From assembly GCA_023957245.1 (NCBI GenBank), contig JAMLHJ010000002.1:186001-250000 (forward strand): a stretch of DNA of 64,000 nt, written 5' to 3'. The notes under the pieces were generated by a model. It was given only the letters and a program-made list of their open reading frames with translations. It was not told the DNA's origin and did no database searches. How positions within the stretch are numbered: the first letter of the stretch is position 1; the number at the start of each line of letters is the position of its first letter. The DNA is from Chitinophagales bacterium (GTDB lineage: Bacteria; Bacteroidota; Bacteroidia; Chitinophagales; JADIYW01). The translations under genes and the position numbers were made by a program. Positions 1 to 64,000 of the stretch are shown piece by piece.

Positions 1-1
1 T

Positions 2-1312
<1,311 letters not shown>

Positions 1313-1399
1313 AATCATAGGATTTTTATCATTTTAATTATTGCGTTGTTAATTATCGGTTAATTGTCTTAAATATTTGCAAAAAAAATGTGAGGGTAC

Positions 1400-1429
1400 T
1401 TGTAGAAATTAAAATTCAACATAACTTTG
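1400..1429 (+). promoter_or_regulatory. Bacteroidota-type promoter for the small lipoprotein
   Basis: TTG at 1400-1402 and TAACTTTG at 1422-1429, separated by 19 bases, match the Bacteroidota housekeeping consensus (TTG, 17-23 bases, TAnnTTTG). Transcription would start about 20 bases before the ATG at 1457. Confidence 0.7.
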
Positions 1430-1456
1430 CATTGAACCAATTAAAAAAATTGTAAG

Positions 1457-1678
1457 ATGAAAAAAGTATTTTATTCTTTCGTAGCAGCTGCAATGTTTGC
1501 AGGTGTTGTTGCTTGTGGACAAACTGAAGAAGCTGCTCCTGCAGAGGAAGTAGCAGTTGAAGAAACTGTAGAAGCTCCTGTTGAAGAAGCTGCTCCTGCT
1601 GAAGCTGCTCCTGTTGAAGCTGCTCCTGCTGAAGCTGCTCCTGCTGCTCCTGCTGCTCCTGCTGCTCCTGCTCAATAA
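1457..1678 (+). CDS. Short Ala/Pro/Glu-repeat lipoprotein
   Basis: A 73-residue protein of unknown function. Residues 1-19 form a signal peptide (MKK, then a hydrophobic stretch) ending in the lipobox GVVAC, with Cys20 as the predicted lipidated residue. The rest (about residues 22-73) is low complexity: Glu-Ala-Ala-Pro units first, then Ala-Ala-Pro units. The DNA is a tandem array of gctgctcct/gctgaa triplets, prone to slippage. It has its own consensus promoter upstream and a hairpin terminator downstream, so it looks like a separately transcribed gene. A flexible, acidic surface-anchored peptide is the likely form; any binding role is a guess. Confidence 0.75.
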   Translation: MKKVFYSFVAAAMFAGVVACGQTEEAAPAEEVAVEETVEAPVEEAAPAEAAPVEAAPAEAAPAAPAAPAAPAQ

Positions 1679-1702
1679 TTTGAAAGCAGTAAGCAAAAAT
1701 AT

Positions 1703-1740
1703 ACCCTGGTCAATTCATTTGGCTGGGGTTTTTTTATTTT
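1703..1740 (+). terminator. Rho-independent terminator after the Ala/Pro/Glu lipoprotein
   Basis: ACCCTGG pairs with CTGGGGT (two wobble pairs) around a loop of about 13 bases and is followed by a run of seven Ts. It lies 25 bases after the stop codon. Confidence 0.65.
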
Positions 1741-1784
1741 TAATTTTTACTAAATTTAGTTTAACGTATTTTTCAAAAAGCAAA

Positions 1785-1970
1785 ATGAAGACATTAATAG
1801 CATATATCTTAATATTGATAGTTGTAAGCTCTTGTCAATCCAAGAAAAATATGCCCGAGTTTCTTACAAACGATGCTGTTCAACAAGAAAGAAATGTAGA
1901 TAAAGCAATAGAAGAGGCACAAGTATTATTAGACTCTTTAGAAAATACTGCAATATTAGAAGTGCAATGA
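1785..1970 (+). CDS. Small lipoprotein of unknown function
   Basis: A 61-residue protein starting with MKTLIAYILILIVVSSC. Residues 1-16 are a signal peptide and Cys17 fits a lipobox (VSSC). The mature part (QSKKNMPEFLTNDAVQQERN...) is short, polar and probably helical, with acidic and glutamine-rich segments. I chose the ATG at 1785 because a longer open frame upstream (from 1581) runs through the repeat of the preceding gene in the wrong frame and across its terminator. A near-consensus element TAAATTTA lies about 30 bases before the start. It converges with the DUF5686 gene on the opposite strand. I do not recognise a family. Confidence 0.55.
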   Translation: MKTLIAYILILIVVSSCQSKKNMPEFLTNDAVQQERNVDKAIEEAQVLLDSLENTAILEVQ

Positions 1971-2008
1971 CTTTGTTCAAAAGAAAAAATCTTTCTCTAA
2001 AATTACCC

Positions 2009-4492
2009 TTAAAACTTGGGCGATACCCAGAATTTGATAGCAAACTTATTGACATCAGGAACCTCCTTTTGGGTTAGCCTCCATGTGAATTGTATTTCCA
2101 AAAGTTTTAAGATGTTTTCTATCCCAAATCCTATTTCTGCATAAAATCCATTTAAGCCATTCATATCTTCTGGCAAATCTAAATAGCCTATTTTCTTTTT
2201 GTCTAGAGAAGATAAAGCCATTTTATAGACAAATATTTCTCTTAGCTGAGCCTTTTTAATAAGCGGAATTTTATTAAAGAAGAAACCATTGAAATGGTGC
2301 TCAAATAATAATGATATTTCTTGGTCTGCAGCAAATTCTCCTTCTTTCATATTAGAGAATCTTCTGAAATCTCTCAGGAAGTTTTCATTTCCTTGATGAA
2401 TAAATAGTAATGGATAAGGAATTTTTCCAAAAAGCTTATTCAGACTAAGCTGGTATTTGGTTACCCCTATTGGACTAGGAAGTCTTTGTTCTATTGAAAG
2501 ACCTATTGTTTGATAGTTAAAATCACTACCTAAAAGCCCTTTTTTACTAAATGAATAGTCAATGGTTATTCTGGGCATTTTTCCTTTTAAAAATATTCTT
2601 TTATCATCTACTCTGATAAATTTAGCTCCAGGAGTAAGATTAAATTGAATTTTGGGACTAAATACTTTAAACTTTTGGATGATTATTTTCTCTCCATCAG
2701 GTTGTGTTTGTGTATATTCTATTAATCCAGGAAGCGTTTGGTATTGTTTATAGTTCAGATATGCCTCTGTCATTAATACACTATTCCATTCTCGTTTGTG
2801 ATACAATTGAAAATCTTTGACATAAATTAAATCTTCTATAGCATTTTTTCTGAATAATGAATTGAGGATATAGTCGTATTCATTATTTTGTGTATTAGCT
2901 AATGAGAACCTTTGGTAATCATCTTTATACGAAGCGCCTATTTCATGAAATAATAAATCTTCTCGCTTAAATCTATATTTCAGTAGTGCTCCATATTTGA
3001 ATTTGTGGTCATTAGTGCCATAAGCACCATATATATTATACCAGAATTGCTGACTTAAATCCCGATTACTCTTATGTGACAATCTAATTCTAAATCCTTC
3101 TATAGGATTGTATGAAAGCATGTTATAAAGATTCCCTATGTCAACTGGCCCTGCTTTGTAAAAACCAGTAATCATAGTTCGACCAAAGTTTTTATAGCGT
3201 TTATATGCTTTAGTGCTTTTTAATGAGTCTATTAAATAATAGACGTTATTTTGAGATTTACTCAATTCTTCAGCTCTAGACTCGACCCAAAAACTATCCC
3301 TATGTTTCTTATAATTTTCTGCATATAATCTTTTTGATTCAAAAATGGAGTCTTCTATAACTTGATTGATTTTGAATTTGCTATATATTTTGGTCTGTTC
3401 TAAATGAACCATTTTGCTCTTTTTTCTTTGAGTGAGTGCAACTCCTGATGTACGAAAGTCTTTTTTCAAAACCCAATAATTATGGTTCAAATATTCAAAT
3501 TCTTGTATTGCATTGAAGTCATTGACCCAATTGAAATTAACATCTTTGTCTAGTTTTAAATCTATTTTTTGAATGGCATAAGTGGGTGCATGTATCCATG
3601 CTTGTCCTAGAAACGCTAGCTCTCCTTTGACATTTGGCGAAAATCCTAGATGATAAATCCATTCATTATCACTGTTCTGAATACTGTCTATGACGTAAAA
3701 TCTATATTTAAACCATGCTCCTTCAGCAAAAGGTAACATGAAGCTAGACCCTCCAATCGTAAGTTCATTGGAATATGCATCCAATGCATCCAAAGCAATG
3801 TTGAGTAAACTGCTAACTTCCGCTTGTTCAATACCAGATACTTTTTGTCCTTGAATGATAGATTTTTCTTTTTTAGGATCTTTCCTAAAATAATGTTGAC
3901 TGATTTCCTCTTTTAATATCAATGGAATAAATAATCTTCCATCTGCTGTGGAGTCATAATTTTCCAGAACAAATTTAAAAGGTCTAAGTATTTTACGATT
4001 TAATAGTTTTGGACTAAAATTATAATATGAACCTACAATTTTATCATATTCCTCATACTCAAAGAAGGAGTGAGCTGTTGGTTTATTGATGTTTTTATTC
4101 TCAACTACATTTTTATAAATTCGCCATGCAGTTGTATCTTTTTCTCTTTTTTTGGGTGCGTAAACAGTAATCTGTTCTAAAATATTATCATCACTTGTCA
4201 TTTCAATGAAAATATTCTCTGGATCTTCTACTGGAAATTTTACAACAAATGGTTTGAAACCTAAATAAGAAATAATTAAACTATCGACAGGACGGGGTAG
4301 CGTCTTTGAAAACTCTCCATTTTCATCAGTAAGGAAGCCGTCTTTAATTTGAGGAATGATGATATTACAAAAAGCCAAAGGCTCTCTTTCAACTTTATCT
4401 ATAACAGTTCCTTTTATATGAAATGTTTGCCCAATTATAATTTTGGGTAGAGAGAATATTGTTCCTATGATTAGGAGCTTGATATACTTCAT
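2009..4492 (-). CDS. DUF5686 family protein with carboxypeptidase-like regulatory domain
   Basis: An 827-residue envelope protein typical of Bacteroidota. Residues 1-21 are a signal peptide (KYIKLLIIGTIFSLPK...GQ). Residues about 22-105 form a CarboxypepD_reg-like beta-sandwich (HIKGTVIDKVEREPLAFCNI..., DGFLTDENGEFS). The remainder matches the DUF5686 pattern: a long middle region and a C-terminal half rich in alternating aromatic strands (SLIISYLGFKPF, GASYKDDYQRFSL, IQFTWRL), ending in Phe, as expected for an outer-membrane barrel. The ATG at 4492 is chosen over the in-frame TTG at 4507 because a promoter lies just upstream. Function is unknown; outer-membrane location is inference. Confidence 0.85.
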   Translation of the reverse strand: MKYIKLLIIGTIFSLPKIIIGQTFHIKGTVIDKVEREPLAFCNIIIPQIKDGFLTDENGEFSKTLPRPVDSLIISYLGFKPFVVKFPVEDPENIFIEMTSDDNILEQITVYAPKKREKDTTAWRIYKNVVENKNINKPTAHSFFEYEEYDKIVGSYYNFSPKLLNRKILRPFKFVLENYDSTADGRLFIPLILKEEISQHYFRKDPKKEKSIIQGQKVSGIEQAEVSSLLNIALDALDAYSNELTIGGSSFMLPFAEGAWFKYRFYVIDSIQNSDNEWIYHLGFSPNVKGELAFLGQAWIHAPTYAIQKIDLKLDKDVNFNWVNDFNAIQEFEYLNHNYWVLKKDFRTSGVALTQRKKSKMVHLEQTKIYSKFKINQVIEDSIFESKRLYAENYKKHRDSFWVESRAEELSKSQNNVYYLIDSLKSTKAYKRYKNFGRTMITGFYKAGPVDIGNLYNMLSYNPIEGFRIRLSHKSNRDLSQQFWYNIYGAYGTNDHKFKYGALLKYRFKREDLLFHEIGASYKDDYQRFSLANTQNNEYDYILNSLFRKNAIEDLIYVKDFQLYHKREWNSVLMTEAYLNYKQYQTLPGLIEYTQTQPDGEKIIIQKFKVFSPKIQFNLTPGAKFIRVDDKRIFLKGKMPRITIDYSFSKKGLLGSDFNYQTIGLSIEQRLPSPIGVTKYQLSLNKLFGKIPYPLLFIHQGNENFLRDFRRFSNMKEGEFAADQEISLLFEHHFNGFFFNKIPLIKKAQLREIFVYKMALSSLDKKKIGYLDLPEDMNGLNGFYAEIGFGIENILKLLEIQFTWRLTQKEVPDVNKFAIKFWVSPKF

Positions 4493-4516
4493 GATAAAAT
4501 TGTCCAAAGAGATTTA

Positions 4517-4549
4517 CAAAATTAATACCTAAATATCAGTCTATAACAA
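4517..4549 (-). promoter_or_regulatory. Promoter of the DUF5686 gene
   Basis: On the minus strand TTG (4549-4547), 22 bases, then TAATTTTG (4524-4517). This fits the Bacteroidota consensus and would give a leader of about 20 bases before the ATG at 4492. Confidence 0.6.
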
Positions 4550-4656
4550 GGAGCGTGCTAATTTGATTAAGAGTTAATGTATTTTTCGTATTAATTTATC
4601 TCCTTTAAGAAAAAATCTTAGCATTTTTGTAGTTCTACTAAAGAAAGAGATTTAAT

Positions 4657-5955
4657 ATGCAATTGTATAGCACAAAGAGAGTATCACCTGATGTGGATTT
4701 GAAAGAAGCAGTTTTGAAAGGCTTACCATCTGACAATGGTTTATATATGCCTTATGAAATGTTTCACCTGCCACCTTCTTTTTTTGAAGCTCTGCCTCAA
4801 ATGAGTTTTAATGAAATGGCAATTGAAATTACCAAACATATTGTTGGAGATGATATTGCAGATAGTGATATTGAGCTTATAATTAATAGTGCATATAATT
4901 TTGATGCGCCAATTGTAGATTTGGGGGATATAAAAATATTAGAACTGTTTCAAGGGCCGACACTTGCATTTAAAGATTTTGGGGCTCGGTTCATGGGTAG
5001 ATTGATGGGCTATTTTTTAAAAGACTCTAAAGATGTAGTTAATATTCTTGTTGCGACTTCGGGAGATACAGGAAGTGCAGTGGCTCATGGATTTTTGAAT
5101 GTGGAAGGAATACAAGTCACTATTTTATATCCTAAAGGGAAAGTAAGTGATATCCAAGAAAAGCAATTTACAACTCTGGGTGCAAATATTACTGCATTGG
5201 AAGTTGATGGCACCTTTGATGATTGTCAAAGATTGGTGAAATCTGCATTTTTAGATAGTGAGCTCAATCAAAAGTTAGTGCTTTCTTCAGCAAATTCAAT
5301 CAATATCGCTAGATTGATTCCTCAATCGTTCTATTATTTTTGGGCTTATAAACAACTGAAAAATAAATCTTTACCATTGTATTTTTCTATTCCAAGTGGA
5401 AACTTTGGCAATTTGACTGCATGCCTTTTTGCTCAAGCTATGGGATTACCTATCAGTAAAATTATTGCTGCAACAAATGCTAATAATATAGTTCCTGAGT
5501 ATTTGGCTTCAGGATTATTCCAACCAAGAACTTCGGTCAGTACGATTTCCAATGCTATGGATGTTGGTAATCCTAGTAATTTTGCTCGTATTATGGATAT
5601 ATATTCTAATGATTGGGAGGTGATAAAAGATGATATTATTGGATACTCATTTGACGATAATCAAACGGCTCAATGTATTCAAGATGTTTATAAAGAGAAA
5701 GGGTATTTGCTATGTCCTCATACTGCTGTAGGATATTTGGCAATGGAAGAATTTTTGAAAGAGAATAATGGGGCAGCCAATGCCGTAGTGCTTTCTACTG
5801 CACATCCAGTAAAATTTGGTGAAGTGGTAGAGCCTTTAATTGGAGAGAAAATAGAAATTCCTCAACGTCTTAAAGATATGCTGGGCAGTGATAAGAAAAG
5901 CATTCCTATGAGTTCAGATTTCAATCAATTTAAAGAATGGCTTCTGAATAAATAA
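4657..5955 (+). CDS. thrC: Threonine synthase
   Basis: A 432-residue PLP enzyme of fold type II converting O-phospho-L-homoserine to L-threonine, the last step of threonine synthesis, in the cytoplasm. The N-terminal YSTKRVSPDVDLKEAVLKGLPSDNGLY block is diagnostic of bacterial ThrC. The PLP lysine is in LAFKDFGARFMG (Lys106), and the phosphate-binding loop ATSGDTGSAVAHG is intact. Length is normal for the family (about 430). No thrA or thrB is adjacent, so it stands alone here, and a strong hairpin terminator follows. The ATG at 4657 is the first in frame. Confidence 0.96.
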   Translation: MQLYSTKRVSPDVDLKEAVLKGLPSDNGLYMPYEMFHLPPSFFEALPQMSFNEMAIEITKHIVGDDIADSDIELIINSAYNFDAPIVDLGDIKILELFQGPTLAFKDFGARFMGRLMGYFLKDSKDVVNILVATSGDTGSAVAHGFLNVEGIQVTILYPKGKVSDIQEKQFTTLGANITALEVDGTFDDCQRLVKSAFLDSELNQKLVLSSANSINIARLIPQSFYYFWAYKQLKNKSLPLYFSIPSGNFGNLTACLFAQAMGLPISKIIAATNANNIVPEYLASGLFQPRTSVSTISNAMDVGNPSNFARIMDIYSNDWEVIKDDIIGYSFDDNQTAQCIQDVYKEKGYLLCPHTAVGYLAMEEFLKENNGAANAVVLSTAHPVKFGEVVEPLIGEKIEIPQRLKDMLGSDKKSIPMSSDFNQFKEWLLNK

Positions 5956-5979
5956 TATATTTTGATACTTATTGTTACA

Positions 5980-6014
5980 GGGTCTAGAAGTGAATTACTT
6001 CAGACCTTTTTTTA
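5980..6014 (+). terminator. Rho-independent terminator after thrC
   Basis: GGTCT (5981-5985) pairs with AGACC (6001 region), with an inner AAGT/ACTT stem and an AT loop, followed by seven Ts. A clear intrinsic terminator about 25 bases after the thrC stop. Confidence 0.8.
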
Positions 6015-6173
6015 TTTAGATAGCATAATGAGAGCATATTTTGATTGTTTTTATACTCTTTTCACTAATATGTTCTGTAGTTTGTTAAATAAATTTTAAA
6101 ATGCATACTCTAGGTTTGGTTTTAAGTGTATTTAGTGTTAAGTTTATTTAAATTTTAAAACCATTTTAATACC

Positions 6174-6812
6174 ATGAAAAAATTATTTTATTCCTTTTTC
6201 CTACTGTTCTCAGTAGTGACATTTACAACTTCATGTCAAAAAGACGCAAAACAAGTTGTTCAAGAATCTTTAGGCGCTAGATTAGCTAAAGATGCTGAAT
6301 TTTCTAAAATGATGAATGCTACCGTAGGTATGGCAACCTCATTTACTGGTCAACAAATTTCTGCTGAAGATGGAAAATTAGCAATGGAAATTTTAGCTAA
6401 AGGTAATAAGGCTAATGCATCTGAATTGGCTTTCTTGAAAAGAACATTTGGAGCTAACTTTGAAGCATTTGGAGCTAATTTGAATGAGTATTTAGTGGCT
6501 GTAGGAAACTTAGAGAATACTTATAAATTGTCTGCTTTAACTCAACCTGAATTGGACGCTGCTATTCAAGGTGCTGTTGAATTAAACCCAGCATTGAAAC
6601 AAAAATTGACTGCTGTAGTTTCTGCTAATGGAAAAAGTGCAGGTGCTGATATCTGTAACTTAGTTGTTAACCTTGCTTCATTATTTGGAGGTGGTGCATT
6701 ATGTACTGCAATCGGAGTTTCTACAATTCCTGTTGTTGGAGGAGTATTATGTACTGCATTGTTAGCAGTAGCTAAAGGTATTTTAGGTGGTCTTTGTAAT
6801 TTGATTCCATAA
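6174..6812 (+). CDS. Lipoprotein with regularly spaced cysteines in a glycine-rich hydrophobic tail
   Basis: A 212-residue protein of unknown function. Residues 1-20 are a signal peptide with a possible lipobox (TTSC, Cys21). Residues about 25-155 are a soluble, mostly helical domain rich in Ala, Asn and Leu. Residues about 158-212 are a hydrophobic, Gly-rich tail with cysteines at 161, 177, 193 and 208, almost evenly spaced (16, 16, 15); the local motifs CNL, LCTA, LCTA and LCNL make the tail nearly symmetric. Such tails resemble membrane-active peptides or glycine-zipper segments, but I cannot assign a family. A TAGGTTTG element at 6111-6118 may drive it, although its nearest upstream TTG is 26 bases away. 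A strong terminator follows, so it is probably monocistronic. Confidence 0.7.
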   Translation: MKKLFYSFFLLFSVVTFTTSCQKDAKQVVQESLGARLAKDAEFSKMMNATVGMATSFTGQQISAEDGKLAMEILAKGNKANASELAFLKRTFGANFEAFGANLNEYLVAVGNLENTYKLSALTQPELDAAIQGAVELNPALKQKLTAVVSANGKSAGADICNLVVNLASLFGGGALCTAIGVSTIPVVGGVLCTALLAVAKGILGGLCNLIP

Positions 6813-6837
6813 TACTGAATTTAATATTGTAATATAA

Positions 6838-6868
6838 GGGGTCTGCTTTGGCAGACCTTTTTTTATTT
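6838..6868 (+). terminator. Rho-independent terminator after the cysteine-tail lipoprotein
   Basis: GGTCTGC pairs with GCAGACC around a four-base loop and is followed by seven Ts, about 25 bases after the stop codon. Strong intrinsic terminator. Confidence 0.85.
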
Positions 6869-6898
6869 GTATAAAGAAGATATTGTTGACTTAGCTAT

Positions 6899-6906
6899 TA
6901 TCTTTG
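6899..6906 (+). promoter_or_regulatory. -7 element of smpB
   Basis: TATCTTTG, an exact TAnnTTTG match, ends 9 bases before the ATG of smpB. No well-spaced TTG is seen. The transcript would have almost no leader. Confidence 0.5.
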
Positions 6907-6914
6907 TACCTGCC

Positions 6915-7391
6915 ATGAGCAAAGAAAAAACTATACAGAAGATTGATATTGTAAATAAGAAGGCAAAGTTTAATTTTGAATTTATTCAAACTTTTTCTTC
7001 TGGAGTACAATTACATGGAACAGAAATTAAATCTATCCGTGAAGGGAAAATAAATCTTACTGATGGATACTGCTATTTTAAAGGAGATGAATTATGGATA
7101 AAAAATGTTCATATTAGTCCTTATAAACAAGGCACTTACAATAATCATGAACCTTTAAGAATTCGCAAACTCTTATTACAAAGAAGAGAATTGACAAAAT
7201 TGCAAAATGCTGTGAAAGAAAAGGGCTTAACTATAGTACCTTATCGTGTATTTCTTAGTGATCGCAATCTAATAAAAATAGAGATAGCTTTAGCTAAAGG
7301 TAAAAAACTTCACGACAAAAGAGAATCTATTAAAGAAAAAGACTCCAAACGTACTATTGCTAGTACATTAAAAAACAGTAGAAGATATTAA
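6915..7391 (+). CDS. smpB: SsrA-binding protein SmpB
   Basis: A 158-residue partner of tmRNA. It delivers tmRNA to stalled ribosomes so that the incomplete protein is tagged and released. Family blocks are visible: FIQTFSSGVQLHGTEIKSIREGKINLTDGY near the N-terminus, HISPYKQGTYNNHEPLRIRKLLL, and the basic C-terminal tail ALAKGKKLHDKRESIKEKDSKR. I start it at the ATG at 6915 (MSKEKTIQ): the frame is open further upstream to 6867, but that runs into the previous terminator and across the TATCTTTG promoter element. It converges with gcvT. A small AAAAGG/CCTTTT hairpin at 7390-7404 between them is too weak to call a terminator. Confidence 0.95.
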   Translation: MSKEKTIQKIDIVNKKAKFNFEFIQTFSSGVQLHGTEIKSIREGKINLTDGYCYFKGDELWIKNVHISPYKQGTYNNHEPLRIRKLLLQRRELTKLQNAVKEKGLTIVPYRVFLSDRNLIKIEIALAKGKKLHDKRESIKEKDSKRTIASTLKNSRRY

Positions 7392-7413
7392 AAGGCTACC
7401 TTTTCAGAAATTT

Positions 7414-8490
7414 CTAAACAAATGGAAGTTTGACGACTTCTGCTTTTAATAATTTTCCTCTAAGTATAATATAAATTGAAGTGTCTGGAGTAGCAAAATC
7501 TTTTTCTACATAGCCCATTCCTATACCTATACCTAATGTAGGAGATTGTGTGCCACTAGTCACTTTGCCAATTACATTTCCATCAGCATCTCCAATTTCA
7601 TACCCATGTCTAGGAATTCCTCTGTCAATCATTTTGAACCCAACTAATTTATTTTTTAGCCCTTGCTCTTTAGAATTGACAATAGCTTCTTTTCCGACAA
7701 AATCTTTTTTGAGACTTGTCACCCAGCTTAAGCCAGCTTCAATCGGTGATGTATTGTCATCGATGTCGTTGCCATATAAACAATATCCTTTTTCTAATCT
7801 AAGCGTATCACGAGCTCCTAATCCAATAGGTTTTATCCCTTGTGGAGCACCAGCTTCAAATATTTTTTTCCAGATTTCTGCCGATTTTTCTTTAGGGAAA
7901 TAAAGCTCAAATCCACCTAAACCTGTATATCCTGTAGCTGAAATAATTACATCCTCAACTCCCGCAAAAGTACCTTTCTTAAATCTATAAAATGGAATTT
8001 CTGAAAGATTTATATCTGTTAGCGGTTGTAAAGCTTCAGTAGCTTTAGGGCCTTGAATAGCCAATAATGAAATGTTATCTGAAATATTTTCAATATTTGC
8101 TCCTTGAGTATTATGTTGAACAAACCAATTCCAATCTTTTTCTATATTTCCAGCATTGACGACACACATATATTCGTCGTTGCCCATATTATAAACAAGT
8201 AAATCATCTACAATACCGCCATTTTCATTAGGAAGATAGCCATATTGAGCTTGTCCAGGAATTGTCTTAGAAATATCGTTTGAAACTATACTTTGTAAAA
8301 ATGGTAAAGCCTTTTCACCTTTTACGATAAACTCACCCATGTGTGAAACATCGAAGACTCCAACACCATTTCTTACGGTTTGATGTTCATCGATGATACC
8401 AGTATATTGAACTGGCATGTAAAATCCTGCAAAGTCAACCATCTTTGCACCGATTGCTTCATGTATTTCTTTAAAAGGAGTAGTTTTCAT
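7414..8490 (-). CDS. gcvT: Aminomethyltransferase (glycine cleavage T protein)
   Basis: A 358-residue folate-dependent enzyme of the glycine cleavage system. It releases ammonia from the aminomethyl-lipoyl H protein and transfers the methylene group to tetrahydrofolate. Visible marks are [11 protein letters not shown] near residue 45, [23 protein letters not shown], and the C-terminal [22 protein letters not shown]. Length matches the family. Start: an in-frame TTG (8499) gives three more residues (MTT), but that TTG is part of a TAATTTTG promoter element, so the ATG at 8490 is preferred. gcvH and gcvP are not in the window. Confidence 0.95.
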
Positions 8491-8496
8491 AGTCGT

Positions 8497-8504
8497 CAAA
8501 ATTA
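8497..8504 (-). promoter_or_regulatory. -7 element of gcvT
   Basis: TAATTTTG on the minus strand, exact TAnnTTTG, with its G 7 bases before the ATG at 8490. This suggests a leaderless or near-leaderless mRNA and argues against the upstream TTG start. Confidence 0.5.
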
Positions 8505-8705
8505 AGCAATTATAATGAAACCTTTTATAGGCTACCTGTTATTGTATTTTGCTATTTCAATATTGTAGCGCTTTTATGGTTTTTATCATTATGTATTTCT
8601 TTGATATTATTACTTCTTAAAATCTGGAACTTTGTTCGATTTCGGAATATTTCTTCATTATTTTGTAGGAGAAATATTTTTTATCTTGTAATTATAATAT
8701 TGTGT

Positions 8706-10973
8706 ATGTCTAATTTGCCTCCTATTATTGTCGATCTTGCTATTATTTTAGTGACAGCTGGTGTAACCACTATCATTTTTAAAAGACTAAAACAGCCAGT
8801 TGTATTAGGTTATATATTGGCAGGTTTATTAGTCAAGCCAATTATTTTTTTCCTACCGAGTATAAAAGATTCTTCCTCTATATCTATATGGGCAGAAATC
8901 GGGATAGTGATATTGTTATTTAATCTTGGTCTTGAGTTTAGTATCAAGAAAATGGCTAAGATAGGAGCTGTTGCTGCACCTACGGGTGTTTTTGAGTCGA
9001 TGATGATGTTGGCTACTGGTTATATAGTAGGAGGCTTATTGGGATGGTCGCAAATGGATAGATTGTTTTTAGGAGGTATGATTGCTATATCTTCTACCAC
9101 AATTATTATTAGAGCTTTTGAAGAGCTAAATCTTAAAACTCAGAAATTTACCCAATTGGTATTTGGAGTGCTAATTGTTGAAGATATTATAGCTGTTCTC
9201 TTATTGGTCTTATTATCTACTATCTCTGTAAGCCAGAATTTTGAAGGGATGGATTTAGTTTATGTCATGATAAGGCTAGCTTTCTTCCTAATATTGTGGT
9301 TCGTAGCAGGGATATTGCTTATACCATCATTAATTAAATTTATTAAACCATATTTAGATAGTGAAACAGTATTAGTAGTTGCGTTAGGATTATGTCTAGG
9401 AATGGTAGTTATGGCTACCCAAGTCGGTTTTTCATCTGCGTTAGGTGCATTTTTGATGGGCTCAATCTTGTCTGAAACTTCAATAGTAGAAGATGTTGAA
9501 CACCAATTAAAATCATTGAAAGATTTGTTTGGCGCAGTGTTTTTTGTCTCTGTTGGTATGATGATAGACCCTTTGTTGTTGTGGGATAATATATGGATAG
9601 TAATTATTTTGACGCTCACTGTATTAATAGGAAAGTCTCTATTTGTATCTATTGGAATGCTAATGACTGGTCAACCACTTAAAGCTGCTGTTCGTTCGGG
9701 AATGAGTATGAGTCAAATAGGAGAATTTTCATTTATTATTGCCACATTAGGAATGTCTTTAGGTGTGATAAGTGGATTTTTATATCCAATAGCTGTTGGG
9801 GTATCTGTAATTACTACTTTTATTTCTCCTTATTTTATCAGACTTTCTGAGCCTACTTATGAATTTTTGAACCGTGTGCTTCCTAATAAATGGATTTTAG
9901 CATTGGATAGTTATTCAGATTCTAGTCAACAGGTTTCCCATGAAAGTGATTGGAGAAGATTAGTAAAGTCCTATTCAACAGTTATTGTGATAAATGCAGT
10001 AATTTCATTGGGGGTGATATTATTAGGATATCATGTATTGTATCCTATAGAGGTTAAATTGTTGGGTGATGGAACTGTCAATCAAGTATTATTCTTTGTG
10101 TTTGTTTTACTAGCGATTCTTCCTTTTTTATGGGGAATGTTAAAAAAGCAGATAGAAAATGATTTGTTTGAGACCTTATGGAGTAGTAGTGCTTTTAATA
10201 GAGGGCCATTATTTGCATTGAAATTTGCTAGAATATTGGGGGTGATTTTGGTATTAGGATTCTTATTGAGTAAAGTGATTTCTACAAATTATGCTTTGGT
10301 AATTGCTTTAATAGTCTTAATAATTGGAATCATTGTTTTCTCTAAAAAAATTCAAACTTATTACGATAAGATTGAAAATAGATTTTATACTAATTTTAAT
10401 ACGAAAGAACTCGCAATGGAAGCAAGAGTTAAGAAGTTGAAAGGATTAATGCCTTGGGATACTCACTTTTCAGATTTAGTTGTTTCTCCATCTTCAACAT
10501 TTGTAGGTAAAACATTAGAATCTATCCAATTGAGAGAAAAATACGAAGTAAGTATTGCCATTATTGATAGAAAATGTGTTAAAATATATGTTCCTACTAA
10601 AGATGAAGTGATTCTTCCAGGAGATATTTTGACACTGATCGGTGATGACCAACATTTATTGGATGTCAAGGAATTAATTGAAACATCAGTTCCTACCGAA
10701 AAAACTCAATCCCATGAGAAAATAGAACTAGGTAAAATAATTATACATCAGGATGATGGAATTTGTGGACTTTCAATAAGAAATAGTAAAATAAGAGAGT
10801 TGACACATGGAATGGTGATTGGTATTGAAAGAGAAGGAGAGAGAGATTTGAACCCACCTTCTGAAACTATTTTTATGACAAATGATGTGGTGTGGATAGT
10901 AGGTGATATTAATTTGATTAGAAAATTGGAGAAAGATTTATTAGCTCAACTGCCCAACAACTTAAAAGCCTAA
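8706..10973 (+). CDS. KefB-type cation:proton antiporter (CPA2) with two RCK_C domains
   Basis: A 755-residue inner-membrane protein. Residues about 1-390 form a Na+/H+ exchanger (CPA2) domain of 11-13 membrane segments, with the family marks PVVLGYILAGLLVKP, NLGLEFSIKK, ISSTTIIIRAFEEL and GVLIVEDIIAVLLL. Residues about 430-560 hold four more hydrophobic segments in a second membrane block. Residues about 590-755 carry two RCK_C (TrkA-C) type domains (SSTFVGKTLESIQL... and GICGLSIRNSKIREL...). No TrkA-N nucleotide-binding domain is present, unlike KefB/KefC. I prefer the ATG at 8706 (MSNLPPIIVDLA) over the open frame from 8601, which would add 35 residues of unrelated character. Potassium or sodium export coupled to protons is the likely role; the ion is not determined. 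Confidence 0.85.
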   Translation: MSNLPPIIVDLAIILVTAGVTTIIFKRLKQPVVLGYILAGLLVKPIIFFLPSIKDSSSISIWAEIGIVILLFNLGLEFSIKKMAKIGAVAAPTGVFESMMMLATGYIVGGLLGWSQMDRLFLGGMIAISSTTIIIRAFEELNLKTQKFTQLVFGVLIVEDIIAVLLLVLLSTISVSQNFEGMDLVYVMIRLAFFLILWFVAGILLIPSLIKFIKPYLDSETVLVVALGLCLGMVVMATQVGFSSALGAFLMGSILSETSIVEDVEHQLKSLKDLFGAVFFVSVGMMIDPLLLWDNIWIVIILTLTVLIGKSLFVSIGMLMTGQPLKAAVRSGMSMSQIGEFSFIIATLGMSLGVISGFLYPIAVGVSVITTFISPYFIRLSEPTYEFLNRVLPNKWILALDSYSDSSQQVSHESDWRRLVKSYSTVIVINAVISLGVILLGYHVLYPIEVKLLGDGTVNQVLFFVFVLLAILPFLWGMLKKQIENDLFETLWSSSAFNRGPLFALKFARILGVILVLGFLLSKVISTNYALVIALIVLIIGIIVFSKKIQTYYDKIENRFYTNFNTKELAMEARVKKLKGLMPWDTHFSDLVVSPSSTFVGKTLESIQLREKYEVSIAIIDRKCVKIYVPTKDEVILPGDILTLIGDDQHLLDVKELIETSVPTEKTQSHEKIELGKIIIHQDDGICGLSIRNSKIRELTHGMVIGIEREGERDLNPPSETIFMTNDVVWIVGDINLIRKLEKDLLAQLPNNLKA

Positions 10974-11142
10974 TTTGCTAATTCTTTTAAATGCGATATT
11001 TATTTGATAATTGAATTTAGGTAAACTTAATGGGTAGAATGGTATATGTAAATTTACAAATGCATATTGGCTCAATAAGTATTAAAATCTTGAGTTTTAT
11101 AACTTATTGATAAGTACTTGAATTTTTTACTTTAAATTAATT

Positions 11143-11172
11143 TTGTAAAAGAAATTATTTTTAATATATTTG
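11143..11172 (+). promoter_or_regulatory. Upstream promoter (P1) of the rpsL ribosomal locus
   Basis: TTG at 11143-11145, 19 bases, TATATTTG at 11165-11172: an excellent match to the Bacteroidota consensus. Transcripts would start near 11177 and carry a leader of about 160 bases before rpsL. Confidence 0.7.
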
Positions 11173-11176
11173 CACC

Positions 11177-11246
11177 GCTTAAGGCGCATATCGTACAATT
11201 CGATGTACTCTTTAGCAACTGCTTTCGCTGTGAGAGTAAGGCTAAA
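11177..11246 (+). promoter_or_regulatory. Possible structured 5' leader between the two rpsL promoters
   Basis: After P1 there are several complementary segments: CGC/GCG (11176-11178 with 11184-11186), ATCG/CGAT (11190-11193 with 11201-11204) or the alternative GTAC/GTAC (11193-11196 with 11205-11208), and TTTAGC (11211-11216) with GCTAAA (11241-11246) closing a 24-base insert. The mutually exclusive second pair could allow switching. This is a fold read by eye, not a known motif I can name. Confidence 0.3.
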
Positions 11247-11277
11247 AAATAAATATTGAAAATTTCCTTTTTCTTTT

Positions 11278-11308
11278 TTGTTTTCAAAGTCTTTTTTTCA
11301 TATCTTTG
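11278..11308 (+). promoter_or_regulatory. Proximal promoter (P2) of the rpsL ribosomal locus
   Basis: TTG at 11278-11280, 20 bases, TATCTTTG at 11301-11308. A full consensus Bacteroidota promoter, placing the transcription start about 20 bases before the rpsL ATG. Confidence 0.75.
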
Positions 11309-11334
11309 CAGTCCCAAAAAAGTAATTAGGTAAA

Positions 11335-11706
11335 ATGCCAACTATACAACAACTCGTAAGGAAAGGCAGGGAGATTTTAGAAACTCCTTCCAAGTCAAGA
11401 GCACTAGATGCATGTCCTCAAAGAAGAGGAGTGTGTACTCGTGTTTACACCACAACACCTAAAAAACCTAACTCTGCTCTCCGCAAAGTGGCTAAGGTGC
11501 GTTTGACCAATGGTTATGAAGTAATTGCCTATATCCCAGGTGAAGGTCACAACCTTCAAGAACACTCGATTGTTCTTCTCCGTGGGGGTAGAGTAAAGGA
11601 CCTTCCAGGCGTACGTTATCATATTGTCAGAGGAGCGTTAGATACTGCAGGTGTGAATAATCGCAAGAAAAGTAGGTCTAAATACGGTACAAAAAATAAA
11701 AAATAA
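11335..11706 (+). CDS. rpsL: 30S ribosomal protein S12
   Basis: A 123-residue small-subunit protein at the decoding centre. The universally conserved blocks [21 protein letters not shown] and [29 protein letters not shown] are present. The lysines that change in streptomycin-resistant strains lie in these blocks (KKPNS and GRVKDLPG) and appear wild type. It is the first gene of the 18-kb co-directional ribosomal run, 27 bases after the P2 promoter element. Confidence 0.98.
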
Positions 11707-11731
11707 TTGACAATATAGTCTTCGTAAAGAG

Positions 11732-12199
11732 ATGAGAAAAACGAAAGCAAAGAAACGTCCACTCGCACCGGATCCAAGATATGGAGATCCTGTTGTGACC
11801 AGATTCATCAATAGTTTGATGTATGATGGTAAGAAAAGTACAGCCTTTACAGTATTCTATGAAGCAATGGACAGAATTGAAAAATCTACTGGCGAGAATG
11901 GTCATGAGATTTGGAAATCTGCAATGCAAAACGTTCAACCTGGTGTTGAGGTTCGTTCTAGAAGAATTGGAGGTGCTACATTCCAAATCCCTACTCCTGT
12001 AAGAGAGGTTAGAAAACAATATTTAACCATGAAATGGATTATTATGTTTGCTCGTAAACGTAATGGTAAATCAATGGGTGAAAAATTAGCGGCTGAGTTG
12101 ATTGCTGCGTCAAAAGGTGAAGGTGCTTCTGTTAAGAAAAAAGAAGATACTCACAAAATGGCAGAAGCAAACAAAGCTTTCTCACACTTTAAAGTATAA
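11732..12199 (+). CDS. rpsG: 30S ribosomal protein S7
   Basis: A 155-residue primary 16S rRNA-binding protein that nucleates assembly of the 30S head. Conserved blocks seen are RYGDPVVTRFINSLMYDGKKSTA, NVQPGVEVRSRRIGGATFQIP and the C-terminal EANKAFSHFKV. It follows rpsL by 25 bases and precedes fusA by 13, the usual str order. In other bacteria S7 is the translational feedback regulator of this operon; no specific site was identified here. Confidence 0.98.
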   Translation: MRKTKAKKRPLAPDPRYGDPVVTRFINSLMYDGKKSTAFTVFYEAMDRIEKSTGENGHEIWKSAMQNVQPGVEVRSRRIGGATFQIPTPVREVRKQYLTMKWIIMFARKRNGKSMGEKLAAELIAASKGEGASVKKKEDTHKMAEANKAFSHFKV

Positions 12200-12212
12200 T
12201 TAAGAGAGAGTT

Positions 12213-14318
12213 ATGGCGCGTGATTTAAAATATACAAGAAATATTGGTATTGCAGCTCATATTGATGCTGGTAAGACTACTACAACAGAACGTATCCTTT
12301 TCTATTCTGGAGTTAACCATAAATTGGGTGAAACTCACGAAGGTTCTGCTACAACAGACTGGATGGCTCAGGAGCAAGAAAGAGGTATTACTATTACATC
12401 TGCTGCAGTAACAATTGATTGGAACTATCGTGGTGATAAATACCATGTGAATATTATTGATACTCCAGGACACGTGGATTTCACTGTAGAAGTAAATCGT
12501 TCATTAAGAGTTCTTGATGGATTAGTGTTCTTGTTTTCTGCTGTTGATGGTGTAGAACCTCAATCTGAAACCAACTGGCGTTTGGCAAATAACTATAACG
12601 TACCTCGTTTAGGTTTTGTCAACAAAATGGACAGACAAGGAGCAGACTTCCTTAATGTTGTTGGTCAAGTGAAGAAGATGTTAGGCAGTAATGCTGTTCC
12701 TCTTCAGTTGCCTATAGGTGCAGAAGATACTTTTAAAGGGGTTGTTGACTTGATTAACTTCCGTGGTATGGTGTGGAATGCACATGATCATGGAATGACT
12801 TATGAAATAGTTGATATTCCTGCAGATATGATTGATGAGGCTACTGAATATAGAGAAAAACTATTAGAAGCAGTTTCTGAATTTGATGATAGATTAATGG
12901 AGAAATACTTTGAAGATCCTTCATCAATCACTGAAAGAGAAATCTTAGATGCTTTAAGAGCAGCTACTATCGAAGGAACAATCGTTCCAATGGTTTGTGG
13001 TTCTTCTTTCAAAAACAAAGGTGTTCAAACCATGTTGGACTTAGTAATGGAAATATTACCTAGTCCATTGGATAAAGAAAGCATCAATGGTATCAATCCT
13101 AAAACTGATGAGCCTATTTCTAGAAAACCTAGTATAGATGAGCCTTTTACTGCATTAGCATTTAAAATTGCTACTGACCCTTATGTTGGAAGATTGGCAT
13201 TTACAAGAGCTTATGCTGGTTACTTAGATGCAGGTTCTTATGTATTGAATACTAGAAGTGGAAACAAAGAACGTATTTCTCGTATTTTCCAAATGCATGC
13301 TAATAAGCAAAACCCAATTGACAAATTGTTAGCTGGTGATATTGGTGCAGTAGTTGGATTTAAAGATATCAGAACTGGTGATACACTTTGTGCTGAAAAT
13401 GCTCCTATCGTATTAGAGTCAATGAAATTCCCAGATCCAGTTATTGGTTTGGCAATTGAACCTAAGACTCAAAAAGATGCTGATAAATTAGGAATGGCTT
13501 TAGCTAAATTGGCTGAAGAAGATCCTACTTTCAAAGTAAAATATGATGAAGATACTGCTCAAACAGTTATCTCAGGTATGGGAGAGCTTCACTTAGAGAT
13601 TATCGTTGATAGACTTTTGCGTGAGTTTAAAGTTGAATGTAATCAAGGTGCTCCTCAAGTTAACTATAAAGAAGCTATCTCTAAATCTGTTCAACACAGA
13701 GAAAAATATGCTAAACAATCTGGTGGTCGTGGTAAATTTGCGGATATCGCAGTTGAAGTAGGTCCAGGAGACGAAGACAAAGAAGGATTAGTATTTGTTA
13801 ATGACATATTTGGGGGTGCAGTTCCTAAAGAATTTATACCAGCTGTTGAGAAAGGCTTTAAAGAAGCTATGAAAACAGGTATTCTTGCAGGATATGAATT
13901 GCCAAGCTTGAAAGTTAGACTTTATGATGGTTCATTCCACGCTGTGGACTCTGATACGTTCTCATTTGAGCAAGCTGCTAAGTTTGCATTCAGAGAAGCA
14001 TGTAAGAAAGCTGGTCCTATGTTGATGGAACCTATCATGAAAGTAGAAGTGATAACTCCAGAAGAAAATACTGGAGATGTTGTTGGAGACCTTAACCGTC
14101 GTCGTGGTATGATGGAAGGAATGGAAATGAAGAATAACGCTAACGTTATTAAAGCAAAAGTTCCTTTGTCTGAGATGTTTGGTTATGTAACTGATTTGAG
14201 AACAATTACATCTGGTAGAGCAACTTCTATCATGGAGTTCTCTCACTATGCTCAAGCTCCTAACAATATCACTGAAGAAGTAATCGCGAAAGCAAAATCT
14301 AAAGTAAAAGCAGAATAA
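12213..14318 (+). CDS. fusA: Elongation factor G
   Basis: A 701-residue translational GTPase that drives translocation of tRNA and mRNA after peptide-bond formation, and ribosome recycling with RRF. The G motifs are intact: P-loop [14 protein letters not shown] (near residue 15), switch region [16 protein letters not shown] and NKMDR. Domains II-V follow, including the domain IV segment [18 protein letters not shown]. Length is normal. tuf, which follows fusA in many phyla, is absent; rpsJ comes 7 bases later, as in other Bacteroidota. Confidence 0.98.
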
Positions 14319-14325
14319 TAATAAA

Positions 14326-14631
14326 ATGGCACAGAGAATTAGAATTAAGCTCAAGTCATACGATCATAATTTGGTAGATAAGTCTGCTGAAAAAATCGTA
14401 AAAACTGTCAGAAACGCTGGTGCAGTAGTTACGGGTCCAATTCCTTTACCTACACACAAGAGAATCTTTACAGTATTAAGATCACCACATGTGAATAAAT
14501 CAGCAAGAGAACAATTTAAGCTTTGCACTTATAAAAGACTCTTAGATATTTATAGCGCTACTCCTAAAACAGTAGATGCATTGATGAAACTTGAATTGCC
14601 TTCAGGCGTGGACGTAGAAATCAAAGTATAA
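14326..14631 (+). CDS. rpsJ: 30S ribosomal protein S10
   Basis: A 101-residue 30S head protein, also the NusE component of transcription antitermination complexes. Marks are [22 protein letters not shown] and [22 protein letters not shown]. Its stop overlaps the rplC start by one base (TAATG), which implies coupled translation. It is the start of the classic S10 gene order, here fused to the str genes without a terminator. Confidence 0.98.
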
Positions 14632-15248
14632 TGAGCGGAATTATTGGAAAGAAAATAGGCATGACCAGTGTATTTGATGAGACTGGTAAGCAAGTAGCAT
14701 GTACTGTTATTGAAGCAGGACCATGTGTTGTAACTCAAGTAAAAACCATCGAGAATGATGGTTATCAAGCAGTACAGTTAGGATACGGAACTAAGAAAGA
14801 AAAAAATACGTCTAAAGCTTTATTAGGACATTTTGAAAAAGCATCAACTGAACCTAAAAGAAAATTAGTTGAATTTAGAGATTCTTTTTCTGATGCTAAA
14901 TTAGGAGACGTTGTTACATCTGAAATTATTAATCTTGGAGACAAGATTGCTATTACAGGTCAATCAAAAGGTAAAGGATTTCAAGGCGTTGTAAAGCGTC
15001 ATGGATTTGCTGGAGTTGGAGGTCAAACTCACGGTCAGCATAATAGATTGAGATCTCCTGGTTCTTTGGGAGCTTGTTCTACTCCTGCTAGAGTAATGAA
15101 AGGAATGAAAATGGGTGGCCGTATGGGTAATGACCGTGTGAAACAGTCCAACATGAAAGTAGTTTCAGTATTACATGATAAAAATTTAATTTTCGTTAAA
15201 GGATCAATTCCTGGACATAACGGTTCACTTATTATCATTGAAAAATAA
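14631..15248 (+). CDS. rplC: 50S ribosomal protein L3
   Basis: A 205-residue early-assembly 50S protein reaching toward the peptidyl transferase centre. Conserved segments are [45 protein letters not shown], the central-extension block [20 protein letters not shown], and GGRMGND. The start codon shares a base with the rpsJ stop. rplD begins one base after the stop. Confidence 0.98.
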
Positions 15249-15249
15249 A

Positions 15250-15888
15250 ATGAAAGTAGAAGTTTTCAATATACAAGGACAGCCTACTGGTAGAACTATT
15301 GAACTACCTGAAGATGTTTTCGGTATTACTCCCAACGAGCATGTTTTATATTTAGCTGTAAAGCAATATTTAGCAGGTTTGAGAAGTGGTACACATAAAG
15401 CAAAAGAAAAATCAGAATTATCTGGTTCTACTAGAAAATTGCATAAACAAAAAGGTACTGGTGGCTCTAGAAAAGGAAGCATTAAGAATCCTTTATTTAG
15501 AGGTGGTGCTAGAATTTTTGGTCCAAGACCAAGAGACTATCATTTCAAATTGAATAAGAAAGTTGTTGCTTTATCTAAGAGATCTGCTTTGTCAGCGAAA
15601 GTTTTGGATCAATCAATTAAAATTGTAGAAGATTTCACCTTTGATACTCCACAAACAAAAGCTTATATCAATTTCTTACGTGGTTTTGGTTTGAATGATA
15701 AAAAATCAATCTTAATTACACCAGATTTTGATGTGAACATCTTCCTTTCTTCAAGAAACTTGCCAGGAGCAGATGTTGTAGAAGCAGAAGGATTTAATGC
15801 TTATGATCTTTTGAATTCAAATTCAATTTTGATTAGCGAAAGTTCAGTTGAAGTTATAGGACAACTTTTATCACCAATTAAAGGATAA
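15250..15888 (+). CDS. rplD: 50S ribosomal protein L4
   Basis: A 212-residue 50S protein lining the peptide exit tunnel. In enterobacteria it represses the S10 operon; no such site is evident here. The L4 blocks SGSTRKLHKQKGTGGSRKGSIKNPLFRGGARIFGPRPRDYHFKLNKK are seen in part at residues 60-105. I start at the ATG at 15250 (MKVEVFNI); an in-frame ATG at 15238 would add four residues overlapping the end of rplC and is less likely. Confidence 0.97.
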   Translation: MKVEVFNIQGQPTGRTIELPEDVFGITPNEHVLYLAVKQYLAGLRSGTHKAKEKSELSGSTRKLHKQKGTGGSRKGSIKNPLFRGGARIFGPRPRDYHFKLNKKVVALSKRSALSAKVLDQSIKIVEDFTFDTPQTKAYINFLRGFGLNDKKSILITPDFDVNIFLSSRNLPGADVVEAEGFNAYDLLNSNSILISESSVEVIGQLLSPIKG

Positions 15889-15893
15889 TTGAT

Positions 15894-16184
15894 ATGGATA
15901 TTTTAAAAAGACCTTTGATTACTGAAAAACAAACTATCGATACTGATAAGTTGGGAACATTCGGTTTTATTGTTGACAAAAGAGCAAATAAAATTGAAAT
16001 AAAAAAAGAAATCGAAAAATTGTACGGAGTTCATGTTACTGATATTCGTACTCATATTTTACCTGCAAAAGCAAAAAGTAGATTTACTAAAGCTGGTGTT
16101 TTGTCTGGTCGTAAAGGAAGCTACAAGAAAGCTATCGTTACTATTGCAGAAGGTGAATCTATTGATTTCTTTACAGATTTGTAG
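15894..16184 (+). CDS. rplW: 50S ribosomal protein L23
   Basis: A 96-residue protein at the exit-tunnel rim, the docking point for trigger factor and signal recognition particle. Family features are ILKRPLITEKQT at the N-terminus, FIVDKRANKIEIKKEIEKLYGV, and the basic loop AKSRFTKAGVLSGRKGSYKKAIVT. The following spacer of 46 bases before rplB is the longest inside the ribosomal run. No promoter consensus is obvious in it. Confidence 0.97.
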   Translation: MDILKRPLITEKQTIDTDKLGTFGFIVDKRANKIEIKKEIEKLYGVHVTDIRTHILPAKAKSRFTKAGVLSGRKGSYKKAIVTIAEGESIDFFTDL

Positions 16185-16230
16185 AAATTAAGTTAAATAA
16201 GCTACTTAGGCGAAAATTAAGAATTAAAAA

Positions 16231-17052
16231 ATGGGAATTAAAAAGTACAAACCGATAACACCCTCGCTTAGAACGAAAGTTTCTAATGCGTTTACAGAGG
16301 TGACAACGGATACTCCAGAGAAGTCTTTATTGGCTTCAATTAAAAGATCTGGTGGTCGTAATTTCTCTGGTCGTATGACTATGAGATATACAGGAGGTGG
16401 TCATAAAAGACAATATCGTATAATTGATTTCAAAAGAAATAAATTCGATATACCTGCTGTTGTTAAAACAATTGAATACGATCCAAATCGTTCAGCATTT
16501 ATTGCTCTTGTTGCATATAATGATGGAGAAAAGAGATATATCATTGCTCCAGAAGGACTTGTAGTTGGTCAACAAATTATTAGCGGTGAGCATGCTGCGC
16601 CAGAATTAGGAAATACTTTGGCTCTTGGCAAATTACCTTTAGGTTCTATTATTCATAATATTGAATTGAATCCTGGTAGAGGTGCTGCTATATGTAGAAG
16701 TGCTGGTGCATTTGCTCAGATTACTTCTAGAGACGGTAAATATGTTATTGTTAGACTTCCTAGTGGTGAAGCTCGTAAGATTTTGAATACTTGTCTAGCA
16801 ACTGTAGGTTCTGTTTCAAATTCAGATCACAGCTTAGAAACTTTAGGTAAGGCTGGAGCTTCTAGATGGAGAGGTATCAGACCACGTACTAGAGGTGTTG
16901 CGATGAACCCAGTAGATCACCCGATGGGTGGTGGTGAAGGTCGCGCTTCAGGTGGACATCCACGTTCTAGAAAAGGTGTTATGGCTAAAGGTCTTAAAAC
17001 ACGTAACAATAAGAAAGCGAGTACTAATTTAATAATTACCAAGAGGAAATAA
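16231..17052 (+). CDS. rplB: 50S ribosomal protein L2
   Basis: A 273-residue core 50S protein needed for subunit association and peptidyl transferase assembly. Conserved blocks include [36 protein letters not shown], and the C-terminal [20 protein letters not shown], which carries the histidine region implicated in activity. Normal length, 8 bases before rpsS. Confidence 0.98.
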
Positions 17053-17060
17053 GATAACTC

Positions 17061-17327
17061 ATGGCTAGATCATTAAGAAAAGGGCCTTATGTAGCCCATC
17101 AACTTCAAAAGAAGATTGACAAGATGAATGAAGGTACTAAACGTACTGTCATCAAAACTTGGTCAAGAGCATCATTGATTACTCCTGACTTCGTAGGACA
17201 CACTTTTGCTGTCCATAATGGTAAAACTTTTGTACCTGTATATGTTACCGAAATGATGGTAGGTCATAAGTTGGGTGAGTTTTCTCCAACAAGATCATTC
17301 AAAGGACATTCAGGAAATAGGAAATAA
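17061..17327 (+). CDS. rpsS: 30S ribosomal protein S19
   Basis: An 88-residue 30S head protein that contacts S13 and the A-site tRNA region. It starts [15 protein letters not shown] and carries [22 protein letters not shown] and [18 protein letters not shown]. Slightly short at the C-terminus compared with the usual 91-93 residues, without loss of the core. Confidence 0.98.
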
Positions 17328-17335
17328 GACAAGAA

Positions 17336-17776
17336 ATGGGAGCTAGAAAAAGAATTGCTGCAGAAAAACGCAAAGAAACTAAACGTACAGTTTGTACTGC
17401 TAGTTTGAAAGGTCGTCCTACTTCTCCAAGGAAAATGAGATTAGTAGTTGATACTGTTAGAGGATTAGATGTTGATAAAGCAATCAATATCTTGACTTAT
17501 ACAAGAAGAGAAACTGCTGATGATGTTTTGAAATTATTAAAATCTGCTATCAATAACTGGGAGCAAAAATTTCAAACAAGTCCTGAAGAAAGTGAACTAT
17601 ACATCAAAACTATTACAGTAGATGCTGGTAGAACACTAAAAAGATTTTTACCTGCACCTATGGGACGTGCTTATAGAGTTCGCAAACGTTCTTGCCATGT
17701 TAATATTGAATTGGCAAGCAAGATCAATGCAAACACACCAAACGGACAAGTTAACAATAATATTGATACAGAATAA
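17336..17776 (+). CDS. rplV: 50S ribosomal protein L22
   Basis: A 146-residue tunnel-wall protein; its beta-hairpin narrows the exit tunnel with L4. The core is seen in KGRPTSPRKMRLVVDTVRGLD, RRETADDVLKLLKSAINNWEQ and RTLKRFLPAPMGRAYRVRKRSCHVNIEL. It is about 35 residues longer than E. coli L22, with a basic N-terminal extension (RKRIAAEKRKETKRTV) and a polar Asn-rich C-terminal tail. Confidence 0.96.
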   Translation: MGARKRIAAEKRKETKRTVCTASLKGRPTSPRKMRLVVDTVRGLDVDKAINILTYTRRETADDVLKLLKSAINNWEQKFQTSPEESELYIKTITVDAGRTLKRFLPAPMGRAYRVRKRSCHVNIELASKINANTPNGQVNNNIDTE

Positions 17777-17790
17777 ACTGAGAATATAGC

Positions 17791-18510
17791 ATGGGACAAA
17801 AAGCAAACCCGATAGGCAACAGGCTCGGAATCATTAGAGGATGGGATTCAAATTGGTATGGTGAAAAAGATTTCTCTGATAAATTAATCGAAGACCAAAA
17901 AATACGTAACTATTTAAATGCACGTATTAACAAAGGTGGTATTTCTAAAATTATCATTGAAAGAACATTAAATAGAATTACTATCTCTATTCATACTTCT
18001 AGACCAGGAATCATTATCGGTAAAGGTGGAGGAGAAGTTGACAGAATTCGTGAAGAAATTAAAAAATTCACAAAGAAGGATGTTCAAATCAATATTGTAG
18101 AAATCAGAAGACCAGAAATTGATGCAGCTATTGTTGGTGAGACTATAGCTAAACAATTGGAAGCAAGGATACACTTTAGACGTGCAATTAAAATGGCAGT
18201 TTCTTCTGCTATGAGATTAGGTGTTGAAGGTATTAAAGTGAAAGTTTCTGGACGTTTAGGTGGAGCTGAGATGGCAAGATCTGAAGAATATAAAGAAGGA
18301 CGTACTCCTCTTCATACTTTTAGAGCTGATATTGATTATGCTTTAAAAGAAGCAAATACTATCTACGGTATCATAGGTATCAAAGTATGGATTTGTAAAG
18401 GAGAAGTTTTCTCTAAGAGAGATTTTTCTCCTAATGTTGGAGTTGAAGAAAATAAACGCAAACCAAAAAGAAAGCCTGAACGCCAAGGACGTGGTGGTAA
18501 CAGGAAATAA
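17791..18510 (+). CDS. rpsC: 30S ribosomal protein S3
   Basis: A 239-residue protein at the mRNA entry channel. It begins [27 protein letters not shown]-type RNA-binding domain is marked by [20 protein letters not shown] near residue 75. The S3 C-terminal domain includes [29 protein letters not shown]. The tail is strongly basic ([18 protein letters not shown]). Confidence 0.98.
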
Positions 18511-18537
18511 TTTAACAACACTATAATTTGAAATATC

Positions 18538-18957
18538 ATGTTACAACCTAAGCGTGTAAAATATAGAAAAGTTCAAAAAGGCAGAATTAAAGGTCTTGCA
18601 AATAGAGGTTCGGAATTATCTTTCGGTTCATTTGGTCTTAAAGCTCAGGAGTCTGGTAGAATTACTGATAGACAGATTGAAGCTGCTCGTATTGCAGTAA
18701 CAAGAGCAATGAAACGTGAAGGAAAAGTTTGGATCAATATTTTCCCTGATAAACCTATCACTTCAAAACCTTTGGGTACAAGGATGGGTAAAGGAAAAGG
18801 TGCTTTGGATCATTGGGTAGCTGTCATTAAACCAGGTAGAATTATATTCGAAACAGAAGGTGTTCCTTTCGAAGTAGCTCAAGAATCTTTAAGATTAGCA
18901 GCACAAAAACTTCCTCTGAAAACCAAATTTGTTATCAGAAGAGATTATACTGAATAA
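18538..18957 (+). CDS. rplP: 50S ribosomal protein L16
   Basis: A 139-residue protein beside the A-site tRNA elbow. It begins [19 protein letters not shown] and carries [33 protein letters not shown] and [24 protein letters not shown]. The arginine and methionine sites that are modified in other bacteria lie in these blocks. Normal length. Confidence 0.98.
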
Positions 18958-18973
18958 TTAAAAATTAGAGGAT

Positions 18974-19183
18974 ATGGCTAATAAAAAATATGAAGAAGTG
19001 AAAAGCCTTACAGGTGAAGAGCTTTTGCAGCATATAGCTGATAATAAATTGAGATTACAGAGATTGCGTTTCAATCATGCTGTTTCTCCTCTTGAGAATC
19101 CGAATGTGCTTGGTGAGACCAGAAAGCTAATTGCCAGGCTGAAGACAGAACTCAGAAAACGTGAATTACAAAATAACGCGTAA
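18974..19183 (+). CDS. rpmC: 50S ribosomal protein L29
   Basis: A 69-residue two-helix protein near the tunnel exit next to L23. Family features are [33 protein letters not shown] and [18 protein letters not shown]. It lies between rplP (16 bases) and rpsQ (14 bases), the standard position. Confidence 0.97.
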
Positions 19184-19197
19184 AAAATTTAAGTCGA

Positions 19198-19461
19198 ATG
19201 AGCGAAGTAATTAGAAAACAACGTAAAACTAGAACAGGAAAAGTATCTAGTAATAAAATGGATAAAACCATTACAGTTATCGTTGTTCGTAAATTGAAAC
19301 ATCCTAAGTATGGTAAGTTTGTGAAAAAATCAAAAAAATTCCATGCGCATGATGAGAATAATGAGGCACAAGTTGGTGACCTTGTAAAAATAATGGAAAC
19401 TCGTCCTCTTAGCCGTACTAAGAGATGGAGAATGGTTGAAATTATAGAGAAAGCGAAATAA
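19198..19461 (+). CDS. rpsQ: 30S ribosomal protein S17
   Basis: An 87-residue OB-fold protein that binds 16S rRNA early in assembly. Seen are [41 protein letters not shown] and the signature [23 protein letters not shown]. Only one base separates it from rplN. Confidence 0.97.
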
Positions 19462-19462
19462 T

Positions 19463-19831
19463 ATGATACAACAAGAATCAAGATTGAGAGTAGCTGATAA
19501 CAGTGGCGCTAAAGAAGTACTTTGTATTCGTGTACTAGGTGGTACAAGAAGAAGGTATGCTTCTATAGGAGATCAGATTGTTGTATCAGTTAAAGAAGCA
19601 GCACCAGGTGGCAACGTTAAGAAAAAACAAGTGTCTAAAGCTGTTATTGTTCGTACAAGAAAAGAAATTCGTAGAAAAGACGGTTCTTATATTAGATTTG
19701 ATGATAACGCAGTAGTGTTATTGAATAATAATGGTGAACCAAGAGGATCTCGTATCTTTGGACCTGTGGCACGTGAACTTCGTGACAAAGATTATATGAA
19801 AATTGTTTCACTAGCACCTGAAGTACTATAA
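19463..19831 (+). CDS. rplN: 50S ribosomal protein L14
   Basis: A 122-residue beta-barrel protein at the subunit interface, part of bridge contacts and the RsfS binding site. It begins [27 protein letters not shown] and ends in [23 protein letters not shown], both near-universal L14 segments. Confidence 0.98.
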
Positions 19832-19833
19832 TT

Positions 19834-20175
19834 ATGGCAAAGGAAGTTAAACAAAAACGTTTTCAACCAAAATTGAAAATTAAAAAAGGTGATACTGTAA
19901 AGGTATTATCTGGTGAGGATCGCGGAAATAAAGGAACTGTTTTGGAAGTATTCCCTGCAGACAATAAAGCAATTGTCGAAGGAGTAAATATGATTTCTAA
20001 ACATACTAAACCTTCTGCTAAAAATCCTAATGGAGGTATTGTTAAGCAAGAAGCTCCAATTCATATCTCTAACCTTCAAGTTGTTGTTGGCAATCAAGCT
20101 ACAAGAATAGGAAGAAAAGAGGTTGAAGGTAAGATTGTAAGATATTCTAAGAAAACTCAAGAGGTAATTGACTAA
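19834..20175 (+). CDS. rplX: 50S ribosomal protein L24
   Basis: A 113-residue KOW-domain protein that starts 50S assembly. The KOW motif is in [25 protein letters not shown], followed by [30 protein letters not shown]. It overlaps rplE by one base (TAATG), which implies coupled translation. Confidence 0.97.
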
Positions 20176-20726
20176 TGAGCTACGAACCAAGACTTAAGAC
20201 AAAATACAAAGAGCAAGTCGCTCAGGCATTGATGCAAAAGTATCAATACAAAAGTATTATGCAAGTACCAAAAATTTCGAAAGTTGTTGTCAACCAAGGT
20301 ATTGGTGATGCAGTTGGAGATAAAAAGATGGTAGATACTTGTTTGGATGAGATTACACGTATTGTTGGACAGAAAGCAATTCCTACAAGATCAAAGAAGG
20401 CAATTTCTAACTTCAAATTGAGAGAAGATATGCCGATTGGTGTTAAAGTTACTTTGAGAGGTAACAAAATGTATGAATTTTTGGATAGATTGATTTCTAT
20501 TGCTTTACCTGGTGTACGTGATTTTAAAGGTATTAATGATAAATCTTTTGATGGTAGAGGTAATTATACTATGGGTATTACTGAACACATTATCTTCCCA
20601 GAAATTGATATCGATAAAATCAGCAGAATTAGTGGTATGGATATCTCTATTGTTACTACTGCAAACACAGATGAAGAAGCTTATAGCTTATTATCATTAA
20701 TCGGAATGCCTTTCAAAAAGAAATAA
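20175..20726 (+). CDS. rplE: 50S ribosomal protein L5
   Basis: A 183-residue protein that binds 5S rRNA and contacts the P-site tRNA and S13. Conserved blocks are [57 protein letters not shown] and [23 protein letters not shown]. Normal length. Confidence 0.98.
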
Positions 20727-20736
20727 TAGATATACG

Positions 20737-21006
20737 ATGGCTAAAGAATCAATGAAAGCACGTGAAGTAAAAAGAGCGAAATTAGTCGCTAGATATGCTG
20801 CAAAACGTGAACAATACAAAGAAGAAGGGGAATGGGAAAAATTAGATGCTCTTCCTAAGAATTCTAGTAAAATTAGAATGAGAAACCGTTGTAAGATTAC
20901 TGGAAGACCTAGAGCTTATATCAGATTTTTCGGTATCTCAAGAATTAAATTCCGCGATTTGGCTCTTGATGGGAAAATTCCTGGAGTCACTAAAGCAAGT
21001 TGGTAA
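20737..21006 (+). CDS. rpsN: 30S ribosomal protein S14 (zinc-free type)
   Basis: An 89-residue protein of the 30S head, of the long form without the CxxC...CxxC zinc site: only one cysteine is present ([17 protein letters not shown]). Other marks are [21 protein letters not shown] and [18 protein letters not shown]. The zinc-free form removes a zinc requirement from this protein. Confidence 0.97.
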
Positions 21007-21033
21007 TATTTTAAACGAAGAAATAAATAGGAG

Positions 21034-21432
21034 ATGGTTACAGATCCAATAGCAGATTACCTTACCCGTATTCGTAATGCGCAAATGGCGGGTCACACAG
21101 TAGTGGATATCCCAGCTTCAAATATGAAAAAGAAGCTGACAGAAATCTTATACGACAATGGTTATATCCTTCAGTATAGATTTGATGAGGAAGGTCCTCA
21201 AGGTACAATTAAGATCGCATTGAAATATGATGTGGAATCTAAAAAACCAGTCATTAAAGAACTTGTAAGAGTTTCTAGACCAGGTTTGAGAAAGTATATC
21301 CATGTTGGTGGAATCCCACGTATCAAAAATGGTTTGGGGATTGCAATATTGTCCACATCTAAAGGTGTTATCACTGACAAGGAAGCTAGAAACTTGAAAG
21401 TTGGTGGTGAGATTATTTGTTATATTTACTAA
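21034..21432 (+). CDS. rpsH: 30S ribosomal protein S8
   Basis: A 132-residue protein binding the central domain of 16S rRNA. Features: VTDPIADYLTRIRNAQMAGH at the start, VSRPGLRKYIHVGGIPRIKNGLGIAILSTSKGVITDKEAR toward the end. In E. coli S8 represses the spc genes; a matching site near rplE was not identified by eye. Confidence 0.98.
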   Translation: MVTDPIADYLTRIRNAQMAGHTVVDIPASNMKKKLTEILYDNGYILQYRFDEEGPQGTIKIALKYDVESKKPVIKELVRVSRPGLRKYIHVGGIPRIKNGLGIAILSTSKGVITDKEARNLKVGGEIICYIY

Positions 21433-21444
21433 AATCAAACGAAA

Positions 21445-22008
21445 ATGTCACGTATTGGTAAATCGCCGATAACAATCCCTTCTGGTGTACAAGTATCAGT
21501 TGCTGATAATAATGTTATCACAGTAAAAGGACCTAAAGGTACCTTGACTGAAAAATTAGATAGAGATATTACGGTTTCTGTCGAAGATGGAGTTTTGACT
21601 GTGAATAGACCTACAGATCAAAAACGTCATAAAGCTCTTCATGGACTGTATCGTTCATTGTTGAATAACATGGTTCAAGGTGTAACTAACGGTTATGTTA
21701 AGGTTTTAGATGTGATTGGTGTCGGTTACAGAGCAAGTAATCAAGGAAATATTTTAGAGTTAGCTATTGGTTATTCTCACCCTATTTTCATTGTTCTTCC
21801 TAAAGAAATTACAGTTACAACTGAAACTCTTAAAGGACAAGCTCCAAAAATAAAATTGGAATCTACTGACAAACAATTGGTAGGACAAGTAGCAGCTAAA
21901 ATACGTTCATTACGTAAACCTGAACCATATAAAGGTAAAGGTATCCGCTACACAGATGAAATTGTTAGAAGAAAAGCAGGTAAATCTGCAGGTGGTAAGA
22001 AAAAATAA
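21445..22008 (+). CDS. rplF: 50S ribosomal protein L6
   Basis: A 187-residue two-domain protein near the sarcin-ricin loop. It begins MSRIGKSPITIPSGVQVSV and has the second-domain signature EPYKGKGIRYTDEIVRRKAGKSAGG. Both repeats appear complete. Confidence 0.98.
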   Translation: MSRIGKSPITIPSGVQVSVADNNVITVKGPKGTLTEKLDRDITVSVEDGVLTVNRPTDQKRHKALHGLYRSLLNNMVQGVTNGYVKVLDVIGVGYRASNQGNILELAIGYSHPIFIVLPKEITVTTETLKGQAPKIKLESTDKQLVGQVAAKIRSLRKPEPYKGKGIRYTDEIVRRKAGKSAGGKKK

Positions 22009-22019
22009 AATAATCAGAT

Positions 22020-22367
22020 ATGTCTAATACTGTTTTAAGAAGACAAAGAATTAAGCTTCGAATTAGAAAGGCCGTTAATGGAACTTCTGATAGACCAAGA
22101 TTGAGTGTATTTAGAAGCAATAAAGAAATTTATGCTCAATTAATTGATGACGTTTCTAAAAAAACAATTCTTTCTACCTCTTCTATTAAATTGAATAAAG
22201 AAGGTAAAACAAAAACTGAAATTGCTAAAGAAGTTGGACAAGTTGTAGCACAACTTTCTATTCAAGCGGGAATCAATAGTGTTGTTTTCGATAGAAACGG
22301 TTACCTTTATCACGGTAGAGTGAAAGCTTTAGCAGAAGGTGCACGTGAAAATGGTCTAAATTTTTAA
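22020..22367 (+). CDS. rplR: 50S ribosomal protein L18
   Basis: A 115-residue 5S rRNA-binding protein. Marks are the basic N-terminus [38 protein letters not shown] and the C-terminal [26 protein letters not shown]. Normal length. Confidence 0.98.
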
Positions 22368-22390
22368 ATTCTAACTAAGAATATATATTC

Positions 22391-22909
22391 ATGGCAAACG
22401 GCAAAGAAAATAAATTAAGAGCAAGTGAAACTGATCTTAAAGAGCGTGTTGTTAATATTCAGCGTGTAGCTAAAGTAACTAAAGGTGGTCGTACATTCAG
22501 CTTTTCAGCATTAGTTGTTGTAGGTGATGAGAATGGTACTATAGGCTTTGGTCTTGGTAAAGCAAGAGAAGTTCAAGGAGCTATTGCTAAAGGCATTGAT
22601 GATGCAAAAAAGAATTTGATTAAAATTCCTGTTTATAAAGGAACTATTCCTCACGAACAGAGTGCTAGATTAGATGGAGCTAAAGTTCTTATTAAACCTG
22701 CAACTGACGGTACTGGAGTTATCGCTGGTGGTTCTATGAGACATGTTCTTGAAAGTGCTGGTATTCAAAACGTTCTTGCAAAATCTTTAGGTTCTAATAA
22801 TCCTCACAACGTTGTTAAAGCTACTTTTTTAGCTCTTTCAGAATTGAGAGATCCTATTCAAGTTGCTAAAGTAAGAGGTCAAAAATTAAGTAAAGTTTTC
22901 AATGGTTAA
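22391..22909 (+). CDS. rpsE: 30S ribosomal protein S5
   Basis: A 172-residue protein at the mRNA entry site, involved in decoding fidelity. The double-stranded RNA-binding fold is marked by [36 protein letters not shown], followed by the C-terminal [32 protein letters not shown] block. The spectinomycin-contact loop in KGGRTF is intact. Confidence 0.98.
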
Positions 22910-22913
22910 TCAA

Positions 22914-23093
22914 ATGGCAAGAATCAAATTAACTCAAGTGAAAAGTGTCATTGATAGGACACAAAAACAAAAAGACACTATGATTGCTTTAGGTCTGAAA
23001 AAAATCAATAGCTCTGTTGAACATGAAGCTAATGCTCAGATTTTGGGAATGGTAGAGAAAGTAAAACATTTAATAACAGTAGAAGAACTATAG
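22914..23093 (+). CDS. rpmD: 50S ribosomal protein L30
   Basis: A 59-residue protein. The sequence ARIKLTQVKSVIDRTQKQKDTMIALGLKKIN carries the L30 signature. I place the start at the ATG at 22914 (MARIKL): an in-frame ATG at 22902 would overlap the end of rpsE and add four residues absent from the family. Confidence 0.97.
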   Translation: MARIKLTQVKSVIDRTQKQKDTMIALGLKKINSSVEHEANAQILGMVEKVKHLITVEEL

Positions 23094-23096
23094 TTC

Positions 23097-23543
23097 ATGA
23101 ATTTATCTAATTTGAAGCCTGCGAAAGGCGCTGTTAAACAGGCAAAAAGAATTGCACGTGGTCAAGGTTCTGGTTCAGGAGGAACAGCAGGCAAAGGTCA
23201 TAAAGGTGCTAGATCTCGTTCTGGATATAAAACAAAACGTGGGTTTGAAGGTGGTCAAATGCCTCTTCAAAGAAGAATACCTAAGAGAGGTTTTAAAAAC
23301 TTCAATAGAGTAGAGTATGCTGTGATTAACTTGGCTCAATTACAAGCAATTGCTGACAAACACAATATCACTAACTTCGATTATGAAACTTTCAGATCTT
23401 TGAGAATAATTTCTCAAGATGAAATTTTGAAAGTCTTAGCTAACGGTGAATTGAATGTTGCTATCACTATCGAAGCTCATGCTTTTAGTGAGAAAGCAAA
23501 AGCAGCTATTGAAGAAAAAGGTGGTAAAGTATCTACTATATAA
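23097..23543 (+). CDS. rplO: 50S ribosomal protein L15
   Basis: A 148-residue assembly protein of the 50S subunit. The long glycine/arginine-rich N-terminal extension (RIARGQGSGSGGTAGKGHKGARSRSG..., FEGGQMPLQRRIPKRGFKN) and the globular C-terminal part ending EEKGGKVSTI are both typical. It is 7 bases before secY, the standard neighbour. Confidence 0.98.
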   Translation: MNLSNLKPAKGAVKQAKRIARGQGSGSGGTAGKGHKGARSRSGYKTKRGFEGGQMPLQRRIPKRGFKNFNRVEYAVINLAQLQAIADKHNITNFDYETFRSLRIISQDEILKVLANGELNVAITIEAHAFSEKAKAAIEEKGGKVSTI

Positions 23544-23550
23544 TTGATTT

Positions 23551-24900
23551 ATGAAAGGATTTATCGAGACGATTAAAAATATTTGGGGTATAGTAGAACT
23601 TAGAAATAAGATATTATACACACTAGGTCTTTTATTTATTTATAGACTAGGTACTTTTGTTATCCTTCCCGGTATTGATCCAAGACAATTATCTCAATTG
23701 TCAAGTGCTGGTAGTAATAATCTTTTTGGCATATTTGATATGTTTGCTGGTGGTGCATTTGGTAGAGCGTCAGTTTTTGCTCTTGGTATTATGCCTTATA
23801 TCTCAGCTTCAATCGTTATGCAGTTAATGACAATTGCTGTTCCTTACTTTCAAAAACTTCAAAAAGAAGGTGAAAGTGGTCAGAAAAAAATCAATCAAAT
23901 CACTCGTTACGGAACTGTATTTGTTACTTTACTTCAAGCATCTGCTTATGTGAAATATTTACAATTCCTTACTGGTAATAGTATTTTAATTAATCCTGCA
24001 TTGTTTTGGTTGTCAACAACTGTTATTTTGACGGGTGGTACTATCTTCGTGATGTGGTTGGGTGAAAAGATTCAAGATTCAGGAATTGGAAACGGTACAT
24101 CATTAATCATTATGGCTGGTATTATTGCGACATTACCTGCTTCTCTTTATCAAGAGATTACTTTTAGAATATCTGGCGGTACAGCTTCTGGTGTTTTACT
24201 TTTAATTGTAGAAATGGTTGCTTTAGCTGTTATTATAATGACTACTGTAGCATTGATTCAGGCAGTAAGGAAAGTTCCTATTACTAGAGCTAAAAAGATG
24301 ATTGGTAATACTCCAGTTGCTGGGCAAAGAGATTTTTTACCTTTGAAAGTAAATATTGCTGGTGTAATGCCAATAATTTTTGCACAAGCATTTTTATTTA
24401 TCCCTGCTACTTTAATTCAATTCTTTCCTAATTTAATTGATGAGAGTTTGGGTCAAAAATTGAGTGATTATACATCATTGCCTTATACAATTTTAATGTT
24501 TGTTTTAGTTGTACTTTTTACTTATTTTTATACTGCTCTAATTGTTAATCCTACTCAAATTTCTGATGATTTGAAAAGGAATAATGGTTTCATTCCAGGA
24601 GTAAAACCTGGTATTGACACTACTGAGTATATAGATTCTATTACTTCTAAAATAACATTTCCAGGTGCAGTGTTTTTGGGAATTATTGCAATCCTTCCGA
24701 CGTTTGCTCGTCTAGCTGGAGTTAACTCTCAATTTGCTGTATTTTTTGGAGGAACATCATTGTTAATTATGGTTGCTGTAGTTTTGGATACGATTCAACA
24801 AGTCAATAGTCATTTATTGAATCGCCATTATGATAGCCTGACAAAATCTGGTTCAAGAACTAGAGTAAGAACGGCATCAACAACGAGTGCAAATCAATAA
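23551..24900 (+). CDS. secY: Protein translocase subunit SecY
   Basis: A 449-residue integral membrane protein, the channel of the Sec translocon. About ten hydrophobic segments are visible; conserved marks are RLGTFVILPGIDP, ALGIMPYISASIVMQLM (a SecY signature) and the cytosolic loop RKVPITRAKKMIGNTPVAGQRDFLPLKVN. SecE and SecG are not in this run. Location between rplO and map is usual for the phylum; adk is absent here. Confidence 0.97.
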   Translation: MKGFIETIKNIWGIVELRNKILYTLGLLFIYRLGTFVILPGIDPRQLSQLSSAGSNNLFGIFDMFAGGAFGRASVFALGIMPYISASIVMQLMTIAVPYFQKLQKEGESGQKKINQITRYGTVFVTLLQASAYVKYLQFLTGNSILINPALFWLSTTVILTGGTIFVMWLGEKIQDSGIGNGTSLIIMAGIIATLPASLYQEITFRISGGTASGVLLLIVEMVALAVIIMTTVALIQAVRKVPITRAKKMIGNTPVAGQRDFLPLKVNIAGVMPIIFAQAFLFIPATLIQFFPNLIDESLGQKLSDYTSLPYTILMFVLVVLFTYFYTALIVNPTQISDDLKRNNGFIPGVKPGIDTTEYIDSITSKITFPGAVFLGIIAILPTFARLAGVNSQFAVFFGGTSLLIMVAVVLDTIQQVNSHLLNRHYDSLTKSGSRTRVRTASTTSANQ

Positions 24901-24902
24901 TA

Positions 24903-25703
24903 ATGATTCAGTTTAAGAGTGAAGAGGAAATTGAGCTTATGCGCATCAGTTCTTTGATGGTCAGCGGTACACATGCAGCATTAGTTCCTTTTATTAAACC
25001 TGGCGTAACTCTTAAATATTTAGATAAAATCGCTGAACAATATATTAAAGACCAAGGAGCCTATCCTTCATTTCTAGGCTATAATGGTTTTCCTGCTTCT
25101 TTATGTTTATCTGTAAACGAAGAAGTTGTTCATGGAATCCCATCAGATAGAGAAGTAAAGGAAGGAGATATCCTCTCGGTAGATTGTGGAGTGAAAATGA
25201 ATGGATTTCATGGAGATTCAGCTTTTACATTTCCGGTCTGTGTTACAGATACAAGTCACTTGAATTTGTTGAAAATTACCTTAGAATCATTGAATAAAGG
25301 TATTCAACAGGTTAAAGTGGGAAATCGCACTGGTGATATTGGCTATGCAGTCCAATATCATACTGAGAAACTGCATGGTTATGGTGTTGTTCGTGAATTA
25401 GTAGGTCATGGTATTGGTCGAAATCTTCATGAAGCTCCAGATGTTCCTAATTATGGCAAAAAAGGTAATGGGTACAGATTGATTGCAGGAATGGTTATTG
25501 CGATTGAACCTATGATTAACTTAGGTACACATAAAGTGAAGCAACTTAAAGATGGATGGACGATTGTAACTGCTGATGGAAAGCCTTCTGCGCACTTCGA
25601 ACATACTGTTGCGATAACACAAAATGGGTACGATATATTAAGTAATCATGAGTTGATTTTTAATGAAATAAAAAATAGCGAATATATTACTGATTTCCAA
25701 TAA
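24903..25703 (+). CDS. map: Type I methionine aminopeptidase
   Basis: A 266-residue metallopeptidase that removes the initiator methionine from nascent proteins. Metal ligands are seen in order: Asp in [16 protein letters not shown] (two aspartates), His in [12 protein letters not shown], Glu in [11 protein letters not shown] and Glu in HFEHTVAI. Length and pattern match the short type I form. It starts two bases after the secY stop, so it is probably translated from the same mRNA. Confidence 0.96.
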
Positions 25704-25734
25704 AAAGTCAGATATTTGCAATTCTTTTAAAACT

Positions 25735-25953
25735 ATGGCAAAACAAGACCTACTAAAACTGGATGGAACCATCGTGGAAGCACTTTCTAACGCTATGTTT
25801 AGAGTGCAACTAGAGAATGGTCATCAGATTGTAGCTACTATCTCTGGAAAAATGCGTATGCACTATATTCGTATTCTTCCTGGTGATAAAGTAGCAGTCG
25901 AATTGTCACCTTATGATTTAACTAGAGGACGAATTACCTTCAGGTATAAATAA
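25735..25953 (+). CDS. infA: Translation initiation factor IF-1
   Basis: A 72-residue OB-fold (S1-like) factor that occupies the A site during initiation. The sequence [29 protein letters not shown] and [29 protein letters not shown] is near-universal. It lies 31 bases after map and 8 before rpmJ. Confidence 0.98.
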
Positions 25954-25961
25954 ACAGAACG

Positions 25962-26078
25962 ATGAAAGTAAGAGCATCAATTAAAAAGCGCAGCACAGAC
26001 TGCATTACGGTAAGGCGCAAGGGTAAGCTTTACATCATTAATAAGAAAAACCCTAAGTTTAAACAAAGACAAGGATAG
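25962..26078 (+). CDS. rpmJ: 50S ribosomal protein L36
   Basis: A 38-residue protein, [14 protein letters not shown]... ending NPKFKQRQG. It is the last small component of the 50S near the GTPase centre. Only one cysteine (Cys14) remains of the usual zinc ribbon, so this is the zinc-free type, like S14 in this locus. It sits between infA and rpsM with gaps of 8 and 2 bases. Confidence 0.97.
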
Positions 26079-26080
26079 AT

Positions 26081-26458
26081 ATGGCAAGGATTGCTGGTAT
26101 AGATTTACCAAAAAACAAGCGTGGTTATATTGCGCTTACGTATGTTTACGGAATCGGGCGCACAGTCGCTTTAGAGGTCTTAGAAAAGGCAGGTATTGAG
26201 CCTACACTTAAAGTTTATGAATGGTCAGATGAGCAAGCTGCTGATATTCGTGCTATTTTGGCAAATGAGTATAAAGTAGAAGGACAATTAAGATCTGAAG
26301 TTCAAATGAACATTAAGCGTTTGATGGACATTGGCTGTTATAGAGGTATTCGTCATCGTAAAGGTTTGCCTTTGAGAGGACAAAGAACTAAATGTAATGC
26401 TCGTACACGTAAAGGTAAGCGTAAGACAGTTGCTGGTAAGAAAAAAGTTACTAAATAA
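26081..26458 (+). CDS. rpsM: 30S ribosomal protein S13
   Basis: A 125-residue protein of the 30S head contacting tRNA and the 50S subunit. Marks are [63 protein letters not shown] and a basic C-terminus. Normal length for the family. Confidence 0.98.
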
Positions 26459-26482
26459 TCCTTAGCTTAAAAATTTTATATT

Positions 26483-26875
26483 ATGGCACAAAAATCATCT
26501 AAGACGGTTAAAAAACGCGTAGTTAAAGTTGAAGCTGAGGGATTAGCTTATATTAAAGCGTCATTTAATAACCTTATTGTAAGTTTGACTAATAAGCAAG
26601 GTCAAGTTATCTCATGGTCTTCTTCAGGAAAGAATGGCTTTAGAGGTTCAAAGAAAAGTACACCTTATGCAGCTCAAGTTTCTGTATCAGATGCAGCTAA
26701 GACTGCTTATGATTTAGGACTTCGTAAAGTAGAAGTTTTCGTTAAGGGACCTGGTGCTGGTAGAGAGTCAGCTATTCGTTCTCTTGGAACAAGTGGATTA
26801 GAAGTAACTATAATAAGAGATGTTACTCCAATTCCTCACAATGGTTGTCGCCCTCCTAAAAAGCGTAGAGTTTAA
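26483..26875 (+). CDS. rpsK: 30S ribosomal protein S11
   Basis: A 130-residue platform protein. Signatures are [44 protein letters not shown] in part, [13 protein letters not shown] and the universal C-terminus [18 protein letters not shown]. Normal length. Confidence 0.98.
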
Positions 26876-26900
26876 TCCTTATTTTTTTTAATTATAGATA

Positions 26901-27509
26901 ATGGCAAGATATACAGGTCCTCGTACCAAAAAATCAAGATCTTTCGGTGAGTCAATATTCGGATATGATAAATATTTCGAAAAGCGTAAGTATGCTCCAG
27001 GACAACATGGTGCCTCAAAGAAAAGAGGTTCTAAGTCTGAGTATGCAATTCAGTTGAAAGAGAAACAAAAAGCTAAATATACTTATGGTGTATTAGAGAA
27101 ACAATTTGCTAAAATTTTTGATGAGGCAAATAGAAGACAAGGTGTAACTGGTGAAATTCTTTTGACTTTGTTGGAATTGAGATTGGATAATACTGTTTTC
27201 AGATTGGGTTTAGCTCCAACTAGAAGTGGTGCTCGTCAATTGGTTTCTCATAAACATATCACTGTTAATGGACGTATCGTAAATATTCCATCTTATACTC
27301 TAAGAGTTGGTGATGTTGTAGGAGTACGTGATAAATCTAAGACTATTGATATGATTGTTGATAGTGTAAAAGCTACTAACGTTAAGAAATTCAATTGGTT
27401 AGAATTTAACTCAGAAAAATTAGAAGGTAGATATATAGAAATCCCAGAAAGATCTCTAATCCCTGAGAATATTAAAGAGCAATTAATCGTAGAGTTGTAC
27501 TCTAAATAA
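26901..27509 (+). CDS. rpsD: 30S ribosomal protein S4
   Basis: A 202-residue primary 16S rRNA-binding protein. It begins [17 protein letters not shown] and contains an S4 RNA-binding domain ([38 protein letters not shown] region). No zinc-binding cysteines are present in the N-terminal domain. In E. coli S4 represses the alpha operon; no pseudoknot was sought successfully here. Confidence 0.98.
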
Positions 27510-27533
27510 TTTTAAATTTATAAATTATCCTGC

Positions 27534-28529
27534 ATGGCATTATTAGCGTTTCAAAAGCCTGATAAGATTATTCTTCAAAAAGCAACTGATTTTGAAGGTA
27601 TCTTTGAATTTAGCCCTTTAGAACCAGGGTTCGGTGCGACAGTAGGTAACGCATTGAGGAGAGTTTTACTTTCTTCTTTAGAAGGGTTTGCTATTACTTC
27701 TATCAAAATAGCAGGTGTAGATCATGAATTTTCAACTATCAAAGGTGTAATTGAAGATGTTACTGAGATTGTCTTAAATCTCAAACAGGTACGTCTTAAG
27801 CGCGTTTTGAATGATGGAGAAGTAGGTCCAGATAAATTATTCTTATCTATTAAAGGTAAAGACCAATTTTTAGCTGGTGAAATTGAAGCTCACAGCAATG
27901 TGTATTCAGTTACTAATCCTGATCTAGTTATCTGTAATATGGAGAAGAATGTGCATCTCGAAATTGAATTAACTATTGGAAAAGGACGTGGTTATGTACC
28001 TGCAGAAGAGCAATCAATAGATAGTTCAGTGATTGGCACTATTCCTATTGACTCTATTTATACACCAATTAAAAATGTTCGATATAAAGTTGAAAATACT
28101 CGTGTTGAACAGAAAACAGATTATGAAAAATTGGTGATTGAAATCAAAACTGATGGAACTATCCATCCTGAAGATGCTATAAAAGAATCTGCAAAGATTT
28201 TGATTCAGCATTTGATGTTGATTTCTGACGAAAATATTAGTTTCGATACAGAGGATTCTGCTCAAGAAGAAGTGGTTGATGAACACGTATTACACATGCG
28301 TAAGATTCTTAAAACTCCACTTGAAGATATGGATCTTTCAGTTAGAGCATTTAACTGTCTTAAAGCAGCTAAAATCAATACTTTGGCTGAATTGGTGCAG
28401 TATGATACAAACGAGTTGTTGAAATTTAGAAACTTCGGTAGAAAATCACTCGTAGAGATAGAACAATTAATTATAGAGAAAGGTCTTTCATTTGGAATGG
28501 ATCTATCCAAATTCAAATTAGAGGATTAA
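27534..28529 (+). CDS. rpoA: RNA polymerase alpha subunit
   Basis: A 331-residue core polymerase subunit. The N-terminal dimerisation domain holds [23 protein letters not shown] and [16 protein letters not shown]. The C-terminal domain (about residues 255-331) contains the DNA/activator-binding helix-hairpin-helix region ([42 protein letters not shown]). Position between rpsD and rplQ is the classic alpha order. Confidence 0.98.
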
Positions 28530-28548
28530 TCCGTAAAAAGGTAATATA

Positions 28549-29037
28549 ATGAGACACGGAAACAGTATAAATCACCTAGGAAGAAAGTACGGTCATAGAA
28601 GTGCTTTGTTGTCCAATCTAGCAACTTCTTTGATTATTAATAAACGTATAGTCACAACTGTTGCTAAAGCTAAAGAACTTAGAAAGTTTGTAGAACCAAT
28701 AATTACTAGAAGTAAAGATAATTCTACTAATAGCAGAAGGGTTGCTTTTAGTTATTTGAAAGATAAATCAGCTGCTAAAGAATTATTTGATGTAGTAGGA
28801 CCTGCGGTTGCTAATCGTCCTGGAGGCTATGTTCGTATTATTAAATCTGGATTTAGACCAGGTGATAATGCAGAAATGGCATACATCGAATTAGTTGACT
28901 TTAATGATGTATATTCTAAAGGAACTTCTGCAGATGCTAAAAAGAAAACTCGTCGTTCTAGAGGGTCAAAGAAAGTTGAAACTACTTCTACTCCTGAAAC
29001 AGACAATTCTGATGTAGTAAATGCTACTGAAGAATAG
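28549..29037 (+). CDS. rplQ: 50S ribosomal protein L17
   Basis: A 162-residue protein near the tunnel exit. The core (residues 1-120) begins [29 protein letters not shown] and carries [20 protein letters not shown]. Residues about 125-162 are a low-complexity tail, first Lys/Arg-rich ([12 protein letters not shown]) then acidic/polar, an extension common in Bacteroidota. It is the last gene of the ribosomal run and is followed by a terminator. Confidence 0.97.
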
Positions 29038-29059
29038 AAATGAATAAAGATTTTTATAA

Positions 29060-29092
29060 AGGATAGTACTTTTTGTGCTATCCTTTTTTTTT
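29060..29092 (+). terminator. Terminator closing the ribosomal locus
   Basis: GGATAG pairs with CTATCC around a T-rich loop (29061-29083) and is followed by eight Ts. It ends the run that begins at rpsL; no other convincing intrinsic terminator was noticed inside the 18-kb run. Confidence 0.8.
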
Positions 29093-29108
29093 ACATATAG
29101 GATAGTAT

Positions 29109-29116
29109 TATTTTTG
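29109..29116 (+). promoter_or_regulatory. -7 element of carA
   Basis: TATTTTTG, exact TAnnTTTG, with its final G five bases before the carA ATG (29121). No TTG at the right distance is present. The spacing predicts a transcript starting at or next to the start codon. Confidence 0.5.
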
Positions 29117-29120
29117 CAAT

Positions 29121-30224
29121 ATGGAATCAAATTTTAATCAACAGCCGGCTATTCTTTTATTAGAAGACGGTACTGTTTTTCATGGCTATGCTTGTGGAAA
29201 AATTGGAACTTCTTTTGGTGAGGTTTGTTTTTCTACAAATCTTACTGGTTATCAGGAGCTTTTTACAGACCCTTCGTATTTTGGTCAATTGCTTGTGACG
29301 ACTAATGTTCATGTAGGTAATTATGGAGTTATTGATGAAGACGAGCAATCTGATAAAATTCAAATCGCAGGTTTGATTTGTAAAGATTTTTCAGTGAATT
29401 ACTCAAGGAAAAAATCTGATACTAATATTCAGGAGTATTTTGAGCGTAATAATCTTGTTGGGATATATGGTGTTGATACTAGAATGTTAGTGCGTCATAT
29501 TAGAAAGTCTGGGGCTATGAATGCTGTCATTTCTTCAGAGATTTTTGATATAAATATCTTGAAAACTAAACTTGCAGAAGTTCCTTCTATGGATGGCTTG
29601 GAATTGTCTTCGAAAGTGACTACTTCTTCATCTTATACTTTAGGTGATGAGTCTGCTAAATATAAAGTATCAGTATTAGACTTAGGAGTGAAAAGAGATA
29701 TTTTGAATAACCTAGTATCTAGAGGTTGTTTTGTTAAAGTTTTTCCTGCTAAAACCTCATTTGAAGACTTAAAAGCTTTTCAACCTAATGGTTATTTCTT
29801 TTCAAATGGCCCTGGAGATCCAGGAAATATGGATTATGCTGTTGAAACAGCTCAAGCTATTCTTAAGGAAGGAGCTCCTTTCTTTGGTATTTGTTTAGGA
29901 AATCAAATTTTGGCAAGAGCATTAGGTATTGATACTTATAAAATGCATCATGGACATAGAGGTGGCAATCATCCTGTTAAAAATTTATTGACTGGAAAAT
30001 GCGAAATTTCTACTCAAAATCACGGTTTCGCTGTGGACATGAATCAATTGAAAGCATCTCCTTTAGTCGAATTGACTCATGTAAATCTTAATGATGATAC
30101 TGCTGAAGGGTTTAGAGTTGTAGGCAAGAAAGCATTTAGTGTACAATATCATCCAGAAGCTTCTCCTGGTCCTCATGATTCTAGATATTTATTTGATCAG
30201 TTTATAGATTTGATGAAGCAATAA
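29121..30224 (+). CDS. carA: Carbamoyl-phosphate synthase small subunit
   Basis: A 367-residue glutamine amidotransferase subunit. It hydrolyses glutamine and passes ammonia to CarB for carbamoyl phosphate, the precursor of pyrimidines and arginine. The N-terminal CPSase_sn domain is marked by DGTVFHGYACG and SFGEVCFSTNLTGYQE. The C-terminal class I amidotransferase domain has the nucleophile in GICLGNQIL (Cys258) and the His/Glu pair in QYHPEASPGPHDS. carB is not adjacent. Position after rplQ is conserved in many Bacteroidota. The start codon lies five bases after a TAnnTTTG element. Confidence 0.96.
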   Translation: MESNFNQQPAILLLEDGTVFHGYACGKIGTSFGEVCFSTNLTGYQELFTDPSYFGQLLVTTNVHVGNYGVIDEDEQSDKIQIAGLICKDFSVNYSRKKSDTNIQEYFERNNLVGIYGVDTRMLVRHIRKSGAMNAVISSEIFDINILKTKLAEVPSMDGLELSSKVTTSSSYTLGDESAKYKVSVLDLGVKRDILNNLVSRGCFVKVFPAKTSFEDLKAFQPNGYFFSNGPGDPGNMDYAVETAQAILKEGAPFFGICLGNQILARALGIDTYKMHHGHRGGNHPVKNLLTGKCEISTQNHGFAVDMNQLKASPLVELTHVNLNDDTAEGFRVVGKKAFSVQYHPEASPGPHDSRYLFDQFIDLMKQ

Positions 30225-30251
30225 TTCCTTTATCCCCCTCAATTATCTATT

Positions 30252-33128
30252 ATGAAAAATTTGCTTTTATTGATATTAGGCTTTGCTTTTTTTTGTTCTG
30301 CGAGCCAAGCTCAAGATAAGTCTTCACTTTTTTCTGCATATATCACTCCAGATACTGCTGTTGCAGGAGAGAAAAGTAGTTTTAGTATTGTTTTGAAAGC
30401 TGAGGATGTCATTAAAGCAAATACACTTTTTAAGATAAAATTTATTAAAGGGTTCAAGGATTTTCAAAATCTTCTAGCAAGTGCTCCAGGATATGTAAAA
30501 GCATCTATGAGTACTACTGGTGGAATTGTAGGTGTAAATACTATCAAATCTTCCTATGAAGAGAATCTTCCTTTTTGGGAAATGAATGTTCAAGATAAAG
30601 TCATTTCCATCATTACTCGTAATGTGAATATGGCAAAGGGAGACTCTATTATTGTTGCTATAGGACAAGGCGGTGCTAATTCAGGTGCTATTGCTCCGAC
30701 AACTGCAAATAAAGAGGAAGTAGAAATCGCTATGGCTAATAATGGGACGACTAACAATGTTACGTTGACATCTCATGCTCCTATTTTTGAAGTGAAAGCT
30801 AGGTCTGTTAAAACGATATATTTATTTGCAAGCTCTGTTGCTAAAGTAGGTCAAGCATCTAAGTTGTTGATTACTACTGCAGATGAGTACTTTAATGTTA
30901 ATCAAAATTTTGTTGGCGATGTGTTTTTATCTTCAAATCAAAACTCTGATATCGTTTTGCCTACAAAAGTTACTTTTACACCACTTGATTCAGGCAGGAA
31001 AGAAATAGAGGTTTTTTATTTGAAAGAGGGTTCTTTTGTGATTACAGGTAATTATGAAAATTCGAGTATTCCTGTGGTCGCTTCCAATCCTATTCGAGTT
31101 GATAATGATAGACCTTTTATTTATTGGGGAGACATGCATAGCCACGGTGCGCCTAGTAGAGATGCTATTGGTCGAGGAAGATATGAATATGCTCGCTATG
31201 CACGTGGGCTAGATTTTATGTGTGCAACTGACCACGCTGATCATGGTAAAACTATTTATGGTCTTTCTGATAGAGAGTGGGCAAGACAGAAAGCTGAAGT
31301 GATAGCCAGTCACCAACCAGGGAAGTTTATTCCTTTTATTGGATATGAAAATAGTTTTCTTTATCCTACAGGGCATTATAATATGATATTCAATGTCAAA
31401 GACGAGAATATTGATGATGTTCCAATGTGGCCAATGAGAGTGGTGAAAGATATTCAAACTATCTGGTCACTGGCTCAACAACAAAATATTGATATGTTGA
31501 CTATTCCTCATCATTGTGGTAAAGTGTTTAATGTGAGTTCGGAAGGAAGTGAGTGTAAAAATTGTAATACTTTTGGAGGGATACAATATAATGAGAAGTA
31601 TAAAAGATTAATTGAAATTTATAGCTTTCATGGATTGTCTGAAAGTTATGATCCAGACCATAATTTGTCTTATTATAATAGAAGCAAAATTGCTAGATCT
31701 TTCAATGGTCCCAATTATGCACAAGATGCATGGGCTTTAGGTGAGAAGTTAGGAGTCATAGCTAGTAGTGACGATCATTTTGGGCATCCTGGCTCTATTG
31801 TGAATGGTGTAGCTGCGGTACTAGCCAATGAATTGGATAGAGATACATTGTTTCAGGCATTGAAAAATCGTCACTCTTATGGTACTACTGGAGAAAGAGT
31901 ATGGGTTGATTTTAAAGTGAATGGTGCGCTTATGGGTTCAACTATTGAAATTTTGCCAGATTCAAAGCCGAAAATTTCTTTTGATGTAATGGGAACTGAT
32001 TCAATTGATTATGTTGAAGTGTTGAAATGGGATTTTAAACGTGGTGTATATGAAAATAATCACCCTAAATATGAAATTATTGCTCGATATAATACAGATA
32101 TATCTAACCCCAAAATGCTGAAAGCTGAATTTTATGATCAAGGTTTTTCGGATTCTTGTTTGTATTATCTAAGAGCCAAACAAACTAATCGCATTTTAGA
32201 TATAATTGAGTATAAAGAGGTGTGGGCATGGACAAGCCCTGTATGGGTGAGCCACAAAGCAGTTAATGTGAATGAATCAGATTCATTAAAGTCTTATCTT
32301 CCCAAAGTGGATGGGAAACGTATCAGACATTTTTGGTCGATGTACAATATTAGCGGTGTGACTCAATATCAAATTGAAAAGAAGAGTCAACAAGGCATTT
32401 GGCAGACTTTATTTTCTTATCAACCAAATGATCCTTATCAGTTAGATTTTGAGTATGTTGAATTATATCCTTATGATGGGAAGAATATTTACAGATTAAA
32501 GTATTTGACTAATAAAGGAGAAACTAAATATTCTTCTGAACAACAACTATCTCTTCAATTAGATAGCTTGTCTGACTTTTCTTATTCTTTAGATAATGGA
32601 GCAATTGTTTTACATTGGCTAACAGATAAGGAATTGCATACAGATTTTTATAAAATTGAATTATTGAATAATGGTGTTTTTCAGAATATAGCAACTATAA
32701 ATGCCAATATTGATTTAGGTGAATTATTATCCCAATATTCTTGGACATCTACTTATTCTCAACCAGGATTATATCATTTCAAATTGTCTCAATTGATAGA
32801 AAATCAAGTGGTAGATACTAAAGAATTGATAGTTGAAATAGTTTCTACTGGGATTGCAGATTCGAATTTATCCGATGAGTTTGTCTTGAAAAATAATTTA
32901 TTATCTACAAGGCAGAATTTAGAATTTAAAGTTTCTGATAGATTGACTGGGGCTAATGTTTCTATAATTGATACAGAGGGAAGAATTGTTAAACAGGTTG
33001 GAGAAATCAATAACATAGGTATTTGGAATAGTGTAGGTATTCAAGGATTACCAGCTGCATCATATAGAATAATTATCAGAACGAAGGAAAATCAATTATT
33101 ACAAGTTCCATTTGTTTTAATACCGTAA
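30252..33128 (+). CDS. Secreted DUF3604 metal-dependent hydrolase-like protein with T9SS sorting tail
   Basis: A 958-residue exported protein. Residues 1-20 are a signal peptide ending ASQAQ. About residues 25-285 are beta-rich and precede a DUF3604 domain, a PHP-like fold. Potential metal ligands are in YWGDMHSHG (near 290), CATDHADHG, TIPHHCGK and SSDDHFGHPGS. About residues 675-870 are beta-rich. The last 80 or so residues (GANVSIIDTEGRIVKQ... IQGLPAASYRIII) match the type A Por secretion sorting domain, so export by the type IX system to the surface is predicted. The substrate is unknown. It follows carA by 27 bases and ends at a bidirectional terminator. Confidence 0.85.
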   Translation: MKNLLLLILGFAFFCSASQAQDKSSLFSAYITPDTAVAGEKSSFSIVLKAEDVIKANTLFKIKFIKGFKDFQNLLASAPGYVKASMSTTGGIVGVNTIKSSYEENLPFWEMNVQDKVISIITRNVNMAKGDSIIVAIGQGGANSGAIAPTTANKEEVEIAMANNGTTNNVTLTSHAPIFEVKARSVKTIYLFASSVAKVGQASKLLITTADEYFNVNQNFVGDVFLSSNQNSDIVLPTKVTFTPLDSGRKEIEVFYLKEGSFVITGNYENSSIPVVASNPIRVDNDRPFIYWGDMHSHGAPSRDAIGRGRYEYARYARGLDFMCATDHADHGKTIYGLSDREWARQKAEVIASHQPGKFIPFIGYENSFLYPTGHYNMIFNVKDENIDDVPMWPMRVVKDIQTIWSLAQQQNIDMLTIPHHCGKVFNVSSEGSECKNCNTFGGIQYNEKYKRLIEIYSFHGLSESYDPDHNLSYYNRSKIARSFNGPNYAQDAWALGEKLGVIASSDDHFGHPGSIVNGVAAVLANELDRDTLFQALKNRHSYGTTGERVWVDFKVNGALMGSTIEILPDSKPKISFDVMGTDSIDYVEVLKWDFKRGVYENNHPKYEIIARYNTDISNPKMLKAEFYDQGFSDSCLYYLRAKQTNRILDIIEYKEVWAWTSPVWVSHKAVNVNESDSLKSYLPKVDGKRIRHFWSMYNISGVTQYQIEKKSQQGIWQTLFSYQPNDPYQLDFEYVELYPYDGKNIYRLKYLTNKGETKYSSEQQLSLQLDSLSDFSYSLDNGAIVLHWLTDKELHTDFYKIELLNNGVFQNIATINANIDLGELLSQYSWTSTYSQPGLYHFKLSQLIENQVVDTKELIVEIVSTGIADSNLSDEFVLKNNLLSTRQNLEFKVSDRLTGANVSIIDTEGRIVKQVGEINNIGIWNSVGIQGLPAASYRIIIRTKENQLLQVPFVLIP

Positions 33129-33160
33129 ACAGATTTTAAAGTCTATAGATATCCAAAATA

Positions 33161-33196
33161 AAAACGGGCTACCATTGCGGTAGCCCGTTTTTATTT
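33161..33196. terminator. Bidirectional terminator between the DUF3604 gene and acyl-CoA dehydrogenase
   Basis: GGGCTACC pairs with GGTAGCCC around a four-base loop, with As before and Ts after (AAAACGGGCTACC ... GGTAGCCCGTTTTT). It can stop both convergent genes. The loop-closing stem is the strongest hairpin in this part of the window. Confidence 0.85.
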
Positions 33197-33212
33197 TATT
33201 TGTTAAAACTGA

Positions 33213-34418
33213 TTAGCCTTTAGCAGCAGCTCTTTGGGCTTTTTGTTTTTCAAAATATTCTTTCAATAACCCTCTTGAAATCAATAACTTCATGATTTCA
33301 TTAGTTCCTGCATAAATTCTTGCTACTCTATTATCAGCATAAGCACGAGCAACAAAATATTCCCACATATAGCCATATCCACCATGTAATTGTACACATT
33401 CGTCAACTACTTCTTGATGCATGTCAGTACAAGAATATTTTGCCATAGAAGCAGTCTCAGGAGTCAATTCTCCAGCGATATACAATTCAATACATCTATC
33501 TACAAAAGTTTGATGAATCTGAAGCTTAGTAGCCAATTCAGCCAATTTGAATTGTGTATTTTGGAATCCAGCAATAGGTTGTTTGAAAGCTTCTCTGTCA
33601 AGTGTGTATTGAATAGTATTTTCTAACGCACCTTCTGCTCCTCCACTTGCCATTAAAGCAACGGACATCCTTTCTCTTCCCAATTTTTGCATCATATAGA
33701 CAAAGCCTTTCCCTATTTGACCTAAAAGATTTTCTTTAGGTATTTTGACATCTTCAAAGAATAGTTCACAAGTGTCTTGAGCTTTCATTCCCACTTTTTT
33801 AAATGGCTTACCTTTTGTATATCCTTGACGAGTTGACTCAATAATGAAAAGGCTGATACCATTATTTTTTCCATCGATGATTGTACGAGCAGCGATAATT
33901 GCCATATCACTCATATAACCATTCGTGATAAATGTTTTTTGACCATTGATGACATAGTGGTCTCCTTTGTCTTCTGCAGTAGTTCTCAAAGCCTGTAAGT
34001 CACTTCCACAACCAGGTTCGGTCATGCCGATAGCAGTGATGCACTCGCCAGATACCATCAAAGGCAACCATTTTTTCTTTTGTTCTTCTGTGCCATAATC
34101 TACAATGTATGGAGCAACAATATCTGAGTGTAAAAAGAATCCTGGTCCTGTATATCCATGTTTGGATATTTCTTCAGTAATAAGTGCGCAGAAAGAAAAG
34201 TCTAATCCAGCTCCTCCATAAGCATCAGGAACATCTAAGCATAAAAGCCCAGTCTCACCAGCTTTAATCCATACTTCTCTACTGACCTGACCATCTTCTT
34301 CCCATTGGGCATGATAAGGAGTGATTTCTTTTTCGATGAACTGGCGGCAAGTTTCTCTTAGCATTTCATGCTCTTCAGATTGGTAAGCAGTTCTTTTGAG
34401 TTTAATATTTGAATACAT
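33213..34418 (-). CDS. Acyl-CoA dehydrogenase (long-chain/isovaleryl type by catalytic residue)
   Basis: A 401-residue FAD enzyme that introduces the alpha-beta double bond in acyl-CoA during fatty acid or branched-chain degradation. FAD-binding and substrate motifs are AIGMTEPGCGSDLQALRTTA (near 130), KTFITNGYMSDMAIIAAR and the helical domain with DREAFKQPIAGFQNTQFKLAE. At the usual catalytic Glu site of short/medium-chain enzymes the sequence is IYAGTNEIMK, with Ala; a glutamate at 262 (GGAEGALEN) occupies the place used by long-chain and isovaleryl-CoA dehydrogenases. The ATG at 34418 (MYSNIKLKRTAY) is preferred to an upstream start that adds 12 hydrophobic residues. No beta-oxidation partners are adjacent. 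Confidence 0.88.
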   Translation of the reverse strand: MYSNIKLKRTAYQSEEHEMLRETCRQFIEKEITPYHAQWEEDGQVSREVWIKAGETGLLCLDVPDAYGGAGLDFSFCALITEEISKHGYTGPGFFLHSDIVAPYIVDYGTEEQKKKWLPLMVSGECITAIGMTEPGCGSDLQALRTTAEDKGDHYVINGQKTFITNGYMSDMAIIAARTIIDGKNNGISLFIIESTRQGYTKGKPFKKVGMKAQDTCELFFEDVKIPKENLLGQIGKGFVYMMQKLGRERMSVALMASGGAEGALENTIQYTLDREAFKQPIAGFQNTQFKLAELATKLQIHQTFVDRCIELYIAGELTPETASMAKYSCTDMHQEVVDECVQLHGGYGYMWEYFVARAYADNRVARIYAGTNEIMKLLISRGLLKEYFEKQKAQRAAAKG

Positions 34419-34648
34419 TTTTTTTAAAATAAGCCATAAAGATATGAAAAACAAGCTGTTTTTTGAAATGAATTTTAATATTGATGGTATTATTTGTTAC
34501 TCTTCTTATGCAATTATTTATAATTGTTTAACTTCGTACAGCTTTTAAAAGATGATATTTTTTGCCAATAATAATATTGATATAGAGACCCGATTTCTAG
34601 CATATTCATCTTGCTCAACTCCTAAAATTATTCAGTTTCAAATAATAA

Positions 34649-35944
<1,296 letters not shown>

Positions 35945-35963
35945 TGAATTGAGAAATTAGTAG

Positions 35964-35995
35964 AAGGAGAAGAGTAATATCTTCTCCTTTTTTTA
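35964..35995 (+). terminator. Rho-independent terminator after eno
   Basis: AAGGAGAAGA pairs with the following TCTTCTCCTT around a short loop (gtaata), then a run of Ts. About 20 bases after the enolase stop. Confidence 0.85.
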
Positions 35996-36112
35996 TAGTT
36001 TCAGTATAGGGAAATTTACTTTGATGAGTGAATGTTTTGAATAAATATTAAATTGTAGTTGCAACATTGGCATAGTTTTTAATGTTGTAATAGAAAGTTA
36101 AATAAGTCGAAC

Positions 36113-36805
36113 ATGAAAAAATATTTTTTTACAATAATCAGTGCGTTATTTTTATCTATTAACGCTTATGGACAATTGTTTAAAGCAAATGATGTTGCGA
36201 AGATAGCGGACTACGTAGTTTCTGAATTGCAAATTAATGGTGCTACAGCGCAAAATGTTAAGACGCTTTATGCAGATTATGGAGAAAAGATGCGTGTTGT
36301 GTCTTCTTCAATGGAAGGTTTACCAGCAAAACAAAGTAAAATTCAAGCACTTACTAAAGAGATGGATGTAAAGGTAAAAGAAGTCTTACCTGCAAATAAA
36401 AGGTCAGATTACGACATCGTTACTGATCATTATCGCAAGAAAGGTATCGGTTCTAGTGCTTTGGGTAATCAACAGGTAGCTTCTAATCAAACAGATAATA
36501 ACTCTAAAGGACAAGCTGCGCAATTAGATTTGAATCAAGCTCAAGAAATTGCTGAAAATTTAAAACAAGAGTTTAAAAGTCAATTGGGTGTTAATGATGC
36601 TCAAGCAGATCAACTTGTGAAAATAACTTTTGAGCATAATCTTCAGAAAAAAATTATCAATCAGACATTGAAAACTGATCCTCAAGCTAAGGCTAGTAAA
36701 ATGAATGAATTGAATGCAAAAACCAATGCTAAGGTCAAAGGAATACTAAATGAACAACAGTTTAAAAAATATATTATGATTCTTATCCAGAATGAGCGTC
36801 AATAA
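36113..36805 (+). CDS. Secreted helical protein with an internal duplication
   Basis: A 230-residue protein of unknown function. Residues 1-20 are a signal peptide (YFFTIISALFLSINAYGQ), without a lipobox, so it is probably periplasmic. Two similar helical units follow: about residues 25-105 (IADYVVSELQINGATAQNVKTLY ... KVKEVLPANKRSDYDIV) and about residues 145-228 (IAENLKQEFKSQLGVNDAQADQLV ... KVKGILNEQQFKKYIMI). They are joined by a Gln/Asn/Ser-rich linker. Each resembles the short helical Spy/CpxP-like periplasmic units of Bacteroidota in size and in the ending (LxxxQxxxY), but that is inference. It lies between eno and icd and converges with icd at a shared terminator. Confidence 0.7.
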   Translation: MKKYFFTIISALFLSINAYGQLFKANDVAKIADYVVSELQINGATAQNVKTLYADYGEKMRVVSSSMEGLPAKQSKIQALTKEMDVKVKEVLPANKRSDYDIVTDHYRKKGIGSSALGNQQVASNQTDNNSKGQAAQLDLNQAQEIAENLKQEFKSQLGVNDAQADQLVKITFEHNLQKKIINQTLKTDPQAKASKMNELNAKTNAKVKGILNEQQFKKYIMILIQNERQ

Positions 36806-36820
36806 AAGTTTTATATTATA

Positions 36821-36858
36821 AAAATAGGCTGTTCAATTTTGAACAGCCTATTTTCTTT
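36821..36858. terminator. Bidirectional terminator between the duplicated helical protein and icd
   Basis: AAAATAGGCTGTTC pairs with GAACAGCCTATTTT around a five- to six-base AT loop. Near-perfect inverted repeat with As and Ts on both sides, serving both convergent genes. Confidence 0.88.
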
Positions 36859-36873
36859 ATCCTAAATTATTTG

Positions 36874-38139
36874 TTACATATTTTCAATAATAGCATCTCC
36901 AAATTCAGAGCACTTTAATAAAGTAGCATTATCCATTAATCTGTGGAAGTCATAAGTTACTCTACCTTGGTCAATAGACTTTTCAATACCCTTATTGATT
37001 AGGTCAGCAGCTTCTTGCCATCCCATATATTCCAACATCATTACTCCTGATAATATCACTGAACTAGGGTTTACTTTGTCAAGATTAGCATATTTAGGAG
37101 CTGTTCCATGAGTAGCTTCAAAAATAGCCATGCCAGTTACATAGTTAATGTTGGCTCCTGGTGCGATACCTATACCTCCCACTAATGCAGCAAGTGCATC
37201 TGAAATATAGTCGCCATTAAGATTAAGAGTTGCAATCACATCGTATTCCTCTGGTCTTAGAATGATTTGTTGTAAGAAGTTGTCTGCAATCGCATCTTTG
37301 ATGATGATTTTACCTGCAGCTATAGCTTCTTTTTGAGCAACATTGGCAGCAGAAGTGCCATCTTCAGCAGCGATTTCATCATATTGTCTCCATGTAAACA
37401 CATGATCTCCAAATTCTCTTTCTACTAAGTCATATCCCCATTCTTTGAATTTGCCTTCAGTGAATTTCATGATATTTCCTTTGTGAACGAATGTAAGAGA
37501 TGAGCGTTTTTGTTGAATAGCATATTTGATTGCTGAACGCACCAATCTTTCTGTTCCATCAATGGAAACTGGTTTGATTCCTATTGAAGAAGACTCTGGG
37601 AATCTAATTTTGTCAACGCCCATAGTATTAATAAGAAAATCAATTACTTTCTCAGCTTCAGGAGTTTTGGCTAAATATTCAATTCCAGCATAGATATCTT
37701 CAGTGTTTTCCCTAAAAATCACCATATTGACTTTTTCAGGTTCTTTTACAGGAGAAGGAACACCATTGAAATATCTTACAGGTCTTACGCAAGCATATAA
37801 GTCTAATATTTGTCTTAATGCAACGTTTAATGACCTAATACCTCCTCCTACAGGAGTAGTTAATGGGCCTTTTATTGCTACAAGATGTTCTTGAATTACT
37901 TCTAAAGTTTCTTTAGGTAGCCACTCACCAGTTAATTTAAATGCTTTCTCACCAGTCAAGACTTCTTTCCATTCAATTTTTCTTTCACCATTATAAGCTT
38001 TTTCAACTGCTGCGTCAAAAACTTTTACTGATGCTTTCCAAATATCAGGTCCGATGCCATCACCTTCAATAAAAGGAATTATTGGGTTGTTAGGAACTTG
38101 TAGTACACCATTTTGAATTGAAATTTTTTGTCCACTCAT
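36874..38139 (-). CDS. icd: NADP-dependent isocitrate dehydrogenase
   Basis: A 421-residue enzyme of the citric acid cycle that oxidatively decarboxylates isocitrate to 2-oxoglutarate. It is of the E. coli-type homodimeric form: [17 protein letters not shown] at the N-terminus, the phosphorylatable active-site serine in [13 protein letters not shown] (Ser103), [13 protein letters not shown], and the cofactor region [25 protein letters not shown]. The Lys/Tyr pattern after it (near 330-350) fits NADP preference. Monocistronic between a bidirectional terminator and a divergent ruvB. A TATCTTTA element about 20 bases upstream may be a variant promoter. Confidence 0.94.
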
Positions 38140-38304
38140 ATAAAATATTTTAATGTTTTAAAGATATGTTTTAATGCTCACAAATAGTTTAACAGCCTCA
38201 GGTTATATTTGGTTCAAAAATTATTTAAAACTACATTAAAATCCTGTGATTTAATAAAAAATATACAAATCAAATGTTTTAGGAAAGAGAAAATTTCATT
38301 TTGT

Positions 38305-38312
38305 TATCTTTG
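38305..38312 (+). promoter_or_regulatory. -7 element of ruvB
   Basis: TATCTTTG, exact TAnnTTTG, with its G five bases before the GTG start codon at 38317. No properly spaced TTG is seen. Predicts a leaderless transcript. Confidence 0.5.
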
Positions 38313-38316
38313 AACT

Positions 38317-39354
38317 GTGAGTAGAAATCATTCAAACTTTGATGCTGATGATAAGAGCATGAATTCCACTGAGAAAGAAGTAGAAAAAGTACTTCGTCCT
38401 CAGGCTTTGGAGCAATTCTCTGGTCAGCCCCAAATCGTAGAAAATCTTTACATTTTTATCCAAGCGGCAAAAATGAGAGGAGAGTCTATGGATCATGTAT
38501 TATTGCATGGTCCTCCTGGATTGGGAAAGACGACTCTTTCATACATTATCGCCAATGAATTGGGTACAAATATGAAAATTACTTCAGGCCCAGTGTTGGA
38601 AAAAGCTGGGGATTTGGCTGGTTTGCTTACAAGTTTGGAAGAAAATGATGTTCTTTTTATAGATGAAATTCATAGGCTCAATACAACTGTCGAAGAGTAT
38701 TTGTATAGTGCGATGGAGGATTATAGAATAGATATTATGCTGGATAGCGGTCCTAGTGCAAGGTCTATTCAGATTAATTTAAATCCTTTTACACTAGTAG
38801 GAGCAACCACACGTAGTGGACTATTGACAGCACCCATGCGTTCTAGATTTGGAATTACTTTCAGATTAGAATATTATAATGTTGATGTGTTAAGTAGGAT
38901 TATTAAGAGATCGGCTCAGATTTTAAATACAGAAATTAATACCGAGGCTGCTTATGAGATTGCAAGGCGTAGCAGAGGGACACCAAGGGTTGCCAATGCT
39001 CTGTTGAGGAGAGTCAGAGATTTTGCACAGATTAAAGGCAATGGAAAAATAGATCAAGAGATTTCAAGATTTGCATTGTCTGCTCTGAATATTGATGAGC
39101 ATGGGCTTGATGAAATGGATAATCATATATTGACGACTATAATAGAAAAGTTTGGTGGTGGTCCTGTCGGTTTGACTACAATAGCAACAGCAGTTGGTGA
39201 AGATGCAGGGTCTATAGAAGAAGTCTATGAGCCATATCTTATCCAAGAAGGTTATCTGAAGCGTACTCCGAGAGGGAGAGAAGTTACTGCTAAATCTTTC
39301 CAACATTTAGGGAAGACACCTCCTGGAACTACTCGTACATTATTTGATTCGTAA
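38317..39354 (+). CDS. ruvB: Holliday junction branch-migration helicase RuvB
   Basis: A 345-residue AAA+ motor that drives branch migration of Holliday junctions with RuvA. Walker A is GPPGLGKT (residues 65-72), Walker B/sensor DEIHR (116-120), then [19 protein letters not shown] with the arginine finger region, and the winged-helix C-terminus ([19 protein letters not shown]). The start is GTG at 38317; an ATG 14 codons later is possible, but the N-terminal residues before [11 protein letters not shown] are of usual length. ruvA and ruvC are not adjacent. Confidence 0.97.
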
Positions 39355-39360
39355 TTCAAT

Positions 39361-39368
39361 TATATTTG
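39361..39368 (+). promoter_or_regulatory. Possible -7 element for the OppC-type permease
   Basis: TATATTTG in the short gap after ruvB. The nearest TTG (39344-39346) is only 14 bases upstream, shorter than consensus. It could start a separate transcript with a leader of about 30 bases to the ATG at 39403. Confidence 0.35.
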
Positions 39369-39402
39369 CTCCTTCATATTGAAGATATTTTTTGAAACAA
39401 TA

Positions 39403-40641
39403 ATGAGATTGATAGATAAATCAAAGTATAAAGAAGCTCCATTATATAGGGCTTGGGTAAGACTTAAGAAGAACAAACCTGCAATTTTGAGTTTGTTTTT
39501 AATATTGTTCGCAATTTTTCTTGCGGTATTTGCACCTGTTTTGGCACCAGATGGCACTCCTGATGCTAATGATCAAGTATTGGAATTGGCCAATAAGAAC
39601 CCCGGCTTTAAGATTCAAATGCTTTTAGTTAAAAAGAATAAGGAGATACCTGCAGTTAATTTTTTTCAACGAATAGCGAAAGGTGAAGAAAATCCATATA
39701 ATATGTTACCCATTACAGGGTATCGTATCGAAGAATCGAATCTGATAGTTGATTTGTATAAAGGAGACTTTATTCCTCCATTGGAAACTAAGATAAGTAT
39801 TCCAGAAGTGTTATATGGTTACAAAAATGAAAAAGATTCTATACAATTAACGGGTAAGAATATTCAATTTGTTGATGCAAGAGGAGTAGTGATTTCGAGA
39901 GATATTGATGAAGTGACGTCTCAAATAGTGTCACACAATATTGTTGAAAAAAAATACTGGCTAGGAACAGATAATTATGGGAGAGATATTTTTAGTCGCT
40001 TGCTTTGGGGGGTTAGAGTATCTATTTCAGTAGGTTTTATTGCAGTTTTGATATCGATGACTATAGGGATTTTTATGGGAGCGATAGCTGGTTACTTTAA
40101 AGGATTTATAGATAATATTATCATGTGGCTCATCAATGTAATATGGGCGGTTCCAACTATTTTATTAGCTATGGCATTGACTTTTGCATTAGATGGTAGA
40201 ATTGATAGGTTTTGGGTGATATATTTTGCTGTTGGTTTGTCGATGTGGGTAGAGGTCGCCCGTATTGTCAGAGGTCAGGTGATGTCGGTCAGGGAAATGG
40301 AATATATACAGGCTGCAAAAGGTTTGGGATTTGGACATTTTAGAACAATTTTTAAACACATACTTCCCAATATTATTGGGCCAATTATGGTGATTGCAGC
40401 TTCAGATTTTGCTTCAGCAATTTTAGTTGAGGCAGGATTAAGCTTGGTGGGTATCGGTGTGCGCCCTCCTATGCCTTCATGGGGTGTCATGTTAAATGAA
40501 CATCATAATTATTTGTTTATTCAAGGGAAAGCTTTCTTAGCTCTTGCTCCAGGTATTGCTATAATGATATTAGTCCTTGCCTTTAATTTATTAGGAAATG
40601 GACTTAGAGATGCTTTCGATGTTAAAGGAAAGTTGAGCTAA
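39403..40641 (+). CDS. ABC transporter permease, OppC/DppC type
   Basis: A 412-residue membrane protein of the peptide/nickel importer family. The N-terminal OppC_N segment with the first membrane helix is at about residues 25-47 (KPAILSLFLILFAIFLAVFAPVLAP). A periplasmic stretch of about 130 residues follows, then YWLGTDNYGRDIFSRLLWG, five further membrane helices, and the cytoplasmic EAA-type loop EYIQAAKGLGFGHFRTIFKHILPNI that contacts the ATPase. I use the ATG at 39403; an in-frame TTG at 39379 overlaps the promoter region. No OppB permease, ATPase or binding protein is nearby, so it must pair with products of distant genes. Substrate is unknown. Confidence 0.88.
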   Translation: MRLIDKSKYKEAPLYRAWVRLKKNKPAILSLFLILFAIFLAVFAPVLAPDGTPDANDQVLELANKNPGFKIQMLLVKKNKEIPAVNFFQRIAKGEENPYNMLPITGYRIEESNLIVDLYKGDFIPPLETKISIPEVLYGYKNEKDSIQLTGKNIQFVDARGVVISRDIDEVTSQIVSHNIVEKKYWLGTDNYGRDIFSRLLWGVRVSISVGFIAVLISMTIGIFMGAIAGYFKGFIDNIIMWLINVIWAVPTILLAMALTFALDGRIDRFWVIYFAVGLSMWVEVARIVRGQVMSVREMEYIQAAKGLGFGHFRTIFKHILPNIIGPIMVIAASDFASAILVEAGLSLVGIGVRPPMPSWGVMLNEHHNYLFIQGKAFLALAPGIAIMILVLAFNLLGNGLRDAFDVKGKLS

Positions 40642-40650
40642 ATCAAATAT

Positions 40651-41943
40651 TTAATTTGAGTTCATGATATCTTCTATTTCTTCTACTGAAGAAGGAATGT
40701 CATGCATTAAATCGATATTTCCATTAGGTGTAACATGGATATTGTTTTCAATTCTGATGCCTATATTTTCTTCAGGAATATAAATGCCAGGTTCTATTGT
40801 AAATAGATTTCCATATTTTATTTTCTCATATCGAGGTCCTACATCATGAACATCTATTCCAAGGAAGTGTCCAGCACCATGCATGAAATATTTTTTAAAT
40901 AAAGGGTATTTAGGGTTTTGATTGGCAACAAGTGTTTTATCTAATAGTCCGATTTTTATCAATTCAGACTCAGTGATTTTGCCTATTTCATTATTATATT
41001 CTACTAAACTTAATGAAGTGTTGAATAATTCAATTCCAGCTTTTTGAATATTGAGACATGCGTTATAGACTTCTTTTTGTCTATGAGTAAATCTCCCATT
41101 TGCAGGAACTGTACGAGTCAAATCTGCCGCATAGTTGGCATATTCCGCCCCAAAATCCATTAATATCAAATCGCCATCTTGGACAATTTTGTTGTTTTCA
41201 TTATAATGAAGAACACATGCATTTTTCCCAGATGCTATAATCGGTGCATAAGCATGACCAGTAGCTCTTTGTCGAATAAATTCATGAGTAATTTCTGCTT
41301 CAATTTCATATTCAGCAACTCCTGGTTTGATGAATTTTAGAATGCGCAAAAAAGCATCTCTTGTAATTTCACAAGCCTTTCTTGTCAAAGCAATTTCTTC
41401 AGATTCCTTTACAGAACGAAGGTCTTGCATGATAGGGCCTAGTCTTTTGAAGCTATGACCTGGGTAAGTTTGTTTTAATTGTTGTGCAAATCTGATATCT
41501 CTAGATGGAACCTGAGGTGCTGCTCTGTCATTTTCATTAATATTGACATATACATCATTGCAATAGGCCATAAGTGCAGGTAAAGCTACTTCTAATTCAT
41601 CTTCCCAATAAATATTTTGGATACCACTTGCTTGAAAAGCTTCCTCCATTGTGTATTTATGACCTTCCCATATAGCGATATGTTCATTAGTCTTTCTGAT
41701 GAAAAGAGCTTCTCTATAAGCAGGGTTGGGACAATCAGGATATATGATAAGAGCGATTCTTTCTTGGTCGATACCTGATAAATAAAACAAATCAGGGTTT
41801 TGTCTAAAAGGATATGTTCCATCTCCACTTCTGGGCATTTCATCATTTGAAAGAAAAATAGCCAAGCTGTTTGGAGCTAATTTCTTAACTAATTTATTTC
41901 TGTTTTTGACAAAAAGAGCAGAATCTATAGGCGCATACTTCAT
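40651..41943 (-). CDS. pepP: Xaa-Pro aminopeptidase
   Basis: A 430-residue metallopeptidase that removes N-terminal residues preceding proline. An N-terminal AMP_N domain (RSGDGTYPFRQNPDLFYLSGIDQ) precedes the pita-bread catalytic domain. Dinuclear metal ligands are visible: two Asp in LMDFGAEYANYAADLTRTV, His in HGAGHFLGIDVHD, Glu in TIEPGIYIP and Glu in GIRIENNIHV. Length fits PepP. It follows the TPR membrane protein gene on the same strand by 11 bases, so the two probably share a transcript. Confidence 0.94.
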   Translation of the reverse strand: MKYAPIDSALFVKNRNKLVKKLAPNSLAIFLSNDEMPRSGDGTYPFRQNPDLFYLSGIDQERIALIIYPDCPNPAYREALFIRKTNEHIAIWEGHKYTMEEAFQASGIQNIYWEDELEVALPALMAYCNDVYVNINENDRAAPQVPSRDIRFAQQLKQTYPGHSFKRLGPIMQDLRSVKESEEIALTRKACEITRDAFLRILKFIKPGVAEYEIEAEITHEFIRQRATGHAYAPIIASGKNACVLHYNENNKIVQDGDLILMDFGAEYANYAADLTRTVPANGRFTHRQKEVYNACLNIQKAGIELFNTSLSLVEYNNEIGKITESELIKIGLLDKTLVANQNPKYPLFKKYFMHGAGHFLGIDVHDVGPRYEKIKYGNLFTIEPGIYIPEENIGIRIENNIHVTPNGNIDLMHDIPSSVEEIEDIMNSN

Positions 41944-41954
41944 ATTTTAGATTT

Positions 41955-42614
41955 TTATCCTGGTATTCTAGACATGTACTTTTCCATATCCTTAATAGCT
42001 TGAACAAGTTCAGGCGTAGAAGGTTTAAGTGTTTTTGCTTTTCTGAAATAAGATTTTGCAACTCTATAATCTTGTCTTTGAATGCAGATAGATGCTAGTT
42101 GAACATAAGCTGTAGCTTCATTCTCTTTATCAGGCAAACCTAATTTTACAGCTTCTTTTAATTGAGAATATGCATCTTTTATATTGCCTTTTTTCATAGA
42201 AATAGCGCCTAGCTGTAAGTATGAAACGCCATTATAGCCTTTCATTAAATCACTTTTAGTGTTGAGACTTTTTCTGATATTAGCTTCAGCTTCATCTAAG
42301 TTTTCATTGACCATTGCTAGATTGGATTGCAAAAGATAATATCCAGAACGGACTGGTGGAATTAATAACTTGGGGAATCTTACACTCTTAATAATTTCCT
42401 TAGCACCGTCCATATCTCCAGCTTCTACCAATTGTTGGATATATCTCATCGGCCCAATCAACACATCCCAAAGTAGTAATAATATACCTCCGATATAGAA
42501 CATCCATGACCATTGATACCCTTTATGAATAGTAATGTGAATGATAACACCTATCAATATGATAGCGATAGATAGAAACAAGCGATACTTTACGTAATAT
42601 TTTTTCAAGTTCAT
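41955..42614 (-). CDS. Membrane-anchored TPR protein
   Basis: A 219-residue protein of unknown function. Two hydrophobic segments at the N-terminus (about residues 11-29 and 36-52) are followed by a soluble region with three to four tetratricopeptide-like repeats (GYNGVSYLQLGAISMKKGNIKDAYSQLKEAV, ATAYVQLASICIQRQDYRVAKSYFRKAKTLKP). It probably acts as a scaffold on the inner membrane; which side is not clear. First gene of a two-gene group with pepP. A TATTTTTG element at 42640-42633 on this strand lies about 20 bases before the ATG. Confidence 0.75.
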   Translation of the reverse strand: MNLKKYYVKYRLFLSIAIILIGVIIHITIHKGYQWSWMFYIGGILLLLWDVLIGPMRYIQQLVEAGDMDGAKEIIKSVRFPKLLIPPVRSGYYLLQSNLAMVNENLDEAEANIRKSLNTKSDLMKGYNGVSYLQLGAISMKKGNIKDAYSQLKEAVKLGLPDKENEATAYVQLASICIQRQDYRVAKSYFRKAKTLKPSTPELVQAIKDMEKYMSRIPG

Positions 42615-42632
42615 TATTCAAATAATATGGGG

Positions 42633-42640
42633 CAAAAATA
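42633..42640 (-). promoter_or_regulatory. -7 element for the TPR-pepP pair
   Basis: TATTTTTG on the minus strand, its G 19 bases before the ATG at 42614. The nearest TTG (42657-42655) is only 14 bases further upstream, so the -33 element is uncertain. Confidence 0.4.
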
Positions 42641-42845
42641 AGAAGATACATTGTCAATTCATGTAATTATTTTAAAAGCTTTATAATAATCTTTTTTATA
42701 GGCACATTTCTTGGTTTATCTATTCAAAAAGTGGATTTATTTGAGGTAAATAAATGGATATTACATATAGGATTAAATTTTATTATCATTTAGGAATAAA
42801 ATTTGTTATTTTGAATGAGTAAATCTTTTTATGATGTTATTACGA

Positions 42846-45221
42846 ATGAACAAAAAAATATTTTCAGTAGCTATTTTTTCTTTTTGTTTTTTGATTTCAG
42901 TATCAGCGCAAAATGCCATTTCATATTATAATAGTGGTATAAAAAAGAAAGATGCCAATGATATGTTAGGGGCAATTGAGGAGTTCAGTAAGGCAATTGA
43001 ATTGCAGTCAGACTTTGTAGATGCTTATAATAATAGAGGTACATCTTATTATGCATTGAAAAATTTTAAAGAGGCTCTTGCAGATTTTAATAGAGCAATT
43101 GAATTAAAACCTGATTTTATGGCTGCCTATATAAATAGAGGTAGTGTTTATTATGATTTGGGAGATTTTTCAAAAGCATTGACGGATTTTAATGATGTAA
43201 TTAATAAAGAACCTAAAAATTTCCAAGCTTTAAAGAATAGAGGAGGTACTTATGTAGCAATGAAAGATTTTAAAAATGCGATTTCAGACTATGATAAAGC
43301 GATTGCTATCAATACAAAAGATCCTTCTATTTATATTTTTAGAGGTATTGCGAGAAATGGATTACAAGACTATCAACTTGCAATTAAGGATTTTAATCAA
43401 GGAATTCAGCTGAAAGGAGATTTGTTATTTGCATACTATCACAGAGGATATGCCAAATACCAATTGAAATTGTGGAATGAAGCACAAGCGGATTTTCTTA
43501 AATCAATTGAAGTAGGAGAAGAAAAGGCTCTTTCATATACATACCTTTCTGGAATTTCAAATGAGAAGAGTGATTTTAAATCAGCAATTCAATATGGAGA
43601 GTTGGCGATTGGTTTGGATTCGAAATCTGCTTTGGCTCATGAGAATTTAGGATATGCATATTATAGGCTAAGCGAAGATGCTCAGGCAATCAATTTGTTG
43701 AGCAAGGCTATAGAGTTGAATGTTCAAAGTAATGGTGGGTATTTATATAGAGGAGCTCTATATTTGAGAGATAGGCAATTGGATTTGGCAGAGAAAGATT
43801 TGAATGAAGCTATAAAATTGAATAGTAATACAAGTAGAGCCTATGCTTTCCGCTCTCTTTTATATAATGAAAGATATGATTTAGAAAAAGCAGAGAAAGA
43901 TGCTCAAAAAGCTTTGAGTTTAAATGCTCAAGATGGATATTCTTTATGGGCTTCTGCTATGAATAAAATGAGAAAGCACCAAAACAAAGCAGCGTTTGTT
44001 GATATTCAAAAGGCAGTATTGCTGACACCACAGCATATTGAAATGATTGCATTACGTTCATTAATCAAAACAATTAATGGCAACCCAACTGATGCTTTGA
44101 ATGATGCCAATATTGTTTTAAACCTTAATTCTAAATCAGCTTTAGGAAATATTGACTATGGATATGCTTATCTGGCATTGAAAAAATATCCAGAAGCAAT
44201 CAAAAATTTTGAAGATGCATTGGTAGAAAATCCTCAATCAATACAAGCATTATGGGGCTTGTCGAAAACTCAATTGAAATTAAATTCAGTTGACCAAGCA
44301 TTAAAAACAGCAGATATGGCTATTCAGTTGAATGGGAGAGAGCCTGAATCTTGGGCGACTAGAGCAGAAGCTTCACAAGTAAAAGGTAACTATGATGCTT
44401 CTCAGTCAGATTGGAGTAAGGCGATACAGAAGGATAAGTTTAATCCTGAATATTATGTAGGAAGAGCTCAGTCTAGAAGGAGCTTGGGCTTGACGTCAGA
44501 AGGTATAGATGATAGTAACTTGGCACTTCAGTTAGATTCTATTTATGCTCCTGCATATTTCATTAGAGGGAATATTTATTTTGATTTAAGGAAATATACT
44601 GAAGCTTTAGCTGATTATAATATAGCATTAGAATTGGAGCCCAATGATTTAAAAGCACTTGCTAATCGTGTGAATATTAAGACGATGAAAGGTGATTATA
44701 AGAGTGCAATGAAAGATTGTGAAACAATTTTAAAATTAGACCCATCATTTTTATTGGGCTGGGCAAATAGAGGTAGTTTAAAGGCAACAGTAGGGGATTT
44801 AAAAGGAGGGTTGGCAGATTTGAATAGGGCTATAGAGATAGACAGCACTTATGCAACATCCTATTCCAATCGTAGTCAGGTGAAATTTTTCATGGGTGAC
44901 GATGAAGGTGCATTGAATGATGTCAATAGGTCGATTGCTTTAGATGGTAAAATTTCAGTTGACTATGTTTTACGTTCAACTCTATATTTAAAGAAGGAAG
45001 AATATCAGTTAGCTGCTAATGACGCTACTCGAGCATTGCAAATGCGTGAAGAAACTAATGTCGTTTATTATAATAGAGGCGTTGCTCTATCAGAACTTGG
45101 ACATCTTGAAGAAGGCTGTGCAGATTTGAAGAAGGCTTTGGAAAAAGGCAATGCTGGTGCAGCAACAGCAATTAAGAAATATTGCCCAAAGGAGGTAAAT
45201 GAGGTTAAAGAAAAAAAATAG
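42846..45221 (+). CDS. Large secreted tetratricopeptide repeat protein
   Basis: A 791-residue protein composed almost entirely of TPR units, about twenty in tandem. Residues 1-22 are a signal peptide (KKIFSVAIFSFCFLISVSAQ), so it is probably periplasmic or outer-membrane associated. Repeats have the 34-residue pattern with W/L-G-Y-A-F-A-P positions, for example DAYNNRGTSYYALKNFKEALADFNRAIELKP, PDFMAAYINRGSVYYDLGDF. It likely binds protein partners as a solenoid. The ATG at 42846 is chosen over ATGs at 42831/42834 because it begins directly with the basic n-region. No enzyme domain is seen. Confidence 0.85.
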   Translation: MNKKIFSVAIFSFCFLISVSAQNAISYYNSGIKKKDANDMLGAIEEFSKAIELQSDFVDAYNNRGTSYYALKNFKEALADFNRAIELKPDFMAAYINRGSVYYDLGDFSKALTDFNDVINKEPKNFQALKNRGGTYVAMKDFKNAISDYDKAIAINTKDPSIYIFRGIARNGLQDYQLAIKDFNQGIQLKGDLLFAYYHRGYAKYQLKLWNEAQADFLKSIEVGEEKALSYTYLSGISNEKSDFKSAIQYGELAIGLDSKSALAHENLGYAYYRLSEDAQAINLLSKAIELNVQSNGGYLYRGALYLRDRQLDLAEKDLNEAIKLNSNTSRAYAFRSLLYNERYDLEKAEKDAQKALSLNAQDGYSLWASAMNKMRKHQNKAAFVDIQKAVLLTPQHIEMIALRSLIKTINGNPTDALNDANIVLNLNSKSALGNIDYGYAYLALKKYPEAIKNFEDALVENPQSIQALWGLSKTQLKLNSVDQALKTADMAIQLNGREPESWATRAEASQVKGNYDASQSDWSKAIQKDKFNPEYYVGRAQSRRSLGLTSEGIDDSNLALQLDSIYAPAYFIRGNIYFDLRKYTEALADYNIALELEPNDLKALANRVNIKTMKGDYKSAMKDCETILKLDPSFLLGWANRGSLKATVGDLKGGLADLNRAIEIDSTYATSYSNRSQVKFFMGDDEGALNDVNRSIALDGKISVDYVLRSTLYLKKEEYQLAANDATRALQMREETNVVYYNRGVALSELGHLEEGCADLKKALEKGNAGAATAIKKYCPKEVNEVKEKK

Positions 45222-45244
45222 CCAGCATTTTATACTGGCTATCC
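45211..45244 (-). terminator. Terminator of the PfkB kinase gene (minus strand)
   Basis: ATAGCCAG pairs with CTGGCTAT around a nine-base AT loop. On the minus strand it is followed by eight Ts, a good intrinsic terminator for the kinase gene. On the plus strand no T run follows, so it would only weakly stop the TPR gene, whose stop codon it overlaps. Confidence 0.75.
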
Positions 45245-45251
45245 ATTATGC

Positions 45252-46172
45252 TTAAAGTTCGATATTGAAATCTACTAGATTAATAAATGCTTGAACTCTA
45301 TCGTGAAGTTCTTGATTTGTAATTGTTTTCAATCTTTTGGGGCCAAATTCTTCAACACAAAAAGAAGCCATAGCTGAACCATATATAATCGCTCGCTTCA
45401 TGTTTTCAAATGAAATATCATTTGTTTGAGAGATGTAACCCATAAAACCACCTGCGAAAGTATCTCCTGCACCTGTAGGGTCATAGACATCTTCTAAAGG
45501 AAGAGCTGGAGCAAAAAAGATACGTTCATCATGGAATAATAAAGCACCATGTTCTCCTTTTTTGATAATAAGGTATTTGGGACCTTTTGATTTGATAATA
45601 CTCGCAGCTTTAACTAAAGAGCTGACTCCACTTAATTGCCTAGCTTCCTCATCATTAATAATCAATAAGTCCACCATTGTTAGAGCTTTATCTAGAGCTT
45701 CGGGAGTTTGGTCCATCCAGAAATTCATGGTGTCCATCGCTATCAATTTGGGGCGAGATGCTAATTGTTCAATAACTTTTATTTGAAGATGAGGGTCTAT
45801 GTTGCCTAAAATAAGCATTTCAGGCTTTTTGTATTGTTCAGGTAAAATAGGGTCAAATGTTGCCAAAACGTTTAAATCTGTAGCTAGAGTATCTCTAGAA
45901 TTCATATTGAGATGATATCTGCCAGACCAAAAGAAAGATTTTTCCCCTGCTTTTATTTGTAATCCATCAAGGTTTACTCCTTTAGATTTTAAATAATTCA
46001 ATTCATTTTGGTCAAAGTCATCTCCTACTACTGCTACTAAATTCATATCATTGATGAAGTGGGCTGCAGAGTGGCAAATATAGTTTCCTGAACCGCCAGT
46101 GATTTTATCTACTTTGTCAAATGGTGTTTCTATAGCGTCAAATGCAACTGTCCCTATTACTAATAAACTCAT
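45252..46172 (-). CDS. PfkB-family sugar/nucleoside kinase
   Basis: A 306-residue ribokinase-fold ATP-dependent kinase. It starts MSLLVIGTVAFDAIETPF; the substrate glycine motif is KITGGSGNYICHSAAHF, and the C-terminal catalytic motif DPTGAGDTFAGGFMGY carries the base aspartate and anion hole. The exact substrate (adenosine, ribose or another sugar) cannot be settled; this short PfkB type is common in Bacteroidota. The frame is open 15 residues further upstream, but that region contains the promoter. It is transcribed divergently from the tRNA-Asn pair from an interleaved promoter. Confidence 0.88.
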   Translation of the reverse strand: MSLLVIGTVAFDAIETPFDKVDKITGGSGNYICHSAAHFINDMNLVAVVGDDFDQNELNYLKSKGVNLDGLQIKAGEKSFFWSGRYHLNMNSRDTLATDLNVLATFDPILPEQYKKPEMLILGNIDPHLQIKVIEQLASRPKLIAMDTMNFWMDQTPEALDKALTMVDLLIINDEEARQLSGVSSLVKAASIIKSKGPKYLIIKKGEHGALLFHDERIFFAPALPLEDVYDPTGAGDTFAGGFMGYISQTNDISFENMKRAIIYGSAMASFCVEEFGPKRLKTITNQELHDRVQAFINLVDFNIEL

Positions 46173-46195
46173 TGTTAAAAAATTTGGATGCAAAG

Positions 46196-46226
46196 TTGCA
46201 AAATTAAAACTAAACATCTACATTTG
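46196..46226 (+). promoter_or_regulatory. Promoter of the tandem tRNA-Asn genes
   Basis: TTG (46196-46198), 20 bases, TACATTTG (46219-46226) on the plus strand. Full Bacteroidota consensus about 50 bases before the first tRNA. Completely overlaps the divergent kinase promoter. Confidence 0.7.
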
Positions 46227-46229
46227 CAA
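46199..46229 (-). promoter_or_regulatory. Promoter of the PfkB kinase gene
   Basis: On the minus strand TTG (46229-46227), 20 bases, TAATTTTG (46206-46199). Full consensus. It occupies the same DNA as the plus-strand tRNA promoter. Confidence 0.7.
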
Positions 46230-46277
46230 TCGCTTTTTGAGGTCATGATTTCATCTTTATGATTTTATAAGCTAAAT

Positions 46278-46351
46278 TCCTCCTTAGCTCAGTCGGTTAG
46301 AGCATCTGACTGTTAATCAGAGGGTCGTAGGTTCAAGTCCTACAGGGGGAG
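46278..46351 (+). tRNA. tRNA-Asn (GTT), copy 1
   Basis: A 74-base cloverleaf. The acceptor TCCTCCT pairs with AGGGGGA; the D arm contains AGCTCAGTCGGTTAGAGC; the anticodon stem-loop CTGACTGTTAATCAG gives anticodon GTT (Asn); the T arm is GTAGGTTCAAGTCCTAC. Discriminator base is G; the CCA end is not encoded. Identical to the copy at 46435. Confidence 0.95.
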
Positions 46352-46434
46352 CAAAACTCAGGTATAGAGTATAAAATACAAGTTCTTTTTTGAATGTTTG
46401 GTAAATAAATTTTAATCAAATATTTCAATCAAAT

Positions 46435-46508
46435 TCCTCCTTAGCTCAGTCGGTTAGAGCATCTGACTGTTAATCAGAGGGTCGTAGGTTCAAGTCCTAC
46501 AGGGGGAG
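46435..46508 (+). tRNA. tRNA-Asn (GTT), copy 2
   Basis: An exact 74-base repeat of the tRNA-Asn at 46278, 83 bases further on. Four bases before it (AAAT) and one after (C) are also the same. CCA is not encoded. It is followed by a terminator, so the two tRNAs form one transcription unit. Confidence 0.95.
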
Positions 46509-46519
46509 CCTGAAAATCA

Positions 46520-46550
46520 AAGGGTTACATTAATTTGTAGCCCTTTTTTT
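46520..46550 (+). terminator. Terminator after the tRNA-Asn pair
   Basis: AAGGGTTAC (46520-46528) pairs with GTAGCCCTT (46537-46545) with one G-T wobble, loop of eight, then a T run to 46550. Strong intrinsic terminator 11 bases after the second tRNA. Confidence 0.85.
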
Positions 46551-46757
46551 ATTTCCTTGTCAAACATTTGTCAAACAAATTGTAAATAAGGGTGATTTTA
46601 GGTGTGCTTTTCTTTTAAAAGTATCCGTTCAAAATCATTTCTCTTTAATTCTGTGATTGCTTGTCTTTTTGCTTCACTTTGAAAAAGATATCTTTTTTAT
46701 AGGTAGAAAAACGATTAGGCTACTATTCTTTTTTGTTAAAAAGAAGATGTAAATCTT

Positions 46758-47447
46758 CTAGATTAACTTGAATACGATATACTTTTTGAAAGGTTGATTA
46801 TTGAGATATTCTCCTCTCATTCGTATCGTAATTTTTGATATTTTGATATTGAAAGGAAAATCATTGATAGTTTTCGTCTGCTTTAAATATTTATTCCAGT
46901 CAAATTCACTTTGAGTAGTCCTTGTCTGCATGAAAATATAATCTAACACTTCATTTATGGTTGTAGGCGGAAACTGCTTAATTTCATCTACAGTATATGC
47001 ATTTTTTGTGTATTTATTACTAGAAACGGCAGGGTCAATTTTCGTCCAAGGGGATTCATACTTTTTAAATTGAGATAGATTAATATCTTCATCACCAGAG
47101 TTAATAATGGAAAGTACTGTTTCGTACTGTTGTTCAACTATAATACTTTTTGTTGCATCAATATTGATAGTAAATGATTTGTCTAAGAGCATTTCTCCAC
47201 CTCTATCTAATATGATAGCACTATCTTTTTCATAAGTGATAGCTTGGTCTTCTTCCCATTGGTCAACAGTAGGAAATAATACTCTGATTTGTTCAAGTTG
47301 AAGAGCAATACTATCCATTTTTTCAAAGCCAAATTCATCGTTGTCGGAATTTAAATATGAATCCTTGTTATTGCAAGAGGGAAAGAGTATTGTTGTAAGT
47401 GATATAATGAGTATGTTGAAAATGATTGATTTGTAAAAATATTTCAT
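46758..47447 (-). CDS. Lipoprotein of unknown function
   Basis: A 229-residue protein. Residues 1-24 are a lipoprotein signal peptide (KSIIFNILIISLTTILFPSC, Cys25). The mature part starts NNKDSYLNSDNDEFGFEKMD and alternates acidic helical and beta-like segments; no cysteine or catalytic motif stands out. I do not recognise a family. It has a full consensus promoter of its own. Its AT content is as high as its surroundings. Neighbours (tRNA pair, fucosyltransferase) do not suggest a role. Confidence 0.7.
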   Translation of the reverse strand: MKYFYKSIIFNILIISLTTILFPSCNNKDSYLNSDNDEFGFEKMDSIALQLEQIRVLFPTVDQWEEDQAITYEKDSAIILDRGGEMLLDKSFTINIDATKSIIVEQQYETVLSIINSGDEDINLSQFKKYESPWTKIDPAVSSNKYTKNAYTVDEIKQFPPTTINEVLDYIFMQTRTTQSEFDWNKYLKQTKTINDFPFNIKISKITIRMRGEYLNNQPFKKYIVFKLI

Positions 47448-47482
47448 CGATATAAGAATTTGAATCTAATTTATAATATCAT

Positions 47483-47512
47483 CAAAATTAATGCAAAGAA
47501 TATGATTTTCAA
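47483..47512 (-). promoter_or_regulatory. Promoter of the 229-residue lipoprotein
   Basis: On the minus strand TTG (47512-47510), 19 bases, TAATTTTG (47490-47483). Full consensus, giving a leader of about 30 bases. Confidence 0.65.
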
Positions 47513-47676
47513 AGAGCTATGAATGTTTCTTAAATTTGTATCTTTTTTGAAATAGTACTTGAACTGATAGAATATTAGATATTTTACGACCTCAAGCAAA
47601 GAGTGGGGAGTATTTTATATTTTTGTTGCTTAGGGAGTAAATAAAAATTCTTAGTTTCTGAATATTTAGGATAGAG

Positions 47677-48561
47677 ATGATTAAAGTCTTATTACGTGGA
47701 GGTTTAGGCAATCAGATGTTTCAGTATGCATTTGGTAGGGCTTTGGCTATTCAAAATCAATCTCAATTAGTTCTAGACACATCTTATCTTGATAGCAAAT
47801 TACCGCTTAAAAAATGGGCTACACCTATGAAGTATGAGTTGGGTGTTTTTAATATAGATGCTCAGTTGAAAACCAATTTTTTTCAATCTCCATTCTTATA
47901 TCCTTTTGCAAAAGCTGAGTATATCATCAAAGATTTCCTCAATCAGAAACGATATGAAGTATTAATAGAAGAAGGCATAAATTTCAATGCTGATTATCTA
48001 TTAAAGAAAGGAGATTTGTATGTAAAGGGGCATTTTATGTCTGAAAAATATTTTGAAGCATATAGTCCGATAATCAGGAAAGAATTGTGTTTTTCACAAG
48101 AATTTAAAGGCAAGGATAAGGAGTTAGGCCTTCACATTGCAGAAACAAATTCTGTTTCAATTCATATTCGAAGGGGAGATTATTTGTCAATTCAGAAGAA
48201 TGTAGAAAAATTTCATCACTTAGATTTAGATTACTATTATAAGTCGATAGCATATATTTCGGAAAGAATCTCATCTCCTGTGTTTTTTATTTTCTCAGAT
48301 GATATTAAATGGGTTAAATCAAATTTAAAGATTGATTTTCCATGTGTCTATATTGATAATGAAAAAGATAGGGATGCTTATTTGGATATGCATTTAATGT
48401 CTTTGTGTAAAAATCAGATTATTGCCAATAGTTCCTTTAGTTGGTGGGCTGCATGGTTGAATAGTCAAAAAAGTAAAATTGTGATTCGACCCAATAAATG
48501 GTTGAAAGGAATAGACGTAAATTCAATGGGATTTTTTCCTGAGGAATGGATTATATTGTAA
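47677..48561 (+). CDS. Alpha-1,2-fucosyltransferase-like (GT11)
   Basis: A 294-residue glycosyltransferase of family GT11, which transfers fucose from GDP-fucose to a galactose-type acceptor in surface glycans. It begins with the diagnostic LLRGGLGNQMFQYAFGRALA. The nucleotide-sugar motif HIRRGDY is at residues 163-169, and the C-terminal block is ANSSFSWWAAWL. Length is normal for the family. No GDP-fucose synthesis genes are nearby. It starts a co-directional group with the YfhO and GT4 genes (gaps of 22 and 15 bases). Acceptor and linkage are inferred from the family. Confidence 0.9.
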   Translation: MIKVLLRGGLGNQMFQYAFGRALAIQNQSQLVLDTSYLDSKLPLKKWATPMKYELGVFNIDAQLKTNFFQSPFLYPFAKAEYIIKDFLNQKRYEVLIEEGINFNADYLLKKGDLYVKGHFMSEKYFEAYSPIIRKELCFSQEFKGKDKELGLHIAETNSVSIHIRRGDYLSIQKNVEKFHHLDLDYYYKSIAYISERISSPVFFIFSDDIKWVKSNLKIDFPCVYIDNEKDRDAYLDMHLMSLCKNQIIANSSFSWWAAWLNSQKSKIVIRPNKWLKGIDVNSMGFFPEEWIIL

Positions 48562-48583
48562 ATTAGTCAAGTTAAATAGTAAA

Positions 48584-51202
48584 ATGGCAAAATCGAAACA
48601 GGCTTCAAATTTGAAGACACCACAAGCAAAAGATACTAATGAGTTGAAAATCTCAGACAAGATATTAATTCCAGCTTTTATCTTATTGTTTATTGTATTG
48701 GCATTTAGTTATGCTTCTCCTTTACTAGAAGGGATGATGCTTTCTACACACGACATGAACGAGTTTCTTGCTATGAGTAAAGAAGTCTCAAGTTATAAAG
48801 AGGCAAGTGGGCATATTTCTTTTTGGTCGAGTAGAATGTTTGGCGGGATGCCTGCTTATGCAATAGGCGGAATTGAGTTTACTCCATTTTTAAATTATAC
48901 GCCACTTCCATTCATTCATAAGATATTGAATTTGATGCCATTCCCTGCTGTAGATATTGTTTTGATGTTGTTGGGTTCGTTTATTGGATTTTATATTCTG
49001 ACAAAAAGAGCATTTATATCATTTTTAGGAGCAATAGCTATCGGTTTCTGTTCGGCTAATTTTGTAATTTTAGATGCAGGACATATAACAAAGATTAACA
49101 CAATAGCCATGTTTATCCCTTTGTTTGCTTCAGTATGGCTGGTTTTTAGAGAGAAATATTTCATTGGTGGCATAGCTGCTTTAGTTTTCTTTTTTGAGAT
49201 TGTTTATCAAAGACATATACAGATTGCTTATTATAGTTTTATTTTGATTGGTATTTATGGTGTATATGAAATTGTCATTAATGCAATGGCAAAGAAATTC
49301 AAACATATTGCGATTTCGTCCTTCATTTTAGCTCTTGCTCTTGGAGTAAGTATGTTGATGAATTTTGACAATTTTTTTGTAAAACAATTTGCCTCTGAAA
49401 CTACTCGTGGAGGTGATATTCTTCATGCCGAATTAATGGGTAAAGAAGCAACATCATTACCTGCAAAAGAAGAAGGCGTTGGATTTGAATATGCTACAAG
49501 TTGGAGTTATGGTCTGAATGAAATAGGATCTTGGTTAGTTCCTAATTTTACAGGTGGTTCTTCTTCAGGTAGTTTAGATGAAAATTCTGAGGTTTATAAG
49601 ACATTGACAAGTAGAGGCGTTCAATCTAATCAGGCGCTACAATTTATTCAACATTTGCCTTTGTATTGGGGCAATCAGCCTTTTGTACAAGGTGAAATGT
49701 ATTTTGGGGCAATCGTAATCCTCTTGTTTTTCTTTGGATTGTTTAGTTATACTGGCTCATTGAAAAAATGGATAGTGGGTGCAATTGTACTTTCCACTCT
49801 TATTGCTATGGGTAAAAATGTGGCAGTCTTTTATAAATTTTTATATGATTATGTTCCATTGTTTAATATCTACCGATCTCCGACTATGATATTGTCATTG
49901 ACTCAAGCTTTGGTGGTTTTATTAGGAGTATTAGGTTTGAATGAATATTTGGAAAAAGATAAATCAAGTAGAATTAAGGTAGTGAAATTGACCTCATATA
50001 CAATGGGAGGGATTTTTGCTTTGGTGTTTTTGTTGAGTGCAATGATGAGTTTCAAGCCAAGTACAAGCAATGAAGCTCCTTCAGGAGATGTGAGATTTGA
50101 ATCACAATTGGAACAAATGACGGGAGATAAAGAATTTGCTTCTTCAATATATACTTCTATGGTGAATGACAGAGCGAGTCTTTTGCGTTCAGATGCGATG
50201 CGATCTCTTGTTTTTGTAGTGTTAGTATTAGGATTGCTTTATTTACTAGCAATAGGAAAATTGAGAAATGGAAATGTAGTTGTAGGAATCATTGCTGTGT
50301 TGATATTGATTGATTTCTGGTCAATAAGTAAGCGAAGTCTCAATAATGATGACTTTGTTGACAAGGATAGGTTTGAATCATTGATATTTCCATTGACACC
50401 TGCTGATAGATTTATTCTTGCAGACAATAAAGATGGAGCAAGGATGGTGGACTTGACAAAAGATATTTTTAATACAGCTACGCCAGCATATTATCATCGG
50501 ACAATTGGAGGATATACTCCAGCTAAATTGAGAAGATATCAAGATGTAATAGAATATGGAATTACTCATGATTTTCAGTTGCTCAATGAATCAGGTTTTC
50601 AACGAACTAACTTTTTGAATATGTTGAATACTAAGTATTTAAAAAGAACTGAAGAGGAAAAAGATGTTGTTCAGAATCCTAATGCGCTTGGAAACGCTTG
50701 GATGGTCAATGATGTTCAATGGGTAGATTCACCAGAAAAAGAGATTTTGTCTGTCAGGGATGTTAATCCTAAATATACTGCTGTCGTTAACAAGGAGTTT
50801 GAATCTTATCTTTCAGGATTTACCCTTAATAATGATAGTATGATGAATGAAAGTTCTAGGTCTATCACAAAGGTAGATACCAAGAACCCAATGGAATTGG
50901 AGTATCATTTTAAATCTGATAAACCAGAATTAGTAGTGTTTTCAGAAGTGATTTATAGGCCTAATATAGATTGGATTGCTTATGTAGATGGGAAAAAAGT
51001 AGATCATATTCGAGTAAATTATATTTTGAGAGGAATGAAGATTGATGCTGGAGAACATGTTATTAAATTTGAATTTATACCAGTATTGGCTGCTCTGACA
51101 GATAAGGTGACTATAGCAGGATATTTTATTTTTTACTTATTGATAGCGCTTTTTGCAGGATTGTATTATAGACAAAAGAAACATTTACCTGCTAAAGCAT
51201 AG
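48584..51202 (+). CDS. YfhO family integral membrane protein
   Basis: An 872-residue multispanning membrane protein. About a dozen hydrophobic helices run from residue 27 to 560, then a soluble region (about 590-835), then a last helix near the C-terminus (VTIAGYFIFYLLIALFAGLYY). The family segments are SSRMFGGMPAYAIGG, APLFNIYRSPTMILSLTQ-like (VPLFNIYRSP) and GGYTPAKLRRYQDVIEYG. YfhO proteins are GT-C-like enzymes proposed to add sugars to lipid-linked or wall polymers; in Bacillus YfhO acts on lipoteichoic acid. Its place between a fucosyltransferase and a GT4 fits glycan work, but the substrate is not known. Confidence 0.85.
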   Translation: MAKSKQASNLKTPQAKDTNELKISDKILIPAFILLFIVLAFSYASPLLEGMMLSTHDMNEFLAMSKEVSSYKEASGHISFWSSRMFGGMPAYAIGGIEFTPFLNYTPLPFIHKILNLMPFPAVDIVLMLLGSFIGFYILTKRAFISFLGAIAIGFCSANFVILDAGHITKINTIAMFIPLFASVWLVFREKYFIGGIAALVFFFEIVYQRHIQIAYYSFILIGIYGVYEIVINAMAKKFKHIAISSFILALALGVSMLMNFDNFFVKQFASETTRGGDILHAELMGKEATSLPAKEEGVGFEYATSWSYGLNEIGSWLVPNFTGGSSSGSLDENSEVYKTLTSRGVQSNQALQFIQHLPLYWGNQPFVQGEMYFGAIVILLFFFGLFSYTGSLKKWIVGAIVLSTLIAMGKNVAVFYKFLYDYVPLFNIYRSPTMILSLTQALVVLLGVLGLNEYLEKDKSSRIKVVKLTSYTMGGIFALVFLLSAMMSFKPSTSNEAPSGDVRFESQLEQMTGDKEFASSIYTSMVNDRASLLRSDAMRSLVFVVLVLGLLYLLAIGKLRNGNVVVGIIAVLILIDFWSISKRSLNNDDFVDKDRFESLIFPLTPADRFILADNKDGARMVDLTKDIFNTATPAYYHRTIGGYTPAKLRRYQDVIEYGITHDFQLLNESGFQRTNFLNMLNTKYLKRTEEEKDVVQNPNALGNAWMVNDVQWVDSPEKEILSVRDVNPKYTAVVNKEFESYLSGFTLNNDSMMNESSRSITKVDTKNPMELEYHFKSDKPELVVFSEVIYRPNIDWIAYVDGKKVDHIRVNYILRGMKIDAGEHVIKFEFIPVLAALTDKVTIAGYFIFYLLIALFAGLYYRQKKHLPAKA

Positions 51203-51217
51203 TGTTTTTTATTAAAA

Positions 51218-52543
51218 ATGGTAAATGTGTCTAATAATAAAAAAGTACTCATTATAGGATATTATTGGCCACCTAGTGGAGGAATTGGTATTTTTAGAAA
51301 CTTAAAATTTGTAAAATATCTCAGGGAGTTTGGTTGGGAACCTATTATGTTGACTCCTTTGAATCCAAGTTATCCATTTATAGATAATAATCAGGTGAAT
51401 GAAATTCCTGAAGGAATAACTGTATTGAAAAGTAAAATTTGGGAACCATTAGATTTATTTAAAAAGATTAGTGGGCGCAAAAAATCTGATTCTTTGCAAA
51501 GTATTACTGCTATTACTTCTAATCGCAAATCTTGGATAGATGAATTCGGAATTTGGGTGAGGGGCAATTTTTTTATTCCAGATGCAAGAGTTGGTTGGAT
51601 TAATCCTTCTGTCAAATTTCTTTCTAAATATCTTCAAGAGAATCAAGTAGATGTTATCATGGCGAGTGGTCCTCCTCATTCTGCTCTGTTGATAGGAATG
51701 GAAGCGGCAAAGAATTTTAATATTCCCTTTTTAGCAGACTTTCAAGACCCTTGGACTCAAGTGGATTATTATAAGGAAATGAAAATCGGGAAATGGGCAG
51801 ATAGAAAGCATAGAAATTTAGAACAGGAAGTTTTTCGTGCCGCCCAAAAAATTACAATAGTAAGCCCTTCTTGGAAGAGAGATTTGGAGTCGATAGGAGC
51901 AAAAAATGTCAGTGTTATTTATTTAGGATATGATGAGTCTGATTTTTCTGAGTATAAAAAACGGAAATCAGAATGTTTTAAAATATTTCATGCTGGGCTT
52001 TTAGGTAAAGACAGGAATTTATCTTCATTTTTTAAGATAATTAGAAAAATTCTTGATGAGAATCCTAGTTATAGAGATGTCTTGAAATTGGAATTTGCCG
52101 GTGAAGTAGATTATTCTAATAAAGAATTGGTGAACCAATATCAGTTGAATGATATTACTGAGTTTTTGGGTTTAATACCTCGTCAGGAGGTTTTGAAAAA
52201 TTATGAGGAAAGCAGTTTGCTGTTGTTGCCTATCAATCAGGCAGAAAATGCTCAAGGTCGTATTCCTGGAAAATTGTTTGAATGTATGAGAGCTTATACG
52301 CCAATTTTAGTCTTGGGTAGTGACAATAGCGATGTGAAGAATATTGTCGAATCCAAAGGTCTTGGTGTATCTGTTGAATATGAGGGAGATGAAGATAAGA
52401 TGGAAAAATATCTTTTAACGCTTATAAAAAATCATTTGACGCAATCAGAAGAAAAATCCCTTCAAGCTATCTCAATTGATGAATTTTCTAATTATCAACT
52501 CACTCGCCAGCTTGCTCAATATTTGAATGAGTTATCTAGGTAA
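51218..52543 (+). CDS. Glycosyltransferase family 4 protein
   Basis: A 441-residue GT-B fold glycosyltransferase. The N-terminal half begins KKVLIIGYYWPPSGGIGIFRNLKFVKYL, the usual acceptor-side glycine loop, and contains VDVIMASGPPHSALLIG. The C-terminal half has FKIFHAGLLGKDRNLSSFFK and GRIPGKLFECMRAYTPILVLG, where the donor-binding EX7E-like region lies. It is cytoplasmic or peripheral on the inner membrane. It follows YfhO by 15 bases. Donor and acceptor sugars are unknown. Confidence 0.85.
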   Translation: MVNVSNNKKVLIIGYYWPPSGGIGIFRNLKFVKYLREFGWEPIMLTPLNPSYPFIDNNQVNEIPEGITVLKSKIWEPLDLFKKISGRKKSDSLQSITAITSNRKSWIDEFGIWVRGNFFIPDARVGWINPSVKFLSKYLQENQVDVIMASGPPHSALLIGMEAAKNFNIPFLADFQDPWTQVDYYKEMKIGKWADRKHRNLEQEVFRAAQKITIVSPSWKRDLESIGAKNVSVIYLGYDESDFSEYKKRKSECFKIFHAGLLGKDRNLSSFFKIIRKILDENPSYRDVLKLEFAGEVDYSNKELVNQYQLNDITEFLGLIPRQEVLKNYEESSLLLLPINQAENAQGRIPGKLFECMRAYTPILVLGSDNSDVKNIVESKGLGVSVEYEGDEDKMEKYLLTLIKNHLTQSEEKSLQAISIDEFSNYQLTRQLAQYLNELSR

Positions 52544-52557
52544 GCAGTTTAATATTT

Positions 52558-53382
52558 TTATACGAACCTTAGTTTTATTATTTGAGAAATAGATAGTAAA
52601 TCATTGAATCTCATCAATTGTTTTGTGATAATATTATATCTAGGTAGGTGGCGAATATTTTTGAAATAAGCTTCTGACTTTTCCACTTTTATATGTTTAC
52701 TCCAAGACTCCAATTCTTTGGCATCAACAAGACCCCAATTAAGGTTGGCGGTTTCCATTCCTGAGCGATGTATTCTTTGGTTAATAAAAAGAATGCCCAA
52801 TTGTGAAATAACATCAAACACAATAGAAGCTCCTGTTAGTTCTGATGCTATGATTTTGAGAAAATTTTTGACATCTTCTTCAGGAAAATAAGGTAAAACT
52901 CCAGGAACTAATATCAGAAGGCCATCATCTATATTGCCAATATCATCTATCCACGTGATGTCAAAAAGAGATTTTTTTATATACTTCACTCGCTCATTGG
53001 GAATAGGTAATAACTCTTCCCTCAATGATAAAGTGTCTTCCAAATCAAGGTCGTACCAAATATTTGTACCATTGTCACAACGATAGAAGTAGGTGTCTAA
53101 TCCTGCTCCTAATGTTAAAATTTTCCCGTTGGGATGTATCTCTTGAAATGCTTTGATATGTTTATCAAATTTAACGGATCTAACTGCCAGAGCAGCAACA
53201 CCCACTTCTGACATTTCTCTTTGTATCGTTTTGAAGTCAAAATGAACTTTTTGGGCAATTTCCAATGATTTTTTATCATTCAAAATCCCATTGTTATGTT
53301 TAGTTTCAATTATTCTAGCTACAAATGGAAGAAGCAAGGTTTTCTGAACTCCACCTAATTGTATATTCATTTTTTGCGTCAT
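52558..53382 (-). CDS. LCM-type SAM-dependent methyltransferase
   Basis: A 274-residue class I methyltransferase of the leucine carboxyl methyltransferase-like group. The SAM-binding glycine loop is ILTLGAGLDTYFYR (near residue 90), followed by the acidic end of strand two WYDLDLEDT and the motif LLILVPGVLPYFPEEDV. The N-terminal VAALAVRSVKFD block is also typical. Bacterial members often act on small metabolites or polyketides; no substrate can be named. It is the only minus-strand gene in this cluster and converges with the GT4 gene 15 bases away. Confidence 0.8.
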   Translation of the reverse strand: MTQKMNIQLGGVQKTLLLPFVARIIETKHNNGILNDKKSLEIAQKVHFDFKTIQREMSEVGVAALAVRSVKFDKHIKAFQEIHPNGKILTLGAGLDTYFYRCDNGTNIWYDLDLEDTLSLREELLPIPNERVKYIKKSLFDITWIDDIGNIDDGLLILVPGVLPYFPEEDVKNFLKIIASELTGASIVFDVISQLGILFINQRIHRSGMETANLNWGLVDAKELESWSKHIKVEKSEAYFKNIRHLPRYNIITKQLMRFNDLLSISQIIKLRFV

Positions 53383-53545
53383 AAAATATATTTACATTGA
53401 GACAATATGTATAAAAATAGCTTTCTATTTTTAAATGCTTCACTTTTTTTGTCTAACTGAAGAAATATAACATTGAAGTAATGTGATATTTGAGATTGTT
53501 CAATTTTTTATTATTGATAAAAGTTATCAATATTGACTAATATAG

Positions 53546-53553
53546 TATTTTTG
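53546..53553 (+). promoter_or_regulatory. -7 element of the FkbM methyltransferase gene
   Basis: TATTTTTG, exact TAnnTTTG, with its G seven bases before the ATG at 53560. Another near-leaderless arrangement; the -33 element is not clear. Confidence 0.45.
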
Positions 53554-53559
53554 AAGAGC

Positions 53560-54333
53560 ATGGAAAAATTGATAAAAAGGATATTGTTTAAAGTTTTAGG
53601 ATTTCAAAACTATATTAGATTACTATATCGAGGATTAGCATTTTTATTAGACCTTGGTTTTCTAAAGAATAATCAACAATATGCATTACATCAGTTTGCT
53701 TCAAAATTTATAAAACCTGGTGATAATGTATTGGATATTGGTGGTAATTTGGGTTATTATACTAGAGTTTTCTTAAAAGCTGTTGGGCAATCTGGGAAGG
53801 TTTATGTTGTGGAGCCAGTCAAACCATTTTTTGAGAATATTCAACATTTTTTGGGCAATCATCGAAATTTGACTTTATGGAACTATGCTTTAGGTACAGA
53901 AAGTAAGTCTGTGCAATTGTCAATTCCTAAAGGTTATGGTTATCTTCGAACAGGCTTGCCCAGAGTTGTTGCTCCTGATGGAAAGGAAAATGATAAAAAT
54001 GATTTTTTTGTTTTCGAAGCTCCAATGATTGCTGGTAGTGTACTTTTTTCTGATATTGCTATTTTGGATTATCTAAAAATGGATATTGAAGGCTATGAAA
54101 AATTTGTTATTCCAGAAATAAAAGAATTTTTAAGAAGGACACTTCCTGTTATTCAAATAGAAATACAAGATGATTCAAAAGCGATTATTGAACACACACT
54201 TTTTGATTTAGGTTATCAAGCTTTATATTTTGATGATGGTGTTTTGACATCTAAATTACCTGTCAATTATATTCAAGATTACTTTTTTATTCATCCTTCC
54301 AAAAGAGAAAAATATAAATCGTTAATAAAATAA
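53560..54333 (+). CDS. FkbM family methyltransferase
   Basis: A 257-residue SAM-dependent O-methyltransferase. The SAM loop is NVLDIGGNLGYYTRVFLKAVG (near residue 60), followed by VYVVEPVKPFFENI (acidic residue at strand two) and the late motif DYLKMDIEGYEKFVI. FkbM proteins methylate sugars or polyketides; its position behind glycosyltransferases favours a glycan hydroxyl. I use the ATG at 53560; an in-frame TTG at 53533 would add nine residues but the TAnnTTTG promoter element lies between the two. Confidence 0.85.
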   Translation: MEKLIKRILFKVLGFQNYIRLLYRGLAFLLDLGFLKNNQQYALHQFASKFIKPGDNVLDIGGNLGYYTRVFLKAVGQSGKVYVVEPVKPFFENIQHFLGNHRNLTLWNYALGTESKSVQLSIPKGYGYLRTGLPRVVAPDGKENDKNDFFVFEAPMIAGSVLFSDIAILDYLKMDIEGYEKFVIPEIKEFLRRTLPVIQIEIQDDSKAIIEHTLFDLGYQALYFDDGVLTSKLPVNYIQDYFFIHPSKREKYKSLIK

Positions 54334-54418
54334 ATCTTTATTAGCGTAAAGATTGATTCTTGATTGTGCTGTTTCAAAATCTATTATCTTTAACTTGCAC
54401 TCAATTCAATCTTTTATC

Positions 54419-55159
54419 ATGTCAGATACTTCAAATGTCGTAGGTAGGCAACCCGTCTTGGAAGCCTTGGAAAGCGAAAAGAAAATTGACAAAGTTTTTA
54501 TTTCAAAATTTGCTAAAGGCGAAGTAATTGATAAGATTAAAGCGATATGCCGTGAAAAGGAAATTCATTATCAAATAGTTCCAGAAGAAAAGCTACATCG
54601 TGAATGGAGAAACCTTAATCATCAAGGTGTTGCAGCATTATTGAGTGTAGTGAAGTATTATGAACTTCAAGAATTGATTGATAATGTTTTAGATTCCACA
54701 GAGTTGCCGTTCTTTATTGTTTTGGATGGTGTTACAGATGTCAGGAATATTGGGGCGATAGCTCGGACTGCTTATGGCTTAGGTGTTCATGGGATTATTA
54801 TACCACAAAAGGGTTCTGCTCCAATACAAGCAGATGCTATTAAATCATCGGCAGGTGCGCTATTGAAAATCCCGATTTGTAGAGTTCAAAATCTTAGTAC
54901 AGCAGTAAAAGATTTAAAATTGAATGGGATTGAGGTTGTTGGTATTCATGCTCATACAGATGAAACAATATCTAGTATTAGAGGAGATGCCCCGCTTGCA
55001 TTGGTGATGGGAGCGGAAGATACCGGCATCAGTGCTCAAGTGCAAAAGGAGATTCAATCTTTTTATAAGATTCCTATTGCGAATATTGACTCTTATAATG
55101 TCAGTGTGGCATCTGCGCTGACGATATACCAAGTGTATATTAATCGTCAAAATTTTTAA
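54419..55159 (+). CDS. rlmB: 23S rRNA 2'-O-methyltransferase, SpoU/TrmH family
   Basis: A 246-residue SPOUT methyltransferase. The N-terminal substrate-binding domain starts NVVGRQPVLEALESEKKIDKVF. The knotted catalytic domain has motif 1 DGVTDVRNIGAIARTAYGLG, motif 2 ALVMGAEDTGIS, and motif 3 IPIANIDSYNVSVASALTIY. E. coli RlmB methylates G2251 of 23S rRNA; that target is inferred here and a related TrmH-type target is possible. Start is the ATG at 54419 (MSDTSNVVGRQP); the open frame upstream lacks family similarity. Confidence 0.88.
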   Translation: MSDTSNVVGRQPVLEALESEKKIDKVFISKFAKGEVIDKIKAICREKEIHYQIVPEEKLHREWRNLNHQGVAALLSVVKYYELQELIDNVLDSTELPFFIVLDGVTDVRNIGAIARTAYGLGVHGIIIPQKGSAPIQADAIKSSAGALLKIPICRVQNLSTAVKDLKLNGIEVVGIHAHTDETISSIRGDAPLALVMGAEDTGISAQVQKEIQSFYKIPIANIDSYNVSVASALTIYQVYINRQNF

Positions 55160-55223
55160 TTGTGTAACTTTTGTCAACTTTAAACATAAATATTTGTTTT
55201 ACTTTAGTTGAAAATACTTTATT

Positions 55224-56030
55224 ATGTCAGAAATTTTAGTTCCATTTGATCATTCAGAAAATGCATTTGTTGCATTACAGCAAGCCATGTTAATAGCTCA
55301 AAAAAGTGGGCTCAGTGTGGAGGTTTTTCATGTACTGAATATATTAGTGAGTAGAGATTATCCTATTGCATGGTCGGAGCAAGATGAAGAAGCCATAAAA
55401 GAAAGTTTGGAAACAAAAATTGATGCTGCTCGCAAATTATCTGGAGTTTCCGATGATGTTCAAGCAACTGTTGTCTTACAGAAAGGAGAAAGAATAGTAG
55501 ATGAAGTATTGCTACGTGCTGCTGAATCAAATGTTGTTTTGATAGTTATGGGAACACATGGTGTCACAGGATTGATTGATAAGTTGATGGGTACTAATGC
55601 TTTGGATGTTATAAGTGCTTCAAAGTGGCCAGTTTTATTGATTCCATCTCATTGGAAGCCTGTTACAATAAATCAACTTGTGGTAGCTATTGAGTTAAAA
55701 GATATTATCTCTGTAGTGGATCAGATAAAAGATTTGAAAGAGTTTTTCAAATTGCCAGTACGTGCAGTAGAATTTCAGGTGATAGAAGATGGAGATATTA
55801 AGGAGAGAGATATTGAAGGTATTCCATTTGAAAGCGTGTCTTCCAATATAGAATTATCTCTTTCTCAAAATATCAGAAATTATACTCAGGAATTGAATGA
55901 TTCAATTTTGGTGATGTTTATGCATCCTCGCAAATTATTGCAAAAAATATTTGGTATCAGTCTGACTGAAAATGCTGCCAAATTAATTACAATTCCTTTA
56001 TTGTCAATTAAAAAGGAGATTGTTGAATAG
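55224..56030 (+). CDS. Universal stress protein with two Usp domains
   Basis: A 268-residue cytoplasmic protein. The first Usp domain (about residues 1-140) starts SEILVPFDHSENAFVALQQA and ends with the ATP-type loop VIMGTHGVTGLIDKLMGTNALDVI..WPVLLIP region (MGTHG, near 110). The second half (about 148-268) keeps Usp-like strands but lacks the G-2x-G-9x-G loop, so it is probably degenerate. Typical in Bacteroidota; role is stress adaptation, details unknown. A terminator follows. Confidence 0.88.
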   Translation: MSEILVPFDHSENAFVALQQAMLIAQKSGLSVEVFHVLNILVSRDYPIAWSEQDEEAIKESLETKIDAARKLSGVSDDVQATVVLQKGERIVDEVLLRAAESNVVLIVMGTHGVTGLIDKLMGTNALDVISASKWPVLLIPSHWKPVTINQLVVAIELKDIISVVDQIKDLKEFFKLPVRAVEFQVIEDGDIKERDIEGIPFESVSSNIELSLSQNIRNYTQELNDSILVMFMHPRKLLQKIFGISLTENAAKLITIPLLSIKKEIVE

Positions 56031-56061
56031 AATTTAGACAATGATTAAAATATAGTATTGT

Positions 56062-56094
56062 AAAAAGAGATGTAGAAATGTATCTCTTTTTTGT
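56062..56094 (+). terminator. Terminator after the Usp gene
   Basis: AAAGAGAT pairs with ATCTCTTT around a loop of about ten bases (gtagaaatgt), then Ts. About 35 bases after the stop codon. Confidence 0.75.
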
Positions 56095-56170
56095 TGAGCC
56101 TTGCTAAATTGTATCTTTTTTAAAAAAAATCGCAAACAATTGTAATCCAATGATTTGCGATTTAATTTTG

Positions 56171-56257
56171 CAGAGAGGAAGGGATTCGAACCCTCGATAC
56201 AGTTGCCCATATACTACCTTTCCAGGGTAGCTCCTTCAACCACTCGGACACCTCTCT
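56171..56257 (-). tRNA. tRNA-Ser (GGA)
   Basis: An 87-base class II tRNA on the minus strand. The acceptor AGAGAGG pairs with CCTCTCT; the anticodon arm CTACCCTGGAAAGGTAG gives anticodon GGA (Ser); a long variable arm (TATATGGGCAACTGTATC) is present; the T arm is GAGGGTTCGAATCCCTT. Discriminator G; CCA is not encoded. It lies downstream of the M28 peptidase gene on the same strand. Confidence 0.94.
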
Positions 56258-56315
56258 GTATTTTGAAGTGTGCAAAAGTAATAGGATTATTTGATATTCA
56301 AAAAGAACGAAGATA

Positions 56316-57287
56316 TTATTTATTACGAATGCTTGCCAATACCGTTTCTCCGACGGCTTGCAATGTTGGCTTTCCGATAATCTCCATATCATCTTGGTGA
56401 GTATGCCAATATGAACCAAATCCAGAAGGAGTTGTCTGGTCATAATGAATAATGTCTATCATCGGTGTTCTTGTATATTTGTAAACATACACATGGTCAT
56501 CAATAATAGAATTGGTCTTTTTATACTGAAAATATCCTCCATGGCCCAGTTTTTGAGCCGTATCCCATATTTCATTGACCCAACTAGGATTGATAGACAT
56601 GGAAGCTCCTTCCATTGTAAAAACTGCATCTTTTGCACCTACCATATCCAATAAAATGCCTTTCTGTGCATAATAATTGAGTTCGTGAGGGTTTTTGCCC
56701 CAATATTGAGAACCTAAACAATAAGAGTCTTCTACGTGATTGACACCAGAGTCTTCTACATCAAAAAGTATAATATCAATTCCAGTTTCTGTACCATGTT
56801 TTTGGATTTGTCTAGCAATTTCCAAAAGTATTCCTACTCCACTACCGCCATCATTAGCTCCTAAGATAGGCTCGTCTTGATGCTCATCATCTTGGTCTGC
56901 CCAAGGTCGAGTATCCCAATGTGCACTTAATAAAATTCTTGACTTGGATTCAGATAAATAGCTGGCGATGATATTATAACATGGAACACTTTTATTTTCT
57001 CCAGTGGTAAGTTGAGTGCTTTGAACCTGAACTGTTGCTCCGAAATCTTTTAATTTTTGAGCTAACCATTCCGAACATTTTAGATGTGCTTCCGAACCAG
57101 GTACTCGTGGACCAAAGTCAACTTGATGTTTAATATATTGGTAGGCAGAATCAGAAGAAAATTCAGGTCGCTCGACTACTTTAGCAACGTCTTGAGGTAC
57201 GTCAATCGCTGGTTGAGACTCTCTTCCTTTACAAGTTATTGTAAGAATTGCTAAAAAAGCAAGATATAAATTAACTTTCCAATTCAT
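56316..57287 (-). CDS. M28 family zinc peptidase / glutaminyl cyclase-like lipoprotein
   Basis: A 323-residue exported protein. Residues 1-18 are a signal peptide ending LTITC, possibly a lipoprotein with Cys19. The zinc-binding pattern of M28 is visible: SAHWDTRPWADQDD (His and Asp), GANDGGSGVGILLE (Asp), DVEDSG (catalytic/metal Asp-Glu) and a late His in YWHTHQDD. Overall it is closest to bacterial glutaminyl-peptide cyclotransferase-like M28 proteins; aminopeptidase activity cannot be ruled out. The ATG at 57287 is preferred; it overlaps the end of cysS by 17 bases, which suggests co-transcription with cysS. Confidence 0.85.
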   Translation of the reverse strand: MNWKVNLYLAFLAILTITCKGRESQPAIDVPQDVAKVVERPEFSSDSAYQYIKHQVDFGPRVPGSEAHLKCSEWLAQKLKDFGATVQVQSTQLTTGENKSVPCYNIIASYLSESKSRILLSAHWDTRPWADQDDEHQDEPILGANDGGSGVGILLEIARQIQKHGTETGIDIILFDVEDSGVNHVEDSYCLGSQYWGKNPHELNYYAQKGILLDMVGAKDAVFTMEGASMSINPSWVNEIWDTAQKLGHGGYFQYKKTNSIIDDHVYVYKYTRTPMIDIIHYDQTTPSGFGSYWHTHQDDMEIIGKPTLQAVGETVLASIRNK

Positions 57288-58767
57288 AGCTAGAATTTCC
57301 ATCTTTTGAATCTTTTATGATGATACCTGCTGTTTTTAAGGCATCTCTTATTTGGTCAGAAACATTCCATTTTTTCTCTGCTCTAGCTTGTTTTCTCAAT
57401 TCTATGATGAGGTTCATAGCGGCATCCAAAGCGTTGTTGTCGGAGCTACTTTCTTCTTTTAATCCCAATACATCTATTACAATATCTCTGAAGATTTTCT
57501 GAAGACTTTTAAATGCCTCTTCTGAAATTTCAGATACTTCTTGGTTTTGGTGATACCAAGTGTTGATATAGGAAGCCATCGAGTATAAATTTGCAATTGC
57601 TTTAGCAGTATTAAAATCATCACACAGATTAGAGACAATTTCATTGCTGTGTTTGACGATATCAGCTTCGCTTGCTTCATTAATAGTTCCTGCTTTCCAT
57701 GTTATTTTTGATAAATAACTAAGTGCATTCATTATCTTTTTAAATCCTTTTTCAGCATCATGGAGAGATTTGATAGAAATATCTATTTCACTGCTATAAT
57801 GTGATTGTAAGAAAAGAAAACGCAATGTCATAGGACTATATCCTTTGTCTAGTAATGGATGTTGTCCTGTTACCATTTCCATGGGTAGGATAGAGTTGCC
57901 TTCTGATTTGCTCATTTTCTTGCCATTGAAATTGAGCATATTGCTGTGCATCCAATAGTTGACAGGTGCATGACCACAAGCTCCGATGTTTTGAGCAATT
58001 TCAGATTCATGGTGAGGGAATTTTAAATCCATTCCTCCTCCGTGAATATCGAAGACTTTGCCTAAGTATTTGGTACTCATTGCTGAACATTCCAAGTGCC
58101 ATCCAGGAAATCCTTCTCCCCAAGGAGAGTTCCATTTCATAATATGACCTTTATCTGCTTTTTTCCATAAAGCAAAGTCTGCTTTGTTTCTTTTTTCTTC
58201 TTGTCCGTCTAATTCTCTGGTAGTTGCTAATAAATCTTCCAATACTCTTCCAGATAATTTTCCATAAGGATATTGTTCATTGAATTGAACAACATCGAAA
58301 TAAATTGAACCATTGACTTCATAAGCAAAACCATTTGCCATGATATTGTTTATCATTTCAATTTGCTCAATAATATGCCCACTCGCTGAAGGTTCTATAC
58401 TAGGAGGAGTAATATTCATCAACCTCATGACATCATGGAAACCTATTGTATATTTTTGGACGATTTCCATCGGTTCCAGTTGTTCCAATCTAGCTTTTTT
58501 AGCAATTTTATCTTCACCATGGTCTGCATCGTCCACCAAATGCCCTACATCAGTAATATTTCTTACATATCTCACTTTGTAATCGAGATAAGTTAACAGC
58601 CTAAATACAATGTCAAAAGTCAGAAATGTACGGACATTGCCTAGATGAACATCATTATATACCGTAGGTCCACATACATACATACCTACAAAAGGAGGAT
58701 TGATAGGCTCAAATAATTCTTTGCTCTTCGTGTAGGAATTGTATATATAGAGTGATTGTGAATTCAT
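57271..58767 (-). CDS. cysS: Cysteinyl-tRNA synthetase
   Basis: A 498-residue class I aminoacyl-tRNA synthetase that charges tRNA-Cys. It has the zinc-cysteine and HIGH-like motifs CGPTVYNDVHLGNVRTFL (HLGN in place of HIGH), the second zinc region WHLECSAMS, FPHHESEIAQ, and KMSKSEGN. The C-terminal DALR-type and anticodon regions are complete. The start at 58767 lies five bases after TATATTTG, so translation probably begins at the mRNA end. The last codons overlap the M28 peptidase gene. Confidence 0.97.
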   Translation of the reverse strand: MNSQSLYIYNSYTKSKELFEPINPPFVGMYVCGPTVYNDVHLGNVRTFLTFDIVFRLLTYLDYKVRYVRNITDVGHLVDDADHGEDKIAKKARLEQLEPMEIVQKYTIGFHDVMRLMNITPPSIEPSASGHIIEQIEMINNIMANGFAYEVNGSIYFDVVQFNEQYPYGKLSGRVLEDLLATTRELDGQEEKRNKADFALWKKADKGHIMKWNSPWGEGFPGWHLECSAMSTKYLGKVFDIHGGGMDLKFPHHESEIAQNIGACGHAPVNYWMHSNMLNFNGKKMSKSEGNSILPMEMVTGQHPLLDKGYSPMTLRFLFLQSHYSSEIDISIKSLHDAEKGFKKIMNALSYLSKITWKAGTINEASEADIVKHSNEIVSNLCDDFNTAKAIANLYSMASYINTWYHQNQEVSEISEEAFKSLQKIFRDIVIDVLGLKEESSSDNNALDAAMNLIIELRKQARAEKKWNVSDQIRDALKTAGIIIKDSKDGNSSYELES

Positions 58768-58771
58768 AATG

Positions 58772-58779
58772 CAAATATA
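58772..58779 (-). promoter_or_regulatory. -7 element of cysS
   Basis: TATATTTG on the minus strand, exact TAnnTTTG, its G five bases before the cysS ATG. The spacing equals that at carA and ruvB. Confidence 0.5.
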
Positions 58780-58817
58780 TGCTTGAAAATATTATGATTA
58801 ATTATTTAATGATAAAA

Positions 58818-59936
58818 CTATTTTTGAGGTATAAAGATATCTGCCACGATAGGGAAATGATCTGAATTGGGATTTTTATTTCGAATATATTGTAAGCATT
58901 CAAAATTTTTATCTATAAAAATATAGTCTATCCTCAATAATGGAATAATACCATTATAAGTGGAACCTAACCATTCGCCTCTTTTTAAGAAGGTATCATC
59001 CATGATTTCACCCATTTGTTGGTAGGCAAAAGAGCCAGGAGTGTCATTAAAATCTCCTCCTAAAATAACAGGATAAGGTGAAGATTCAATAAAAGTGCGC
59101 AATTCTGCAGTCTGTAGTCCTCGTTGTTTAAATGCTTTACCCAATTTTTTTAATATAGGCATGTATTTTTTGATTTGATAGGAAGGCTCTTCTTTCAATT
59201 CTTTAATCACTCCATAATCATCTATACCCAAATAGATAGATTGTAAATGAACGGAGATAAATCGAATTCTTTGATTATTGATTAGAATATCTGCATATAC
59301 TCCTCGATTATGAAAGTTTCCATAAGGACTAGGTGTGCCTTGTCTAATGATTTCACCACTTTCCAAAATTGGATATTTGCTAAAGATAGCTACACCCCAA
59401 ACTCTAGTCTTTTTCTTGGTCAGTTCCAATGCAAAAGCATTATGCTTATAACCTAAAGAGTTTAAAAGTTCTTTGTTTTGATATTTGTCTTTGTCTGAAT
59501 AATATTCTTGAAGGAAAAGAATATCTGGTTGATACATTTTGATAGTATCTATCATTGACTGTCTTGATGTTAGATTCTTGCTCCAATTATATAAGTCAAA
59601 ATTTCTTATATTGTAATTAAGAACCCGTAATGTCGCTTGTTTATCGCTTGGTTTTTCTTGAAAATAAGGTATTGCAATTTGAGCTTTTAATTGAGGGTAA
59701 GTAAATATGATGCCAATCAGCGAGAAGATGAAGAAAAATCTTTTTCTCATTATCCAGGAAATAATAAAGAAAATATTTATCAATGCAAAAAGCGGATATG
59801 CCAATCCAAACAAGCCTAATGGCCAGAATAAATCGGGATTAAATCTTCCAGCTACTCCAGATATTATCAATAGTACAAAAGCCACTAGATTGGCACTTCT
59901 TGAGAATATAGATAGCAATCCGTGTAGAAATTTCAT
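58818..59936 (-). CDS. Endonuclease/exonuclease/phosphatase family protein with N-terminal membrane helices
   Basis: A 372-residue protein. Three hydrophobic helices (about residues 10-85) anchor it in the inner membrane. The EEP domain follows: LRVLNYNIRNFD, DILFLQEYYS, VILGGDFNDTPGSFAYQQM (the metal-binding GDFN motif) and NSDHFPIVADI (catalytic SDH). The substrate, a nucleic acid or a lipid phosphodiester, cannot be decided. It begins directly at the end of the upstream rhomboid gene, so it is the last gene of the mutL-rhomboid-rhomboid-EEP group. Confidence 0.87.
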   Translation of the reverse strand: MKFLHGLLSIFSRSANLVAFVLLIISGVAGRFNPDLFWPLGLFGLAYPLFALINIFFIISWIMRKRFFFIFSLIGIIFTYPQLKAQIAIPYFQEKPSDKQATLRVLNYNIRNFDLYNWSKNLTSRQSMIDTIKMYQPDILFLQEYYSDKDKYQNKELLNSLGYKHNAFALELTKKKTRVWGVAIFSKYPILESGEIIRQGTPSPYGNFHNRGVYADILINNQRIRFISVHLQSIYLGIDDYGVIKELKEEPSYQIKKYMPILKKLGKAFKQRGLQTAELRTFIESSPYPVILGGDFNDTPGSFAYQQMGEIMDDTFLKRGEWLGSTYNGIIPLLRIDYIFIDKNFECLQYIRNKNPNSDHFPIVADIFIPQK

Positions 59937-60869
59937 TTAATCTTCTTGGCTGATTTTGAATAAAAATGACTTTTCTTCTTGACTTAAACTATCATATCCC
60001 GAAAGATTGATTTTGTCTAATATTTTATCCAAGTGCTCTTGCTTGCTACTACTCACTGTGCTTTTAGAGCCTGATTTTTGTTGTTTTGTATTTTCTCCAG
60101 CGACTACCTTTTCTTCTTTTTTATAAGTCATTTTAGGTTTAGGTTTGGGTTTCCTTATGTTTTCAAACCAATCTTCCAGCCAATAAAAAGGCCTTCCTAA
60201 ATCTACTCCATTTCTCAACTGTTTGATGTAAATAAATCCCATCAATGCACCTCCTAAATGTGCAATACTTCCTCCTGTATTATTCCCTTGAAGCATGATG
60301 ATATTGATGAAAAGATAGAAAAGTGCTATCCATTTAATTTTTACCCGACCTAATAAAAGTAAATACAGCTCAAAATTGGGAGAAATAGCCACAGCAGCAA
60401 ATGTGATACCCATAATTCCACCAGATGCTCCGCATATTGATACAGATCCCATCGCTTTAAGTGGTGGAAAAATATTGTATGCCAATATGAATATGAGATA
60501 ACCAGCCAATCCTGATAATAAAAATATAGGAACGATTTTAGAATTGCCAATCAAGTCTTTTACAATATTTCCAAAAATATATAAAACTATCATATTGAAA
60601 AAGATGTGTGAAAATCCACTCACGTCATGGACAAATAAATTGGTGATGGCTATCCATGGTTTGTAAAGATTTTGAGTCAGACTCGAACTGCCTAATATCT
60701 GGTCTAAAATAAATGAACGCCCTCTACTGTCGAATAGCAGTCTGTCAAAAAAAAGTGTCAGATTGAGGAGAATAAAGATGGCTACATTGATAAAAATAAT
60801 TTTAATATGAGCACCTCCATATTGGTACTTATATTTAAGCTCTTGCCATATTGAGGGATTAGTGTACAT
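59937..60869 (-). CDS. Rhomboid intramembrane serine protease (long form)
   Basis: A 310-residue membrane protease. The catalytic serine is in CGASGG (Ser149) and the histidine in IAHLGG (His204); the rhomboid loop residues FSHIFFNM near 86 are present. Six or so membrane helices fill residues 22-225. The C-terminal about 85 residues are cytosolic or periplasmic and rich in Lys, Pro and Ser (RKPKPKPK...), with an acidic helical end (DKILDKINLSGYDSLSQEEK). That tail is absent from the neighbouring rhomboid. Substrate is unknown. Five bases after the preceding rhomboid gene. Confidence 0.92.
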   Translation of the reverse strand: MYTNPSIWQELKYKYQYGGAHIKIIFINVAIFILLNLTLFFDRLLFDSRGRSFILDQILGSSSLTQNLYKPWIAITNLFVHDVSGFSHIFFNMIVLYIFGNIVKDLIGNSKIVPIFLLSGLAGYLIFILAYNIFPPLKAMGSVSICGASGGIMGITFAAVAISPNFELYLLLLGRVKIKWIALFYLFINIIMLQGNNTGGSIAHLGGALMGFIYIKQLRNGVDLGRPFYWLEDWFENIRKPKPKPKMTYKKEEKVVAGENTKQQKSGSKSTVSSSKQEHLDKILDKINLSGYDSLSQEEKSFLFKISQED

Positions 60870-60874
60870 ATCGC

Positions 60875-61552
60875 TTATAATCTACCATTTCTTTTCCAAT
60901 ATCTCAATATCAAATAGCCAAATAATGCACCTCCTAAATGTGCAAAATGTGCAATATTGCCTTCTTGCTGATAACTATACCACAGTTCCAATAAAATAAG
61001 AATCGTAACCATTACTTTGGCTTTAATAGGTATTGGAGGAAAGATAAGCATAAGTTTTGCATCTGGAAAGAAATATGCAAATCCTATCAGTACTCCAAAC
61101 ACAGCACCTGAAGCACCGACCATTGGAGTCAAGAATATTCTAGCAATTTCCTGTTTATCAGAGAAGGGAATAAGCAGATGATTGATGATGTCTGGAGTTA
61201 CCCATATCTGACCAGAAAGAATATAAATATGAATAACATTCACTAATAGATGCAAAAAAGCACCTCCAAAGCCTGTCAGCAAATAATAATTTAAAAATCT
61301 TTTAGATCCCAATACATTTTCTAATACTGATCCAAACATGAATAAGGAAAACATATTAAAGAACAAATGGGTGAAGTTTCCATGGGCAAACATGTGTGTA
61401 ACAATTTGCCATGGTTTGAACTGCTCATTTGAAAAATAATATAATGAGATGTATTCGTATAGTTGTGGGTATAATGTCAATGCTAAGAGAACAATAGCAT
61501 TGATGATGATTAAATTTTTTGTAACTACTGGTAAATTTCCAAATCCTAACAT
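60875..61552 (-). CDS. Rhomboid intramembrane serine protease (short form)
   Basis: A 225-residue membrane protease of the minimal rhomboid type. Ser148 in VGASGAVFG and His205 in FAHLGGALFGY form the dyad; FTHLFFNMFSLFMFG carries the conserved His/Asn region. It is about one membrane core without extra domains. It is a paralogue of the next gene on this strand, and lies 15 bases after mutL. Substrate is unknown. Confidence 0.92.
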   Translation of the reverse strand: MLGFGNLPVVTKNLIIINAIVLLALTLYPQLYEYISLYYFSNEQFKPWQIVTHMFAHGNFTHLFFNMFSLFMFGSVLENVLGSKRFLNYYLLTGFGGAFLHLLVNVIHIYILSGQIWVTPDIINHLLIPFSDKQEIARIFLTPMVGASGAVFGVLIGFAYFFPDAKLMLIFPPIPIKAKVMVTILILLELWYSYQQEGNIAHFAHLGGALFGYLILRYWKRNGRL

Positions 61553-61567
61553 AAATATGGTTGTCCG

Positions 61568-63415
61568 TTAATTAAACTTTTTTTCTATTTCTTGTAGTGA
61601 TAAAGTAATAAATGTTTTCTTTCCATTCAAAGTATAATTGGGTTCATTACACGCAAATAACTCTTCAATAATGTTTTTTATTTCTCTAATATCTAATTTT
61701 TTATTGCTCTTTTGTGCAATACCTTTAGCTAAAGATTGTGCCAATCTTTCTTTTTTGCTGAGAGATTCGCTACCATAACTTTCTTTATAAGATTCTAACA
61801 TCATTTCAAGTATAGCTTGTTCATCTTCTCCAATATTTTCTTCAGGTATTCCATGCACTATAAACGTGTTTTGTCCGAATGCTTGTATATCAAAGCCTAT
61901 TTGTTTTAAATCTGGAAGCATTTCAGATAATAAAAAGGAATCTTGTGGTGAAAACTCTAAAGATTTGGGGAATAAAGATTGTTGAGAAGCTGATGGACGT
62001 GCTTCTAATGCTTTGATATATTTTTCAAATGAAATTCTTTCAATGGCATGCTGTTGATGAATTAATACCAATCCAGATTTGATTTGTGTGAGAATATATT
62101 TTTGATGTAATTGTATCGGCTCAAATGGTGCATGAATCTCATTCTCGTCAAACAATGAATGATGAGAAAAACTGTCAAAAGTTTCATCATCCATTTTACT
62201 CTTCAAGGTAATAATATCTGTAGCTGCCTGCATAGCAGAAGGTAATATTGTCTGCCAATTGGCACGTTGAGGTGTTGATAGTGGAGTTTGCTGTCCTGAG
62301 GAGGAAGGAAATCCATGTCCACCTGTATATTTGCTTAAGATTCTTTCATCTGCTTTGGGAGCAAATCTTACAGCTTCTAAATTGCTGAACTGTGCTTCCT
62401 GTGAAAAATCAAGCGTAGGTGTTACACTATATTGCGCAAGTCCATGCTTTACAGCAGCTTGTATAATCATAAATACACTTTTTTCATCTTCAAATTTGAT
62501 TTCTTGCTTAGTAGGATGTACATTGACATCTATTGCAGCAGGATTGATTTGGATGAATAATGTATAAAATGGAAAACTTTTTTCTGCAATCAATTCTTCA
62601 TACGCTTTACCCACTGCATAATTCAAAAATTGACTTTTGATGAATCTATTATTGACAAAGAAAAACTGCTCGCCTCTAGTCTTTTTGGCTATCTCTGGTT
62701 TGCCAATAAATCCACTCACGCTTACATAGTCGGTCATCTCTTCAACAGGCACCAATTTGTCATTGACTTGCTTACCGAAAATACTGACTATTCTTTGTCT
62801 CAAATTACCAATATTGAGATGGTAAAGTTCTAATCCATTATGGTGAAATGTAAATCCAATGTGTGGATGAGCTAGTGCAATACGAGTGAATTCATCTATG
62901 GTATGCTTTAACTCTACTTGGTTGGATTTTAAAAAATTTCTTCTTGCAGGAACATTGAAAAATAAATTTCTGACAATAGTAGTTGTTCCAACATGATGAT
63001 TAATAGGTTCTTGTGAAATGACTTTCGAGCCTTCTATACGTATATGAGTGCCGACAGTATCAGTAGATTGACGTGATTTGAGCTCGACTTGTGCTACTGC
63101 TGCGATGGAAGCCATAGCTTCGCCACGAAAGCCCATAGTGAAAATGCTGAAAATATCGTTGATTTCTCTGATTTTAGAAGTCGCATGTCTTTCAAAGCAC
63201 ATTCTAGCATCTATCATTGACATTCCTCGCCCGTCATCTACTATCTGAATAAGTGAACGACCCGCATCATTTAATATCAGTTGTATTTGAGTGCTACCCG
63301 CATCAATGGAATTTTCTAATAGTTCTTTGACAACAGAAGCAGGTCTTTGTACGACCTCCCCAGCAGCAATTTGATTTGCAATAGCGTCTGGAAGTAAATG
63401 AATAATGTCTGCCAT
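61568..63415 (-). CDS. mutL: DNA mismatch repair protein MutL
   Basis: A 615-residue GHKL ATPase that couples mismatch recognition by MutS to strand removal. ATP-binding motifs: ELLENSIDAGSTQI (motif I), DDGRGMSMIDA (motif II), and TMGFRGEAMASIAAVAQVEL (motif III). The long linker (about residues 340-410) is low complexity. The C-terminal dimerisation domain lacks an evident DQHAxxER endonuclease motif but has LIHQQHAIERISFEKY, which is the degenerate or related form QHAxER, so nuclease activity is possible. First gene of its group. Confidence 0.95.
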   Translation of the reverse strand: MADIIHLLPDAIANQIAAGEVVQRPASVVKELLENSIDAGSTQIQLILNDAGRSLIQIVDDGRGMSMIDARMCFERHATSKIREINDIFSIFTMGFRGEAMASIAAVAQVELKSRQSTDTVGTHIRIEGSKVISQEPINHHVGTTTIVRNLFFNVPARRNFLKSNQVELKHTIDEFTRIALAHPHIGFTFHHNGLELYHLNIGNLRQRIVSIFGKQVNDKLVPVEEMTDYVSVSGFIGKPEIAKKTRGEQFFFVNNRFIKSQFLNYAVGKAYEELIAEKSFPFYTLFIQINPAAIDVNVHPTKQEIKFEDEKSVFMIIQAAVKHGLAQYSVTPTLDFSQEAQFSNLEAVRFAPKADERILSKYTGGHGFPSSSGQQTPLSTPQRANWQTILPSAMQAATDIITLKSKMDDETFDSFSHHSLFDENEIHAPFEPIQLHQKYILTQIKSGLVLIHQQHAIERISFEKYIKALEARPSASQQSLFPKSLEFSPQDSFLLSEMLPDLKQIGFDIQAFGQNTFIVHGIPEENIGEDEQAILEMMLESYKESYGSESLSKKERLAQSLAKGIAQKSNKKLDIREIKNIIEELFACNEPNYTLNGKKTFITLSLQEIEKKFN

Positions 63416-63614
63416 CTGTTAATCAAGACTTATTTTAGCAATATTACATAATTCTTGATGAATGACCTTGTTTTCAGTGAAAGGAATACCAACAAGATTT
63501 CCCCAACCAGTGTGAATAAATGTTTTTTAAGAAATAAGAAAGGAATTTTCTAGATAAAGGCGCAAATCCTTATCTTAACCTCTTTTTCGGTATAAATATT
63601 GTCAATTGGTTTTT

Positions 63615-64000
63615 ATGAGGATGAAATTATTTTGTTATTTATTTTTTACGTTTCTTTTTTCTATTCCAATCTATCAAGTTCAGGCTCAGGTCGCACCTCC
63701 ATACCTGATGGATGTTCCTCAAGAAGCTAATCTTTGGGTGGACTCATTGTTATCTCGTATGACTCCAGAAGCAAAGGTGGCTCAGTTGTTTATGATATCG
63801 GCCTATTCCAATAAAGATGAAGCACATGAGAGAGAAATTGAAAATTTTGTAAAGAAATATCAGATAGGTGGCTTGATAATGATGCAGGGGACACCACAAA
63901 GACAAGTTGAACTTTTGAATAAATACCAATCTGTTTCCAATATTCCTTTAATGATAGGTTTTGACGGGGAATGGGGATTGTCAATGAGGTTGAAGAATGT
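63615..64000 (+). CDS. Glycoside hydrolase family 3 protein, 3'-truncated by window edge
   Basis: The first 128 codons of an exported protein. The signal peptide spans about residues 1-25 (KLFCYLFFTFLFSIPIYQVQAQ). The mature part shows the GH3 N-terminal pattern: VDSLLSRMTPEAKVAQLFMISAYSN, FVKKYQIGGLIMMQGTPQRQVELLNKYQ and IPLMIGFDGEWGLSMR, the last being the NagZ-like substrate-site segment. In this phylum such genes often continue as a GH3 plus beta-lactamase-like fusion, which cannot be checked here. Start is the ATG at 63615; MK at 63621 is an alternative. Divergent from mutL. Confidence 0.85.
   Translation, partial: MRMKLFCYLFFTFLFSIPIYQVQAQVAPPYLMDVPQEANLWVDSLLSRMTPEAKVAQLFMISAYSNKDEAHEREIENFVKKYQIGGLIMMQGTPQRQVELLNKYQSVSNIPLMIGFDGEWGLSMRLKN

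What the first reader, a model, noticed from the sequence alone, without database searches (positions are those of the whole stretch)
6174..6812. Lipoprotein with a symmetric, evenly spaced cysteine tail like a membrane-active peptide
Seen: the last 55 residues are hydrophobic and glycine-rich, with cysteines at 161, 177, 193 and 208 (intervals 16, 16, 15) set in the motifs CNL, LCTA, LCTA, LCNL. Earlier residues have no cysteine except the possible lipobox Cys21. Known: some bacteriocins and toxin-like peptides have hydrophobic Gly-rich, disulfide-bonded C-terminal segments. Inference: the tail may be a pore-forming or antibacterial module tethered to the cell surface, or released by cleavage. 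No immunity gene is obvious next to it.
Basis: partly seen in the sequence, partly recalled or inferred. Interest (0 to 1): 0.6.

Follow-up and report, generated by a model that had tools for sequence, protein, structure and literature searches.

The report
Lipoprotein with a disulfide-stapled hairpin tail
This is a bacterial cell-envelope lipoprotein whose oily, cysteine-paired tail looks like a small saposin-like membrane-binding hairpin, and more distant relatives carry a similar tail gene next to a tiny membrane protein in the way toxins sit next to immunity proteins; nothing about its function has been tested.

Summary
Observation confirmed: 212-aa lipoprotein, lipobox Cys21, tail Cys 161/177/193/208, tail almost uncharged. 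Not chance: across nine relatives in the same family (Chitinophagales) the tail is the best-conserved part (56% mean identity against 31% for the helical domain) and under the strongest purifying selection (dN/dS 0.03-0.08 against 0.13-0.55). Outside the window's genus all relatives have six tail Cys; the window's genus has lost the first and last together. Spacing is palindromic, as in a helical hairpin with nested C1-C6, C2-C5, C3-C4 bridges; AlphaFold gives a two-helix hairpin. Saposins and SP-B recur, weakly, among the nearest solved folds. The helical domain is homologous to Chitinophagaceae lipoproteins bearing other six-Cys tails; seven of seven of those have a 69-91 aa 2-3-TM gene directly downstream (background about 1 in 144). 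The window and close relatives lack that gene; some distant relatives lack the tail. Best reading: surface lipoprotein presenting a saposin-like membrane-active hairpin, perhaps antibacterial; a non-toxic lipid-binding or envelope role is nearly as likely. No database family matches.

The parts
6174..6236 (+). Signal peptide (residues 1-20) and lipobox ending in Cys21 (FTTSC), followed by QKDAK
   Evidence: Sequence; conserved SC(Q/N/S)K start in relatives
6237..6623 (+). Helical domain, residues 22-150, fast-evolving, homologous to domains of Chitinophagaceae lipoproteins
   Evidence: AlphaFold pLDDT about 70-88 over residues 31-140, all helical; hhalign to the L051 family 94.6%, E 7e-8, 0 of 150 shuffles; dN/dS 0.13-0.55
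6642..6809 (+). Cysteine tail, residues 157-212: hydrophobic Gly-rich predicted helical hairpin
   Evidence: Invariant Cys 161/177/193/208 in nine relatives; dN/dS 0.03-0.08; hairpin model of the homologous L005 tail, pLDDT 73.5
6654..6656 (+). Cys161, inferred partner of Cys208 (C2-C5 of the six-Cys ladder)
   Evidence: Palindromic spacing; pairing is inference
6702..6704 (+). Cys177, inferred partner of Cys193 (C3-C4)
   Evidence: Palindromic spacing; pairing is inference
6750..6752 (+). Cys193, inferred partner of Cys177
   Evidence: As above
6795..6797 (+). Cys208, inferred partner of Cys161
   Evidence: As above
6836..6861 (+). Intrinsic terminator after the gene, so it is not cotranscribed with smpB
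   Evidence: 11-pair stem plus T run
5981..6016 (+). Terminator-like hairpin after thrC (GGTCT A GAAGT - GAATT - ACTTC AGACC, then T run), so the gene appears monocistronic
   Evidence: Read directly from the sequence; not listed by the scan, which allows no bulge

Best explanation
A lipid-anchored, probably outer-membrane and surface-displayed lipoprotein whose fast-evolving helical domain (residues 22-150) carries a C-terminal disulfide-stapled hydrophobic helical hairpin. The hairpin works like a miniature saposin-like or bacteriocin-like membrane-inserting peptide: two helices are held antiparallel by nested disulfides (C161-C208 and C177-C193 here, plus an outer third bridge in relatives), and the uncharged Gly-rich helices insert into lipid, either while tethered or after proteolytic release. 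In related Chitinophagaceae loci the same architecture is encoded together with a 2-3-TM small protein, most simply a cognate immunity protein, so the ancestral system is most likely an antagonistic peptide; the window's branch has lost or never had the partner. Shown: anatomy, family, conservation, and the partner gene in cousins. Inferred: the disulfides, membrane insertion, surface location and antagonism.
For: Six-Cys palindromic ladder in relatives, centred on one turn, with joint absence of the outer pair in the window's genus; three different tails all palindromic: gaps 5-15-15-14-4, 6-14-12-14-6 and 3-10-12-10-3, each P about 0.001-0.015 under random placement; two-helix hairpin model; saposin A, saposin C and SP-B in 7 of 16 nearest PDB entries by VIA-align, best Z 5.8; tail under strongest purifying selection; helical domain homologous to partner-linked Chitinophagaceae lipoproteins; partner gene in 7 of 7 of those against about 1 in 144 background; presence/absence at a syntenic site in one genus, and a different genomic context in a congener, as for an accessory trait. 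A proteolytically activated Bacteroidales lipoprotein toxin with a small downstream immunity gene has precedent: BcpT/BcpI (PMC9308784). A halocin C8-type precursor releasing a Cys-rich C-terminal peptide has precedent too (PMC12893001).
Against: No partner gene next to any f1 member and none found elsewhere in those genomes at convincing scores (best E 0.004, no tailed lipoprotein beside it). Tail conservation is the opposite of arms-race diversification. The gene is single-copy and monocistronic in the window, with no linked protease or exporter, and no match in plasmid or phage collections. Saposin fold scores are below the level that excludes a generic helical hairpin, and Foldseek itself gave no E <= 0.001 match. 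Full-length model confidence over the tail is low.
Confidence: 0.42

Rival explanations
1. A non-toxic envelope lipoprotein: the stapled hairpin is a lipid-binding or lipid-extracting saposin-like domain, or a second membrane anchor, serving outer-membrane maintenance or surface structure.
For: Strong purifying selection on the tail, no partner gene in the window's family, single copy, presence in all three species of the window's genus; saposins and SP-B are themselves mainly lipid-handling proteins; the tail is far more hydrophobic (GRAVY 1.58, two charged residues in 54) than an ordinary soluble domain.
Against: Absent from two complete congeners with a clean syntenic site, so not core; does not explain the conserved small membrane partner of the homologous Chitinophagaceae proteins.
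Confidence: 0.35
2. The hairpin is a transmembrane hairpin that stays in the inner membrane, the protein acting as a two-point tethered envelope or signalling component; in Chitinophagaceae it pairs with the small TM protein as a complex rather than toxin-immunity.
For: Hydropathy up to 2.0 over 19 residues; 2-3-TM partner encoded next door in cousins; both helices long enough to cross a bilayer in the model.
Against: Cysteine ladders with up to ten charged residues in the L051-type tails fit an oxidised extracytoplasmic domain better than a TM hairpin; a lipobox implies export.
Confidence: 0.15
3. Halocin C8-like: a member of the TIGR04449 bacteriocin domain family with in-cis immunity from the N-terminal domain.
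For: Same order of parts (exported N-domain, then Cys-rich hydrophobic C-terminal peptide) and a similar stretch, GGALCTAIGVSTIPVVGGVLC against GGFICGLLGITIPVAGLSC.
Against: No TIGR04449 or PF22862 match; profile similarity reached by 15 of 200 Cys-preserving shuffles; 10 Cys against 4-6.
Confidence: 0.05

Closest known systems
Saposins, SP-B and saposin-like peptides (SAPLIPs such as NK-lysin)
   Same: Six Cys in nested, palindromic order in relatives; helical hairpin halves; lipid- or membrane-directed; nearest solved folds by VIA-align.
   Different: Shorter (about 60 residues), almost uncharged, only two long helices predicted, no Pfam match, window member has four Cys; attached to a lipoprotein.
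Halocin C8 precursors (TIGR04449 and PF22862)
   Same: Exported N-domain followed by a hydrophobic Cys-rich C-terminal peptide.
   Different: Ten Cys, haloarchaea, different signal peptide; no significant sequence similarity.
BcpT/BcpI of Phocaeicola (PMC9308784)
   Same: Signal-peptidase-II lipoprotein; in cousins a small gene directly downstream in the immunity position.
   Different: BcpT is 499 aa with three Cys and BcpI is a 57-aa lipoprotein, not a TM protein; no homology seen.
[quoted passage not shown]
   Same: Small hydrophobic helical bundles that disrupt membranes.
   Different: Those have no cysteines and no lipoprotein domain.

Membership tests
Saposin-like proteins (SapB type) | Six conserved Cys forming three nested disulfides | tested here: inconclusive
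   Six Cys with palindromic spacing in all tailed relatives outside the window's genus; only four in the window. Bond pattern inferred, not measured.
Saposin-like proteins (SapB type) | Match to a SapB Pfam profile | tested here: not met
   No SapB model among hits for P0001 and relatives.
Saposin-like proteins (SapB type) | Four- to five-helix two-leaf fold | tested here: inconclusive
   Two-helix hairpin model, pLDDT 73.5; saposin A Z 5.8, rmsd 4.5 over 63 residues, below Z 8; Foldseek E > 5 for everything.
Halocin C8-like domain (TIGR04449) | Score above the curated cut-off of 24 bits | tested here: not met
   No match in own genome at E <= 10 or in relatives; a true halocin C8-like protein scores 46.7 bits.
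Halocin C8-like domain (TIGR04449) | Ten Cys and Hac8_like_N domain (PF22862) | tested here: not met
   4-6 tail Cys; no PF22862 match, although the control L042 matches at 1e-44.
Bacterial lipoprotein (signal peptidase II) | Signal peptide with lipobox Cys | tested here: met
   MKK..., FTTSC at 17-21, Cys kept at that place in all complete relatives.
Surface-exposed Bacteroidetes lipoprotein (LES) | C-X-K-(D/E)2 after the lipid Cys (PMC5080379, defined in Capnocytophaga) | tested here: inconclusive
   Window has CQKDAK: K at +3 and D at +4, but A at +5; relatives CQKEAK, CQKDST, CQKTTE.
Toxin with cognate immunity gene | Small immunity-type gene directly downstream | tested here: not met
   Absent in the window and f1 relatives; present in 7 of 7 Chitinophagaceae relatives with Cys tails.
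Toxin with cognate immunity gene | Growth inhibition and protection | not testable with these tools
   Needs an experiment.

The most novel reading that the evidence does not exclude
A previously undescribed family of Chitinophagales antibacterial surface lipoproteins: a shared helical carrier domain bears one of several palindromic six-cysteine, saposin-like membrane-inserting hairpins, each normally paired with a small 2-3-TM immunity protein; the window's branch is a derived, partner-free form with a simplified two-disulfide staple.
Probability: 0.3. Interest if true: 0.72.

Novelty: new variant of a known kind. Interest (0 to 1): 0.5.

Why it matters
No Pfam, NCBIfam or PADLOC family covers it. 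If the tail is membrane-active it would add a disulfide-stapled, saposin-like hairpin to the short list of Bacteroidota surface-lipoprotein weapons, together with a candidate immunity family that can be tested at once. If it is not toxic, it would be a bacterial saposin-like lipid-binding module on a lipoprotein, which would also be unusual. The joint loss of the outer Cys pair gives a natural test of nested disulfide pairing.

Tried and rejected
Pfam and NCBIfam for P0001 and relatives: nothing above any cut-off; the Cbp1, PG1828, BSAP5b and similar hits are signal-peptide noise far under their cut-offs. PADLOC: nothing. Halocin C8 homology: attractive by eye, rejected by Cys-preserving shuffles, 15 of 200. 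PDB sequence search of the tail: one hit to a PsbY transmembrane stretch (E 6e-5, 0 stretches passing on their own) and FliR, read as hydrophobic-helix matches. Full-length fold search: best Z 4.0, unrelated folds. Tail search in 395 Bacteroidota genomes: own genome plus one antisense artefact, L041. A7 (L023-type) in 296 further genomes: no real hit. Plasmids and phages: none. Partner profile in f1 genomes: weak hits only; the best one (L099) has no tailed lipoprotein beside it. Direct comparison of f1 tails with L023-type tails: no similarity beyond the Cys (67 of 100 shuffles); with L051-type tails marginal (2 of 150). VKOR in own genome: sub-threshold, uninformative. Literature: no paper found on such a family.

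Full report
Observation. The last 56 residues hold 10 Gly, 7 Ala and just two charged residues. The gene stands alone: thrC lies upstream and smpB downstream (identified by eye from the translations), an intrinsic terminator follows it at 6836-6861, and a bulged terminator-like hairpin after thrC is visible at 5981-6016.

Relatives. A protein search of 119 genomes found the gene in 9, all in the window's own family f1; a profile search of 396 genomes of the order found the same set, one more fragment at a contig end (G011), and weak lipoprotein hits. Two named relatives are MAGs of Chitinophagales bacteria, ACE_NR_BACT6 and ACE_NR_BACT5. The gene is single-copy in its genome. In the alignment the four tail Cys are invariant. 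The tail is 56% identical on average against 31% for the helical domain. Between the window and its nearest relative the tail has dN/dS 0.03 and the helical domain 0.13; against the third member of the genus 0.08 and 0.35 (synonymous distances are high in the more distant comparisons, so these ratios are rough).

Cysteine ladder. All relatives outside the window's genus have six tail Cys: C-x5-C-x15-C-x10 to 15-C-x14-C-x4-C, ending on the last residue. The three members of the window's genus lack the first and the sixth, and keep the inner four. This is most simply one event, so it is a hint, not a statistic, that the two outer Cys pair with each other. The spacing is palindromic: in L005 the pairs 10/68, 16/63 and 32/48 of the tail construct have midpoints 39, 39.5 and 40, and AlphaFold of the tail alone gives two helices, 11-38 and 41-65, with the turn at that midpoint (mean pLDDT 73.5). 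In the window the midpoints are 184.5 and 185, at the Ile-Pro of STIPVV. Random placement of six Cys gives such symmetry in about 1% of cases.

Fold. The full-length model (mean pLDDT 65; helical domain about 70-88; tail 37-64) has no convincing PDB match. For the tail-alone model Foldseek gave no E <= 0.001. The VIA-align second look at 29 chains listed 16 entries; seven of them are saposin A, saposin C or SP-B (best saposin A 4ddj, Z 5.8, rmsd 4.5 over 63 residues), beside unrelated TM and ferritin-like hairpins at similar Z. I count this as consistent with, not proof of, a saposin-like topology.

Wider family. Weak hits in Chitinophagaceae led to lipoproteins with the same layout and other tails: L023 and L048 with C-x3-C-x10-C-x12-C... 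(L023 exactly 3-10-12-10-3; L048 with an extra Cys), and L051, L085, L086, L087 with C-x6-C-x14-C-x12-C-x14-C-x6-C, plus the variant L067. The helical domain of the window's family matches that of the L051 family by profile comparison at 94.6% probability, E 7e-8, with 0 of 150 column shuffles reaching the score, and matches tail-less lipoproteins L020, L049, L050 at 78%, E 1.8e-5, 0 of 100; the tail-less group matches the L023 group at 95%. The tails themselves compare only marginally (2 of 150 Cys-preserving shuffles for the L051 type; no signal for the L023 type). So the carrier domain is shared, and the tails are either very divergent or convergent on the same palindromic plan.

Partner gene. 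In all seven Chitinophagaceae loci with a Cys tail a same-strand ORF of 69-91 aa with two or three predicted TM segments starts directly downstream (L077 8520-8795, L078 2479-2742 minus, L079 6730-6984 minus, and the equivalents at L067, L085, L086, L087). Among 146 other large ORFs in the window and the fetched neighbourhoods the same criterion was met three times, two of them being members of this set. Partners of L023 and L048 are clearly homologous (37% identity); the others are at most weakly similar to each other. No such gene lies beside the window gene or its f1 relatives, the tail-less relatives have a convergent RDD-type gene instead, and a partner profile finds nothing convincing in nine f1 genomes.

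Distribution. In genus g3 the gene sits between a short conserved gene next to aconitase and a MacB-like permease in G004 and G010, and beside the same permease in G007 and the same upstream gene in G011; in G006 and G008 the same site is present without it, and in G009 it lies elsewhere, beside a probable aspartyl-tRNA synthetase gene, while the permease site lacks it. So it is dispensable and changes place, as accessory functions do.

Interpretation. What it works like: a lipid-anchored carrier with a disulfide-stapled hydrophobic hairpin that would be expected to bind or enter membranes. Whether that is used against other bacteria is open. For antagonism: the partner gene in homologous loci, accessory distribution, and precedents in BcpT/BcpI (PMC9308784) and halocin C8 (named in PMC12893001). 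Against: no partner in the window's branch, and a tail conserved far better than the rest. A lipid-handling role is therefore nearly as probable. Membership: not filed as a saposin (no SapB match, fold inconclusive, four Cys in the window) nor as a halocin C8 domain (cut-off, Cys number and N-domain all not met; 15 of 200 shuffles).

Noticed in passing
L077 8520-8795, L078 2479-2742, L079 6730-6984, L085 2156-2398, L086 520-774, and equivalents in L067 and L087: An undescribed small 2-3-TM protein gene directly downstream of every Chitinophagaceae Cys-tailed lipoprotein found, a candidate immunity family.
   Followed up: partly
L020, L049, L050: Tail-less lipoproteins made of the helical domain alone, each with a convergent RDD-type membrane protein gene immediately downstream.
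   Followed up: partly
window 1457-1678: A 73-aa small lipoprotein that is almost entirely Ala/Pro/Glu repeats (AAPAE, APVEAAPAE), with long ORFs on overlapping frames.
   Followed up: no
L070 3416-3655: A 79-aa two-TM ORF convergent to the window gene's homologue in G002; no homologue beside the other members.
   Followed up: partly
L061 1501-2019: A Chitinophagaceae lipoprotein with a different Cys-rich C-terminus (eight Cys including CC pairs), weak hit to the same profile.
   Followed up: no
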